Source: Lachnospiraceae bacterium
GTDB lineage: Bacteria > Bacillota > Clostridia > Lachnospirales > Lachnospiraceae
Assembly (NCBI GenBank): GCA_017546025.1
Contig: JAFYYS010000011.1
Location: 1-49,342, forward strand
DNA: 49,342 nucleotides
Reading direction: 5' to 3'
In this document: piece by piece, positions 1 to 49,342 of the stretch
How positions within the stretch are numbered: position 1 is the first letter of the stretch
How the letters are laid out: every line of letters starts with the position of its first letter
Notes under the pieces: generated by a model
Told to the model about the DNA's origin: nothing
Seen by the model: the letters and a program-made list of their open reading frames with translations, nothing else
Databases searched by the model: none
Position numbers and translations under genes: made by a program

Positions 1-1083
1 GGGATGCTTTCCGATTCTCTTCCGGACCGTTACGGAACACGGCTTTTAGAGCGCGCATTTGCCGAGCGGGGCCGCGAAGCCGAAAGCATTCTCGCCGTGG
101 AACGACTTTGCTATACGGGCTCCAGGGGGATGGGCGCGCTTGAGTATCGCCCGGAGGATTCCCTCGTTACCACCGTTAACGAGAGTCTTGATTTGGATGT
201 GCTTGTACGGGCAGCATCCGAAGTCCTTTCGGAACGGGAGCAGCTGCGCGCTTCGTCCTCGGACATCCGACAGTTGATCAGCGTCGGCACTTCTGCGGGA
301 GGCGCCCGTGCAAAAGCTGTTATTGCCTGGAACCGCGAGACCGGAGACGTCCGCTCCGGCCAGATTGCTTCGCGTCCCGGCTATGAACACTGGATTGTCA
401 AATTCGACGGCGTCACCGGGAATCGTGACCACGGCGACAAGGATGACGGGACGGAATTCACACGGATCGAATATGCGTATCATTTGATGGCCGTTGCGGC
501 CGGAATTGACATGTCTGAATGTCTTCTGCTTCGCCAAGCCGGCAAATACCATTTCATGACGAAGCGCTTCGACCGAATCGGCGATTCCGGTGAGAAGCTG
601 CACATGCAAACGCTCGGCGCGCTGGCGCACTATGATTTCAACGACCCCGGCACGAACAGTTATGAGCAGGCAGCGCAGGTGCTTTACCGCCTCGGAATGG
701 GCAAGAAGGAGGCGGAGCAGCTGTACCGCCGGATGGTCTTTAATGTGTTGGCCCGAAATCAGGACGATCACGTAAAGAACATCTCCTTTTTGATGAACCG
801 TCGCGGGCAGTGGTCGCTTGCGCCGGCATACGATGTCACATTTGCCCTCGATCCCGATAACTACTGGCTTCGCCGCCACCAGATGAGCGTGAACGGCAAA
901 CTCGACAACCTCACTGCAGAGGACCTTCTCGCCTCGGCGGGCAGCATGAACCTTTCGGCGGTCAGGGCGAAACGCATTCTCGGAGAAGTTGCCGATGCGC
1001 TTGCCGGGTGGTCCCGCTTTGCCGAAGAGGCTTCCGTGACCGAATCGGTCATGAACGCAATCCGAGAACGGTTTCTGTTCTGA
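1..1083 (+). CDS. HipA-family serine/threonine kinase (toxin of a type II TA module), 5' end cut by window
   Basis: The reading frame is already open at base 1, and the first residues (GMLSDSLPDRYG) match the internal HipA block that follows the N-terminal subdomain, so the true start lies outside the window. Visible HipA features are a Gly-rich ATP loop GGARAKAV (about residue 99 counted from the first Met), WIVKF, the block FMTKRFDR, and the catalytic stretch NVLARNQDDHVKN followed by LAPAYDV, which carries the expected catalytic and metal-binding Asp/Asn residues. HipA kinases phosphorylate aminoacyl-tRNA synthetases or other translation proteins and are usually paired with a HipB-type HTH antitoxin. 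Any HipB would lie upstream, out of view, so its presence cannot be judged. The gene ends before a bidirectional terminator. Confidence 0.85.
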   Translation, partial: GMLSDSLPDRYGTRLLERAFAERGREAESILAVERLCYTGSRGMGALEYRPEDSLVTTVNESLDLDVLVRAASEVLSEREQLRASSSDIRQLISVGTSAGGARAKAVIAWNRETGDVRSGQIASRPGYEHWIVKFDGVTGNRDHGDKDDGTEFTRIEYAYHLMAVAAGIDMSECLLLRQAGKYHFMTKRFDRIGDSGEKLHMQTLGALAHYDFNDPGTNSYEQAAQVLYRLGMGKKEAEQLYRRMVFNVLARNQDDHVKNISFLMNRRGQWSLAPAYDVTFALDPDNYWLRRHQMSVNGKLDNLTAEDLLASAGSMNLSAVRAKRILGEVADALAGWSRFAEEASVTESVMNAIRERFLF

Positions 1084-1116
1084 TTAATTCTATTGTTTTG
1101 AGAAATTAAATGTCAA

Positions 1117-1158
1117 AATCCGAGATAAAGTTCTAAATTCGATACTTTATCTCGGATT
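1117..1158. terminator. Intrinsic terminator, perfect 15-bp stem
   Basis: Arms 1117-1131 and 1144-1158 are perfectly complementary (AATCCGAGATAAAGT and its reverse complement) around a 12-nt loop. On the + strand CTTTTT follows, so it ends the hipA transcript. It also lies just past the stop of the convergent GH43 gene. Confidence 0.9.
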
Positions 1159-1180
1159 CTTTTTATCGTTAAAACAGGTT

Positions 1181-2797
1181 TTACTCGTACCGGAACTCCC
1201 GGAACACGGCCGTGCCGCCGGGTTCCTTCGTCGCGAAGACGCAGAGACCAAAGCGGGCCCCTGTAAAATGGTCGAGCCGGAACACAAGCTTGTGCGGCTC
1301 TCCGAACCTTACGAACATTCCGTCCTTTTCGTAGGAAAATGTGACCTCGTCCTTCATGTCGGTGAAATCCGCATCAATCTTAAGCCGTACAACCGGTCCG
1401 TCAAGCGGGATTCGGTCGGTTATTGTGCCCGGCTCGTGGTCACTACTGCCGATGCCGAAGCCTTTGACCGCTTCCTCGCGGACAAGCCGTACAAGACTGC
1501 AGCTGCCGTTCTCTTTTGCAATTCCGATCATGCCGTATTTGCCCTGAAGGGCAATCAGCCCGGCAATGTCGCCGTCCTTAAGCCCCGTCGCGTCTACCGT
1601 TACCGTGCCGCTGCACGTAGGATATGCCATCCTCTGCGTAAGCGTGTTTCTTGCCTCGGTCGGATTAACAGAGACCGTTCCGGTCGTAACCGAAAGCCCG
1701 CCCTCAGGAAGAACCTTCCATAAAGCACTGTCCGGAATGTGGTTCCACTGCCACTGCGGCCTAAGGGAACCTTTGAAATCATCCGATGTGAAAAGCGGCT
1801 CGTAGGAATAACCGGGCTTCAGATCCGGCGTCTCAAAAGTCTTCGGAATGATGCCGTCGTCGCCGAATACCGGGAAAGGCACCTCTTCTGAAAGAACAGC
1901 CGTTTCTCCGGTAAGCCCGTCCCGGAAATCCGGTGCGTAAGCGCCGGGGATGACCGCTCCCGTAAGGGCGTCGTGGCATTTGCCATCGAAACGGGTGGTA
2001 AAGCGAACCGGCACAAGCACCGGCACGCGGCCGATGGCGCCCGAATCGCGAAACATGATTGAATACCAGCGTCCGTCGGGCGCATCGACGATGCCGCCCT
2101 GCGCAACGCCCTGGCCGTGATAGCCCATATCGTCGCTGCAGACGTCACATCCGATGTACGGGCCCTCCACGCGGTCTGCCGTGAAGACCGCCTCGGTCCG
2201 GCGCGACGTCGATTTCGGCCAGTGGATTAACGTGATGTAATAGCGGCCGTTGATTTTGTAAAAATGCGAACCCTCGTAGCCAAGGAACACCTTCTCCGGG
2301 TCGTCACGGATGATGACGGTGTCGATGCCGCCTCCCTTCGGGGCGCTCAGTTCCTCGTTAAGCTCGGTCAGGTGAATCTGCATGTTGCCTGACGTCAGAA
2401 AAACGCGTCCGTCGTCATCAAACAGAAGCGACGCGTCGTGAAAATAGCCCTTAATCCGCTTATGCACCCACGGGCCCTCAATCGCGGGCGCCGTGTAAAG
2501 GTGCGTGTCCTGCTGCCCGTGGCTTACGAACAGCACGTAAAAACGGCCGTCGTGATAGCGGAGTGACGCGGCCCACATGCCTTTGCCATAGGCGTTTTCG
2601 GTACCGCTAAGGTGCTCGGCCCCGGTGTCGTCAATCGCATCGAAGATGCGCGCCGCAATCTCCCAGTGCACCAGGTCGTACGAGCGGAGAATCTCGCCGC
2701 CCGGAAAAAAATACATGGTCGTGCTGACCATATAAAACGTGTCGCCGACCCGGATGACGTCCGGATCGGGATAATCGGTTTTCGTAATCGGGTTCAT
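1181..2797 (-). CDS. Glycoside hydrolase family 43 (beta-xylosidase / alpha-L-arabinofuranosidase type)
   Basis: The N-terminal half is a GH43 five-bladed propeller. The general-base Asp is in DYPDPDVIRVG near the N terminus, the pKa-modulating Asp in HDASLLFDDDG (about residue 122), and the acid Glu in GYEGSHFYKING (about residue 176). Residues from about 310 to the end form a second beta-sandwich domain, as in two-domain xylosidases of about 540 residues. There is no signal peptide, so it probably acts in the cytoplasm on imported xylo- or arabino-oligosaccharides. Three ATGs occur in a row. The third (2797) has a normal spacing from GAGGA, whereas the first directly abuts it. The exact substrate cannot be read from sequence. 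It is the last gene of a possible - strand group running from 4737. Confidence 0.9.
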   Translation of the reverse strand: MNPITKTDYPDPDVIRVGDTFYMVSTTMYFFPGGEILRSYDLVHWEIAARIFDAIDDTGAEHLSGTENAYGKGMWAASLRYHDGRFYVLFVSHGQQDTHLYTAPAIEGPWVHKRIKGYFHDASLLFDDDGRVFLTSGNMQIHLTELNEELSAPKGGGIDTVIIRDDPEKVFLGYEGSHFYKINGRYYITLIHWPKSTSRRTEAVFTADRVEGPYIGCDVCSDDMGYHGQGVAQGGIVDAPDGRWYSIMFRDSGAIGRVPVLVPVRFTTRFDGKCHDALTGAVIPGAYAPDFRDGLTGETAVLSEEVPFPVFGDDGIIPKTFETPDLKPGYSYEPLFTSDDFKGSLRPQWQWNHIPDSALWKVLPEGGLSVTTGTVSVNPTEARNTLTQRMAYPTCSGTVTVDATGLKDGDIAGLIALQGKYGMIGIAKENGSCSLVRLVREEAVKGFGIGSSDHEPGTITDRIPLDGPVVRLKIDADFTDMKDEVTFSYEKDGMFVRFGEPHKLVFRLDHFTGARFGLCVFATKEPGGTAVFREFRYE

Positions 2798-2829
2798 CAT
2801 CATTCCTCTTTATTCGCGCAATTCAGGAA

Positions 2830-2855
2830 CAGGGAACCCCTCTCGGGATTCCCTG
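2830..2855. other. Stable intercistronic hairpin
   Basis: Eleven-bp stem (CAGGGAACCCC against GGGATTCCCTG, one wobble) with a 4-nt loop in the gap between the PPOX-fold gene and GH43. No long T-run follows on either strand, so an mRNA-stabilising or partial-attenuation hairpin is more likely than a strong terminator. Confidence 0.5.
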
Positions 2856-2860
2856 CCATT

Positions 2861-3253
2861 TTAAAAGTTAATCGTTTTCGGCGGCTCCATGAAGGAGGAA
2901 AATGTGGCGGTTCCACCGTTAAAATAAAACACCTCGGTGTTTCCGTCGTCCTCGTTGTACATGCCGCGAAGCTGCGGATATGCATCGAGCATCGCCTTCT
3001 TCGCTTCCCGTCTCTCGTCGGCAATCAGCTCGCCGGCAACGCGGATCCATTTGCCGTTTGCAAACGCACAGATTTCAGCCTTCGGATTCTCGTGCAGCTG
3101 CTTCGATACCGGCTTTACCTTACCGGTCTGGATGTAAAGCTTTCCTTCAAACAGAAGCACCGTGCCGAACGGACGAACCCTGGGCTGATCCCCCTCAACC
3201 GTAGCGAGATAGTAAGTCCCGCACTCCTTCAAAAAATCATAAATCTCCTGCAT
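2861..3253 (-). CDS. Pyridoxamine 5'-phosphate oxidase-fold (FMN-binding split-barrel) protein
   Basis: A 130-residue protein beginning MQEIYDFLKECGTYYLATVEGDQPRVRPFG, the standard opening of the small split-barrel flavoprotein family. KLYIQTGKVKPVSKQLHENP follows, the segment that contacts the FMN phosphate in homologues. Full PdxH enzymes are about 200 residues, so this is the short uncharacterised type, probably an FMN- or F420-like-cofactor oxidoreductase of unknown substrate. The start at 3253 is chosen because AAGGAGG lies 6 nt upstream; the frame stays open upstream but that part overlaps the preceding gene. Family assignment is firm, function is not. Confidence 0.85.
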   Translation of the reverse strand: MQEIYDFLKECGTYYLATVEGDQPRVRPFGTVLLFEGKLYIQTGKVKPVSKQLHENPKAEICAFANGKWIRVAGELIADERREAKKAMLDAYPQLRGMYNEDDGNTEVFYFNGGTATFSSFMEPPKTINF

Positions 3254-3278
3254 ATATGCCTCCTTTCCGCTTTCGCGG

Positions 3279-3740
3279 TCATGATTCAAAAGGTATTCCG
3301 TCTTCCCCTTCTTCCTCGTCGGGGTCCTCATTTGTCTTCGCCTGAATTAAAAACGCCGCGCACGCAACGCACATGCCGATGAAAAGCATCACGATTCCGG
3401 CGATTGTGTAAACCTTCATGAAACGGTTCGTCGTGCCGTAGATTTCCACGACACCCATCGCAATCGAGCCGACCGTCAGCGTTGCAACGCCCGAATAAAA
3501 CAGGTTGCAGCCGGCCCGGATGCCCTTTTCGTAAGGGATGTCCGTCATCAGCTCGGAAAAACTCAGCGCGAGCGTCGGCACAAAGCCGAGGAAGAACGGA
3601 TATAAAAACGCCAGAATCATCGACATCGAATAGATGCCGTGACCGTACCATTCGTAGATGACTCCGAAGATTGCCACGAAAACCGATACGGCGAGGAAGA
3701 TGATCCAGTGCTTTCTGAACTCTCTATCGCACGTATACAA
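3279..3740 (-). CDS. Four-helix integral membrane protein, unknown function
   Basis: A 153-residue protein with four hydrophobic segments (about residues 11-31, 38-62, 82-102 and 110-133) and a strongly acidic C-terminal tail (NEDPDEEEGEDG). No family is recognised with confidence. The start codon is TTG at 3740, preceded by AAGGAGG at good spacing. It overlaps the 3' end of the upstream phosphodiester glycosidase gene by 17 bp, so the two are almost certainly co-translated. Membrane location is a clear reading; any role in the same envelope process as its neighbour is inference. Confidence 0.75.
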   Translation of the reverse strand: MYTCDREFRKHWIIFLAVSVFVAIFGVIYEWYGHGIYSMSMILAFLYPFFLGFVPTLALSFSELMTDIPYEKGIRAGCNLFYSGVATLTVGSIAMGVVEIYGTTNRFMKVYTIAGIVMLFIGMCVACAAFLIQAKTNEDPDEEEGEDGIPFES

Positions 3741-4737
3741 TATCCGTTACCTCCTTCTCAAGATACGTTCCGTAGGAAGTAGGGAAATTGACAACCCGGC
3801 CCCTGAACCACATCGTCGAAGAGCCGCCGCCGTCCAGATTGTACACCTTCGTGCAGCCGAGCCGGAGCATGAAATCCGCCAGCTGATAGAGCGAAATGCC
3901 CGGGCTCCAGTCGGTCCGCCCGTCGGCCGTCACGATGAAATAGTGAAGCGGCTCGACCATGCCGATTGCCGTTCTCGGGTTTTTGGCAAATGCCAGCTTG
4001 ACCTCTTCATACTGCCCGACCTTGATCTCGGAATTGTCAACGAGAACCGGTCCGAACGTCAGCGCCTGCCACGTTCCGCGGGCCACCAGGTCCTCCGCCT
4101 TGTCCTTGTCGTAGGCGGTGAAATAGAAATCGCCGTCCGGCATGATGCAAAGCACGTCGCGGCTTGTCTGCTCGTATTTCTTGGCGCGGTACAAAACGCC
4201 GTTTCGGATGACGTAGCCGCCCTCGCGGGAGCCGTAATTGTCCCCGTTGATGGCCAGAACGGCATCCTTATTCTTCGCCATTACGGACGGTTTCTGCTCG
4301 ATGTTCCGCCCGAATTTGTCCTTGGCAAATGCCGTATAAATGTACTGTGCGGAGCTGACCCAGACCTCCGCAACATGAATATCCGTATTGTGCTCGCGGT
4401 AATCGCTCAAGGTCACCGAAAGATGGTCGTTAACATAGTAAATATCCGTCTCGATGACGGTATCTGAAAAATGCGACGGCGTCGGCGTAGGTGTCGGCGT
4501 ACTCGTCGGTTCCGGGGTCGGCGTAGCATCCGGATCATGCTTCACAATCTGCACCGGCGTCGGCGTTGCCGTCGGGGACGGCGTCGGCGCAACCGATGTA
4601 AACATGGAGAGATTCATCCCCGTTGCATTGTCCTGGAACGTCCTCTGAATGACGAAAACATCCATCATGACATAGACCGTCCAGCCAACCAACAGCACGG
4701 AGAAAATGATCGCCCACAGCGGTTTCTGCTTTTTCAT
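3724..4737 (-). CDS. Membrane-anchored phosphodiester glycosidase (NAGPA / DUF2233 domain)
   Basis: About 337 residues. An N-terminal anchor helix (PLWAIIFSVLLVGWTVYVMMDVF) is followed by a Pro/Thr stalk (APTPSPTATPTP, then TPTPEPTSTPTPTPTP), which leads to a NAGPA-type catalytic domain of about 220 residues. Diagnostic elements are AVLAINGDNYGS, NPRTAIGM and the C-terminal YNLDGGGSSTM. The family includes the human uncovering enzyme that removes GlcNAc from phosphodiester-linked glycans; bacterial members are thought to act on cell-surface glycan phosphodiesters. ATG 4737 is preferred (AGGAG about 8 nt upstream) over an upstream GTG at 4794 that lacks a Shine-Dalgarno. It is followed with overlap by the 4-TM gene. 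Confidence 0.85.
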   Translation of the reverse strand: MKKQKPLWAIIFSVLLVGWTVYVMMDVFVIQRTFQDNATGMNLSMFTSVAPTPSPTATPTPVQIVKHDPDATPTPEPTSTPTPTPTPSHFSDTVIETDIYYVNDHLSVTLSDYREHNTDIHVAEVWVSSAQYIYTAFAKDKFGRNIEQKPSVMAKNKDAVLAINGDNYGSREGGYVIRNGVLYRAKKYEQTSRDVLCIMPDGDFYFTAYDKDKAEDLVARGTWQALTFGPVLVDNSEIKVGQYEEVKLAFAKNPRTAIGMVEPLHYFIVTADGRTDWSPGISLYQLADFMLRLGCTKVYNLDGGGSSTMWFRGRVVNFPTSYGTYLEKEVTDIVYVR

Positions 4738-4873
4738 CTTCGGCTTCTCCTGGGTTTCTACCGTAATAAGAGCTTCACGGATGATGACTTTCACAAAATT
4801 TTAACATATTTCGGAGGAAAAGAAAAGATTTTTCTGCTTCGCAATCAGCTTACCGGATTCCTTAATGACTCCC

Positions 4874-5478
4874 TTAGCAGAAATGATTGTCGTTATGGTA
4901 CTATAGCTTGTATTTGTCTCCTTCCGTTCCACATGGCTGCTCCGCCATGGAACTGAAGCCAATAAAAACTTATTAAAAGTTCCATGAGCCGGTATGTCAT
5001 GGAACTAAAGCAAGTAAAAATCCACCTCCCGTACCACGCAGACTTTATGATTTGGAACTAAAGCCAATAAAACTATTCTAAAAGTACCACGATCCTGTGC
5101 GCCATGGTACTAAAGCTAGTAAAAAACCACCTCCAGTTCCACGCGGGCGCTATGACTTGGAACTAAAGCCAATAAAACTATTCTAAAAGTTCCACAATCC
5201 TGTGCGCCATGGAACTAAAGCCTGGAAAAAGACGTCTCCAGTTCCATGCAGGCATCTGTACATGGTACGGGAGCGGATATAATCTTGCTAAAAGTTCCAA
5301 ACGCTGGTACGCCATGGTACTAAAGCAAGTAAAAAAACTCCTCTCGTTCCACGCGGATGCAATGACTTGGAACTAAAGCAAGTAAATACTTGCCAAAAGT
5401 TCCACGATCCTGTGCGCCATGGTACTAAGGCCTGAAAAAGATGTGCTTTGGTTCCATTCGAGCCTCAAACTTGAAAGA
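4874..5478. repeat. Tandem array of about 11 dyad units, alternating 52/53-bp spacing (105-bp higher-order repeat)
   Basis: Units have the form GTWCCA - 15/16 bp - TGGWAC, followed by a conserved TAAAGCMARTAAAA-like tail. Left arms start at 4926, 4979, 5031, 5084, 5136, 5189, 5241, 5294, 5346, 5399 and 5451, a strict 53/52 alternation. A degenerate unit precedes them (right arm 4896-4901) and the last one is partial. Odd-numbered units are followed by a C-T-A-A-A-A-type linker, even-numbered ones by a CCTCC-type linker, so the true repeat is 105 bp made of two diverged half-units. Most arms pair as GTTCCA/TGGAAC; unit 4 has both arms changed (GTACCA/TGGTAC) and four units carry one mismatch. 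No gene is visible in this 0.8-kb gap. Confidence 0.85.
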
Positions 5479-5511
5479 ATGCTCCCATCCCGCATCCCCG
5501 GGAAAAGAAAA

Positions 5512-5537
5512 GAAGCCGTCGCGGCTGCGACGGCTTC
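5512..5537 (-). terminator. Intrinsic terminator of the choice-of-anchor-A gene
   Basis: Perfect 11-bp stem GAAGCCGTCGC / GCGACGGCTTC with a 4-nt loop, followed on the - strand by TTTTCTTTT. It lies 16 bp beyond the stop codon and separates this gene from the dyad array. Confidence 0.9.
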
Positions 5538-5553
5538 CCGAAATTATATAATC

Positions 5554-7560
5554 TTATCTCCTTAAGAAATCACGCTTTTTGTATAAGAGTTGACATACTG
5601 CAACAACGGCAGCCAGCAAAAGAATCCAGCTAAAGTTGCCGCTTGCGGCCTGCTCGCCGGTCTGCGGGGAGCGGACCACGCCCTTTCCGGTTCCTTCCTT
5701 AACGGGAATCTCGGAATTCTTCGCCATCTGGTGGCCGGGGTCGGTCAGGCTTGTATCAATCATGACGAGGACGCCGTCCGGGACCGGATTTCCGTCCATG
5801 TCGCAGATGACACCGCCGCTCATGCGGAAGTAGATGTCAAATGCCACGTCGTAGTTGGCAGGAGCACAGTCCTCATGCAGACGGTACGTTCCGTTCGGAA
5901 GATCCTCGAGGATGGTGCGGCTTGCCGTACTCGTCCAGGTGATGGTGTTCTTCGAAGCAACATAATCCGTTCCGCCGGAATTGGATGCTCTCTTGATATC
6001 GCTCAGATCAACGCCCTCGGTGAAAGCGGTCAGCGTCAGGCGTGCGCCTTCGAGCTCCTGGTTCTTCTCGGTTACTTTGGAGAAGATGCCGTGTCCGGTC
6101 TGCGGCTCATCGGGATTCTTCGGAGTCGCGGGCTTCGGAGTCGGTGTAGGTCTTCTGTACGGCACCGGAGTAGGCGTTGCGGTAGGTGTATTCGGCTTCG
6201 GCGTAGGAGTCGGCGTTGCGGTTGCAACGTTCTTCTGCGGCACCGGAGTAGGAGTCGGAGTAGAGGTTGCCGTAAGCTTCTGCGGAACCGGGGTAGGAGT
6301 AGGCGTTGCAGTTGCCACGTTCTTCTTCGGTGCAGGCGTAGGAGTGGACGTTGCCACATTCTTCTTCGGTGCAGGCGTAGGTGTGGACGTTGCTACGTTC
6401 TTCTTCGGTGCCGTAGTAGGCGTAGGTGTTGCTTCATTCTTCTTCGGCGCCGTAGTAGGTGTCGGGGTCGCGGTGTTCTTCTTCGGCGCCGGGGTAGGCG
6501 TGGAAGTCGGAACAGGCGTTACCTTCTTTGTGGGCTCAGGCGTCGAAGTAGGCTTTTCGGTAGGCGTAGGGCTTACCTTCTTCGGCTCGGGCGTAGGCGT
6601 GTCGGTCGGTGTCGGGCTTGCTTTCTTGCCGTTATTCGTCGCAAGCGTGCGGTTGCACGGATAGAAGTGCGCCTCACTCGTAGAGGTAAAGCTCTTTGCG
6701 ATGACGCCGCCCTCGTAGTTACCGGAGTAATTCGTCACATTTGCCGACGGCGCAATCAGATGACCGGCCTGCCCCATGACGGACAGGGACGTTGCATCCG
6801 GGAAGTTCCAGAACAGGTTCATTCCGGTCAGGTTCAACTGAATGTTGTACTGGCTGTCTGCGCCCGGGAAATTGAAACGGAACGAGTTTCCGATGTCGCT
6901 GTTGCCGATCTTGATGCTCCAGCCGTTGAACTGCGCGCCGCTTCCTGCGCCGGTTACGGATACACACAGGATGTGCTTTCTGAACCAATCGTAGGAAGGT
7001 GCTTTGATCTGCAGGCTGTTCAGCTTGGAATACGGAACCGTAATATAAACGTCTTCGTTTCTGTTGGTCAGATCGATGACATTTCCGGAAATCTCTTCAC
7101 CGCGTTCTGCAAGTGCTTTCGATTGTGCTCTCAAGGAAGAAAATGCGGAAGACATGCTCAAAAAGCCGGAATTCTGTACGGCAGGATTGCCGCCGAAATC
7201 TGCTTTTCTCGTGCCGTAATATACGGTACGGTCTGAGCGCTTCTTCAGATTGTCGTTCAGGGCACCGTTGCCGACGCCGCCGGACTCCCAATTCTTGATA
7301 TAAGAAGGATAGATTGCCATATCGCCGAAGAAATTGGAGTTCGTGTACGTTCCTCCAACAGCGATGGCTCCCATGATATGATTGTTTGCGTTGAAATTGT
7401 TTTCAACAAATACGCTGTATTTGCTCAAAATGTTCGAAGCGTTGTAGCCGCCTGCGAACTTTGCCCCGCTCGATGCTTTCGCCGGGGCCTCAAGTAACCC
7501 GAAGGCGAGCACCAGAGTAAGCACAATGCTTACCAGTCGTCCCTTTCTCAGATAGTGCAT
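5554..7560 (-). CDS. Choice-of-anchor-A domain surface protein with Pro/Thr stalk and SPQTG sorting signal
   Basis: 668 residues. A signal peptide (about 1-30, ending PAKASS) precedes a choice-of-anchor-A type beta domain (about 35-300: SKYSVFVENNF, IMGAIAVGGTY, GGVIAKSF). Next comes a stalk of about 170 residues of TPTPTP / APKKN repeats, then a Cna-B/SpaA-like beta domain (about 490-620). The C terminus is SPQTG (631-635), a hydrophobic helix and KKRDFLRR. SPQTG fits the (S/P)PXTG signal known for Clostridioides difficile sortase B, and a class B sortase gene lies directly upstream, so covalent attachment to peptidoglycan by that enzyme is the likely fate. The ligand is unknown. The gene has its own terminator and an RBS (GGAGAAGGAAAC before ATG). 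Confidence 0.85.
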   Translation of the reverse strand: MHYLRKGRLVSIVLTLVLAFGLLEAPAKASSGAKFAGGYNASNILSKYSVFVENNFNANNHIMGAIAVGGTYTNSNFFGDMAIYPSYIKNWESGGVGNGALNDNLKKRSDRTVYYGTRKADFGGNPAVQNSGFLSMSSAFSSLRAQSKALAERGEEISGNVIDLTNRNEDVYITVPYSKLNSLQIKAPSYDWFRKHILCVSVTGAGSGAQFNGWSIKIGNSDIGNSFRFNFPGADSQYNIQLNLTGMNLFWNFPDATSLSVMGQAGHLIAPSANVTNYSGNYEGGVIAKSFTSTSEAHFYPCNRTLATNNGKKASPTPTDTPTPEPKKVSPTPTEKPTSTPEPTKKVTPVPTSTPTPAPKKNTATPTPTTAPKKNEATPTPTTAPKKNVATSTPTPAPKKNVATSTPTPAPKKNVATATPTPTPVPQKLTATSTPTPTPVPQKNVATATPTPTPKPNTPTATPTPVPYRRPTPTPKPATPKNPDEPQTGHGIFSKVTEKNQELEGARLTLTAFTEGVDLSDIKRASNSGGTDYVASKNTITWTSTASRTILEDLPNGTYRLHEDCAPANYDVAFDIYFRMSGGVICDMDGNPVPDGVLVMIDTSLTDPGHQMAKNSEIPVKEGTGKGVVRSPQTGEQAASGNFSWILLLAAVVAVCQLLYKKRDFLRR
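6121..6640. repeat. Degenerate coding tandem repeat (Thr-Pro / APKKN stalk)
   Basis: Imperfect repeats of 15-60 bp encode the (A/T)TPTPTP(A)PKKN stalk of the surface protein. The core block ATSTPTPAPKKNV occurs twice in succession, with related copies on either side. Such DNA is prone to slippage, so stalk length may vary between strains. Confidence 0.85.
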
Positions 7561-7631
7561 GTTTCCTTCTCCTCTTTCGATAAACAGTAATCCGATTTTT
7601 CATCCGCAGCTTCCCGACTGCGGTCTTTCTT

Positions 7632-8549
7632 TTAATCCTTAATGTCCAAAACCCGTTTGCCTGCCACGGTGTAGCGGCGTCCCTCGCCGCAGGTGGAAAG
7701 CACGAGTATCGTATCGTCGTCCGTGGGCGCCGGTGTCGAAACGTATGCCTTCTCAGGGTTCTCCTCATTAACCCTTTTAAGGAACCTTGCGGTTTCGTAA
7801 CCGTCGAATGCGTCGAATACCCATTGTCCGTTACGCTCCACATAGTCCTCGGAAAGCAAATGCTCCGGTTCCAGGTGCGATACAACCACAACCTCATATA
7901 CCATCACGCGTCCTTCCTGATAAAGGAAGAAGAACGGATGTGTTTCCCGGAAATCCGGATCCGAGTACTTTTTGAGGCTGCCGAACATCGTTCCGTTCAG
8001 CATGTTGTGTCCGTATATGATTGTGAATCGGTCATCAAGCGTGGTGCTGTTGCAATTCTGGATGTACAGGCATCCGGGATACCCCTTCGAGTGGTCCAGA
8101 TTGTAGTGGAGGTAGTAGTCTTCCTTTTCGCTCTTCAGCACCGGATAATCGATGATGGTGTCCGGAATCGCGATGTAAGCGAAGATGTCCTTATTTTCCT
8201 TATGAAGAATCCCGAAATCCGGACGGATTGTCAGGAAGTCTTCATATTTCTCGGCGATCATTGCGTAAAGCATTTCTTCCGCCGAAGGACCGGTCGGTTC
8301 AATCGTCGGCTCGGGAGTCGTCCCGGGCTCTTCCGTCGGCTTCGCTGCCGTCTGAACCGGCGTCGTCGTCACGAAGGCCTTTTCTTTCAGGTCTTCGAAC
8401 GCTTTCTGGTGTTTGTCGGCTTTGTACTGCGTGTATTTCAGATATCCGAAATAACCTCCGCCTCCGAGAACCGCCAGAATCAAAAGAACCAGCACGATTC
8501 TTCTGACTGTTTTACCGCGGTCCGAAAGGCCACGCACACTTCCGCTCAT
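7632..8549 (-). CDS. srtB: Class B sortase
   Basis: 305 residues: an N-terminal anchor helix (about 18-36), a short Thr/Pro/Glu linker (TEEPGTTPEPTIEPT), then the sortase barrel. Catalytic His181 is in IIYGHNM and the catalytic Cys287 in VLSTCGEGRRYTV, with Arg291/292 in place for the active-site Arg. FAYIAIPDTIIDYPVLKS and DYYLHYNLDHSKGYPGCLYI are typical class B segments. The enzyme cleaves a C-terminal sorting signal on the outer membrane face and joins the protein to peptidoglycan. It sits 71 bp upstream of a gene with an SPQTG signal, which is the obvious substrate. ATG 8549 has AGGAGGAG at good spacing. Confidence 0.92.
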   Translation of the reverse strand: MSGSVRGLSDRGKTVRRIVLVLLILAVLGGGGYFGYLKYTQYKADKHQKAFEDLKEKAFVTTTPVQTAAKPTEEPGTTPEPTIEPTGPSAEEMLYAMIAEKYEDFLTIRPDFGILHKENKDIFAYIAIPDTIIDYPVLKSEKEDYYLHYNLDHSKGYPGCLYIQNCNSTTLDDRFTIIYGHNMLNGTMFGSLKKYSDPDFRETHPFFFLYQEGRVMVYEVVVVSHLEPEHLLSEDYVERNGQWVFDAFDGYETARFLKRVNEENPEKAYVSTPAPTDDDTILVLSTCGEGRRYTVAGKRVLDIKD

Positions 8550-8612
8550 ACAAACTGCTCCTCCTGCCTGCTAAGGCGCAGACAAATACCATAACTGACA
8601 CACCACTGTTGC

Positions 8613-8642
8613 ATCATAACAGACCTGATAACGGGAAGTCAA
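8613..8642 (-). promoter_or_regulatory. Candidate sigma-A promoter for srtB
   Basis: TTGACT - 18 bp - TATGAT on the - strand, about 60-90 bp before the sortase start. No further feature is visible between here and the DUF3795 terminator at 8835, apart from A/T-rich DNA. Confidence 0.55.
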
Positions 8643-8834
8643 TAACCGCTTCGACGGAAATTGTGAAAAAAGTGTGAAAACTCTATTAACGAAAACGGGC
8701 CGTTATGACGGGTTTTGACGGGTTTCGTTGCATTTTCCACCAATAATTTGTTAAAAATATGAATAAGATGTTCATTTTTTGTTGTTTCTTATCCATTTCC
8801 AAAGCGCAGGACAGGAAAATACAACAACAAAAAA

Positions 8835-8859
8835 GAGGCCCCGGTAATACCGGAACCTC
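8835..8859 (-). terminator. Intrinsic terminator of the DUF3795 gene
   Basis: Eleven-bp stem (two G-U pairs) with a 3-nt loop, followed on the - strand by TTTTTTG. It lies 27 bp past the stop codon. Confidence 0.85.
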
Positions 8860-8886
8860 TGAAATCATCTTTATGTTGTGTTTAAC

Positions 8887-9381
8887 TTACTTTCCGTCAC
8901 CAAGATAGCGGATGACGTTCTCCTCATAGGTGTCCATGACCTCAACCTTGCAGTCGCAGTTGGACTTCTTGAGGTTGTTCATGCGAAGGCGGAACCACCA
9001 CTGCTTGTACTCGATCGACATATCCGGATCCGGGTACGAGAAGTACTCGGGGCACGGAAGCTTGCCGCACTGCGAGCAGTCGTGAAGACCTTTCTTCGCG
9101 GAGCAGTCATAATAAGGGCACGGCGTCGTGTTGCCGAACATCTGCTGCCAGAGGGGCAGTCCCTTCCGATTCCGGCAGCCGTCGCAGGTCACGCCGTAAT
9201 CGTCGCACTTTCCGCAGAACGTGCCGCACGGATTGATTTCCTGCTTCTGCTCCTCCATAAGGCCCTCGCCCATCAGCTCTTCGGGAAACTCCAATCCGTA
9301 TTTCGCAAACTCTTCTTTAATCTTTGTATAATCCATCCCATAATCGCGCAGACCGGTCTGCGCCCTCCTTCTCCCTTTCAT
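8887..9381 (-). CDS. DUF3795 cysteine-rich protein
   Basis: About 164 residues with many paired cysteines: NPCGTFCGKC, GVTCDGCRNRKG, TTPCPYYDCSAKKG, HDCSQCGKLPCPEY and a late CDC. This is the layout of the DUF3795 family, presumed zinc-binding and without a known function. The start is uncertain. ATG 9381 has a weak AGGTG-type site, ATG 9336 has none close by, and a GTG at 9393 is also open. A strong AAGGAGGG lies inside the frame, just before an 18-bp palindrome (9346-9363). It is a single gene with its own terminator, divergent from the esterase gene. Confidence 0.8.
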   Translation of the reverse strand: MKGRRRAQTGLRDYGMDYTKIKEEFAKYGLEFPEELMGEGLMEEQKQEINPCGTFCGKCDDYGVTCDGCRNRKGLPLWQQMFGNTTPCPYYDCSAKKGLHDCSQCGKLPCPEYFSYPDPDMSIEYKQWWFRLRMNNLKKSNCDCKVEVMDTYEENVIRYLGDGK

Positions 9382-9566
9382 AAGTCGCGGCACCTGCCGC
9401 GCGCAAATCCACCACCAATATAATTATATCACGAAAAAAACCGCGGAACAAGAATCGCGGCACCGTCTTCGCACGCCTTTGGAAAATGCAATATTATCTG
9501 TCATTTCCCTTTTTGACGAAACGCATTCCTCCCCGAAGGGCAACAAAAGAGAAGCGCCGAAAAGCC

Positions 9567-9595
9567 TTGCGCCTTCATTCCTTTTTCGGTATACT
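9567..9595 (+). promoter_or_regulatory. Candidate promoter of the CE15-type esterase
   Basis: TTGCGC - 17 bp - TATACT, ending 31 bp before the ATG at 9627. This agrees with the downstream start choice and argues against the longer open frame from 9486. Confidence 0.6.
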
Positions 9596-9626
9596 GAAGG
9601 GAAAGAATTCCTGCTTAGGGGGCATT

Positions 9627-10796
9627 ATGAGCAAGCTTAACTATCCTGACATTTTTACATTTCAAGACGGAACGGAACTAAAAGGCCCAAAGGAATGGGC
9701 AGCACGCGCTGATGAGCTTCGGGCACTTTATGAAAGCGAGATGTACGGCTTTTGGCGCGAAGGCGAGCAGGTCAGCTGCACGCTCGCGGACGAAGGCGCT
9801 TTGATGATTTCATTCTTCGGCACGGTGCCTGCGGAGGGTGCGAAGAATCTGACCGTTACGGTATCAAAGGACGGCCGCACGGCATCCTGGTCGCTGCCGG
9901 TATTCCTGCCGGATCCAGAGAAGGTTCCCGCTCCCGAGGGCGGTTATCCGTGCATCATCGCGATGCATCCGCTTCCGAGCATGCAGTATGCGCTTGACCG
10001 CGGCTATGCCGTGTTCGCCAATAACAGTTCGCTCGTTGCTTCCGATGATACGAAGCACGAGGGCGCCTTCTATGAACTTTACCCGTACGGCGAAGATCCC
10101 GCCTCGCAGACCGGCGTTCTGATGGCCTGGGCCTGGGGGCTTTCGAAGATTCTCGATGCGATCCTCGGCGGCGCCGGCAAGGCGCTTAACGTAAATCCGA
10201 ACCTGTCGATTGTGACCGGCGTATCCCGCTACGGCAAAGCAACTGCGGTTGCGGGCGCTTTCGATCCCCGCTTCCGTATGGTTGCGCCTTCCTGCTCCGG
10301 CGCAGGCGGACTGGCGCTCTACCGGTTCTTCTCCGAAGGAAAGGTATACGACTTCTCCTCAATCGGCGGCAGCAGTGAATATACCTATCAGCAAAACGAG
10401 CCGCTTTCCTGTCTGCAAAGCGACGCGGAACGCGGCTGGTTCAATGATCGTTTTCTTTCTTTTAAGACGCCCGAAGCGATTCCGCTTGAGCAGCACGAGC
10501 TGGCTGCACTTTCGGCGGGTGCCGACCGTTGTTATTTCTTAATTGCTTCGGCGCAGAGCGAGGACTGGGTCAACGCGCCGTCCATGTGGGAATGCTATAA
10601 GCTGGCGGACCGCCTGTACGAATTCCTCGGCCTTTCCGACCGCTTCGCGGTTCATGTCCATAAGGAAGGCCACGCCGTCCTCGAGGAAGATCTCGCGCTG
10701 ATGCTTCCGTATTTTGAAAAGATGATCTGCGGAAAGGATGTCGACGTTGATCTCGCCGCCCTGAAGACGTCCGTCTTTGCGGGACAGGAGAAGTAA
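9627..10796 (+). CDS. CE15-like carbohydrate esterase (glucuronoyl-esterase family alpha/beta hydrolase)
   Basis: 389 residues beginning MSKLNYPDIF. The nucleophile motif GVSRYGKAT matches the CE15 consensus G-x-S-R-x-G-K. It is followed by VAGAFDPRFRMVAPSCSG; the catalytic His is likely in VHVHKEGHA near the C terminus, and ASAQSEDWVNAP is the region that carries an acidic residue in the family. CE15 enzymes cut ester bonds between glucuronic acid of xylan and lignin alcohols. There is no signal peptide, so it would act inside the cell on small fragments, or on a different ester. ATG 9627 follows TTAGGGGG. With the GH43 gene it suggests xylan-derived substrates, although the two are not one operon. 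Confidence 0.8.
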   Translation: MSKLNYPDIFTFQDGTELKGPKEWAARADELRALYESEMYGFWREGEQVSCTLADEGALMISFFGTVPAEGAKNLTVTVSKDGRTASWSLPVFLPDPEKVPAPEGGYPCIIAMHPLPSMQYALDRGYAVFANNSSLVASDDTKHEGAFYELYPYGEDPASQTGVLMAWAWGLSKILDAILGGAGKALNVNPNLSIVTGVSRYGKATAVAGAFDPRFRMVAPSCSGAGGLALYRFFSEGKVYDFSSIGGSSEYTYQQNEPLSCLQSDAERGWFNDRFLSFKTPEAIPLEQHELAALSAGADRCYFLIASAQSEDWVNAPSMWECYKLADRLYEFLGLSDRFAVHVHKEGHAVLEEDLALMLPYFEKMICGKDVDVDLAALKTSVFAGQEK

Positions 10797-10799
10797 AAA

Positions 10800-10829
10800 G
10801 CGGTGCGGAAGGAAACCCTTTCGCACCGC
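10800..10829. terminator. Bidirectional intrinsic terminator
   Basis: Thirteen-bp stem (GCGGTGCGGAAGG paired with CCTTTCGCACCGC, one G-U) and an AAAC loop between two convergent genes. The - strand copy is followed by TTTTT, the + strand copy by a weaker CTTT. Confidence 0.85.
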
Positions 10830-10842
10830 CTTTAAAGCCCGG

Positions 10843-11988
10843 TTACCGGATCGATGTAATTCCGAGATCCGTATCAATCGTGTACATGTTATAGAGGAAC
10901 AAAACGTCGGTCACGCCGTTCTCGGCGATGAAATCCGAAACCTTGCCTCTGTAATATCTCGTATCAAAAACATAAACCGTCTCAAAGTGCTCACTAAGGA
11001 AAGGAATCATGCAGTTCGCATAGCTGTCCTTGATTACGGCGAGCACTTTTTCTGTCTGCGCGTTTTCGTTGTGCACCTCAACGAACGTGTTCTGGTTGTT
11101 GAGGAAGTACGAGTATTTGTCCTTCTTAGAAAGGTACTCGGGCGCATACAGACTGTCGGTCTCAAGCTTCTTATCGGAGTAAGTGACCCGAAGCGAAAGC
11201 CGGTCGCTCTCAAATGCCGTAATCGTGTCGGGCTTAGCCGTAAGGTCATTCACCTTTGAGGCAAATGTGCCGCGAAACTCCGTGCTTACCGTCTTCTCCG
11301 TGAACTGCTCTCTCGCAAGCGGCTCAAAGCCGAAGCTCTTAATGATCTCACGGTACGCGAGATAAGCGCCGTACGTGGTCCAGTGGTGGTCAAGCTTATA
11401 GAAAAGCTGCTCATCCCCGGCATTCTTCAAAGCGCTCGCAACATCAACCCAGGAAAAATCGCCTTCGCCGAGGGAATCGGCATATTCCTGCACCGATTTC
11501 TCAACAGCCTTCCGGTCGGCCTCCTGGTCGGCATTCTTCGCCGTGGCCGGAAGCTTGTCCGCATAGACGGTCACGGCCGTCGGAACGAGCACCGCGCGGA
11601 CCTTCTTCTCCGTTGTCCGCTCAACCAATCTCTTGATTGCCCCTTCAATGCGGGCTTTATTCTGCAGTCCGTCATACTCTTCGATATAATAGCCGTCTTC
11701 GCACATATAAATGTTGTTGATGCGGTTTCTTCCCGTCGTCCGCTCATAAACCGTCTTCACGGTCATGAAAACATCACGCAGGATGAAATGATCCGAAACA
11801 TAGGTCTCGGTATTGTCCATGAAGGAGCCGTCCTTGATCGTATCCGCCGAAAGCTTCGGGGCAGACTCGAGGACGCGGTTCTCATTTTCCGAAAAATCCT
11901 TCTTCGGCGCGAAGATTGTCGCAAGGGACAGCAGAAGGGTAATGCCCGCGAGCACGGCAACTAACGTTGTTTTAATCGTTCTGTTCAT
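10843..11988 (-). CDS. DHHW-family (AlgX/AlgJ-like) membrane-anchored protein
   Basis: 381 residues with an N-terminal anchor helix (about 8-27), then a secreted SGNH-hydrolase-like fold. The naming motif DHHW is at residues 200-203 (YKLDHHWTTYGAYLAY). FSENENRVLESAPKLSADTIKDGSF and VIKDSYANCMIPFLSEHFETVYVFD are typical family blocks. DHHW proteins accompany MBOAT acyltransferases and are thought to transfer or process acetyl groups on extracellular polysaccharide. The gene starts 12 bp after the MBOAT gene, with GGGGG as RBS, and ends the operon. Confidence 0.88.
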   Translation of the reverse strand: MNRTIKTTLVAVLAGITLLLSLATIFAPKKDFSENENRVLESAPKLSADTIKDGSFMDNTETYVSDHFILRDVFMTVKTVYERTTGRNRINNIYMCEDGYYIEEYDGLQNKARIEGAIKRLVERTTEKKVRAVLVPTAVTVYADKLPATAKNADQEADRKAVEKSVQEYADSLGEGDFSWVDVASALKNAGDEQLFYKLDHHWTTYGAYLAYREIIKSFGFEPLAREQFTEKTVSTEFRGTFASKVNDLTAKPDTITAFESDRLSLRVTYSDKKLETDSLYAPEYLSKKDKYSYFLNNQNTFVEVHNENAQTEKVLAVIKDSYANCMIPFLSEHFETVYVFDTRYYRGKVSDFIAENGVTDVLFLYNMYTIDTDLGITSIR

Positions 11989-12000
11989 GCGCGCACCCCC

Positions 12001-13407
12001 TTAAAACCTGAAGTACAGGAACGGATTGTACGTATCCGCCACCATGTACGAAACCGTTACGAGGAACAGCACCGCAATCAAAACGGCATAGCAGGTTCCG
12101 AGAATCCACTGCGCTCTCTTACCGACCGTCTCGAGCTTTCTTTTAAGAAGCGGGAACAGCGGCAGGCTGACAAGAATCGCAACGAAAAGCACGAAGCCGT
12201 AGTTCTGCAGGTAGAACAGAATCTCACTGCTGCAAACGCCGCCACGTGCCGTGAACATATGGCTGAGGTAAGAGGCCATCTTCCTGAAATCTTCGATGGC
12301 GAACACGGTAAAGCCGACCACCACGATGAAGCAGAGATAGATGTGCCGGAGTACCTTCGGCGCCTTCTCAAGCTTCTTTCCGTAAACGAACTTCTCAAGG
12401 CATAAAAGGATGCCGTAGTACACGCCCCAAAGGACATAGTTCCACGACGCGCCGTGCCACAGACCCGTAAGGAACCAGACTACCGCGAGGTTGAAAATCT
12501 GCCGCGGCACCTTGCACCGGTTGCCGCCGAGCGGGATGTAGACATAATCCCGGAACCACGTCGACAGCGAGATGTGCCATCTGCGCCAGAAATCGGTGAC
12601 GGAATCCGCCGCAAGCGGGTATTTGAAGTTTTCGTTGAAATGGAAGCCGAGCATCTGCCCGAGTCCGATGGCCATATCGCTGTAGGCCGAGAAATCCAGA
12701 TAAAGCTGCAGGGTAAATGCGACCGCTCCCATCCAGGCAAATGCCATGCTCGGATTGGCAGCAGCTGTCGCGTCATCAAAAAGTGTCCCGAGGCGGTTCG
12801 CAAGAAGGACCTTCTTCATCAGGCCGTAAAAGAACCGCATCGCGCCGTCGACAACCTCGTCACGGCGGATTGTGCGCTCGTGAAGCTCCTGCTTCACGGT
12901 CTTATAGCGGACGATAGGACCCGCAATCAGCTGCGGGAACATCGAAACGTACATCAGGTATTCGAAATAATTCTTCTCAACCGTAACCTCACGGCGGTAC
13001 AGATCGATTGTATAGCTCATGGTTTGGAACGTGAAGAAGCTGATGCCGATCGGAAGCGCAATGTCGCGAAGCGGAATCATGACGCCCGGGATGGCATTTA
13101 CCATTCCCACAAGAAAGCCTGCGTATTTGAAAAATGCCAGGCAGGACAGGTCGATGACAACAGAGCATACAAGACAAAGCTTCCGCTTCTTCGGCGCCTG
13201 ATCAAAGCGGTTCATGATGCGGCCGATGGTATAGTCCGACAGCGTCATGCCGAGCATTAAAAAGACATATACCGGCTCTCCCCATGCGTAAAACACAAGG
13301 CTGAACGCCAAAAGGGCATAATTCTTCGCCCGTTTCGGGAGCACATAGTAGAGCACCAGAAACAGCGGCAGGAAGAGAAAGTAAAAGAATAAACTGCTGA
13401 ATACCAT
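12001..13407 (-). CDS. MBOAT family O-acyltransferase (AlgI/DltB-like)
   Basis: 468 residues, about ten membrane helices. Family signatures are SLVFYAWGEPVYVFLM, DYTIGRIM, YLDFSAYSDMAIGLGQMLGFHFNENFKYPL, FWRRWHISLSTWFRDYVYIPLGGNR and the catalytic-His block FLTGLWHGASWNYVLWG. Such enzymes move an acyl group, usually acetyl, across the membrane for attachment to alginate-like glycans, teichoic acid or peptidoglycan. The downstream DHHW gene and the two upstream lipoproteins complete an acetylation module; which polymer is acetylated is not shown. A hairpin with a T-run lies between this gene and DUF4358. Confidence 0.93.
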   Translation of the reverse strand: MVFSSLFFYFLFLPLFLVLYYVLPKRAKNYALLAFSLVFYAWGEPVYVFLMLGMTLSDYTIGRIMNRFDQAPKKRKLCLVCSVVIDLSCLAFFKYAGFLVGMVNAIPGVMIPLRDIALPIGISFFTFQTMSYTIDLYRREVTVEKNYFEYLMYVSMFPQLIAGPIVRYKTVKQELHERTIRRDEVVDGAMRFFYGLMKKVLLANRLGTLFDDATAAANPSMAFAWMGAVAFTLQLYLDFSAYSDMAIGLGQMLGFHFNENFKYPLAADSVTDFWRRWHISLSTWFRDYVYIPLGGNRCKVPRQIFNLAVVWFLTGLWHGASWNYVLWGVYYGILLCLEKFVYGKKLEKAPKVLRHIYLCFIVVVGFTVFAIEDFRKMASYLSHMFTARGGVCSSEILFYLQNYGFVLFVAILVSLPLFPLLKRKLETVGKRAQWILGTCYAVLIAVLFLVTVSYMVADTYNPFLYFRF

Positions 13408-13428
13408 AAAAGTACGTCCTTGTAAAAA

Positions 13429-13449
13429 CGGGAAGCCGAACGCTTCCCG
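13429..13449 (-). terminator. Intra-operon terminator or attenuator before the MBOAT gene
   Basis: Perfect 8-bp stem CGGGAAGC / GCTTCCCG with a 5-nt loop, followed on the - strand by TTTTTA and then the MBOAT RBS about 10 nt later. It probably lowers expression of MBOAT and DHHW relative to the two lipoproteins. Confidence 0.7.
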
Positions 13450-13482
13450 CTGTGTTTTCCGTAAAATCCCGACTGCTTCGGG

Positions 13483-13968
13483 TTATTTCGCCGTGACCAT
13501 CTCGTTTACAATCTTTTCAAGCTCCGTAACCTTCGAGGACATGATCATGTAAACAAAATCGCCCTTCACGCCGACAACGCTTTTCTTCGCAATGACGGCC
13601 TGCTCGGGAACATAAGACTCCAACATCATCGTCTGGTCGCTTACGTAATCCGAAAGCGTCTTTTTGACCGTCTCGGGGTCGACGCCGTCCTTAACCTTAA
13701 CCAAAACAATGTTCTCGGCGAGAAGAATGTTCTCGCAAATCACATAGACAAATTCCTCAAAGTTCTCAGTCTCAAAGCCGAACGTGTTCAGCAGGTCTTC
13801 ATCGCTGAGCCTGACCATCTTCTCGGGGAACGTTACCTGCTCCTCCATCTTTGCGTAAACTTCCTCAGGAGTCGCGGGCTTCGCGGCAGGCTCTTTCTCA
13901 TCCTTTTTGCCGCAGGCTGTGAGTCCGATCATAACAAGAATCAGTAACAGTGCCGTTATCTTTTTCAT
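13483..13968 (-). CDS. DUF4358 lipoprotein
   Basis: 161 residues starting MKKITALLLILVMIGLTAC. The lipobox LTAC (Cys19) marks a lipoprotein anchored on the outer membrane face. The mature part has the DUF4358 pattern (EEVYAKMEEQVTFPEKMVRLSDEDLLNTFGF ... FVYMIMSSK), a family of unknown function commonly found beside MBOAT and SGNH genes in Lachnospiraceae. ATG 13968 overlaps the stop of the upstream SGNH gene as ATGA, with GAGGG before it, so translation is coupled. An accessory role in envelope glycan acetylation is inferred from context only. Confidence 0.85.
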   Translation of the reverse strand: MKKITALLLILVMIGLTACGKKDEKEPAAKPATPEEVYAKMEEQVTFPEKMVRLSDEDLLNTFGFETENFEEFVYVICENILLAENIVLVKVKDGVDPETVKKTLSDYVSDQTMMLESYVPEQAVIAKKSVVGVKGDFVYMIMSSKVTELEKIVNEMVTAK

Positions 13969-14882
13969 TTGAATCCCTCGTAGTATTCTTTCTGAAGCTC
14001 TTCTCTTGCAAGCTTCTCCAGCTGACTGTTCCAAAACTCATATCCGTCGGATGTCAGATGCACATTGGTTCCGTCGGAAATGGCCTTGCCGTTTTTATAA
14101 AGAATCAGATTTCCGTTCGCGTCACAAAGCTCGGACTCGACATCCACGTAAGTCCAGCCGTTCTCATCGCACATTTCCCTAAGCCGTTCGTTGGCCTTGT
14201 GAATGTTGTCGTTGCACAGTCTGCCGATGAACTGCATGTCCTTTCTCATCGGCGTGATGCTCAGAATATAAAACTTCGCGTTCGGCGTGGTCTCTTTGAT
14301 ATGCTCAATCAAAGCCTTGTAATTGTCAATGAAGCCGTCCACAAGCGTGATTCCGATGTCATTCGGTCCGAAAAACATGATCACCCTTGTTTTGCCGGTC
14401 TCAGGAATGGCCTCCCAAAGATTCACCCGCTCCCCGCGGTACTTGGGACAGCACGCCTGGTCGCCCGGATGCAGTGTCTTTACATCCTTCACGGCGATTC
14501 GGACGCAATAGCTGCCGATGGTCAGCCATTCGGATGTATTGCGGTCTCCGAAGATTTCCGGCTTCACGGACGGGCCTGCGCGGAAGCGGAAATGATGCAG
14601 AAGGGAATCCCCACAGAATACGGCGTCTTTAAAGAAATCCTTCGGGTCGAAATCGCTCAGCTCCTTCACCGGAATCGGCGTAGGGGTCGGTATAGCGCTC
14701 GGCGTCGGCGACGGGGAGGGTGACGGAGAAGGCGTCGGCGTACCGGTCGCCGTTACTTCCGTCGGGGTTGTCTCCGATTCGGCCGAAGCCTGATTCACAC
14801 GTCCCGCATTGCTGCCGCTGCAGGAGATCAGAACCCCTGCTGCCAAAACGATTGCCGTAATCAGAAATGCCGTCTTTTTCAT
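13965..14882 (-). CDS. SGNH/GDSL-hydrolase lipoprotein
   Basis: 305 residues. The signal peptide ends in a lipobox-like LISC (Cys21). A Thr/Ser/Pro stalk follows (TPTPSPSPSPSPTPSAIPTPTPIP), then an SGNH domain with block I VFCGDSLLHH (nucleophile Ser93), block III FFGPNDIG and block V DGTNVHLTSDGY with the catalytic Asp/His. Members de-acetylate or trans-acetylate carbohydrates. It is the first gene of the acetylation operon, overlapping DUF4358 by ATGA, with a promoter about 50 bp upstream and GAGG as RBS. It may remove or hand over the acetyl groups that the MBOAT protein exports. Confidence 0.88.
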   Translation of the reverse strand: MKKTAFLITAIVLAAGVLISCSGSNAGRVNQASAESETTPTEVTATGTPTPSPSPSPSPTPSAIPTPTPIPVKELSDFDPKDFFKDAVFCGDSLLHHFRFRAGPSVKPEIFGDRNTSEWLTIGSYCVRIAVKDVKTLHPGDQACCPKYRGERVNLWEAIPETGKTRVIMFFGPNDIGITLVDGFIDNYKALIEHIKETTPNAKFYILSITPMRKDMQFIGRLCNDNIHKANERLREMCDENGWTYVDVESELCDANGNLILYKNGKAISDGTNVHLTSDGYEFWNSQLEKLAREELQKEYYEGFK

Positions 14883-14928
14883 AATGCCTCGAAGTGTTTT
14901 TCTATGTTTCTTTACAAACCCGCTTCCT

Positions 14929-14957
14929 ATAGTAACAAAATGCCGCCTTCAAATCAA
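14929..14957 (-). promoter_or_regulatory. Candidate promoter of the acetylation operon
   Basis: TTGATT - 17 bp - TACTAT on the - strand, upstream of the SGNH lipoprotein start at 14882. Confidence 0.55.
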
Positions 14958-14997
14958 TAGGAAACATCCTTTCATCCCCGGTTTCAGGGATTAAAAC

Positions 14998-15024
14998 AAG
15001 CCTTGTGGTCGGTTCACAAGGCTT
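14998..15024 (-). terminator. Terminator of the flippase-like gene
   Basis: Perfect 10-bp stem AAGCCTTGTG / CACAAGGCTT with a 7-nt loop, followed on the - strand by GTTTTAAT. The hairpin overlaps the stop codon region of the gene. Confidence 0.8.
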
Positions 15025-16195
15025 ATTCCATGTTGTCGGAAGTCCCCTCCGCTTCCGTGGCATTTTCCAATACTGTTTCGGGTATTCCCGAGGTTTCGGT
15101 CATATTCTCCGGAATCTGCTCCGGATTAAACGGCGCACCGGTCGGGTCCATCAGATATCCGTGGTGACGCTTCTTACGCATGAAGTTCGCGCATACGGTG
15201 AAGGCGCCGCAGCAGATCAGCAGGAAATAGTAGGTCAGGCCGCGGTTTAACAGAAGCGCTGCGCCGAGCCTTTCTTCCGTGTGGAACCACCGCTCCTGGA
15301 TTCTGAGAAATACCGCCTCGTTCGCGCCGGCTGCGCCGGGAAGCGGCAAAGCGTCTACGGAGAGCGACAGGATGACCTGAATGGCCACGATGCCGAGCCA
15401 GTCCGCATGGCGGACGTGGAGTGCTTTGGCAACGCAGAACGTCACGCTGAAATAAGCAAGCCGCTGCAAAACCGTATAAAGGAACATCCGGGCAACAACC
15501 CATTTGTGTTCCTTCAAAAACTTGGAACCGTTACGGTACATTTCAACAGAGTATTTGGCCTTCGCTCTTGCGCGGTCCGGATGCTTTACGATGTGTAATT
15601 TCACGCCGAGCCGGATGATCTTCTCAAGAAGCGCCGAAGCCCAAGCCGGACGGAAGATGCAAAGCGTCAAAAAGAAGATGGACAAAAGCTGGAAGATTAC
15701 GCCGAACGAGAACAAAACCGGCACTCTGGAAATTGTTCCCAGAACAAGTTTCGGGCGAAGCAGTAGCGTTACCAGAAAAATCAGAAGGAAGGCCGCCTTA
15801 TACAGCACGGCAATGACCATGCACGCTAGCGCACCGACCAGCATATCAACGCCGAAACGGCCCATGTAAATCATCTGGATCGGCTGTCCGCCGGCCGCAC
15901 CGGGCGTAATCTGCGCAAAGAAAAATTCGATGTTAGACAAAAGATAGCAGCGGAAAAGGCTGATTTTCTGTCCCATTCCGCGGAACAGAATCCGCAGCTG
16001 GACAGCCTCAGCAAACACGAAAAAGACCATCAGCAGCGCTCCGATTGCAATCCAGCACTTCTTTGCTCTTCGGAGACAGCGGATGATCTCACGCGCATCC
16101 TCTCCATGAAACATCTTATGGACGGTCAGCGCGGCAATCAGGATTATTATCAGAATCTGCAGGATGAAACCTGCTTTTTGCTTCAAAGCTTTCAA
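15023..16195 (-). CDS. Flippase-like LPG-synthase-TM (UPF0104 / YbhN-type) membrane protein
   Basis: 390 residues with about eight membrane helices. Family motifs are LSNIEFFFAQITPGAAGGQPIQMIYM and LSLSVDALPLPGAAGANEAVFL, the two conserved PGxxGG/GxxE loops of the lysylphosphatidylglycerol-synthase TM domain family. There is no aminoacyl-transferase domain, so it is the stand-alone type thought to flip or handle lipid-linked substrates. The C-terminal 60 residues are polar and Glu/Thr-rich. The start codon is TTG at 16195, with GGTGGGG upstream; an in-frame TTG three codons later is an alternative. It has its own promoter and terminator, so it is not part of the aro operon despite its position after aroQ. 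Confidence 0.85.
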   Translation of the reverse strand: MKALKQKAGFILQILIIILIAALTVHKMFHGEDAREIIRCLRRAKKCWIAIGALLMVFFVFAEAVQLRILFRGMGQKISLFRCYLLSNIEFFFAQITPGAAGGQPIQMIYMGRFGVDMLVGALACMVIAVLYKAAFLLIFLVTLLLRPKLVLGTISRVPVLFSFGVIFQLLSIFFLTLCIFRPAWASALLEKIIRLGVKLHIVKHPDRARAKAKYSVEMYRNGSKFLKEHKWVVARMFLYTVLQRLAYFSVTFCVAKALHVRHADWLGIVAIQVILSLSVDALPLPGAAGANEAVFLRIQERWFHTEERLGAALLLNRGLTYYFLLICCGAFTVCANFMRKKRHHGYLMDPTGAPFNPEQIPENMTETSGIPETVLENATEAEGTSDNME

Positions 16196-16237
16196 AACGA
16201 CCCCACCGGTTACGGGAACTCCCTTTATATCAAAGAA

Positions 16238-16266
16238 AGGCTACCACAAAACCGGGGTTTTGTCAA
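16238..16266 (-). promoter_or_regulatory. Promoter of the flippase-like gene with a dyad in the spacer
   Basis: TTGACA - 17 bp - TAGCCT on the - strand. The spacer carries an inverted repeat with 8-bp arms ACAAAACC / GGTTTTGT (16246-16263), a likely operator or a small hairpin at the end of the aro transcript. Confidence 0.6.
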
Positions 16267-16291
16267 CGAAAACGCCTGTTTCCGCGGTACT

Positions 16292-16720
16292 TCAGGCGCG
16301 CTCCTTCAAAAAGCGGATTGCCTCACGGTATCCCGCAAAGCCGAGCCCCATATACGTTTTCACGCAGGCCATTCCCGCGTAGGAAATCTGACGGAAATCC
16401 TCGCGCTTTGAAACATCAGAAATATGAACCTCAACGGCCAGCACCGGAACCGCCTTCAAAGCGTCCAGAATCGCGATGCTCGTGTGGGTATAAGCGGCCG
16501 GATTAATAACGATTCCGTCATATACTCCGGGCGTTTTCTGAATCCAGTCGACAAGGTCGCCTTCGTGGTTGCTCTGCACACACTCGACGCTGACGCCTTC
16601 CTCGACTGCAACATTTTGAATATAGTCCAAAAGGTCCACATAGCTGTCACTGCCGTACACGTTCGGCTCGCGCATGCCGAGCATATTGATGTTGGGACCG
16701 TTGATCACAAGGATTTTCAT
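16292..16720 (-). CDS. aroQ: Type II 3-dehydroquinate dehydratase
   Basis: 142 residues, the normal size of the dodecameric type II enzyme that converts 3-dehydroquinate to 3-dehydroshikimate. Motifs are ILVINGPNINMLGMREPNVYG (with the catalytic Tyr in REPNVYG), ECVQSNHEGDLVDWIQ and INPAAYTHTSIAI (with the catalytic His), and AVEVHISDVSKREDFR (substrate-binding). It is the last gene of the aro operon and overlaps aroE/K by ATGA. It supplies the only dehydratase step seen in the operon, so the pathway is complete without AroD. Confidence 0.97.
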   Translation of the reverse strand: MKILVINGPNINMLGMREPNVYGSDSYVDLLDYIQNVAVEEGVSVECVQSNHEGDLVDWIQKTPGVYDGIVINPAAYTHTSIAILDALKAVPVLAVEVHISDVSKREDFRQISYAGMACVKTYMGLGFAGYREAIRFLKERA

Positions 16721-17952
16721 GCTTTACCTCCCAAGATGCCAAGAATGGCTTCGGCCTCCGCCGCGCCCCCGCCGCCTTCCGTAACGGTCACGGTCGCATC
16801 TGAAAAATGACGATACATCGGTTCCCGTTCCGCGGCTAATTCTTCAATCGGACGCCACTTTGAGAGCGGCCGGTGGTCCTTCGCCAGGTTTTTCGGATCG
16901 CGGTAAAGCCGTATCACCGTTCCGTTCTGATGAAGGATGTTATAGTTCTCCTCTCTCGTCACGGCGCCTCCGCCCGTTGAGAGGATAATACCGGAAAGTC
17001 CCGCCAGTTCTTTAAGAACTGCCGTTTCGTTGGTCCGAAAGACTGCTTCCCCGTTTGCAAGAATCTCTTCCTCGGGGGTTTTGCCGAATTTCGTCCGGTA
17101 ATATGCGTCCGCGTCGTAAACCGGCTTGCCGGTCAGCTCGCCGAGCCTTTTTGCGACGGTTGATTTGCCGCAGCCGGGCATGCCGATCAGGACGATGTTT
17201 GCAAGCTCCTTCGTGAGCGTCTCGTAAATCCGGTCAATTTCACCATCGTCAATCGGTGCTCCGGTGAACCGTTCCGCGCTCCTTTTAGCCTGCGCGACAA
17301 GCATGTAAAGGCCGTTCTCGTAAGCAATTCCGCGCTTTTTCGCGGCAAGCAGAAGCTCTGTACGGAGCGGATTATAGATGATATCGAGGACGCCCTCCAG
17401 CTTCGGGAAGACATCTAAATCAAGCGGACTGACGCCGGTATTCGGATACATGCCGACCGGGGTCGTATTTACCACAAGCGCGGCGTCACGATGCCGGTCG
17501 AGATTCGTATAGTTGTTCTCGCCGGAACGGCTGATGACCGTGACCTCGGCCCCCTGTTCGTTAAGGACATGGCAGACCGCAACCGATGCGCCGCCGCTTC
17601 CGAGAACGAGCACCTTGCGGCCCTTAACGGGCACGCCGGCACGCTCGAGCATCTTCTGAAAACCGTAAACGTCGGTGTTGTCGCCGAAGAGTCGTCCCGA
17701 GGCGTCTTTTACGATGGTGTTGATGCTTCCGACCTTTGCCGCTGTCTCACTGACCTCGTCCATATAGGCGAAAACCGTCTTTTTGTAGGGGATCGTCACG
17801 TTTAATCCGCTGAATTCCCCGTTTCGCAGGAAGCTTTCCACTTCCTCCGGCTTTTTCTCAAAAAGGCAATAGTCATACGAACCGAGCATCTTATGAATGC
17901 GCGGCGAATGGCTGTGTCCCAGTTTTTCTCCTAACAGTCCGCAGGATTGCAT
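16717..17952 (-). CDS. aroE/aroK: Bifunctional shikimate dehydrogenase - shikimate kinase (AroE-AroK fusion)
   Basis: 411 residues in one uninterrupted frame. Residues 1 to about 245 are AroE: GHSHSPRIHKML (shikimate-binding Ser), NVTIPYKKT (catalytic Lys57), GDNTDVYGF (Asp94), the Gly-rich loop VLGSGGASVAV, VNTTPVGMYPN and LVAQAKRSAERF. Residues 252 to 411 are AroK: P-loop GMPGCGKST (257-265), VYDADAYY, STGGGAV and DHRPLSKW. The linker is only a few residues. ATG 17952 lies 1 bp after the pheA stop, with GAGGAAA inside the end of pheA; the open frame continues upstream but that part is pheA in another frame. It catalyses two consecutive-order steps, dehydroshikimate to shikimate to shikimate-3-phosphate. 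Confidence 0.95.
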   Translation of the reverse strand: MQSCGLLGEKLGHSHSPRIHKMLGSYDYCLFEKKPEEVESFLRNGEFSGLNVTIPYKKTVFAYMDEVSETAAKVGSINTIVKDASGRLFGDNTDVYGFQKMLERAGVPVKGRKVLVLGSGGASVAVCHVLNEQGAEVTVISRSGENNYTNLDRHRDAALVVNTTPVGMYPNTGVSPLDLDVFPKLEGVLDIIYNPLRTELLLAAKKRGIAYENGLYMLVAQAKRSAERFTGAPIDDGEIDRIYETLTKELANIVLIGMPGCGKSTVAKRLGELTGKPVYDADAYYRTKFGKTPEEEILANGEAVFRTNETAVLKELAGLSGIILSTGGGAVTREENYNILHQNGTVIRLYRDPKNLAKDHRPLSKWRPIEELAAEREPMYRHFSDATVTVTEGGGGAAEAEAILGILGGKA

Positions 17953-17953
17953 C

Positions 17954-19096
17954 TCAGATTTCCTCGCTGTAGCTGCCCAGATACTGGAAGAACTCGCACG
18001 TTTCCTGAAGCTCTCCGATGAGTCTTGTGAGGTTCGGCGAGTAAACCGGCGTATCCAGATCGAAATAGAACATGAACTCAAACTCGCGCTCCGGAATCGG
18101 ACGGCTTTCGAGCTTGTTCAGGTTGATGCCGAGCGCATAGAAGCGGGAGAGCATCCGGTAAAGGGAACCCTGTTCGTGCGGTAAGGTCATCATAAGGCTG
18201 GTCCGGTTGGCGCCGGGATAGATTTCAAGATCCTTTGAAATGCAGATGAAACGGGTGTAGTTGTTATCCGTATTCTGCACGGAATCGGCAAGGCTGATTA
18301 AGCCGTACTGCTTGCGGCTCTGATCCGTTGCAAGCGCCGCGATGTCCGTTCTGCCGCTCTCCGCCACCATCTTGGCAGCAGTTGCGGTATTCTCGCACGC
18401 GATGACGCGGACGTCCTTCAGACCGCTCAGGAATGCCGAGCACTGCTGGATTGCCTGTTCGTGCGAGTAAATCTCGCGGATGCCCGAAAGCGTTGCGCCG
18501 GGAAGCGCCAAAAGGTTATGGTTAATCTTCAGGCGGACGCTTCGCACGATATAGAAATGATGTTTCATCATCAGGTCATAGACCATGTTCACGGAACCGG
18601 CATTGCTGTTCTCAAGCGGAATCACACCGTACCGGCAGAGTCCCTTCTCAACTGCCTGGAATACCGATTCAAAGCCGGAGCAGAAGAAAATCTTGGGATA
18701 ACGGAAGATTTTTTCGCAGGCCGCCTGCGAATTGGCGCCCGTAACGCCCTGGCAGGCAACACTCGGATTGTCCATGAACATCTTGTCGGTCTTCTCGACT
18801 GCCTCGCGGATCCGCTCGGTCAGCTCGCTCTTCTTGTCCGCATGACGGTACTGATAGCTTCTGCTCAGCTCAAAAAGCACCGAAAACAGAAGGGGCGTGT
18901 ACTCCCGCAGCTCCTCGGGGGTGTTATCAAGAACGTTCAGAATCTTCTGGCGCTCCCGCTCGGGGTCGCGCACCGGCAGGTTGTTCGCCTCCTTGTACTC
19001 CGCAATCAGGCGGGCCACATCCATTCTCTGTGCGAACAGTTCAAGAAGCTTACTGTCAATCCGGTCAATCTGTTCGCGGTATTCCTGCATATTCAT
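17954..19096 (-). CDS. pheA: Chorismate mutase / prephenate dehydratase (P-protein)
   Basis: 380 residues in three parts. An AroQ-class chorismate mutase (about 1-90: EYREQIDRIDSKLLELFAQRMDVARLIAEYK) is followed by prephenate dehydratase (about 110-285, with the NYTRF motif containing the catalytic Thr and SNAGSVNMVYDL), then a C-terminal ACT domain (about 295-380, with the ESRP Phe-binding motif in LESRPIPEREFEFMFYFD). It converts chorismate to phenylpyruvate and should be inhibited by phenylalanine through the ACT domain. Translation is coupled to aroC by an ATGA overlap at 19093-19096. Confidence 0.97.
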   Translation of the reverse strand: MNMQEYREQIDRIDSKLLELFAQRMDVARLIAEYKEANNLPVRDPERERQKILNVLDNTPEELREYTPLLFSVLFELSRSYQYRHADKKSELTERIREAVEKTDKMFMDNPSVACQGVTGANSQAACEKIFRYPKIFFCSGFESVFQAVEKGLCRYGVIPLENSNAGSVNMVYDLMMKHHFYIVRSVRLKINHNLLALPGATLSGIREIYSHEQAIQQCSAFLSGLKDVRVIACENTATAAKMVAESGRTDIAALATDQSRKQYGLISLADSVQNTDNNYTRFICISKDLEIYPGANRTSLMMTLPHEQGSLYRMLSRFYALGINLNKLESRPIPEREFEFMFYFDLDTPVYSPNLTRLIGELQETCEFFQYLGSYSEEI

Positions 19097-20166
19097 CGGT
19101 TCAGTTCCTTTCTTCTTCCTAACAGGGCATCATATACGGCTATGGCAGCAGCGGCCTCTACACACGGCACTGCTCTCGGGACGATGCACGGATCGTGCCT
19201 GCCCTTTATTTCAAGCGTTGTCTCCTCGCCGGTCGTGAGGTCTACGCTTTTCTGCGCTTTGGCAATCGACGGTGTCGGCTTGAAAGCTGCCCGGAATACA
19301 AGCGGCATGCCATTCGTGATGCCGCCGAGGATGCCGCCGCAGCGGTTCGTCTCGGTCTGCACCTTTCCGTCCTTCATGCAAAACGCATCGTTGTTCTCGC
19401 TTCCTCTGAGCTTCGCCGCGGCAAATCCCACGCCGAACTCGATGCCCTTCACAGCCGGAATGCCGAATACGGCCTGCGAGATTCTCCCTTCCATGCCGTC
19501 AAAAAGCGGTCCGCCGAGACCGACCGGAAGTCCCGTCACGACACATTCGATGATGCCGCCGACGGAATCTCCTTCGGAAAGCGCTTTCGCGATGCATTCC
19601 TGCATCTTCTGTCCCGCTTCCGCGTTGATAACCGGAAAATCGGCCTGCACTTCCTGCGTCAGAAGATCTCCCGGATCCTCAATGCCGCCGATGGCCTGAA
19701 TCCGGGCTTTAATTTCAATTCCTTCGCGTTTTAAAATCTGCTTGCAGATGCCGCCCGCGATGCAAAGCGGTGCGGTAAGCCTTCCTGAAAAATGCCCGCC
19801 GCCGCTCATGTCCGCGCTGCCGTCGTATTTGACATAGGCCGTGTAGTCGGCATGGCCGGGTCTCGGAACGGTTCTCAGGTTTGCATAGTCGCCGGGCCTA
19901 ACGTTTTGGTTCCGGATGATGGCCGTAAGCGGCGCGCCGCATGTTTTTCCGTTCGCCAGTCCGCACTGGATTTCGGGCTCGTCCGCTTCTTTTCGGGGCG
20001 TCGACCACGCGTTGTTTCCGGGTGCGCGGCGTGCAAGAAACGCCTTGAGCTCGTCAAGATCAACCGCTTCGCCTGCCGGAAGACCTTCGATTGTCACGCC
20101 GATTGCCGGCGCGTGCGACTGTCCGAATATCGATATCTGAATGTTCTCACCGTAAACTTCCGACAT
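19093..20166 (-). CDS. aroC: Chorismate synthase
   Basis: 357 residues, full length. Signatures are FGQSHAPAIGVTIEGLPAG, SADMSGGGHFSGRLTAPLCIAGG and SEGDSVGGIIECVVTGLPVGLGGPLFDG, plus RHDPCIVPRAVPCVEAAAA near the C terminus. It converts EPSP to chorismate using reduced FMN. The start is 1 bp after the aroA stop and the end overlaps pheA. Confidence 0.97.
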   Translation of the reverse strand: MSEVYGENIQISIFGQSHAPAIGVTIEGLPAGEAVDLDELKAFLARRAPGNNAWSTPRKEADEPEIQCGLANGKTCGAPLTAIIRNQNVRPGDYANLRTVPRPGHADYTAYVKYDGSADMSGGGHFSGRLTAPLCIAGGICKQILKREGIEIKARIQAIGGIEDPGDLLTQEVQADFPVINAEAGQKMQECIAKALSEGDSVGGIIECVVTGLPVGLGGPLFDGMEGRISQAVFGIPAVKGIEFGVGFAAAKLRGSENNDAFCMKDGKVQTETNRCGGILGGITNGMPLVFRAAFKPTPSIAKAQKSVDLTTGEETTLEIKGRHDPCIVPRAVPCVEAAAAIAVYDALLGRRKELNR

Positions 20167-20167
20167 G

Positions 20168-21466
20168 TTACCGCTCCCCTTTCTCTGCTGTTTTTTCTAT
20201 TGTTAAGCTGTTGTAATCCGTAAAGAAGGACGGGTAGGATTTGGCGGCGCACTGCGCATCCAAAATCCGTACCGGACCGTCCGTAAGTCCTGCTGCCACA
20301 GCGGCCGACATCGCAATCCGGTGATCCTTTGCCGAATCCGTATCGCCTCCGTGAAGCTGCTTTCCGCCGCGAATCAGAAGACCGTCCTCCGTCTCGGTGA
20401 TGTCTGCGGAAAGGGCGGTAAGCATCGCCGTCGTCGTCTGAAGCCGGTCGGATTCCTTCATTCGAAGCCTCTCGGCGTGTTCAATCACCGTCTCGCCGTC
20501 CGAACCCGCCCCTAGAACCGCCAAAACCGGCACAAGGTCGGGGATTTCCGAAGCATCAATCCTCTGTCCCTTAAGATTGCCGCTTCTGACAAGGACTGAG
20601 GTCTCATTTTCCACGACCTCGGCACCGAAATCCCGAAGAATCGCCAGAATCCGGCGGTCGCCCTGGCAGGAATCCTGCCGAAGCCCCGTTACCGTGATGC
20701 CCTGCTTCGAAAAAGCGCCCGCAACAAGCGGAAAAGCCGCGCCGGACCAGTCTCCCTCAACATAGGTTTCCTTCGGCGCTTTGTAGCACTGCCCTCCCGG
20801 AATCCGGTAGCCCCAATCGGTCTTTTCAAACACGATTCCGGCCTCCGAAACCGCCTGTTCCGTCATCGTGATGTACGCAACGGACTCGCGTTTTCCGGTA
20901 ATGGTAAGCGTGCTGTCGCCCGAAAGCATCGGAAGAGCAAACAGAAGCCCGGAAATGAACTGCGAGGAAACATCGCCGGGAAGCGTGAAATCTCCTGCCG
21001 TAAGCTGTCCGGAAAGCTTCAAAAGACTGCCCTCCTGCGTAACGCTCACGCCGTGCTTTTGAAGTTCTCCCGTCAGCGCCCCGTGAGGCCTGTTCGGAAG
21101 CTTCCCTTCCATGACAAATGTGACACTCGCCCCGAGCGCAGCTGCCACCGGCATCAAAAACCGAAGCGTGGAGCCGCTTTCCTTACAGGGAAGCGCTCTC
21201 GGGCAGTCCGTAAACGCCTTTTGGGTGTCCTTAGCCTTCGCCTTAACGGGCTCCACCGCGATGACACCGTCGCCCACGGTGAATGTTGCCCCGAGCGCGC
21301 TCAGGCAATCCATCGTAGCCGTGATATCGTCAGACATGGTGTCGCAATTTACCTTAGCCGGCTCCTTCGAAAGCGCCGCCGTGATCAGAAGCCTGTGCGC
21401 GGCGGATTTCGAAGCGGGAGCCTTCACCTGTCCGTACCTGGTTCCGTTTTGAACCGTTTCTGTCAT
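20168..21466 (-). CDS. aroA: 5-enolpyruvylshikimate-3-phosphate synthase
   Basis: 432 residues with the two inverse-alpha/beta-barrel domains. Signatures are PASKSAAHRLLITAAL, ESGSTLRFLMP, LPNRPHGALTGEL, GDVSSQFISGLLFALP, GDWSGAAFPLVAGAF, RLRMKESDRLQTT and AKDHRIAMSAAVAAGL. It condenses shikimate-3-phosphate with PEP. ATG 21466 has AGGAGG 6 nt upstream and overlaps the aroB stop as ATGA. The residues around the PEP site (SGST rather than the NAGT of E. coli-type enzymes) are those of the more divergent Gram-positive type. Confidence 0.96.
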   Translation of the reverse strand: MTETVQNGTRYGQVKAPASKSAAHRLLITAALSKEPAKVNCDTMSDDITATMDCLSALGATFTVGDGVIAVEPVKAKAKDTQKAFTDCPRALPCKESGSTLRFLMPVAAALGASVTFVMEGKLPNRPHGALTGELQKHGVSVTQEGSLLKLSGQLTAGDFTLPGDVSSQFISGLLFALPMLSGDSTLTITGKRESVAYITMTEQAVSEAGIVFEKTDWGYRIPGGQCYKAPKETYVEGDWSGAAFPLVAGAFSKQGITVTGLRQDSCQGDRRILAILRDFGAEVVENETSVLVRSGNLKGQRIDASEIPDLVPVLAVLGAGSDGETVIEHAERLRMKESDRLQTTTAMLTALSADITETEDGLLIRGGKQLHGGDTDSAKDHRIAMSAAVAAGLTDGPVRILDAQCAAKSYPSFFTDYNSLTIEKTAEKGER

Positions 21467-22521
21467 GCAAGGCCTCCTGCTTTGAGCCATTCGTGAAAGG
21501 TTTCTTTCGAAACCGAAAGTACTTTACAGCTGCCGACAGCCTCCGGATATACAATCCGCATCGAGGTTGCCGTATTCTTCTTATCGTTCGATACCGCGGC
21601 GGACACTTCGTCTGCCGTGAAGGCGGTTTCGGTCGGAAGACCGTACGCCTTAATAAGCTTTACAAGCCGCTCGGGAACTGTTTCGTCGCAAAAACCCATG
21701 GCATGCGCCGCACGTGCGATGATTGCCATGCCGATGGCAACGCCCTGACCATGCGGAACGGTGAACCCGCTCAAAAGCTCTACGCCGTGGCCTGCGGTAT
21801 GCCCGAGATTCAAAAGCATCCGAAGCCCGCGGTCAAACTCGTCGGCCTCCACATAATCGCGCTTTACGGCGACGCAGCAGCCGATGATTTCTTCATACAT
21901 TTCCTTTACCGGCTGTTCCGAAAGCCTTGAAAACAAAGGCTCTCCGAGAAGCATGCCGTATTTGATGATTTCGGCGCACCCGTTGCGGTATTCCTCTTCG
22001 GGAAGCGTCTTCAGCGTATCAATATCGCAAATCACAAGCGCCGGCTGACAGAAGGCGCCGACCTGGTTCTTTCCGCCCGGAAGGTCAACCGCGGTCTTGC
22101 CGCCGACAGAGGAATCCACCGCTGCAAGAAGCGACGTCGGCATCTGCACATACGAAATGCCGCGCTGATATGTGGCCGCGGCAAATCCTGCCAGATCGCC
22201 GACCACGCCGCCGCCCAGTGCAATCACGGAATCGTCTCTTGCAAGCCCTGCCTCGCACAGTTTCTGCAGCAGATCCCCGTAAACCGTCAGGTTCTTGCTC
22301 TGTTCCCCGCTTTTCATGACATAGGAGTATGTCTGAAAACCGGCCGCGGAAAGCGAATTAACAAGGCTTTCGCCGTATAACGGATAGACGTTGTCGTCGC
22401 TGACGACCATCAGCCGCTTCGCAGGAAGAAGCGCAGAAAGCATCGCCGGTGCCTCCTTCAAAAGCCCCGCGCCGATTCGCACTTCATAAGGTTTTCCTGT
22501 TTTTACGGTTACGGACGTCAT
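21463..22521 (-). CDS. aroB: 3-dehydroquinate synthase
   Basis: 352 residues. Signatures are SGEQSKNLTVYGDLLQKL, IALGGGVVGDLAGFAAATYQRGI, QMPTSLLAAVDSSVGGKTAVDLPGGKN, the metal-binding region EIIKYGMLLGEPLF, and LNLGHTAGHGVE. It needs NAD and a divalent metal and converts DAHP to 3-dehydroquinate. ATG 22521 has AGAGGAGG upstream and overlaps the tyrA stop by ATGA. Confidence 0.97.
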   Translation of the reverse strand: MTSVTVKTGKPYEVRIGAGLLKEAPAMLSALLPAKRLMVVSDDNVYPLYGESLVNSLSAAGFQTYSYVMKSGEQSKNLTVYGDLLQKLCEAGLARDDSVIALGGGVVGDLAGFAAATYQRGISYVQMPTSLLAAVDSSVGGKTAVDLPGGKNQVGAFCQPALVICDIDTLKTLPEEEYRNGCAEIIKYGMLLGEPLFSRLSEQPVKEMYEEIIGCCVAVKRDYVEADEFDRGLRMLLNLGHTAGHGVELLSGFTVPHGQGVAIGMAIIARAAHAMGFCDETVPERLVKLIKAYGLPTETAFTADEVSAAVSNDKKNTATSMRIVYPEAVGSCKVLSVSKETFHEWLKAGGLA

Positions 22522-23348
22522 CCGTCTACCTCCTCTTTTCTCCTTCGCCCTTCATCCAAAAGGCGCTTCATTGTCTCGCGGTCATCGGCCGCAAGCGCGT
22601 CGCGGTACGCCTGCATATTCTGCATCAGCGTATCGATTTCTCTCATCAGATTGTCCTTATTATCAAAGAAAAGCTGCGTCCACATCTCGGGATTCAGCCA
22701 CGCCACACGCGTCAGGTCGCGGTAGCTTCCGGCCGACATGCCGGTATGAATCTCGGCCGTCGGGCTCTTCACATACGCGTTCGAAACGACATGCGCGAGC
22801 TGTGAGGAAAATGCGATGACTTTATCGTGGGTTTCCGCACTCGTCACGGTAATGCTTCCGAAACCAGCCGGCGAAAGTAACGTTTTGACGCGGTCGAGAA
22901 ACGTGATGTCGTCATTTTTCTTCGGGACAAGCACCATCGGAGCGCCTTCAAACATGTCAGGCTTCGCGTATTTGAACCCGGAAAACTGCGTGCCGGCCAT
23001 CGGATGGCCGCCGATGTAGGTAAATCCGTACTTTTCCGCGAGTTCAAACCCGGAATCAACCACGTTGCCCTTCGTGCCGCAGCAGTCGATGACGACCGGC
23101 TTCGTGCCGAAGAACGGTCCCTTCTCCTCCATGTAGGAAACCGCTGCCTGCGGGTACGTACAAATCAGAATCAGGTCGCATTCCGGGATGGTTTCGTCAT
23201 TCAGGTCCTCTGAAACGACGCCGGAAATCTTCGCGAACTGAAGAATTGCTTCATTTGTATCAAAAGCCGCCACAGTGTGTCCGGCCTTGCTGTATGCCTT
23301 GGCGAACGATCCGCCAATCAGGCCGAGGCCTACGATTCCGACTCTCAT
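22518..23348 (-). CDS. tyrA: Prephenate dehydrogenase
   Basis: 276 residues. The N-terminal NAD-binding fold is VGIVGLGLIGGSFAKAYSKAGHTVAAFD; the catalytic region includes GGHPMAGTQFSGFKYA and the His/Arg block AFSSQLAHVVSNAYV. No C-terminal ACT domain is present, so direct Tyr feedback by an ACT domain is not expected. It converts prephenate to 4-hydroxyphenylpyruvate for tyrosine. The gene overlaps both neighbours by ATGA. Confidence 0.94.
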   Translation of the reverse strand: MRVGIVGLGLIGGSFAKAYSKAGHTVAAFDTNEAILQFAKISGVVSEDLNDETIPECDLILICTYPQAAVSYMEEKGPFFGTKPVVIDCCGTKGNVVDSGFELAEKYGFTYIGGHPMAGTQFSGFKYAKPDMFEGAPMVLVPKKNDDITFLDRVKTLLSPAGFGSITVTSAETHDKVIAFSSQLAHVVSNAYVKSPTAEIHTGMSAGSYRDLTRVAWLNPEMWTQLFFDNKDNLMREIDTLMQNMQAYRDALAADDRETMKRLLDEGRRRKEEVDG

Positions 23349-24346
23349 CTGCTTGCCTCCCGAACGGCCTGAATCTTGCTGTAAAGCTTCGCAAACTCCT
23401 CAGGACGAATGGACTGCGCGCCGTCGCAAAGGGCATGCGGCGGGTCGTTGTGAACCTCAATCAGAAGGCCGTCACAGCCTGCAGCCGTAGCCGCAAGTGC
23501 CATCGGCGGAACCATGCGGGCAAGGCCCGTTGCGTGGCTCGGGTCAACAACTACCGGCAGATGCGTCAGCTCGTGAAGCATCGGAACGGCAGCCAGATCA
23601 AGGGTATTACGGAGGTAATCGCTGTAGGAACGGATGCCGCGCTCGCAAAGGATGACGTTCTCATTTCCGCTCGCCATGATGTACTCGGCGCTCATCAGAA
23701 GTTCCTTAAGGGTACCGGCGATGCCTCTCTTTAAAAGAATCGGCTTCTTCACATGGCCGAGTTCCTTCAGAAGGTCGAAATTCTGCGTATTTCTTGCGCC
23801 GACCTGCAGTACGTCAACATCCTCGAAAAGCGGCAGATCGGAAGCGTTCATGATCTCCGTGACAATCGGAAGACCCGTTTCCTGTCTTGCAATCTTCAAA
23901 AGCTCGATGCCCTCTGCCTTCAGACCCTGAAAATCGTAGGGTGATGTACGGGGCTTGAACGCGCCGCCGCGGAGCATGTTGGCGCCGGCTGCCTTAACAG
24001 CCTTTGCGATGCCGACAATCTGCTCCTCGCTCTCAACGGAACACGGTCCGGCGATGACGGTGAAGTTGCCGCCGCCGATTTTCACGTCGCCGACCTCCAC
24101 AATCGTGTCCTCCGGATGGAACTTCCGGTTCGCGCACTTAAAGGTTTCCGTAACACGCTTTACGGTATCCACAATATCAAGGCTTGCAACGAGATCGGTG
24201 TCAACGCTGCTGGTGTCGCCGATCAGACCGAGAACGGTCTGGAACTGCCCTTCCGAAACATGCACGCCGAGTCCGAGACTCTTGAACCAGTCAATCAGCT
24301 GTGCCTCTCTTTCGGCATCCACATGGGGCTTTAATACGACTATCAT
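23345..24346 (-). CDS. aroF: 3-deoxy-7-phosphoheptulonate (DAHP) synthase, AroF type with N-terminal ferredoxin-like domain
   Basis: 333 residues. Residues 1-70 are the ferredoxin/ACT-like extension (MIVVLKPHVDAEREAQLIDWFKSLGL). The rest is the class I-beta barrel: FTVIAGPCSVESEEQIVGIA, LRGGAFKPRTSPYDFQGL, DVLQVGARNTQNFDLLKELG, KPILLKRGIAGTLKELL, CERGIRSY and PVVVDPSHATG. It commits PEP and erythrose-4-phosphate to the pathway. It is the first structural gene of the aro operon, 66 bp after a leader-peptide attenuator, with AAGGAGG as RBS. The N-terminal domain is known to mediate feedback in relatives such as Thermotoga. Confidence 0.97.
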   Translation of the reverse strand: MIVVLKPHVDAEREAQLIDWFKSLGLGVHVSEGQFQTVLGLIGDTSSVDTDLVASLDIVDTVKRVTETFKCANRKFHPEDTIVEVGDVKIGGGNFTVIAGPCSVESEEQIVGIAKAVKAAGANMLRGGAFKPRTSPYDFQGLKAEGIELLKIARQETGLPIVTEIMNASDLPLFEDVDVLQVGARNTQNFDLLKELGHVKKPILLKRGIAGTLKELLMSAEYIMASGNENVILCERGIRSYSDYLRNTLDLAAVPMLHELTHLPVVVDPSHATGLARMVPPMALAATAAGCDGLLIEVHNDPPHALCDGAQSIRPEEFAKLYSKIQAVREASR

Positions 24347-24412
24347 CTTTTATCCTCCTTACTCTATGGCAAATGTCATACGACTTCGCATTTTCCTTTA
24401 TATCCAAAAAAA

Positions 24413-24436
24413 GCGGCCCAGGTTAATCTGTGCCGC
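24413..24436 (-). terminator. Attenuator terminator upstream of aroF
   Basis: On the - strand: stem GCGGC-A-CAG / CTG-G-GCCGC (8 paired bp, one mismatch) with a 6-nt loop, followed by seven T (24412-24406). It lies downstream of a leader-peptide ORF and 66 bp before aroF, so transcription must pass it to reach the operon. Confidence 0.88.
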
Positions 24437-24485
24437 ATAGGATTCATGATTCTTATCACAAATGATTTGCACCGCAAATTAACCT
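24420..24485 (-). promoter_or_regulatory. Antiterminator pairing of the aro leader
   Basis: On the - strand AGGTTAAT (24485-24478) is perfectly complementary to ATTAACCT (24427-24420), which is the loop and part of the right arm of the terminator. GTGC (24472-24469) can also pair with GCAC (24433-24430) in the terminator left arm. The two folds exclude each other. The first segment begins at the last base of the leader stop codon, so a ribosome at the stop would cover it and let the terminator form. Confidence 0.8.
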
Positions 24486-24553
24486 TACCACAAAAAGCCG
24501 GTAAAGTAAAAGAAAAACCAATAATAAAATGCATTTTCAGCGGTTCTTTTCAT
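24485..24553 (-). CDS. Aromatic amino acid leader peptide of the aro operon (22 residues)
   Basis: The peptide reads MKRTAEN followed by AFYYWFFFYFTGFLW and a TAA stop: six Phe, three Tyr and two Trp, 11 aromatic residues out of 22, with nine of them within codons 9-17. Two ATGs are adjacent (24556 and 24553). The second has AGGAG at 6-nt spacing and is preferred. The SD and start lie inside the last codons of the XRE gene in a different frame. Codon content, size, and the terminator with an alternative fold directly downstream match the leader peptides of trp, phe and his operons. By analogy, ribosome stalling at aromatic codons when charged tRNA is scarce would permit transcription of aroF-aroQ. 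No T-box sequence is present. Confidence 0.88.
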   Translation of the reverse strand: MKRTAENAFYYWFFFYFTGFLW

Positions 24554-25172
24554 CATTTGCTCCTGTATTTTGTCTGCTGACAATGGTTGTGTACCCTTTG
24601 GTCCGCGAAACAACGGACTTTTTCGCCTGTTCAACGGAATCGCGGAGAATCGTGATGTCCGGGGCGACGTTGCGCGGGCAGACCAGCTCACCGAGCGATT
24701 TCTCGAGCTCGTAGGTCTCCAAAACCTGTGTGGCGACGGCAACTCTTCCCCGCATGCTCAGATGGCAGTGCGCCGTGAACAGCTGCAGCAGGGAATACCA
24801 CGGGCTTCCGTGCCGGCCGGCCATGAGATAAAGCAGTTCGCGCTTCTCCTTCGCCGTCAGGTTCTGCACGAGAAAATCCAGTGCCTCTCCGATTGTTTCG
24901 TCCCCGTCCTCCGGGTCGATGCTGTCGAAGAACTCCGGGAAGAGATATGCAAGATAGTAGGGAAGCGGGTTCATTCCAAGCACACGGAACCATTCACAGC
25001 CGGTGAAAAGATCCGGAAACGTGACGCCGTTCTCCCAGTTCTGAACGGTTTTCTTGGATATTCCGAGGCCCTTGGCCATTTCCTCCTGCGTTTTGCCTGC
25101 ATCCTGCCGGGAAACGGACCAAACCTGTGCAAAACGTTTCCGACGTTCCTCTGTTTCGTCATATCCGGTCAT
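24537..25172 (-). CDS. XRE-family transcriptional regulator
   Basis: 211 residues. An N-terminal Cro/C1-type helix-turn-helix (about residues 14-62: FAQVWSVSRQDAGKTQEEMAKGLGISKKTVQNWENG) is followed by about 150 residues of mostly helical sequence without a recognised domain (ALDFLVQNLTAKEKRELLYLMAG ... LLQLFTAHCHLS). ATG 25172 has GGAGGAG 6 nt upstream; a TTG further up is in frame but lacks an RBS. Its last 17 bp overlap the start of the aro leader peptide, so regulator and aro operon may share a transcript. Whether it controls the aro genes or the divergent DegV gene is unknown. Confidence 0.85.
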   Translation of the reverse strand: MTGYDETEERRKRFAQVWSVSRQDAGKTQEEMAKGLGISKKTVQNWENGVTFPDLFTGCEWFRVLGMNPLPYYLAYLFPEFFDSIDPEDGDETIGEALDFLVQNLTAKEKRELLYLMAGRHGSPWYSLLQLFTAHCHLSMRGRVAVATQVLETYELEKSLGELVCPRNVAPDITILRDSVEQAKKSVVSRTKGYTTIVSRQNTGANDEKNR

Positions 25173-25352
25173 GTCTGTCTCCTCCGAAATGCCGATTGGC
25201 TTACACAAAAGAAAAATCTTTCTTGCAAATACCCTTCTTTAGTGGTAACATATTTCTCGATTGGCATCAGTATACTTTCCGCCGGACAATTTGTCAACCC
25301 CGGCTTTTATTTTTCTTTCCTTTGGGGGGAAATGCCACGAAAGGAACCCGAC

Positions 25353-26231
25353 ATGTATATTATTACCTGCTGCACTTCCGTTGATTTAGAAGAATCCTGG
25401 CTCAAGGAGAACGGCGTCCGCTACATTCCGTTTCACTATGAAATGGACGGCGTCCCGCATGTGGACGACCTCGGCCGCACCATGCCGTATTCCGAGTTTT
25501 ACGAGGCGATCCGAAACGGCTCGGTTTCGCATACTTCCCAGATCAACATCATGGAATACTACTCCTTCTTTAAGGATATTTTCGATGAGGGGTACGATAT
25601 TCTTCACGTGGCATTTTCCAGCGGCCTTTCAGGCTCTTTGAATTCCGCGCAGAATGCCGCCGCAATGCTTGCCGAGGAGTATCCGGACCGCGTTTTGAAG
25701 ATTGTCGACTCCGTTAACGCTTCGGCCGGCCACGGCATCCTTGTCGAGTGGGCAGTGGAGCACAGAGACGCCGGCATGAGCCTCGAGGAAAATGCCACAC
25801 TGCTCGATTCCGAGCGGATGAACATCCAGGCATGGTTCTTCACGACGACCTTAAAGTACCTGATTCGCGGCGGACGTGTTTCGAAGGCTGCCGGTCTCAT
25901 CGGTGAAACACTCGGCATCTGCCCTCTTTTGATGATTGACGCAGAAGGCAAGCTGATTCCGGTGGAAAAGGTGCGCACGAAGAAGAAGGTTGCGCTCGCT
26001 TTACTGGATAAAATGCTTTCCGTTACCGAAAACGGCGCCGATTACAGCGGCCCGTGCCATATCTGCCATTCCGACTGTCTCGAGGATGCGCAGATGATGA
26101 TTGCTTTGATTGAAAGCCGCTTCCCGAACCTGATGGGGCAGATTAAGCTCCACGAGGTCGGCACAATCATCGGAAGCCACACCGGCCCCGGCACGATCGG
26201 CGTGTTCTTCCGCGGCGTAAGAAAAGACTGA
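25353..26231 (+). CDS. DegV family fatty-acid-binding protein (FakB-like)
   Basis: 292 residues with the DegV layout: MYIITCCTSVDLEESWLKENGVRYIPFHYEMDG, the Ser-containing motifs RNGSVSHTSQIN and VAFSSGLSGSLNSA, KIVDSVNASAGHG, LKYLIRGGRVSK, and the C-terminal GTIIGSHTGPGTIGVFF. Family members bind a fatty acid and, as FakB, present it to a FakA kinase; no fakA gene is in this window. The open frame runs far upstream, but ATG 25353 has AAAGGA at correct spacing and is where family similarity begins. It is divergent from the XRE gene. Confidence 0.92.
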   Translation: MYIITCCTSVDLEESWLKENGVRYIPFHYEMDGVPHVDDLGRTMPYSEFYEAIRNGSVSHTSQINIMEYYSFFKDIFDEGYDILHVAFSSGLSGSLNSAQNAAAMLAEEYPDRVLKIVDSVNASAGHGILVEWAVEHRDAGMSLEENATLLDSERMNIQAWFFTTTLKYLIRGGRVSKAAGLIGETLGICPLLMIDAEGKLIPVEKVRTKKKVALALLDKMLSVTENGADYSGPCHICHSDCLEDAQMMIALIESRFPNLMGQIKLHEVGTIIGSHTGPGTIGVFFRGVRKD

Positions 26232-26246
26232 ACGTCCTGACCGGAC

Positions 26247-26275
26247 TTGGCAGAAGCCCTTCCGTATGGTACACT
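26247..26275 (+). promoter_or_regulatory. Promoter of the SDR gene
   Basis: TTGGCA - 17 bp - TACACT directly after the DegV stop and 35 bp before the SDR start. Confidence 0.65.
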
Positions 26276-26309
26276 GATTCCATCATGGTACCGCGGGAGG
26301 GCTTTTCCT

Positions 26310-27176
26310 ATGGTTGCGATCGTCACCGGCTCGAGTTCCGGCATTGGTTTTGAGGTTTGTAAACAGCTTTGCGAGCGGGGGTACACCGTTTACGGCATTA
26401 GCCGCCGCGGCCTGGCGCCCGAGGGTGTTACCGCGATGTCTGCAGATGTCTCAAATTCCGATGCCTTGCGCGCTGTAATTGACGAAATTGCCCGCCGCGA
26501 GGGTCGGATTGACCTGCTTGTAGCCAACGCAGGCATGGGAATTTCAGGTCCCATCGAGCTATCTGAGACCGGGGACATGCAGCAGATCATGAATGTCAAT
26601 TTCTTCGGTCAGGTTTACGCCGCGCAGGCCGTTTTGCCGTATATGCGGGAGCAAAAAGGCGGCAGCATCGTATTTGTCAGCTCCGTTGCTGCACCGATTG
26701 CGATTCCGTATCAGGCCTTCTATTCCGCAAGCAAATCCGCAATCAATTCCGTCGCGCTTGCCCTCCGTAATGAGGTGCGCGGCTACAACATCCGCATAAG
26801 CGTTGTCATGCCCGGCGACGCCAGCACCGGCTTCACCGACGCGCGGGTGAAGAATCATCCGGATAGGGGTGCTGTAAGCATTGCGCAGAGCGCTGAAACA
26901 CAGGCTCCGTCAGGGATTGCTGCGCAGAGCATTGATTCTTCCTCTGCGCCGGCCGAGCCCTTATATCCCCGCTGCGACGCAGCTGTCGCCTCCATGGAAC
27001 GGGACGAGCGGACCGGCATGCCGGCATCAAAGGTTGCAGGCGTCATCGTCCGCGCCGGGACAAAGAAGAATCCGGCCCCTCTTTACGTTGCCGGATTCAA
27101 ATACCGCCTTTTGCTGGCGCTTTATAACATTCTTCCTGCCCGTACCGCCGTCTGGCTTGTCGGGAAGTTCTACTGA
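26310..27176 (+). CDS. Short-chain dehydrogenase/reductase (SDR)
   Basis: 288 residues, classical SDR. The cofactor loop is TGSSSGIG near the N terminus, followed by LLVANAGMGISG, then the catalytic Ser in IVFVSSVAAPIAIP and YSASK with the catalytic Tyr and Lys. The region after the active site contains an Ala/Ser-rich insert (about residues 190-240: AQSAETQAPSGIAAQS), unusual for the family and probably a flexible lid or linker. Substrate cannot be predicted. ATG 26310 follows GGGAGG at good spacing, and a promoter lies just upstream. Confidence 0.92.
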   Translation: MVAIVTGSSSGIGFEVCKQLCERGYTVYGISRRGLAPEGVTAMSADVSNSDALRAVIDEIARREGRIDLLVANAGMGISGPIELSETGDMQQIMNVNFFGQVYAAQAVLPYMREQKGGSIVFVSSVAAPIAIPYQAFYSASKSAINSVALALRNEVRGYNIRISVVMPGDASTGFTDARVKNHPDRGAVSIAQSAETQAPSGIAAQSIDSSSAPAEPLYPRCDAAVASMERDERTGMPASKVAGVIVRAGTKKNPAPLYVAGFKYRLLLALYNILPARTAVWLVGKFY

Positions 27177-27254
27177 TTCGGGATGCCGCAAGGTGCCGCG
27201 AAGCCTTGGAATTACTGCACTTCTGAAGAAAACCGCATCGAATGATCCGCAAAA

Positions 27255-27281
27255 AAACCGCGCAGGCAAACTGCGCGGTTT
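27255..27281. terminator. Bidirectional terminator between SDR and thrH
   Basis: Perfect 11-bp stem AAACCGCGCAG / CTGCGCGGTTT with a 5-nt loop. CTTTT follows on the + strand and a T-run on the - strand. Confidence 0.88.
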
Positions 27282-27284
27282 CTT

Positions 27285-27884
27285 TTATAAAGCTTTCTTA
27301 ATTGCGTTATACAGGTCGTCGAACTCTTCAAACGCCGGAATTTCCGGGTTCTCTTTGATGATTTTCTCGGTGCTTCTAAAGAGGAAGCCTGCCTTGGAAA
27401 CCCGAATCATCGCGATGTCGTTGTAGCTGTCGCCCGAAGCAATCGTGTCAAATCCGATCGACTGCAGCGCCAGAACGGTCGTCAGTTTGGACTGCTCGCA
27501 GCGCATCTGATAGCCCTTGATCATGCCGTCGTCACCGACCTTAAGGGTGTTGCAGAAAAGCGACGGATAACCGAGCTTCTTCATTAACGGCATAGCAAAC
27601 TGGTCAAAGGTGTCGCTCAGGATGAGCACCTGCGTCAGCTCACGCAGTTTGTCAAGGAATTCCTTTGCGCCGGGAAGCGGCTCAATCGTCGAAATGACGT
27701 CCTGGATTTCCCTAAGCCCAAGGCCGTGGTCCTTCAGGATGCCGATCCGCCACTTCATCAGCTTGTCGTAATCGGGCTCATCTCTTGTTGTTCTTTTAAG
27801 CTCCGGAATCCCTGTGGCTTCGGCAAATGCGATCCAGATTTCAGGTACCAGAACCCCTTCCATATCAAGACATACAATATTCAT
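27285..27884 (-). CDS. thrH: ThrH-type HAD phosphatase (phosphoserine phosphatase / homoserine phosphotransferase)
   Basis: 199 residues. The start MNIVCLDMEGVLVPEIWIAFAEATGI is the ThrH signature, in which the HAD nucleophile motif reads DxEGV (Asp7, Glu9). Motif II is LILSDTFDQFAMPLM, and motif III/IV is ASGDSYNDIAMI. In Pseudomonas, ThrH hydrolyses phosphoserine and can transfer the phosphate to homoserine. Here it may provide the last serine-biosynthesis step. It lies close downstream of a tRNA-Arg gene in the same direction. Confidence 0.92.
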   Translation of the reverse strand: MNIVCLDMEGVLVPEIWIAFAEATGIPELKRTTRDEPDYDKLMKWRIGILKDHGLGLREIQDVISTIEPLPGAKEFLDKLRELTQVLILSDTFDQFAMPLMKKLGYPSLFCNTLKVGDDGMIKGYQMRCEQSKLTTVLALQSIGFDTIASGDSYNDIAMIRVSKAGFLFRSTEKIIKENPEIPAFEEFDDLYNAIKKAL

Positions 27885-27910
27885 GGCATTTTCTCTTTCT
27901 TAGTTTTTAA

Positions 27911-27984
27911 CGTCCGCGAGGTGACTCGAACACCCGACCTACCGCTTAGGAGGCGGTCGCTCTATCCATCTGAGCTACGCAGAC
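27911..27984 (-). tRNA. tRNA-Arg (anticodon CCT)
   Basis: A complete cloverleaf on the - strand: acceptor GTCTGCG / CGCGGAC (one G-U), D-arm with GCTCAGATGGATAGAGC, anticodon arm CCGCC-TCCTAA-GCGG with anticodon CCT, T-loop TTCGAGT, and discriminator G. No CCA is encoded. Confidence 0.95.
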
Positions 27985-28025
27985 CCTTTATAATTCGGAC
28001 TTCCGGGTGTCCGGAAGCCTTCCTT

Positions 28026-28054
28026 ATCCTATCGTATTTGTCCGAATCTGTCAA
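28026..28054 (-). promoter_or_regulatory. Promoter of tRNA-Arg
   Basis: TTGACA - 17 bp - TAGGAT on the - strand, about 45 bp before the tRNA. The -35 box overlaps the DUF3881 stop codon. A 7-bp hairpin (28000-28017, CTTCCGG / CCGGAAG) lies in the tRNA 5' leader. Confidence 0.7.
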
Positions 28055-28962
28055 TCCGAAAAACCGGTGCGCGCAGGCTCCTTGTCGAATTCAATCCGGC
28101 CCTGCAGCCATACGATTCCGCGGAACCGGCGGCCTGCTTCCGGAACACCGACCACGTTGGCTGCGTTCACGCAAAGCCCGAACACAATGTGGTTGCAGCT
28201 GATATCCATCAGGTAGACGCGCTCTCTCGTGAAAACGTTGGTGCATTCGCGGACACGGATGATATTTCCCAGAATCCGGTACACTTCGCTCTCCAGTCCG
28301 TACGGCGCGAAGGACGTGTCGACAATCGAAAAGATGTCCTCTTCCTTCAGCCGCTCGTTGACCATGGAAAATGCGTCGATTTCCTTGTGGGTAAGCGAGT
28401 CAATCGCATCGAGGTCACCCTTCTTGGCGTCGGCCATCATTTTGGCATACTGTAAGATTTCCTCGCCGGCCGAACGGACCTCTTCCTCGGTCTTCAGTGT
28501 CGGAAACAGAATCGTCCCCTCGAGGGCGAGTGCCGACAGCTTGACGGGATGGATGAAAACATCCTCGCCCCGGCTGCTGACCCGGAGGTAGTCAACGGCA
28601 TTCTGCAGATTGAAGATCAGCGAGACACCGATCCGGTAATCCTCGCAGATGACACCGTACGAATCGTTTTCACTTTTTTTGCTGATGAAGGACTCTTCCT
28701 CACTCGTGACAATCGAGGACCGGTAGTACGGAAAATAGTGATCGACATGGAAATGATCGTCTTCATCCATCCGCCCCCGGACCGTGATGCCGAAACCGGG
28801 TCCGACATCGCTGCAATACTCTACATATTGTTCGTCACTGTGCTTCGCAACACAAATCATAGAAGTTGAGTTCGCATAACGGATTACGTTATTGAGCAAA
28901 CGCTCTTCTTTGTCTTTCGTGTCGATCTCGCTGAATCCTATGCTTTTCAAGTAACTGTGCAT
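28051..28962 (-). CDS. DUF3881 family protein
   Basis: 303 residues beginning MHSYLKSIGFSEIDTKDKEERLLNNVIRYA, which matches DUF3881, a cytoplasmic family largely confined to Lachnospiraceae and of unknown function. There is no signal peptide or membrane segment, and no catalytic motif is recognised. Acidic and aromatic blocks such as HVDHYFPYYRSS and YGVICEDYRIGVSLIFNLQNAVDYL are conserved in the family as I recall it. It is a taxonomic marker more than a functional clue. No adjacent gene shares its direction closely except tRNA-Arg downstream. Confidence 0.8.
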   Translation of the reverse strand: MHSYLKSIGFSEIDTKDKEERLLNNVIRYANSTSMICVAKHSDEQYVEYCSDVGPGFGITVRGRMDEDDHFHVDHYFPYYRSSIVTSEEESFISKKSENDSYGVICEDYRIGVSLIFNLQNAVDYLRVSSRGEDVFIHPVKLSALALEGTILFPTLKTEEEVRSAGEEILQYAKMMADAKKGDLDAIDSLTHKEIDAFSMVNERLKEEDIFSIVDTSFAPYGLESEVYRILGNIIRVRECTNVFTRERVYLMDISCNHIVFGLCVNAANVVGVPEAGRRFRGIVWLQGRIEFDKEPARTGFSD

Positions 28963-29162
28963 ATTCTTATCGTTCTTTCCTCTATAAATAACGCATTATT
29001 TTATGAAAAACCTTCTTTTAGAACCGAAAAGGGCTGTTTAAGTACCCGTTTTCGCTCAAAAATCGGCTCTGAGAGCACCCCTTTTTCGGCCGTTCGGATG
29101 CCGGTCGTCCGACCGGTCATCGGACCGTCATGAGGAACCCCTCGGTCGCCGTCGGCCCCTTC

Positions 29163-29245
29163 GGTTACATCGACTGAATCGTCTCAATCGACTCGCGGGC
29201 CCCTCGGGTTACATCGACTGAACCGTCTCAATCGACTCGCGGGCC
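29163..29245. repeat. 39-bp direct repeat duplicating the 3' end of the DUF4446 gene
   Basis: Copies 29163-29201 and 29207-29245 differ at one base and are offset by 44 bp. The second copy is the end of the DUF4446 coding region; the first lies just past its stop codon, so it encodes a spare C terminus. The rest of the 28963-29208 gap holds C/G-rich short inverted repeats and no gene. Confidence 0.9.
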
Positions 29246-29718
29246 TCTTCGAGAACCTGGCGCTCCTCGTCGGAAAGGATGACGAAGGTGTTACCCTTGA
29301 TGACTTCCTTCACGTAGGTGTAGCAGCCTTCACGGTTGTGCATGCTCGTCATGATGAAGCCGTCGTTGTCGTCGTTCAGAAGACAGAGGCTGTAACTCAG
29401 CTTGCCACCCATCTCGGCGAATGCATCGTAACGGTGAATGGCAATCTTCTTAAAGGAAGTGTCTCTGGCATCTTCCAGAATCTTGACGCGGTCGATCGTG
29501 TCATCAATCCGGTCGTTCAAGGTATCAATCTGCTTAAAGCGGGTGAGGATTCTCTCCTCAAGGCTCTTGCCGTTGCTGCCGCGCATGAAATCACGGTAAC
29601 GTTCCTTCAGCTGGTTATACTTCATAACCATAACCATATTGAAGAAAACCAGGCCGAGAAGCAGCACGAGTATGGCAATAATCAGTATTTCGGAATTGAT
29701 TCCTAATTCTTCAAACAT
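29209..29718 (-). CDS. DUF4446 membrane-anchored coiled-coil protein
   Basis: 169 residues. One N-terminal helix (about 8-32: SEILIIAILVLLLGLVFFNMVMVM) anchors the protein. Next comes a heptad-like helical region (about 50-85: LEERILTRFKQIDTLNDRIDDTIDRVKILEDA), then a small domain with the conserved HRYDAFAEMGGKLSYSLCLLNDDNDGFIMTSMHNREGCYTYVKEV. The family sits next to parB in many Clostridia and its function is unknown. ATG 29718 is preferred (GGGAGG 5-6 nt upstream). It follows parB by 19 bp, so it is probably in the par operon. Confidence 0.88.
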   Translation of the reverse strand: MFEELGINSEILIIAILVLLLGLVFFNMVMVMKYNQLKERYRDFMRGSNGKSLEERILTRFKQIDTLNDRIDDTIDRVKILEDARDTSFKKIAIHRYDAFAEMGGKLSYSLCLLNDDNDGFIMTSMHNREGCYTYVKEVIKGNTFVILSDEERQVLEEARESIETVQSM

Positions 29719-29737
29719 AGTATCCTCCCTCTGCACC

Positions 29738-30631
29738 TTACATTCCCGGCACGCCGAGCATGTCCATCAGGCGTTCGAATTCATCCGCGGAATAGTACTC
29801 AATCTCAATCTTACCGGTATTGCGGTCTTTTCTCTTAATGGAAACCTTCGTTCCGAGACAGCGCTTGAGGTTCTCCTCGTAGTGCTTATAAACCGCTTCC
29901 TCGGAAGCGTTCTTCGGCTTCTTTTCTTCCTTCGGCGGAGCAAGCAGCTTCTTGACATACGCCTCTGTCTCACGGGCGCTCATGCCCTGCTTCACAACGG
30001 TCTCGGCAGCCTTGAACTGCTCGTCCGTATTCTCAATGGAAAGAAGCGCTCTGGCCTGTCCGGCGAAGATCTCGCCGTCGATGAGCATCTCCTGAATCCG
30101 GTCGTCAAGCTTCAAAAGACGAAGGGAATTGGTAACGGAAACGCGGTTCTTGCCGACTCGCTTGGCGACCTCTTCCTGCGTCAGCTTGTAATCATGGATT
30201 AATTTGCGGTAGGCTACCGCCTCTTCAATGGCATTCAGGTTCTCACGCTGCACGTTTTCAATGAGTGCAATCTCGTATAATTCCTGTGCCTCATAGTTCT
30301 TAACAAGAACCGGAACCTCTTTAAGACCGGCAATCCTGGCGGCGCGGTATCTGCGCTCACCGGCAATGATCTCGTAGAAGTCTCCTTTTTCATGGACAAT
30401 CAAAGGCTGCACAATGCCGTGAACCCGGATGGAATCTGCCAGCTCATTGAGCGCATCCTCGTCAAAATGGCGACGGGGCTGATTGCGGTTCGGCTCAATC
30501 TTCGCAATCGGGAGCATTGTTTCACGTGAAACCTTATCGTCTTTCTTCTGTACGGCCTCGTGAACCTCACGGTCCATGCGGTCCGAAATCAGGGCGTCCA
30601 AGCCCTTTCCCAAGCCTTTTTTCGCTGCCAT
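29738..30631 (-). CDS. parB: Chromosome-partition protein ParB / Spo0J
   Basis: 297 residues. The N-terminal tail GLGKGLDALI stimulates the ParA ATPase in homologues. The CTP-binding ParB/Srx domain (about 38-128) contains GERRYRAARIAG and ENVQRENLNAIEEA. The HTH domain (LTQEEVAKRVGKNRVSVTNSLRLL) reads parS, and the C-terminal dimerisation domain ends the protein. It loads at parS near the origin, slides as a clamp and recruits SMC. A parS site lies inside its own coding sequence, and it is followed by DUF4446. Confidence 0.97.
   Translation of the reverse strand: MAAKKGLGKGLDALISDRMDREVHEAVQKKDDKVSRETMLPIAKIEPNRNQPRRHFDEDALNELADSIRVHGIVQPLIVHEKGDFYEIIAGERRYRAARIAGLKEVPVLVKNYEAQELYEIALIENVQRENLNAIEEAVAYRKLIHDYKLTQEEVAKRVGKNRVSVTNSLRLLKLDDRIQEMLIDGEIFAGQARALLSIENTDEQFKAAETVVKQGMSARETEAYVKKLLAPPKEEKKPKNASEEAVYKHYEENLKRCLGTKVSIKRKDRNTGKIEIEYYSADEFERLMDMLGVPGM
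30518..30533. other. parS site (15/16) inside parB
   Basis: TGTTTCACGTGAAACC, one base off the bacterial consensus TGTTTCACGTGAAACA, at codons near the 5' end of parB. Confidence 0.92.
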
Positions 30632-30645
30632 ATTACCCCTCCGTC

Positions 30646-31452
30646 CTAAGATCTGCGAAACAGTTTACGTTTCCGAAGCTTTGCGGGCTTTCCGTCGTCC
30701 GTAAGAATCTCTCTTGCCAGTCCGCGATAAGCCTCAGCACCGGCCGACCGGTTATCGTAACGGGTAATCGGCTCACCGTAGCTGGGCGCCTCGGAAAGTC
30801 GTACCGAGCGCGGAATGACGGTTTTATAGATGTGACGGTTCAGATTCTCCCGCACATTCTGGATGACCTGTGCCGAAAGACGCGTACGGCCGTCGAACAT
30901 GGTAAATACGATTCCGCCGAAAGTAAGCTCCGGATTCAGTCTGTCCTGCACCATCCGTACGGTTTCAAGCAGCTGGGACAGTCCCTCGAGAGCGTAGAAC
31001 TCGCACTGCAACGGGCAAATCATCGTATCTGCAGCGCACAATCCGTTCAAAACAAGAACGTTCAAGGAAGGCGGACAGTCGATGATGATGTAGTCATAAT
31101 CGTCGCGAACCTTGTTGAGTTCCTCGCGAAGGATGAATTCCCGATCCTCTGCCGTCAGAAGCTCGGCTTCCGCGCCGGCCAGATCAACCGTCGAAGGGAT
31201 TAAATCAAGTCCCTCGGTCTCCGTTTTGGTGATGGCATCCCTGACACCGCACTCTCCGATCAGGAGGCGGTAGATGTCCGTATCCCTGCCGCGCTTCTCC
31301 ACGCCGAGTCCGCTTGTCGCATTGCCCTGCGGATCAATGTCCACAAGAAGCACGCGCATGCTGAAATCGGCCAGACAGGCTGCCAGATTAACGGCGGTGG
31401 TAGTCTTGCCTACGCCGCCCTTTTGGTTGGAAATCGCAATAATCTTAGCCAT
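30646..31452 (-). CDS. parA: Chromosome-partition ATPase ParA / Soj
   Basis: 268 residues starting MAKIIAISNQKGGVGKTTT, the deviant Walker A motif of the ParA/MinD class. Walker A' LLVDIDPQGNATSGL and Walker B DYIIIDCPPSLNVL follow. It works with ParB in origin segregation and influences DnaA. ATG 31452 has AAAGAGG close upstream. The frame stays open for 65 more codons, but those read through two parS sites and are not coding. Confidence 0.97.
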   Translation of the reverse strand: MAKIIAISNQKGGVGKTTTAVNLAACLADFSMRVLLVDIDPQGNATSGLGVEKRGRDTDIYRLLIGECGVRDAITKTETEGLDLIPSTVDLAGAEAELLTAEDREFILREELNKVRDDYDYIIIDCPPSLNVLVLNGLCAADTMICPLQCEFYALEGLSQLLETVRMVQDRLNPELTFGGIVFTMFDGRTRLSAQVIQNVRENLNRHIYKTVIPRSVRLSEAPSYGEPITRYDNRSAGAEAYRGLAREILTDDGKPAKLRKRKLFRRS

Positions 31453-31594
31453 AATAACCTCTTTATTTGAAGATCCCCGCCGAATCTTCCGAATCCCGCC
31501 GAAACGGGTGCATTCGAAAGTATAACATACTTTATAGCAAAATTCCATAGAAGAATTGTGAAAAATCGGGCGGGTATTTGCCTTCCGACAAAAA

Positions 31595-31610
31595 TGTTCC
31601 ACGTGAAACA
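31595..31610. other. parS site between rsmG and parA
   Basis: TGTTCCACGTGAAACA, one base off the consensus. Confidence 0.92.
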
Positions 31611-31630
31611 TTTTCGACGCACGACGGAAA

Positions 31631-31646
31631 CGTTTCACGTGGAACA
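31631..31646. other. parS site between rsmG and parA
   Basis: CGTTTCACGTGGAACA, two bases off the consensus, 36 bp from the previous site. The pair just upstream of parA could also allow ParB to affect transcription of its own operon. Confidence 0.88.
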
Positions 31647-31656
31647 TAAAACTTAT

Positions 31657-32397
31657 TTACTTCTTCACCCCGATCGGCTGTTTCATCGGCTTGCCGCCGC
31701 CGCGGGGGTATTTCGCCGGAGTAGGTGCTGTCTTAGAGGCAACAACCATCTTCCGCGGCAGGTCGCTCTGCGGGATCGTGTAGGAAAGAATCTCGACCTT
31801 CTTGCACCCGAGCGTCGAAAGCGCTTCCCGTGCCTCGTCAATCTCCTCGGTCGCTCCCTCGGACTTATAAGCGAGGAACTGACCGCCCTCTCTGACAAAG
31901 GGTACACAGAGCTCAGAAAGCGACGCAAGTCTAGCAACCGCACGGCTTACGGCATAATCGAACTTTTCGCGGTATTCTGCCTTGCCCGAAAGCTCCTCTG
32001 CACGGCCGTGAACACAAGATATGCCGTCTAAACCAAGCATAGATACAACATCTTGTAGAAAAATGATTCTTTTCTGTAAAGAATCGAGTAAAACAATCTG
32101 AATCTCCGGAAAGAAGATCTTAAGCGGAATTCCGGGGAAGCCTGCACCGGTTCCGATGTCGATGATCTTCGGTGAAAACCCTTCTTTCCGCTTCGCCATA
32201 TAAACCTTCGCGAAGCAGAGGCTGTCGAGAAAATGCTTCGTAATGACCTCGTCCTTTTCGGTCACGGCCGTCAGGTTCATCACCTTATTCTTCTCGATCA
32301 TCATCTCATAATAGGTCTCAAGCTGCTCAAGCATCCGATCGTTGTAAGGGATGCCAAGCTCCGTAAGCCCCGCAAGCAAACGTGTATCAGTCTTCAT
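31657..32397 (-). CDS. rsmG: 16S rRNA (guanine527-N7)-methyltransferase
   Basis: 246 residues. The SAM-binding motif is [38 protein letters not shown] and [20 protein letters not shown] are also typical. It methylates G527 of 16S rRNA; loss gives low-level streptomycin resistance in other bacteria. ATG 32397 has GGAGGG upstream and overlaps the mnmG 3' end by 11 bp, so the two are co-translated. The C terminus is basic and Gly/Pro-rich ([18 protein letters not shown]). Confidence 0.96.
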
Positions 32398-34306
32398 GGT
32401 CCCTCCGAAGCGTTCTCTGCAGCATGACAAGAAGGACCGAAATGTCGGCGGGACTCACACCGCTGATTCGCGATGCCTGGCCGAGGCTCACGGGGCGGAA
32501 CTGCTTCAGCTTCTGTCTGGCCTCAATCCGAAGCGAAGGAACCGCGTCATAATCGAAGTCCTCCGGAATCCTTCTGTTCTCTAACTTCTTGAAATGCTCA
32601 ACCTGTTGTTTCTGTCTTTCGATATAACCTTCGTAGCGGATATTAATGACAACCTGCTCAATGACATCCTCGGGAAGCGTCTTTCTGCCGGGATCCAAAA
32701 CCGCAATGCTTTCATACGAAAGCTCAGGTCTTCTGAGCAGCTCGAGAAGGCTGGTCGCCGTGTGAATCTCCGCCGTTCCGAGGTTTTTAAGCGTCTCGCA
32801 AACAATCGCGGAAGCGCCGAGCGTAACCTCCGAAAGGCGCTTAAGCTCAGCCTCAATCGCTTCTTTCTTCGCAAGGAACTTCTCGTAACGCTCCTCGGAA
32901 ATCAAACCGACCTCATGGCCGATTTCGGTAAGCCGCAGGTCCGCGTTATCCTGTCTTAACAACAGCCGGTACTCCGCGCGGCTTGTCATCATGCGGTAAG
33001 GCTCATGCGTCTCCTTTGTCACAAGGTCATCAATCAGCACGCCGATGTACCCCTGCGAACGGTCGATGACGATGCCCTCCTTGCCCTGCACGGCTCTCGC
33101 TGCGTTAATGCCGGCGATGATGCCCTGCGCGGCAGCCTCTTCGTATCCGCTGCTGCCGTTGCTCTGCCCGGCGCTGAAGAAACCGCGGATCTTGCGGCAC
33201 TCAAGCGTCGGATACAGCTGCGTCGCGTTGATGCAGTCATATTCAATCGCGTAGGCGTTCCGTACGATCTTGGCATTTTCCAGACCCCTGACGGAACGGT
33301 ACATCGCAATCTGCACCTCCTCCGGAAGGCTTGACGACATGCCGGAAAGGTAGATTTCATTTGTATATTCGCCCTCGGGCTCGAGGAAAATCTGATGTCT
33401 GTCCTTGTCGGGGAACTTCACGACTTTGTCTTCAATCGACGGGCAGTAGCGCGGCCCGGTTCCCTCAATGGCGCCCGAGAAAAGCGGCGAACGGTCGAGG
33501 TTCGCGCGGATGATCTTGTGCGTCTCCTCGTTCGTGTAAGTCAGATAACAGGGCACCTGCTCGCGCTCGATGTCCTCTCTTTTATTCGTGAAGGAAAATG
33601 GCACGATTTTCTCGTCGCCGTACTGCTCTTCCATCACGGAAAAATCAATGCTTCGCTTATCAATTCTGGCGGGCGTACCGGTCTTGAAGCGGTACATTTC
33701 AAGTCCTGCGGCGATGAGCGAGTCGGTCAGATGCGTGGCTCTCGGCGTGCCGTTCGGCCCCGTGTACGTGCTGACTTCGCCGAAGATGCAGCGCGCGTTC
33801 AAGTAAACGCCGCTTGCTAAAATGACAGCCTTTGCCGGGTAGAAAGCGCCCGAAACCGTCTTCACGCCGGTCACCTTCTTCACGCCGTCGCTGCCGGTTT
33901 CATAGCAGAGCTCGGACACTTCTGCCTGCTTCATCGTGAGATGCGTCGTATTTTCCATGATGTGACGCATGGAATTCGTGTAGCGCTGCTTGTCGGCCTG
34001 CGCGCGCAAAGAATGTACGGCCGGGCCCTTCGAGCCGTTCAGCATCTTTGACTGGATGAAGGAACGGTCGATATTGCGTCCCATTTCGCCGCCGAGCGCG
34101 TCGACTTCGCGGACCAGATGTCCCTTGCTTGTTCCCCCGATGTTGGGGTTGCAGGGCATCATGGCAATCGTATCGGTGCTGACCGTGAAACAGATGGTCT
34201 CACAGCCGAGCCTTGCCGCAGCAAGCGCCGCTTCACAGCCGGCGTGCCCCGCTCCGATTACCGCCACATCATAGGCATCACATGTAAATTCGGGAATTTC
34301 AGTCAT
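32387..34306 (-). CDS. mnmG: tRNA uridine-5-carboxymethylaminomethyl modification enzyme MnmG (GidA)
   Basis: 639 residues. The FAD-binding start is [23 protein letters not shown]. Family blocks include [25 protein letters not shown], the conserved [34 protein letters not shown] and the C-terminal helical MnmE-binding domain. With MnmE it modifies U34 of tRNAs that read NNA/NNG codons. It lies 10 bp after mnmE in the usual origin-proximal order. Confidence 0.97.
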
Positions 34307-34316
34307 CTTCCTACCT

Positions 34317-35717
34317 TTACTTTCCTAAACAGAATTGCGAGAAAATCCGGTTAATCAGATCCTCGTCCGCATCCTCGCCGAGAATGCGGGAAAGGGCGCC
34401 GTAAGCACCCATCAAATCAATCGAAAGAAAATCCTCGGGCATGCCGGAAGCAAGCGACTCCCGGACACGCGAAAGGCTTTCATATGCTTCGTTAAGGCAT
34501 TCCTTCTGGCGCTCCGACGTGATGACAATCTCATCATCCGCCTCAAGGCAGCCCTTAAAGAACAGCTCGGAGATGCGCTCCGAAAGCTCCGTAAGGCCGC
34601 TTCCTTCCTTTGCGGAAACGGAAACCGGCTCCTCGGCTATGGAAAAGCGCGTTAAGAACGCGCGAAATGTTTCTTCGTCGGTTCTGACCGTAAGATCGGT
34701 CTTATTGCGGATCGGAATGATCTTCCCTTTGGTCACGGATCTGAGAATCATCTCATCCTCATCGGTAAGCGGTTCCGAAGCATCCGCAACATATAAGATC
34801 AAATCCGCTTCCTCAGCCTGTCCCTTCGCTCTGTTGACGCCGATCTGCTCGACCGGGTCAGCCGTCTCGTGAATGCCGGCCGTATCAATCAATATAAGCG
34901 GAATGCCGTTCAGTCTCATTTCTTCGGAAAGGACGTCCCGGGTCGTTCCGGCAATGTCGGTCACAATGGCGCGGTCCTCCCCTAAAAGCAGGTTCATCAA
35001 AGAACTCTTGCCGACGTTCGGCTTTCCGAGGATGACCGTTTTGATGCCTTCGCTGAGCATCCTTCCGTCATCAAAGGAACGGATCAGCTTGGAGATTGTC
35101 TCCTGCTGCGCCGTTACGGTATCAAGGAGCTTCGAGGAGAAGCCCTCAAGCGAGTAATATTCGGGCTGGTCAAGCGCCGCTTCAATCGTCGCGACATCGG
35201 ACAGAATCTCGTCGCGGATTGCAAGAATACGGGTACGGAGGCTTCCGCGTAACTGCCGCACGGAGTTCTTCAAAGCAAGGTCGTTTCCGGCTGCAATCAA
35301 ATCCATCACGGCCTCCGCCTGTGACAGATCGATTCGCCCGTTCTCAAACGCCCGCTTCGTGAATTCACCGGGCTCCGCCAGTCTTGCGCCGTTTTTAAGC
35401 ACCGCCGAAAGAATCTTCTTCGTCACGAGGATTCCGCCGTGGCAGTCGATTTCCACGGTTTCTTCCGTGGTAAATGTGCGGGGACCCTTCAGGTATAAAA
35501 GCATCACTTCGTCGATGACTTCCGCACCGTCAACGATGAAACCGTAATGAACGGTATGACTGTCAAAGCTTCCGACATCAACCGGCCTGAGGGCGTCTTT
35601 TTTGCCCACGCGAAACAGGCGGCTTGCTACTGCTGCCGCCTCGGGCCCGCTGATTCTGATGATGCTGATGCCAGCACGGGAAAGACCTGTAGCGATTGCT
35701 GCTATCGTGTCCTTCAT
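34317..35717 (-). CDS. mnmE: tRNA modification GTPase MnmE (TrmE)
   Basis: 466 residues. The N-terminal tetrahydrofolate-binding domain ([22 protein letters not shown]) is followed by helices, then an embedded G domain ([22 protein letters not shown] with the DTAG loop, NKTDL). The C-terminal motif FCLGK carries the catalytic Cys. It is the partner of MnmG in cmnm5U34 synthesis. A terminator-like hairpin separates it from the upstream khpB gene. Confidence 0.97.
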
Positions 35718-35738
35718 CTTCTGCCCTCCGAAAAAAGA

Positions 35739-35770
35739 GAAGGGAGAAGGAATCTGATTCCTCTCCCTTC
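35739..35770 (-). terminator. Terminator between khpB and mnmE
   Basis: Stem GAAGGGAG-AGGAA paired with TTCCT-CTCCCTTC (one bulge), followed on the - strand by TCTTTTTT. It splits the rnpA-khpB group from mnmE-parB, at least partly. Confidence 0.8.
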
Positions 35771-35796
35771 CGTAAAAAACGTTCTTATGCGCCGGA

Positions 35797-36756
35797 TTAT
35801 GAATTCTGCTCTTTCTCAGCCTGCGCCTTCTCGGCTGCTCTGGCTTCCTTGTAAGCTGCGTAATCCTTCATGTAATCCTGGCTGTAATCGCTGCTGTTGT
35901 CGTTGTAGCGAGGCTTCGGAGGACGACGGTTTCCGTATCCGCCGCCGTAGCCGCCCTTATTGCCGTAGCCGCCGCGGTTATTGTTGTAACCGTTGCGTCC
36001 GTAGCCGCCCTTGTTGCCGTAGCCGTTACGTCCGTAGCCGCGGCCGCCTTCAAAGACAACGCCCTTCTTCATGGTAACGATAACCTTACGGTAAGGCTCT
36101 TCACCTTCACTGTGGGTCTCGACGTATTTGTCATTCTGCAGTGCCGCATGAATGATTCTTCTCTCGTAAGGATTCATGGGCTCAAGAGCTACATTTCTTC
36201 TGGTTCTCTTAACCTTGGAAGCAATGTTTCTGGCAAGATTCTCAAGGGTTTCCTTGCGTCTTGCACGGTAGTTCTCGGTATCGAGTTTGATCTTATAGTA
36301 CTGGTTGCAGGCACGGTTTACAACAAGGCTGGTCAGATACTGAAGTGCATCCAGCGTCTGTCCTCTCTTGCCGATCAGGGTGCCCATGTCATCGCCGGTA
36401 ATATCAAGGTAGATATTGCCTTCCTCATCGTCAACCGTAGCGGTGATTTCTGCGGAAAAGCCAAGCGTTTTCAATACCTTATACATGAAATCCACAGCTA
36501 CTTCGGAAGGGGTGCTTCCGGTAGCGGGAGCGATCTCATCGGCTACTTCGCTGACAGCCTCGGCCAAAGCATCTGCTGCGCCGGACTCTTCGGGAAGCGT
36601 TACGGAGATACGGCAGTTACGGAACAGTCCGAACAAACCGCCTTTCTCTTCTTCGATGACTTCGTATACCAGACTGTCCTCGGCAATGCCGAGCTCGGCA
36701 GCCGCAAGAGCCTTTGCCTCTTCAACGGACTTACCGGAAAATTCTTTCACTGCCAT
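35797..36756 (-). CDS. khpB: RNA-binding protein KhpB (Jag/EloR) with a Gly/Tyr/Asn-rich tail
   Basis: 319 residues. The Jag-N domain (1-52) is followed by a linker, a KH domain (about 85-160, with GTLIGKRGQTLDALQYL) and an R3H domain (about 163-230, RRIIHAAL with the Arg-x3-His pair). An added tail, residues 237-283, consists of repeated (R/K)GGYG, GRNGYGN and NKGGYG units, then an acidic/basic end. KhpB with KhpA binds many RNAs and controls cell elongation in Gram-positive bacteria. Most homologues stop near the R3H domain. The tail resembles RGG/YG low-complexity RNA-binding segments. The gene lies 2 bp after yidC. Confidence 0.93.
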   Translation of the reverse strand: MAVKEFSGKSVEEAKALAAAELGIAEDSLVYEVIEEEKGGLFGLFRNCRISVTLPEESGAADALAEAVSEVADEIAPATGSTPSEVAVDFMYKVLKTLGFSAEITATVDDEEGNIYLDITGDDMGTLIGKRGQTLDALQYLTSLVVNRACNQYYKIKLDTENYRARRKETLENLARNIASKVKRTRRNVALEPMNPYERRIIHAALQNDKYVETHSEGEEPYRKVIVTMKKGVVFEGGRGYGRNGYGNKGGYGRNGYNNNRGGYGNKGGYGGGYGNRRPPKPRYNDNSSDYSQDYMKDYAAYKEARAAEKAQAEKEQNS

Positions 36757-36758
36757 AA

Positions 36759-38159
36759 TTATTTGTCCTCCTCGTCATCGCCCCGGAAAAGGTTTGCGAT
36801 GGCTGAAATGTTGGATTTTCCTTCTGCGGCGTTCTTGGCAAGTTCATCCTTTTTCTTATCGGAAATCTTCTGGGACGGCTTGCGTTCGTCAGAGTTCTTT
36901 CCCTTATTTGAGGAATCCGTCGCAATTGCGGAAATGGTCTTCGTGTTGGTTTTCGCAATGGTGGAGGTCGTTCTGTCAGTCGAAACGACACCCATCTTCT
37001 TCATACGCTCCGCTTCCTTTGCTTCGTTGGCAGCTACGATATCATCAATGCTCATCGTATCAAGACGCTTGTTGATGAAATACTGCTGAACAATCGAAAC
37101 GGCGGAGTTAACAACCCAGTATAAGCCTACACCGATCGGGAAGATAACGCAGAAGATACCGGAGATAATCGGCATGATCTTGAGCATTCCTTCCATGGCT
37201 CCGGGCGTCGCATTTTCCTTCTTCTTGTCGTTTCCGCTCTTCTGAACAGCCATCGAAAGCTTGGTCTGAAGATACTGCAGAAGCGCCGAAAGAATCGGAA
37301 TCAGAAGCATGGGAGAAAGCTTCCAGCCCGGCGGGTCCAATACGCTGTACTTGCCGAAGATGCTGTTTACACGGAGAATCTGGTCCTTCTCGTCTTCCTT
37401 ACCTTCGACAATCTTTTTGAATACATCGGATGAACAGAATTCATTCCACTCTTTAAAGGAATCATCCAGAACTTTGGTTTCCTGGACCTTGTCCTCTTTG
37501 TAAATCTGCTCGCCCGCAAGGAAATGGTCCCAGGCAGTTGTGCTGAATACGCTTAACGCATCAATCAGCTGGTTCTCGTTCCATTTCTCAGCCTTATTGG
37601 TAGACTTGCTCCGAATGCTCAGGCTTTCGTTCTTGATGAACTGCTTTAAGGCTTTCGTGTAAGTCTCCTCATACTCCGTTCCTTCCACATTCTTCAGAAT
37701 ATCGGAAGAAATGGGCTGATACATCTTTTTTACGGGTGTAACATAAGCGGGGATGGCATAGATGACATTATAAAGAGCGAAAATGATGATGAACATCAGG
37801 ATCAACGGAAGACATCCGCCGAACGGGCTGGAACCGTATTTGCGGTATACAGCCTGCTGCTCCTCCGTCATACGCATCATGGCGGTACGGTCGGAACGGT
37901 CAACGCCTCTGTATTTCTCCTGAATTGCCTGAATCTCAGGCTGCATCTTGGCGGATACCTTAGCGGATCTCTGCTGCTTGATCGTAAGAGGCAGCGTCAG
38001 CATCTTGATAACGATGGTGAAGAGAATGATGCATAAGGCGATATTCGGAATCCCGATTTTATCCACCAAAAGATAGATAAGATTAAGAATCTTACCCATC
38101 ACCCAGGCAAACGGAGCCAGAATCGGATTCGTTACCTGAGTCAAAAATAACAAATTCAT
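36759..38159 (-). CDS. yidC: Membrane protein insertase YidC/OxaI
   Basis: 466 residues. The five conserved helices start with GIPNIALCIILFTIVIKMLTLPLTIKQQRSAKVSAKMQPEIQAIQEKY, including the hydrophilic-groove Arg/Gln region. PFGGCLPLILMFIIIFALYNVI and the late YWVVNSAVSIVQQYFI block follow. A long extracellular insertion of about 140 residues separates the second and third helices, larger than in Bacillus SpoIIIJ. The C-terminal 100 residues are cytosolic, basic and disordered. It inserts membrane proteins with or without SecYEG. Order and spacing (yidD upstream, khpB downstream) are the standard ones. Confidence 0.96.
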   Translation of the reverse strand: MNLLFLTQVTNPILAPFAWVMGKILNLIYLLVDKIGIPNIALCIILFTIVIKMLTLPLTIKQQRSAKVSAKMQPEIQAIQEKYRGVDRSDRTAMMRMTEEQQAVYRKYGSSPFGGCLPLILMFIIIFALYNVIYAIPAYVTPVKKMYQPISSDILKNVEGTEYEETYTKALKQFIKNESLSIRSKSTNKAEKWNENQLIDALSVFSTTAWDHFLAGEQIYKEDKVQETKVLDDSFKEWNEFCSSDVFKKIVEGKEDEKDQILRVNSIFGKYSVLDPPGWKLSPMLLIPILSALLQYLQTKLSMAVQKSGNDKKKENATPGAMEGMLKIMPIISGIFCVIFPIGVGLYWVVNSAVSIVQQYFINKRLDTMSIDDIVAANEAKEAERMKKMGVVSTDRTTSTIAKTNTKTISAIATDSSNKGKNSDERKPSQKISDKKKDELAKNAAEGKSNISAIANLFRGDDEEDK

Positions 38160-38171
38160 GAATGGTCCTCC

Positions 38172-38384
38172 TTAAGGTACGGGATCATATCCTCCCTTAT
38201 GGAAAGGATGGCACCGAAGGATCCTGCGCACGGCAAGATATGTTCCTTTGATTGCCCCGTACTTCTCGATTGCTTCCATTGCATAGGCGGAACAGGTGGG
38301 GGTATAGATGCAGGTGGACCTTCCCTTAAGCCCCGACAGATATTTGCGGTAAAAACGAATCAATAAAAGTAAAATGTGTTTCAT
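38172..38384 (-). CDS. yidD: Membrane protein insertion efficiency factor YidD
   Basis: 70 residues with the family pattern [59 protein letters not shown]. The three conserved Cys are present. It overlaps rnpA by ATGA at 38381-38384 and precedes yidC, as in most bacteria. Confidence 0.97.
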
Positions 38385-38713
38385 TTCACAATACCCGAAA
38401 GACCGGCCACATGCATGACTGCGCCGGATATTTCTTCATAAGTTCTGTCTTTTGCGGTTCCTCTGGCAATGACGACGATGTCCAGCCCGATTCCGAAACG
38501 ATCGCCGTTGAGGCGTAAGTTCTCTTTAATCAGACGGCGTACCCGGTGTCTGACGACACTGTTGCCGACCTTCTTGCTTACGCTGATACCTATTCTGTTG
38601 TAAGTTAACCCGTTGTCCTTAACATACATGACAAGGGTTCTGTTGGCTTTGGATTTTCCGTAATGATAGACATCGGAAAACTCCGTTCCCTTATGTAGGG
38701 AAATCACTTTCAT
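38381..38713 (-). CDS. rnpA: Ribonuclease P protein component
   Basis: 110 residues. The RNR-type signature is [23 protein letters not shown], which contacts the RNase [28 protein letters not shown] is the adjacent beta region. It lies between rpmH and yidD. The RNA subunit gene is not in this window. Confidence 0.96.
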
Positions 38714-38760
38714 CTGTCTGGCCTCCCTTCAGCGGCAGCCGGAAACAGACACAAGAAAAA

Positions 38761-38781
38761 AGGCTACATAAACTGCAGCCT
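38761..38781 (-). terminator. Terminator after rpmH
   Basis: Eight-bp stem AGGCTGCA / TGTAGCCT (one G-U) with a 5-nt loop, followed on the - strand by TTTTTCTTG. It overlaps the rpmH stop codon and probably lets only part of transcription continue into rnpA. Confidence 0.7.
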
Positions 38782-38914
38782 AAGCGGAAATACTGTGTCT
38801 GCCCTTAGCTCTTCTTGCAGACAAAACCTTTCTTCCGTTTGCTGTAAGCATTCTCTGACGGAAACCGTGAACACGTGCATGGCTCTTCTTTTTCGGCTGA
38901 TAAGTCATCTTCAT
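38780..38914 (-). CDS. rpmH: 50S ribosomal protein L34
   Basis: 44 residues. [41 protein letters not shown] is a full-length L34. ATG 38914 has AGGAGGG at 9 nt; the next ATG two codons on is too far from it. It is the first gene leftward of the origin. Confidence 0.97.
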
Positions 38915-38957
38915 GAGACAGTCCCTCCTTTCCGAACTCGATAAAATTGCATTCTCT

Positions 38958-38986
38958 ATTATAGTGAAAGCATTTGCAAAAGTCAA
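38958..38986 (-). promoter_or_regulatory. rpmH promoter
   Basis: TTGACT - 17 bp - TATAAT on the - strand, 44 bp before rpmH. Confidence 0.85.
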
Positions 38987-39031
38987 TCCTGAAAAATGAA
39001 GACGAAAACTCCACATTTTCCGCGGAAAAAG

Positions 39032-39063
39032 TTATCCACTTATCCACGATTTTTTGTGGATAA
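39032..39063. other. DnaA box cluster at oriC (rpmH-dnaA gap)
   Basis: TTATCCACT (39032-39040) and TTATCCACG (39040-39048) are direct, and the inverted perfect box TGTGGATAA is at 39055-39063. The rest of the 452-bp gap is A/T-rich at about 39120-39240, suitable as the unwinding element, and contains two copies of GGAAAATG (39014 on -, 39259 on +). Confidence 0.85.
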
Positions 39064-39267
39064 CTTTATGAATGCCCTGTTCTCCGAATGCTACAAAAAT
39101 AGAACAAAACCACCCTCCGTTTCATAACCCGTTGATAGATTTTTTTGCGTTAAAACGGCATTAAAGGATAAAAATGTCTCATTTTACTCTAAAAATGCGA
39201 ATTTAGGGCAAATTTGAGCGTTTTAAGCCTACTTTTTTACAGGGTTCATTCCTGCCTCGGAAAATGC

Positions 39268-39296
39268 TTGCGAAAATCAACCACATATATTATAAT
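39268..39296 (+). promoter_or_regulatory. dnaA promoter with a 22-bp palindrome over the -10
   Basis: TTGCGA - 17 bp - TATAAT. A perfect palindrome with half-site CACATATATTA (39282-39303) covers the -10 box. It could be a repressor operator or a cruciform/unwinding sequence next to oriC. Confidence 0.8.
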
Positions 39297-39366
39297 ATAT
39301 GTGTTATTCCGAAAGTGGAGAACTTCTGCTTTTTTGTCGGAGATTTTTGGAATTTCGGAGGCATTT

Positions 39367-40740
39367 ATGTATACGAAACAGATGCTTGAGGAACGCTGGG
39401 ACGAAATCCTTACGTACATGAAGGATAACTATAACGTTTCCGACGTTTCCTACCGTACCTGGCTTCAGCCCCTCAAAATTTACGACCTCGAAGAAAACAT
39501 CGTAACGCTTGTTGTGGACGATACAATCATGCATCCCAACAGCCTTTTCTTCATTCGAAACAAGTACGGTTTCTTCATCAAGACCGCCATCGAAGAGGTC
39601 ATCTTTGAAAATTTCGAAGTGGAATTTGTCCTCAAAACACAGATTCAGAAGAAGGAAGCCGATCTGAAGCAGAAGGAGAAGGTTCTTTCTTCCGGTTTTT
39701 CACGCCTTCTGAATCCTCTTTATACATTCGATTCCTTCGTTGTCGGCGACAACAACCTCAATGCGCATGCGGCAGCTCTGGCCGTTGCCGAACAGCCCGG
39801 CGAAATCATGTACAACCCGCTTTATATCTACGGCGGTCCCGGACTCGGCAAGACGCACCTGATGTATTCGATTGCAAACTACATCATGGAGCACAATCCC
39901 GAGCTGAAGGTTCTGTATATCACGAGTGAAACCTTTACCAATGAATTGGTAAATGCCATCCGTACAAGCGCCAATAACTCGAACTCGTTAGAGGACTTCC
40001 GGAAGAAATACCGCAGCAACGATGTCCTTTTGATTGACGATATCCAGTTTTTTATTAATAAGGAAACAACTCAGGTTGAATTCTTCCATACGTTCAATGA
40101 GATGAGAGATTCCGGCCGTCAGGTTATCATTTCTTCCGATAAACATCCGAAGAACCTGCAGATTCTCGATGAACGGCTCCGTTCCCGTCTCGAATGGGGA
40201 CTTACCGTAGACGTGCAGCCGCCGGCTTATGAAACCCGTATCGCAATTCTCCGTAAGAAGGCTGAACAGAACAACCTGCAGATTGATAACGAGATTCTGA
40301 TCTACATTGCAGACAATGTCCGTTCCAACATCCGTGAACTTGAAGGAGCTCTTACGAAGGTTGTTGCACTCGGTCGCCTGCAGAACCGTAAAATCACGCC
40401 GGAGCTTGCCCAGGAAGCATTGAAGGATTATATCTCGCCTGACATGAAGAAGACGGTAACGCTTTCTTTTATAATGGAAGTCGTTGCGGAACACTACGGC
40501 ATCACCGCCCAGCAGATTCTTTCTCCGTATAAGAGCCGTGACGTAGCGCTTCCGAGACAGATTGCGATGTATCTCTGCCGGCAGTACACAAGCCTTTCCT
40601 TTGATGAAATCGGTAAGGCCATCAGCAGAGACCACTCGACTGTCCACTATGCTTACAACAAAGTTCAGAAGGATATCGAGAACGATAAAAACTTCGCTGC
40701 AGTCATTGAAGTCCTTAAAAAGAAGATCAATATCGAATAA
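39367..40740 (+). CDS. dnaA: Chromosomal replication initiator DnaA
   Basis: 457 residues, beginning MYTKQMLEERWDEILTYM. Domain I is about 1-90, followed by a short domain II. The AAA+ domain has Walker A GGPGLGKTHLM, Walker B VLLIDDIQFF and the sensor/Arg-finger LDERLRSRLEWGL. Domain IV carries the DnaA-box reader SRDHSTVHYAYNKV. ATG 39367 has GGAGG close upstream; the longer open frame runs through the promoter and is not coding. It faces away from rpmH, with oriC between. Confidence 0.98.
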   Translation: MYTKQMLEERWDEILTYMKDNYNVSDVSYRTWLQPLKIYDLEENIVTLVVDDTIMHPNSLFFIRNKYGFFIKTAIEEVIFENFEVEFVLKTQIQKKEADLKQKEKVLSSGFSRLLNPLYTFDSFVVGDNNLNAHAAALAVAEQPGEIMYNPLYIYGGPGLGKTHLMYSIANYIMEHNPELKVLYITSETFTNELVNAIRTSANNSNSLEDFRKKYRSNDVLLIDDIQFFINKETTQVEFFHTFNEMRDSGRQVIISSDKHPKNLQILDERLRSRLEWGLTVDVQPPAYETRIAILRKKAEQNNLQIDNEILIYIADNVRSNIRELEGALTKVVALGRLQNRKITPELAQEALKDYISPDMKKTVTLSFIMEVVAEHYGITAQQILSPYKSRDVALPRQIAMYLCRQYTSLSFDEIGKAISRDHSTVHYAYNKVQKDIENDKNFAAVIEVLKKKINIE

Positions 40741-40857
40741 CCGTCGGATTCCTTTTCGGATAGATTTCCGATAAAAGAAAACGTCACATTTTCCATCAGA
40801 ATTTCATCCCGACGCTATTCGATTAAAAAAGTCAGAGAATGACTGGGTTTTCGACGG

Positions 40858-40866
40858 TTATCCACG
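40858..40866. other. DnaA box in the dnaA-dnaN gap
   Basis: TTATCCACG, followed at once by a weak AATCCACAG. With the cluster before dnaA it gives a bipartite arrangement. A -10-like TATAAT lies at 40913-40918, probably for dnaN, but no clear -35 is visible. Confidence 0.7.
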
Positions 40867-40956
40867 AATCCACAGCCTCTAATAAGACTAAAAAATCATT
40901 TATTAATTCATGTATAATGAAAATCGCCTTCGGCGGCTTTCGGAAAAGGAGATGTT

Positions 40957-42063
40957 ATGAAAGTTATCTGCAACCAGTCGGAAATCATGGGAGCTCTCAA
41001 CATTGCTCTTCGTGCGGTTTCTTCCAAAACCTCTCTTCCTATTTTGGAATGCTTCCTTTTGGAAGCGAAGGGGGAGGAACTTGTCATCACGTCCAATGAT
41101 ATGGAATTGGGCATCGAAACGAAAATTCTGTGCCGCGTGGACAATCCGGGAAGGATTGCCGTGAATGCGAGAATTTTCTCCGACATCATCAGAAAGCTTC
41201 CTGAGGAAGTTGTATTTTTGGAAACCGATCCTAACTATGTGATGTTCATCACCTGCGGCAAGGCGAAGTTCAAGATTTCCGGTGTTTCCGGCGAAGAGTT
41301 CCCGATGCTGCCGATCGGCTCCAAGGAGAATGCCGTTACAATCTCTCAGTATACGTTAAAGGATATGATTGCGAAGACAATCTTTGCGATTTCCGCTAAC
41401 GACAATACCGCCATCATGACCGGTGAGAATTTCGAGATTAAGAATGGCAACCTTCGCGTTGTTGCAATGGACGGCCACAGAATCGGCATCCGCAATACCG
41501 AGCTTAGAGAAGAATATAAAGAAAGCAACACGATCATCCCCGGCAAGACGCTTCTTGAAATCAGTAAGATTTTGAGCGGCAACATGGATGATAAGGTGGA
41601 TATGTATTTCATGGACAAGCAGGTGCTGTTCGAATTTGACCGCACCGTTGTTCTTTCAAGACTGATTGAAGGAAAGTATTTCCCGATTAATCCGATGCTG
41701 AATTCCGCTTATACGACGAAGATTACCGTCAATAAGAAGGAAATTTCGGATTGTCTGGACCGTGCGCTTCTTCTTGTGAAGGAATCCGAGAAGAGACCGG
41801 TCATTCTCGATATTAAAAACGGCGTAATGTCGCTTTCAATTAACAGCTCGCTCGGAACGATGAACGAAGAGCTTGAAATCATCAAGGACGGCGATGATCT
41901 GACCATCTGCTTCAATCCGAAGTTTTTGGTGGACGCTTTCCGTGCCATTGATGACGAGACGATTACGCTTTACATGAACGGCGTGAAGAACCCCTGCTTC
42001 ATCAGGGATGCGAATGACAGTTACATTTATTTGATTCTTCCCGTTATCAGTTTTGTCGGATAG
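40957..42063 (+). CDS. dnaN: DNA polymerase III beta subunit (sliding clamp)
   Basis: 368 residues, three clamp domains. Recognisable parts are MKVICNQSEIMGALNIALRAVSSKTSLPILECFLLEAKG, the middle ISANDNTAIMTGENFEI ... VAMDGHRIGIR, and the C-terminal CFNPKFLVDAFRAIDDETITLYMNG ending YLILPVIS. RBS AAAGGAG lies before the ATG. It keeps the polymerase on DNA and binds partner proteins through their clamp-binding peptides. Its stop overlaps the RBS of yaaA. Confidence 0.98.
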   Translation: MKVICNQSEIMGALNIALRAVSSKTSLPILECFLLEAKGEELVITSNDMELGIETKILCRVDNPGRIAVNARIFSDIIRKLPEEVVFLETDPNYVMFITCGKAKFKISGVSGEEFPMLPIGSKENAVTISQYTLKDMIAKTIFAISANDNTAIMTGENFEIKNGNLRVVAMDGHRIGIRNTELREEYKESNTIIPGKTLLEISKILSGNMDDKVDMYFMDKQVLFEFDRTVVLSRLIEGKYFPINPMLNSAYTTKITVNKKEISDCLDRALLLVKESEKRPVILDIKNGVMSLSINSSLGTMNEELEIIKDGDDLTICFNPKFLVDAFRAIDDETITLYMNGVKNPCFIRDANDSYIYLILPVISFVG

Positions 42064-42070
42064 GAGCAGT

Positions 42071-42283
42071 ATGGAAATCAGAATCAGAGACGAATTCATC
42101 AAACTCGGCCAGGCCTTAAAGCTGGCCGGGCTGTGTGATACCGGCGTGGATGCCAAAATTGCCGTGACCGACGGCAAGGTAAAGGTGAACGGAGAGGTTG
42201 ATCTTCGAAGAGGACGCAAGCTCGTCCCGGGCGATACCGTGGAGTACAACGGAAAGTCCTTTACCGTAGCCGCAAAAGAATAG
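42071..42283 (+). CDS. yaaA: S4-domain RNA-binding protein YaaA (RlbA)
   Basis: 70 residues, one S4 domain: IKLGQALKLAGLCDTGVDAKIAVTDGKVKVNGEVDLRRGRKLVPGDTV. It is always found between dnaN and recF in Firmicutes and may bind ribosomal RNA; its role is not settled. ATG 42071 follows AGGAG, which overlaps the dnaN stop. Confidence 0.94.
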   Translation: MEIRIRDEFIKLGQALKLAGLCDTGVDAKIAVTDGKVKVNGEVDLRRGRKLVPGDTVEYNGKSFTVAAKE

Positions 42284-42305
42284 TCCTTCAGGAGTTTCAC
42301 GGTTC

Positions 42306-43388
42306 ATGATCATCAAAAAGCTGCAATTAAGCAATTTTCGGAATTATGAAGGGCTGACGATTGAATTTTCCGAAGGCGTGAACCTCTTATACGGGGACAA
42401 TGCCAAAGGAAAGACGAATATACTCGAAGCGGTCTTTATGATTGCGACCACGAAATCGATTCGCGGCAGCAAGGATAAGGATATGATCCGCTTCGGACAG
42501 GAAGAAGCGCATATCTGCGCCTTCGTGGAAAAGGGCGGTATCCCCCACAAAATGGATATCCATTTACGAAAGAATAAGAAAAAAGGACTTGCCGTGGACG
42601 GCATTCCGGTCAAAAGAAGCGCTGAGTTTTTGGGACTTCTGCACGGAATCGCGTTCAGTCCGGACGACCTGTCGATGATGAAGGAAGGCCCTGAACTTCG
42701 CAGACGGTTCATGGACCTGGAGCTTTGCCAGACCGATCCGTTATATGTCAGCAACCTTGCGGGTTATAACCGGGTTGTGGCGGAGCGGAACGATCTGTTA
42801 AAGCAGATTGCCGTTAAGCCTTCTTTACAGGATACGCTCCCCGTATGGGATGCACAGCTTCTGGAATTCGGAACATATCTGATCCGGGCGAGACGGAAAT
42901 TTCTTGAAAGGCTTGCGCCGATAGTCGAGGAGAAGCACCGGATGCTTTCCGGCGATAAGGAAACGCTGAAGATTGCGTATGAGCCGGATTGCACGGAAGA
43001 CAGCTTCGGCATAAAGCTTGCAGAAGCGACGGACCGCGATCTGGCGCTTCGCTTCACGAGCGTCGGCCCGCACCGCGATGACATGTCCTTATTCATCAAC
43101 GGGAATAACGTAAGGCTTTACGGTTCCCAGGGGCAGCAGAGAACGGCTGCGCTTTCCCTGAAGTTCGCCGAGATTGAATTGGTGAAAAATGTGATCCGTG
43201 AGTCACCGATTCTGCTGCTTGACGATGTTCTTTCGGAGCTTGACCGAAGCAGACAGCTGCAGCTCCTTTCGGAGATGCAGGATGTTCAGACAATTGTTAC
43301 CTGTACCGGTATGGAAGAATTTGTCCAATGCCGGCCGGAGGGCAATACGATATTCGCCGTGGACGGAAACGGCGTTACCAAAGTTTAG
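42306..43388 (+). CDS. recF: DNA replication and repair protein RecF
   Basis: 360 residues, SMC/ABC-type ATPase. Walker A is LYGDNAKGKTNILEA, the signature motif SQGQQRTAALSLKFAEIELV and Walker B ILLLDDVLSELD. It loads RecA at gaps with RecO and RecR. It lies 22 bp after yaaA and 42 bp before gyrB. Confidence 0.97.
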   Translation: MIIKKLQLSNFRNYEGLTIEFSEGVNLLYGDNAKGKTNILEAVFMIATTKSIRGSKDKDMIRFGQEEAHICAFVEKGGIPHKMDIHLRKNKKKGLAVDGIPVKRSAEFLGLLHGIAFSPDDLSMMKEGPELRRRFMDLELCQTDPLYVSNLAGYNRVVAERNDLLKQIAVKPSLQDTLPVWDAQLLEFGTYLIRARRKFLERLAPIVEEKHRMLSGDKETLKIAYEPDCTEDSFGIKLAEATDRDLALRFTSVGPHRDDMSLFINGNNVRLYGSQGQQRTAALSLKFAEIELVKNVIRESPILLLDDVLSELDRSRQLQLLSEMQDVQTIVTCTGMEEFVQCRPEGNTIFAVDGNGVTKV

Positions 43389-45350
<1,962 letters not shown>

Positions 45351-45364
45351 CGGGAGAGTAGAGA

Positions 45365-47980
45365 ATGGACGACAAAATCATTATGGATGAGCATATATTC
45401 GATAAGGTGGACGATGTCGACCTGAAGCGGACGATGGAGAAATACTTCGTCGAGTATTCCATGTCGGTTATCGTAGCCCGTGCGCTCCCGGATGTCAGGG
45501 ACGGTCTGAAGCCGGTACAGAGACGTATCCTTCATGCCATGAACGAACTGAATAACGGACCCGACAAGCCGCACCGTAAGTGCGCGCGTATCGTCGGTGA
45601 TACGATGGGTAAATACCATCCGCACGGCGACAGTTCGATTTACGGCGCGTTGGTCTGCCTGGCACAGCCCTGGAATACGAGATACCCGCTTGTTGACGGA
45701 CACGGAAACTTCGGTTCCGTCGACGGCGACGGCGCAGCAGCCATGCGTTATACCGAGGCACGTCTGTCGAAGATCTCCGTGGAGATGCTCGCCGATATCA
45801 ACAAAGATACGGTTGACATGATTCCGAACTTCGATGAAACCGAGAAGGAGCCGACGATTCTTCCTTCCCGTTTCCCAAACCTGCTTGTAAACGGAACGAC
45901 CGGTATTGCGGTCGGCATGGCGACCAATATTCCGCCGCACAACCTCCGCGAGGTCATTTCGGCGGTGAATAAGATTATCGATGACAAGATCGAGGGTACG
46001 GAAACGACCATCGAGGATGTCATGCAGATCATCAAGGGACCTGATTTTCCGACGGGTGCGATGATTCTCGGAACAAAGGGAATCGAGGAAGCATACCGGA
46101 CCGGCCGCGGCAAGATCCGCGTCCGCGCCGTAACGGAAATCGAGCCGATGGACAACGGTAAGAACCGCATCATCGTGACCGAGCTGCCGTACCTCGTGAA
46201 CAAGGCCCGCCTGATTGAGAAAATTGCAGACCTTCATAAGGACAAGCGTGTGGACGGCATTGTCGATATCCGCGACGAGTCCGACCGTCAGGGTATGCGC
46301 GTCGTGATTGAGCTCCGTAAGGACGCCAATCCGCAGGTTGTTCTGAATCATCTTTATAAGCATACGCAGTTACAGGATACGTTCGGCGTCATCATGCTGG
46401 CGCTTGTCAACAACGAGCCGAAGATTCTGAATCTTCTTGACATGCTGAAGTACTACCTGCTGCATCAGGAAGATGTCGTAACGAGAAGAACGAAATACGA
46501 TCTCAATAAGGCACGTGAGCAGGCGCACATTAAGGAAGCCCTTCTGCGCGCGCTCGATTTCATTGATGAAATCATCCGGATCATCCGTTCCTCGAAGCAG
46601 ACGCAGGAAGCAAAGCAGCGCTTAATGGACCGCTTTGATTTCGACGACGTGCAGGCACAGGCGATTGTGGATATGCGTCTCCGTCAGCTGACCGGTTTGG
46701 AGCGTGAGAAGCTGCAGGCCGACTACGATGCTTTGATGGCACAGATCAACGAGTTCGTAGCAATTCTTTCCGACGAGAAGAAGCTGCTTTCCGTCATCAA
46801 GACCGAGATTTCCGTCATTGCCGACAAATACGGCGACGACCGCAGAACCTCGATTGGTTTTGACGAGTTCGATATTTCGATGGAAGACCTGATTCCGGAT
46901 GACCCGACCGTTATCGCGAGAACGAAACTCGGCTACATCAAGCGCATGAGCCTTGAGCAGTTCCGCACGCAGAACCGCGGCGGCAAGGGCATCAAGGGCA
47001 TGCAGACGATTCAGGACGACTTCATCGAAGACCTGTTCATGACGACGAACCACCACTACCTGCTGTTCTTCACGAACACCGGCCGCGTATACCGCATGAA
47101 GGCATACGAGATTCCGGAAGCCTCAAGAACCGCACGCGGCACGGCAATTGTCAACCTGCTGCAGCTGACCGGCGGCGAGAAGATTACCGCGGTTATCGCG
47201 CTGAAGGAATTCGGCGACGACCGGTTCCTCTTCATGGCAACCCGCAACGGTATCGTGAAGAAGACAAGAATGCAGGCATACGCTAATATCCGCAGAACCG
47301 GCATTCAGGGCATGGCGCTCCGTGAGGACGACGAGCTCATTTCCGTAAAGGCAACCGACAACAAGAAGGATATCCTTCTCGTTTCGAAGATGGGCCAGTG
47401 CATCCGCTTCAATGAAAAGGATGTGCGCGGCACCGGCCGTAACTCGATGGGCGTATACGGTATGCGTCTTGCGGAAGGCGACGCGGTTGTATCGATGCTG
47501 ATTACCGACGAAGCTGAAGCCGCACTGTTCCTGTCCGAGTTCGGTCTCGGCAAGAGAACGGATACTTCCGAGTTTGCCGTACAGCACCGCGGCGGTAAGG
47601 GCGTTCGCTGCTACAAGATCAATGAACGTTCCGGCAACCTGGTCGGCGCTCTGATGGTAAATGACGACGATGAAATCATCATGATCACGAACGAAGGCAT
47701 TCTGATCCGGATTCCGGTCGGCAACATCAATAAGATCGGCCGTAACACGACCGGCGTTATCTGCATGAACGTGGATTCGACGAAGGACATCCGTGTTGCT
47801 AGCTTCGCCATCGTGCAGGACAATGAAGAAGAATCTGAAACGGCAATCGAGGAGATGGAGCGCAAGCTTCTGTCCGAGGATGACGAAGTAGATGCCGACG
47901 AAGGCGAAGAGCCTCTCGAATTCGACGAGGAAGCCGAAGAGGCCGAAGACGCTTTGGACGAAGGCGAGAAGGAAGAGTAA
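45365..47980 (+). CDS. gyrA: DNA gyrase subunit A
   Basis: 871 residues. The breakage-reunion domain has the active Tyr in [12 protein letters not shown] and the quinolone-resistance-determining region [19 protein letters not shown]. The C-terminal beta-pinwheel carries the GyrA-box-like [11 protein letters not shown]. The end is a very acidic tail of about 45 residues ([36 protein letters not shown]). Such tails modulate wrapping activity in other gyrases. At the position of E. coli Asp87 this protein has Gly. The gene is followed by an intrinsic terminator. Confidence 0.98.
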
Positions 47981-48023
47981 TCCGAAAGACGGGATGGCAT
48001 TTTCCAAAATGAAGTAAGAGATG

Positions 48024-48050
48024 CGGGGCTGCATACGGCAGCCCCGTTTT
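48024..48050 (+). terminator. Terminator of the dnaA-gyrA region
   Basis: Perfect 9-bp stem CGGGGCTGC / GCAGCCCCG with a 5-nt loop and TTTT, 43 bp after the gyrA stop. Confidence 0.88.
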
Positions 48051-48072
48051 GTCCCCCAAAAAAGGAGGCAGC

Positions 48073-48726
48073 ATGAAAGCGGTTATATTTGACATGGACG
48101 GAGTCATCTTCGATTCCGAGCGCGCGACGTACCTTTGCTGGAAGAAGGTGGCGGAGGAGCACGGGCTTGAGCGGATGGACGAGGTCTACCGGAAATGCAT
48201 CGGCGTGACGGTTGAAGTCACGCGGCAGATCTGCTTAGACGCGTACGGGGAGGATTTTCCGTATGAAGAGTTCGCGAAGGAAGCGAGTGTGCTGTACCAT
48301 GAGCGGTACGACGGCGGGCGGCTTCCGGTTAAGGAAGGCACGCGGGAGATTCTTTCCTATTTGAAGGAAAATGGCATACCGACCGCAATCGCGTCGTCGA
48401 CCAGGCAGGAACGCGTTGTGTCGCAGCTTGACGAGGCCGGGCTTCTTGGTTTCTTTAATGCTGTTGTAGGTGGTGAGAGCGTTTCGAAGTCGAAGCCGGC
48501 GCCGGATATCTTTTTATATGCGGCGGAGCAGCTCGGCATTGCGCCCGCAGACTGCGTCGTCATCGAGGATTCGTTTAACGGGATTCGCGCTGCGCATGCA
48601 GCCGGCATGATTCCGGTCATGGTTCCCGATATGCTGGAGCCTGACGACGAAATCAGAGGAAAATGCGAAACGGTTTGCAGTTCCCTTCGCGACGTTCTTC
48701 GATTGATGCAGGAAAAGGCATTGTAG
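48073..48726 (+). CDS. HAD-IA family phosphatase (beta-phosphoglucomutase-like)
   Basis: 217 residues. Motif I is IFDMDGVIFDSE, with nucleophile Asp and acid/base Asp; motif II is IASSTRQERV, motif III SKSKPAPDIFLYAAE, and motif IV VIEDSFNGIRAAHAAGM. The helical cap after motif I marks it as subfamily IA with a C1 cap. Relatives include beta-phosphoglucomutase, phosphoglycolate phosphatase and sugar-phosphate phosphatases; the substrate is not predictable. ATG 48073 follows AAAGGAGG. The 184 bp after it contain a perfect 10-bp inverted repeat (48766-48787) without a T-run, and no gene. Confidence 0.9.
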   Translation: MKAVIFDMDGVIFDSERATYLCWKKVAEEHGLERMDEVYRKCIGVTVEVTRQICLDAYGEDFPYEEFAKEASVLYHERYDGGRLPVKEGTREILSYLKENGIPTAIASSTRQERVVSQLDEAGLLGFFNAVVGGESVSKSKPAPDIFLYAAEQLGIAPADCVVIEDSFNGIRAAHAAGMIPVMVPDMLEPDDEIRGKCETVCSSLRDVLRLMQEKAL

Positions 48727-48910
48727 GAATGCGCGCGGTGGTTCAAATGACGCTGACGGAGGCAGTCTCATTTTTCAAAAAATGAGATGAAAACAGAAGA
48801 ATACACTATATCTTGCAGATGCCCGAAAGGCGAAGACAAGATGGGGGAAACACGATGGAAAAGCAGAGAAAAACCGGTCGCAAAAGCCCGAAATATAAGG
48901 TAAAAATGTG

Positions 48911-48939
48911 TTGACATATGCCTTTTAATTTGGTATATT
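48911..48939 (+). promoter_or_regulatory. Promoter of tRNA-Ser
   Basis: TTGACA - 17 bp - TATATT, a near-consensus strong promoter about 77 bp before the tRNA. Confidence 0.85.
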
Positions 48940-48946
48940 TAACAAT

Positions 48947-48979
48947 GCGCCACCCCTTTAGGAGGGTTTTTGGTGCGCT
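48947..48979 (+). other. 5'-end hairpin of the tRNA-Ser transcript
   Basis: Outer stem GCGC-ACC / GGTGCGC (one bulged C) encloses CCCT/AGGG and a T5 run. It begins at the expected transcription start, so the primary transcript would start with this structure. It may protect or process the precursor, or act as a weak attenuator. Confidence 0.5.
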
Positions 48980-49015
48980 TGAAAAAACTGCATAATTGAC
49001 AGGGTTTTCAGCTTG

Positions 49016-49103
49016 GAGAAATACTCAAGAGGCTGAAGAGGCGCCCCTGCTAAGGGTGTAGGTCGGGTAACCGGCGCGAGGGTTCAAATCCCTCTTTCTC
49101 CGT
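49016..49103 (+). tRNA. tRNA-Ser (anticodon GCT)
   Basis: Acceptor GGAGAAA / TTTCTCC, anticodon arm CGCCC-CTGCTAA-GGGTG with anticodon GCT, a long variable arm typical of Ser tRNAs, T-loop TTCAAAT and discriminator G. No CCA is encoded. Confidence 0.95.
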
Positions 49104-49130
49104 CGAACGAAATTCGTTCAAAAAAAGTGT

Positions 49131-49159
49131 TGACAACAGCGAATGTGTGTGTTATTCTA
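49131..49159 (+). promoter_or_regulatory. rRNA operon promoter
   Basis: TTGACA - 17 bp - TATTCT, preceded by an A7 tract that resembles an UP element. It starts 28 bp after tRNA-Ser. Confidence 0.8.
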
Positions 49160-49342
49160 ATCAAGCTGTCGCTGTGGTTATTCCATTTGTCGACACGGAG
49201 TACCTTGAAAACTGAATAGTGAAACAACCTTGAAGATTCGTTTGAAATGTTTCTGTCATTTTGAATGACTGAAGCGAACTTTAACAAATGTAAATTTCAG
49301 GAAACAAAGGCTTATTAAATAAGTCAGAGTTCACTGAGAGGA
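49160..49342 (+). other. rRNA operon 5' leader (structural gene beyond window)
   Basis: It contains CCTTGAAAACTGAATA-like sequence at about 49203-49218, the boxA-type antitermination element typical of Firmicute rRNA leaders. No mature rRNA sequence is seen before the window ends, so a 16S gene is expected just downstream. Confidence 0.7.

Follow-up and report, generated by a model that had tools for sequence, protein, structure and literature searches.

An aromatic-codon leader peptide upstream of the aro operon of a Lachnospiraceae bacterium: a probable transcription attenuator with counterparts in other Clostridia

The aro operon and its leader region

The window, by which we mean the whole 49,342-nucleotide stretch of Lachnospiraceae bacterium DNA analysed here (contig JAFYYS010000011.1), carries an operon for aromatic amino acid synthesis on its minus strand. 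The first gene is aroF (23345–24346), which encodes DAHP synthase and scores above cut-off with NF006421 and TIGR01361; the search of its own genome returns one aroF match at E ≤ 0.001. It is followed by tyrA, encoding prephenate dehydrogenase (22518–23348; PDH_N and PDH_C), aroB (21463–22521; TIGR01357), aroA (20168–21490; TIGR01356), aroC (19093–20166; TIGR00033), pheA, encoding chorismate mutase plus prephenate dehydratase (17954–19096; CM_2 and PDT), aroE and aroK fused in one ORF (16717–18081; Shikimate_dh_N and SKI), and aroQ, encoding a type II dehydroquinate dehydratase (16292–16720; TIGR01088), all on the minus strand and all above cut-off with the families named. The ORF-to-ORF gaps range from −128 to +1 nt, the value of −128 depending on a TTG start probably placed too far upstream; the true start of the aroE-aroK ORF probably lies inside the annotated ORF. 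The preliminary description of this locus spoke of a complete aro operon. This holds for the seven steps to chorismate and for the Phe and Tyr branches but not for the Trp branch, as a family search of the ORFs of the operon finds no trp genes.

Directly upstream lies a gene for an XRE-type helix-turn-helix protein (HTH_3; 24537–25208, minus strand), whose stop overlaps the start of the leader described below. The sole minus-strand match to a sigma-70-like site between 24300 and 25400 is at 25297–25269 (11/12), upstream of the HTH gene, and because the best such site is placed there the HTH gene may share the operon transcript. A relative of this gene occupies the same place in locus L002 (62% over 215 aa), the only one of the 139 loci searched in which it stands beside another aroF.

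Between the HTH gene and aroF is a short ORF, MMKRTAENAFYYWFFFYFTGFLW (24485–24556, minus strand), preceded by the Shine-Dalgarno sequence AGGAG (24560–24564, starting at 24564). Two ATG codons are available, at 24556 and 24553, and the stop codon TAA is at 24487–24485, so that the ORF has 23 codons counted from the first ATG and 22 from the second. It contains 11 aromatic codons (6 Phe, 3 Tyr and 2 Trp), nine of them consecutive, in the order F Y Y W F F F Y F (24503–24529); its best nine-codon span is thus aromatic at nine of nine places. One Trp codon is fourth in this run and the other is the last sense codon. Re-reading of the minus strand bears out the ORF of 22 codons with AGGAG and 11 aromatic codons that had been reported, with the length counted from the second ATG, and the positions first given for the leader, its stop, the complementary segments and the terminator are all correct.

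The RNA downstream can be divided into four segments. Segment 1, CTTTACC (24500–24506), lies within the last Tyr-Phe-Thr codons and pairs with the start (GGTAAGG) of segment 2, GGTAAGGTTAATTTGCGGTGC (24469–24489), which contains the stop codon and was delimited by alignment and pairing tests. Segment 3, GCGGCACAGATTAACCT (24420–24436), defined by pairing tests, forms both the 3′ arm of an antiterminator with segment 2 and the 5′ arm plus loop of an intrinsic terminator hairpin, GCGGCACAGATTAACCTGGGCCGC (24413–24436), in which it pairs with segment 4. In the fold of the window a spacer hairpin (24440–24464) sits inside the antiterminator. The terminator begins 48 nt past the leader stop, as first described, and is followed by a tract of seven T (24406–24412). 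It had also been called strong, a description somewhat too generous for what is a moderate hairpin, with a stability of −12.3 kcal/mol and an internal mismatch; a strict pattern scan of 24300–25400 lists no terminator, this one included. The segment AGGTTAAT (24485–24478) starts on the final base of the stop codon and, as had been noticed, is complementary to ATTAACCT (24427–24420) in the loop and arm of the terminator; in the fold this match extends to 11 contiguous pairs and is part of a longer helix. Folding of this region, proposed earlier as a check, upholds the pairing: the fold of 24418–24490 has an energy of −26.3 kcal/mol (z −4.4), and none of 200 shuffles is equally low.

Known RNA families offer no identity for the element. 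A search with Rfam 15 at gathering score gives only two tRNAs elsewhere in the window and nothing over 24340–24620, where the best weak match is to L20_leader (19.1 bits against a cut-off of 58.7), and identification with a known Rfam element is rejected. T-box control of the operon is likewise rejected, as there is no T-box match at gathering score in the window and no match to the T-box family (RF00230) in 24340–24620 even at E ≤ 10.

Leader peptides upstream of aroF in related bacteria

Upstream regions of other aroF genes, from 330 to 60 nt before the gene, were scanned in stop-free spans of nine codons, the score being the highest count of Phe, Tyr and Trp codons in any span; a leader was called at six or more aromatic codons of nine. 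The first set comprises 79 regions, the window and 78 loci taken from the best 80 of more than 592 candidates; two loci (L045 and L077) were left out as they have no upstream sequence. Three broader samples were drawn: a family sample of 29 loci read, of 74 genomes with a match; a class sample of 109 regions, which come from 105 of the 214 genomes with a match and were chosen among the best-scoring matches listed; and a phylum sample of 40 read of 211. Four regions are common to the first set and the class sample. Five regions of the class sample and four of the phylum sample have a non-standard aroF start at the given place and were kept.

A leader is present in 68 of the 79 regions of the first set (those from the best 80 of more than 592), in 12 of 29 in the family sample and in 67 of 109 in the class sample, which with the four repeats removed amounts to 146 of 213 distinct upstream regions. 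Dinucleotide shuffles reach six of nine in 9/395, 3/140 and 38/535 cases for the first set, family and class respectively, and the opposite strand does so in 1/79, 1/28 and 5/107. At seven of nine, 51 of the 79 aroF regions of the first set qualify, as against none of 395 shuffles and none of 943 other upstream regions in the 80 fetched loci, 18 of which reach six. Phe and Tyr codons alone are sufficient for the threshold in 66 of the 79 loci. Among the other codon groups scored, Leu reaches it in 33 of 79; we read this as the same T-rich run translated out of frame. In the phylum sample 12 of 40 regions reach six of nine, one of which, L274, resembles a T-box region rather than a leader. One of the leaders, that of L054, belongs to a cultured relative, Aminicella lysinilytica DSM 28287. 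The leader observation is real and exceeds chance.

By eye the leaders fall into three types: type I, which includes the window; type II, which extends into KVKVIFAAK-like residues; and type III, which is FSWGYYYFSAG-like. The type III leaders are Clostridium-like and comprise many of the loci L173–L227; they have SWG or FWG at a constant position and a longer C-terminal part, SAGYLFCKK, and several of them end over a segment CTAATGAG that is complementary to CTCATTAG in the terminator. A further group of short ORFs, in L007 (the same as L122), L014, L123 and L124, shares a core resembling YSAFY(F/Y), and all end in RWRKF followed by the stop codon. Leader peptides do not usually end in so constant a sequence, which may point to an arrest peptide or to a conserved RNA segment.

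Other elements are found at the same place in some relatives. L113 and L116 have T-box leaders (115 and 120.5 bits) before aroF in place of a leader peptide. The leader-less loci L111, L117, L118, L119 and L120, and also L114, share an operator-like sequence, CACTTTAAAC..(G/C)TTAAA..TTTTACAGTG, before aroF, and looser forms of it occur upstream of aroF in L011, L092 and L096. It is probably the site of a regulator.

Conserved pairings and predicted attenuation

The end of the aromatic run and the RNA downstream of it align well across 27 loci that share the window's type. The alignments used here, of 27, 26 and 25 rows, consist of loci picked for carrying the segment 2 motif, and the shuffles against which the pairings are judged take no account of relatedness. 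Within these 26–27 selected relatives the pairings 1:2, 2:3 and 3:4 are all kept through compensating changes. The antiterminator 2:3 (16 pairs, 27 loci) has 90.2% of its cells paired, with 20 cells changed on both sides; none of 500 shuffles reaches its paired fraction, its number of both-side changes or its covariation score, although two of five covariation measures are unremarkable (reached by 24 and 194 of 500 shuffles). Slid out of register, the same segments pair in 32.9 to 46.3% of cells. For the terminator 3:4 (9 pairs) the paired fraction is 92.1%, both partners have changed in 21 cells, and none of 500 shuffles equals it on any measure; unconstrained RNAalifold returns the terminator helix only. 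The pairing 1:2 is a third helix, absent from the preliminary description. Its outer pairs are nearly invariant over 26 loci, and its inner, variable pairs are kept in 59 of 78 cases compared with a shuffled mean of 40.6, a value as high being found in none of 5000 shuffles. This hairpin overlaps the control codons, and the pairing accounts for the conservation of the Thr codon after the run. Formation of 2:3 excludes both 1:2 and 3:4.

The terminator itself is widely kept. An intrinsic terminator is found before aroF in 135 of 147 leaders; counted within the last 170 nt, there is one in 136 of 147 leaders, 29 of 67 leader-less regions and 5 of 147 shuffled sequences, and several of the 29 leader-less regions concerned have a leader just below threshold. 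In 92 of 135 leaders the segment between the run and the terminator outdoes 95% of shuffles in pairing with the 5′ arm of its own terminator, and in 53 of 135 this pairing outdoes that with 95% of arms swapped in from other loci. Alignment of the leaders upstream of aroF in relatives, another check proposed at the outset, thus shows that the leader, the terminator and the two exclusive folds are conserved, with covariation.

A covariance model, R1, was built from 25 loci and searched over 391 genomes of the class. It gives 15 matches in 14 of these genomes, all before genes of aromatic metabolism and none before an unrelated gene; the downstream ORF is aroF in 13 cases (window included), a chorismate mutase in one and a paaK-like gene in one, and eight of the twelve aroF cases outside the window coincide with aroF matches of the protein search in the class genomes. 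The low rate (14/391) implies that R1 detects only part of the family. A search of 57 fetched sources with R1 yields 43 matches at E ≤ 1, with 16 sources lacking a match. Of the 43, 41 (including three training members) fall before aroF where a leader is expected, and the remaining two are on the reverse strand of the terminators of the window and of L003; 26 held-out loci are matched at the expected place at E ≤ 0.01. A second copy of the leader in the window's own genome is rejected, as apart from one match at E 8.8e-18 R1 gives nothing there below E 1.3.

Two R1 matches concern genes other than aroF. An R1-type leader lies before a chorismate mutase ORF in L240 (genome G414) and before a paaK-like (phenylacetate-CoA ligase) gene in L245 (G456); in the window's own genome the paaK-like gene has a T-box instead (L082). 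Both elements thus stand before the paaK-like gene as if controlling the synthesis of aromatic amino acids from arylacetates.

The effect of translation was modelled by folding the window RNA downstream of a ribosome set on each codon in turn. With the ribosome anywhere from the third codon through the last Phe codon, the probability of 2:3 is at least 0.90, whereas on the last Leu, Trp and stop codons the probability of 3:4 is 0.99, 0.99 and 0.96. By these folds read-through would be favoured by a stall at a Phe or Tyr codon anywhere in the leader or at the first Trp codon, and termination by arrival at the stop codon. Of the two Trp codons the first is placed to act and the last falls past the switch point. 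Without any ribosome the antiterminator is favoured in the window RNA.

Such a clean equilibrium switch is seen in 11 of 135 leaders, window included; in most, the terminator wins at any ribosome position. A general equilibrium switch is accordingly rejected: it holds for the window and not for most relatives, which would have to switch during transcription. If the RNA is truncated ahead of segment 4, segment 3 is sequestered in 126 of 135 stalled leaders, compared with 70 of 135 with shuffled spacers. In this test 63 of 135 leaders beat 95% of their own shuffles; the window does not, 15% of its shuffles reaching it.

We conclude that the element in the window is very probably a ribosome-mediated transcription attenuator, a reading to which we give a probability of roughly 0.87 from the sequence comparisons. 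The earlier proposal of an attenuator read by the ribosome gains support from the conservation of leader, terminator and exclusive folds, each helix with compensating changes. In the proposed mechanism a shortage of charged Phe- or Tyr-tRNA would stall the ribosome in the aromatic run; segment 2 would then be left free, 2:3 would form, and RNA polymerase would enter the operon. With ample charged tRNA the ribosome would reach the stop codon inside segment 2 and cover that segment, and 3:4 would end transcription. In the window, with a Trp codon at the fourth place of the run, a shortage of Trp may act likewise.

Amino acids probably read and relation to known systems

The preliminary description had the leader sensing Phe, Tyr and Trp together. 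This is supported in part. Codons for the first two are conserved: over 147 leaders the core residues are 23.0% Phe and 21.2% Tyr, and both occur in 146. Trp makes up 1.27% of residues and is present as well in 34 of 147 leaders. TGG occurs 37 times in frame and 67 times in the two other frames together, no commoner in frame than the out-of-frame counts predict, and this composition rejects Trp as a family-wide signal. A tree of 44 AroF proteins (43 relatives and the window), ten of them labelled by eye as having Trp-bearing leaders, requires seven changes in this character, at least five of them forced. Shuffles need 9.2 on average and 22 of 500 are as low as seven, so that the clustering of Trp is weak; a single origin of Trp in the leader, found in 0% of bootstrap trees, is rejected. 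The window groups firmly with L002 (100/99), and the Trp-less L005, L009 and L026 share with it a weakly supported group of eight. By eye, the window, L002, L003 and L004 all have TGG at one distance from the end of the run, with the codons around it changed. On leader composition and the AroF tree we hold that sensing of Phe and Tyr is the conserved core; sensing of Trp in the window is plausible from the folding model.

The strongest competing account keeps the attenuator and narrows its signal to Phe and Tyr, the Trp codons of the window being neutral and Trp being read by a T-box before trpE. It agrees with the scarcity of Trp and of in-frame TGG, with the scattered distribution of Trp-bearing leaders on the AroF tree, with the presence of Phe and Tyr branch genes and absence of trp genes in the operon, and with the position of trpE in the same genome, 363 nt after a T-box match. 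Set against these are the constant position of TGG in the window and its three neighbours despite the changing codons, the fixed place of Trp (S-W-G/S or F-W-G) in many Clostridium-like leaders, and the fact that a single stalled codon can in principle suffice for attenuation. We regard this account as a serious contender that falls somewhat short of even odds. Narrower still would be a sensor of Phe shortage almost alone, the Tyr codons being passive, as in AroR of Corynebacterium, whose Phe-Tyr-Phe leader is described as raising aroF transcription under limitation for Phe and not for Tyr (PMC11802643). This seems unlikely here, as Tyr is about as frequent as Phe, nearly every leader holds both, and a Tyr codon adjoins segment 1 in the conserved Tyr-Phe-Thr ending.

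Two other accounts dispense with amino acid control. The short ORF could encode a functional peptide, or an arrest peptide sensing a small molecule, with the terminator a by-product; the conservation of leader composition over long distances and the fixed RWRKF end in L007, L014, L123 and L124 would suit this. We consider it very improbable, since the sequence drifts outside the Phe/Tyr run, the length varies, the C-terminal end shifts frame over conserved RNA (window compared with L002), and the conserved letters near the end are accounted for by base pairing. That the ORF is a chance, hydrophobic-looking open frame next to the terminator of the HTH gene is scarcely credible. A terminator some 100 nt after that gene, and a sole sigma-70-like match on that strand upstream of it, are what such an arrangement would present; yet no control region of 943 reaches seven aromatic codons of nine, three helices covary, and aroF genes in many unrelated surroundings have the leader, the HTH gene standing beside one of the 139 loci searched (L002).

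Control of aromatic amino acid genes in Firmicutes is usually discussed in terms of T-boxes and TRAP. T-boxes bind one uncharged tRNA directly and are not translated. The window's own genome has ten T-box matches, five of them above the family cut-off; they include matches before tyrS (95.9 bits) and a paaK-like gene (106.1 bits), both above cut-off, and before trpE (90.7), pheS (88.3) and a TrpB-like gene (89.3), all below it. These T-boxes serve the same amino acid family and also act by attenuation, but each reads one tRNA, whereas the leader in the window would sense through translation, and because translation is the sensor several amino acids could be read at once. As judged from sequence, the genome seems to leave genes specific to one amino acid to sensors of a single tRNA, and the common pathway to a sensor that is translated. 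Taken further, one translated element would act as an OR gate for shortage of any aromatic amino acid and control the common shikimate trunk, with single-tRNA T-boxes for trpE, tyrS and pheS; it would be old and widespread in Clostridia, exist in three sequence types, and have been overlooked because its RNA is poorly conserved and its peptide too short to annotate. We offer this fuller picture tentatively, as a possibility below an even chance.

These observations suggest that many Clostridia, gut species included, may run the whole shikimate pathway through a ribosome reading Phe and Tyr, and at times Trp, codons. That a trunk pathway feeding several products needs a multi-product sensor is a testable reason for the use of a leader rather than a T-box. 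Types I–III form a comparative set for studying the replacement of one kind of element by another before aroF, among leader peptides, T-boxes and operator-like sites.

Several published systems resemble the element in part, and in their light the original claim of novelty was too strong. AroR of C. glutamicum (Neshat 2014) is described as a Phe-Tyr-Phe leader before aroF (PMC11802643, PMC4046766, PMC7356990), at which ribosome stalling raises aroF transcription in response to Phe and not Tyr (PMC11802643). Like the window leader it precedes the DAHP synthase gene and contains codons for Phe and Tyr; it differs, so far as the published descriptions allow comparison, in being actinobacterial and in having three residues in place of a nine-codon aromatic run. 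The uORFC-13-1 motif, also comparable by description only, shares the uORF, aroF and the terminator: it is reported as a Phe-coding uORF before aroF with an adjacent intrinsic terminator and predicted attenuation, with 24 representatives in Acholeplasma and unknown environmental sequences only, and Phe alone is discussed in the available text (PMC8632094). The pheL-pheA and trpL systems of E. coli, as described, have the same leader peptide, control codons, terminator and antiterminator, but they read one amino acid each, control terminal branch genes and belong to another phylum (PMC11802643).

The further statements that known leaders read one amino acid and, by implication, that Firmicutes lack leader peptides do not stand against the accounts available. 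The E. coli ilvGMEDA leader (PMC6123439) and the Listeria rli60 leader, the latter by experiment (PMC5864092; see also PMC6123439), are reported to read the branched-chain amino acids, and his leader-peptide attenuators are reported in Firmicutes (PMC2965389, PMC9413887), adding to the branched-chain example of rli60. Among open-licence papers in PubMed Central we found no description of aromatic leaders before aroF in Clostridia. As described, ilvGMEDA and rli60 are like the window element in that one leader serves several related amino acids and a shared pathway, and unlike it in being branched-chain and not aromatic; what is new here, as far as searched, is the spread of such leaders across Clostridia that also use T-boxes, together with their control of a whole pathway.
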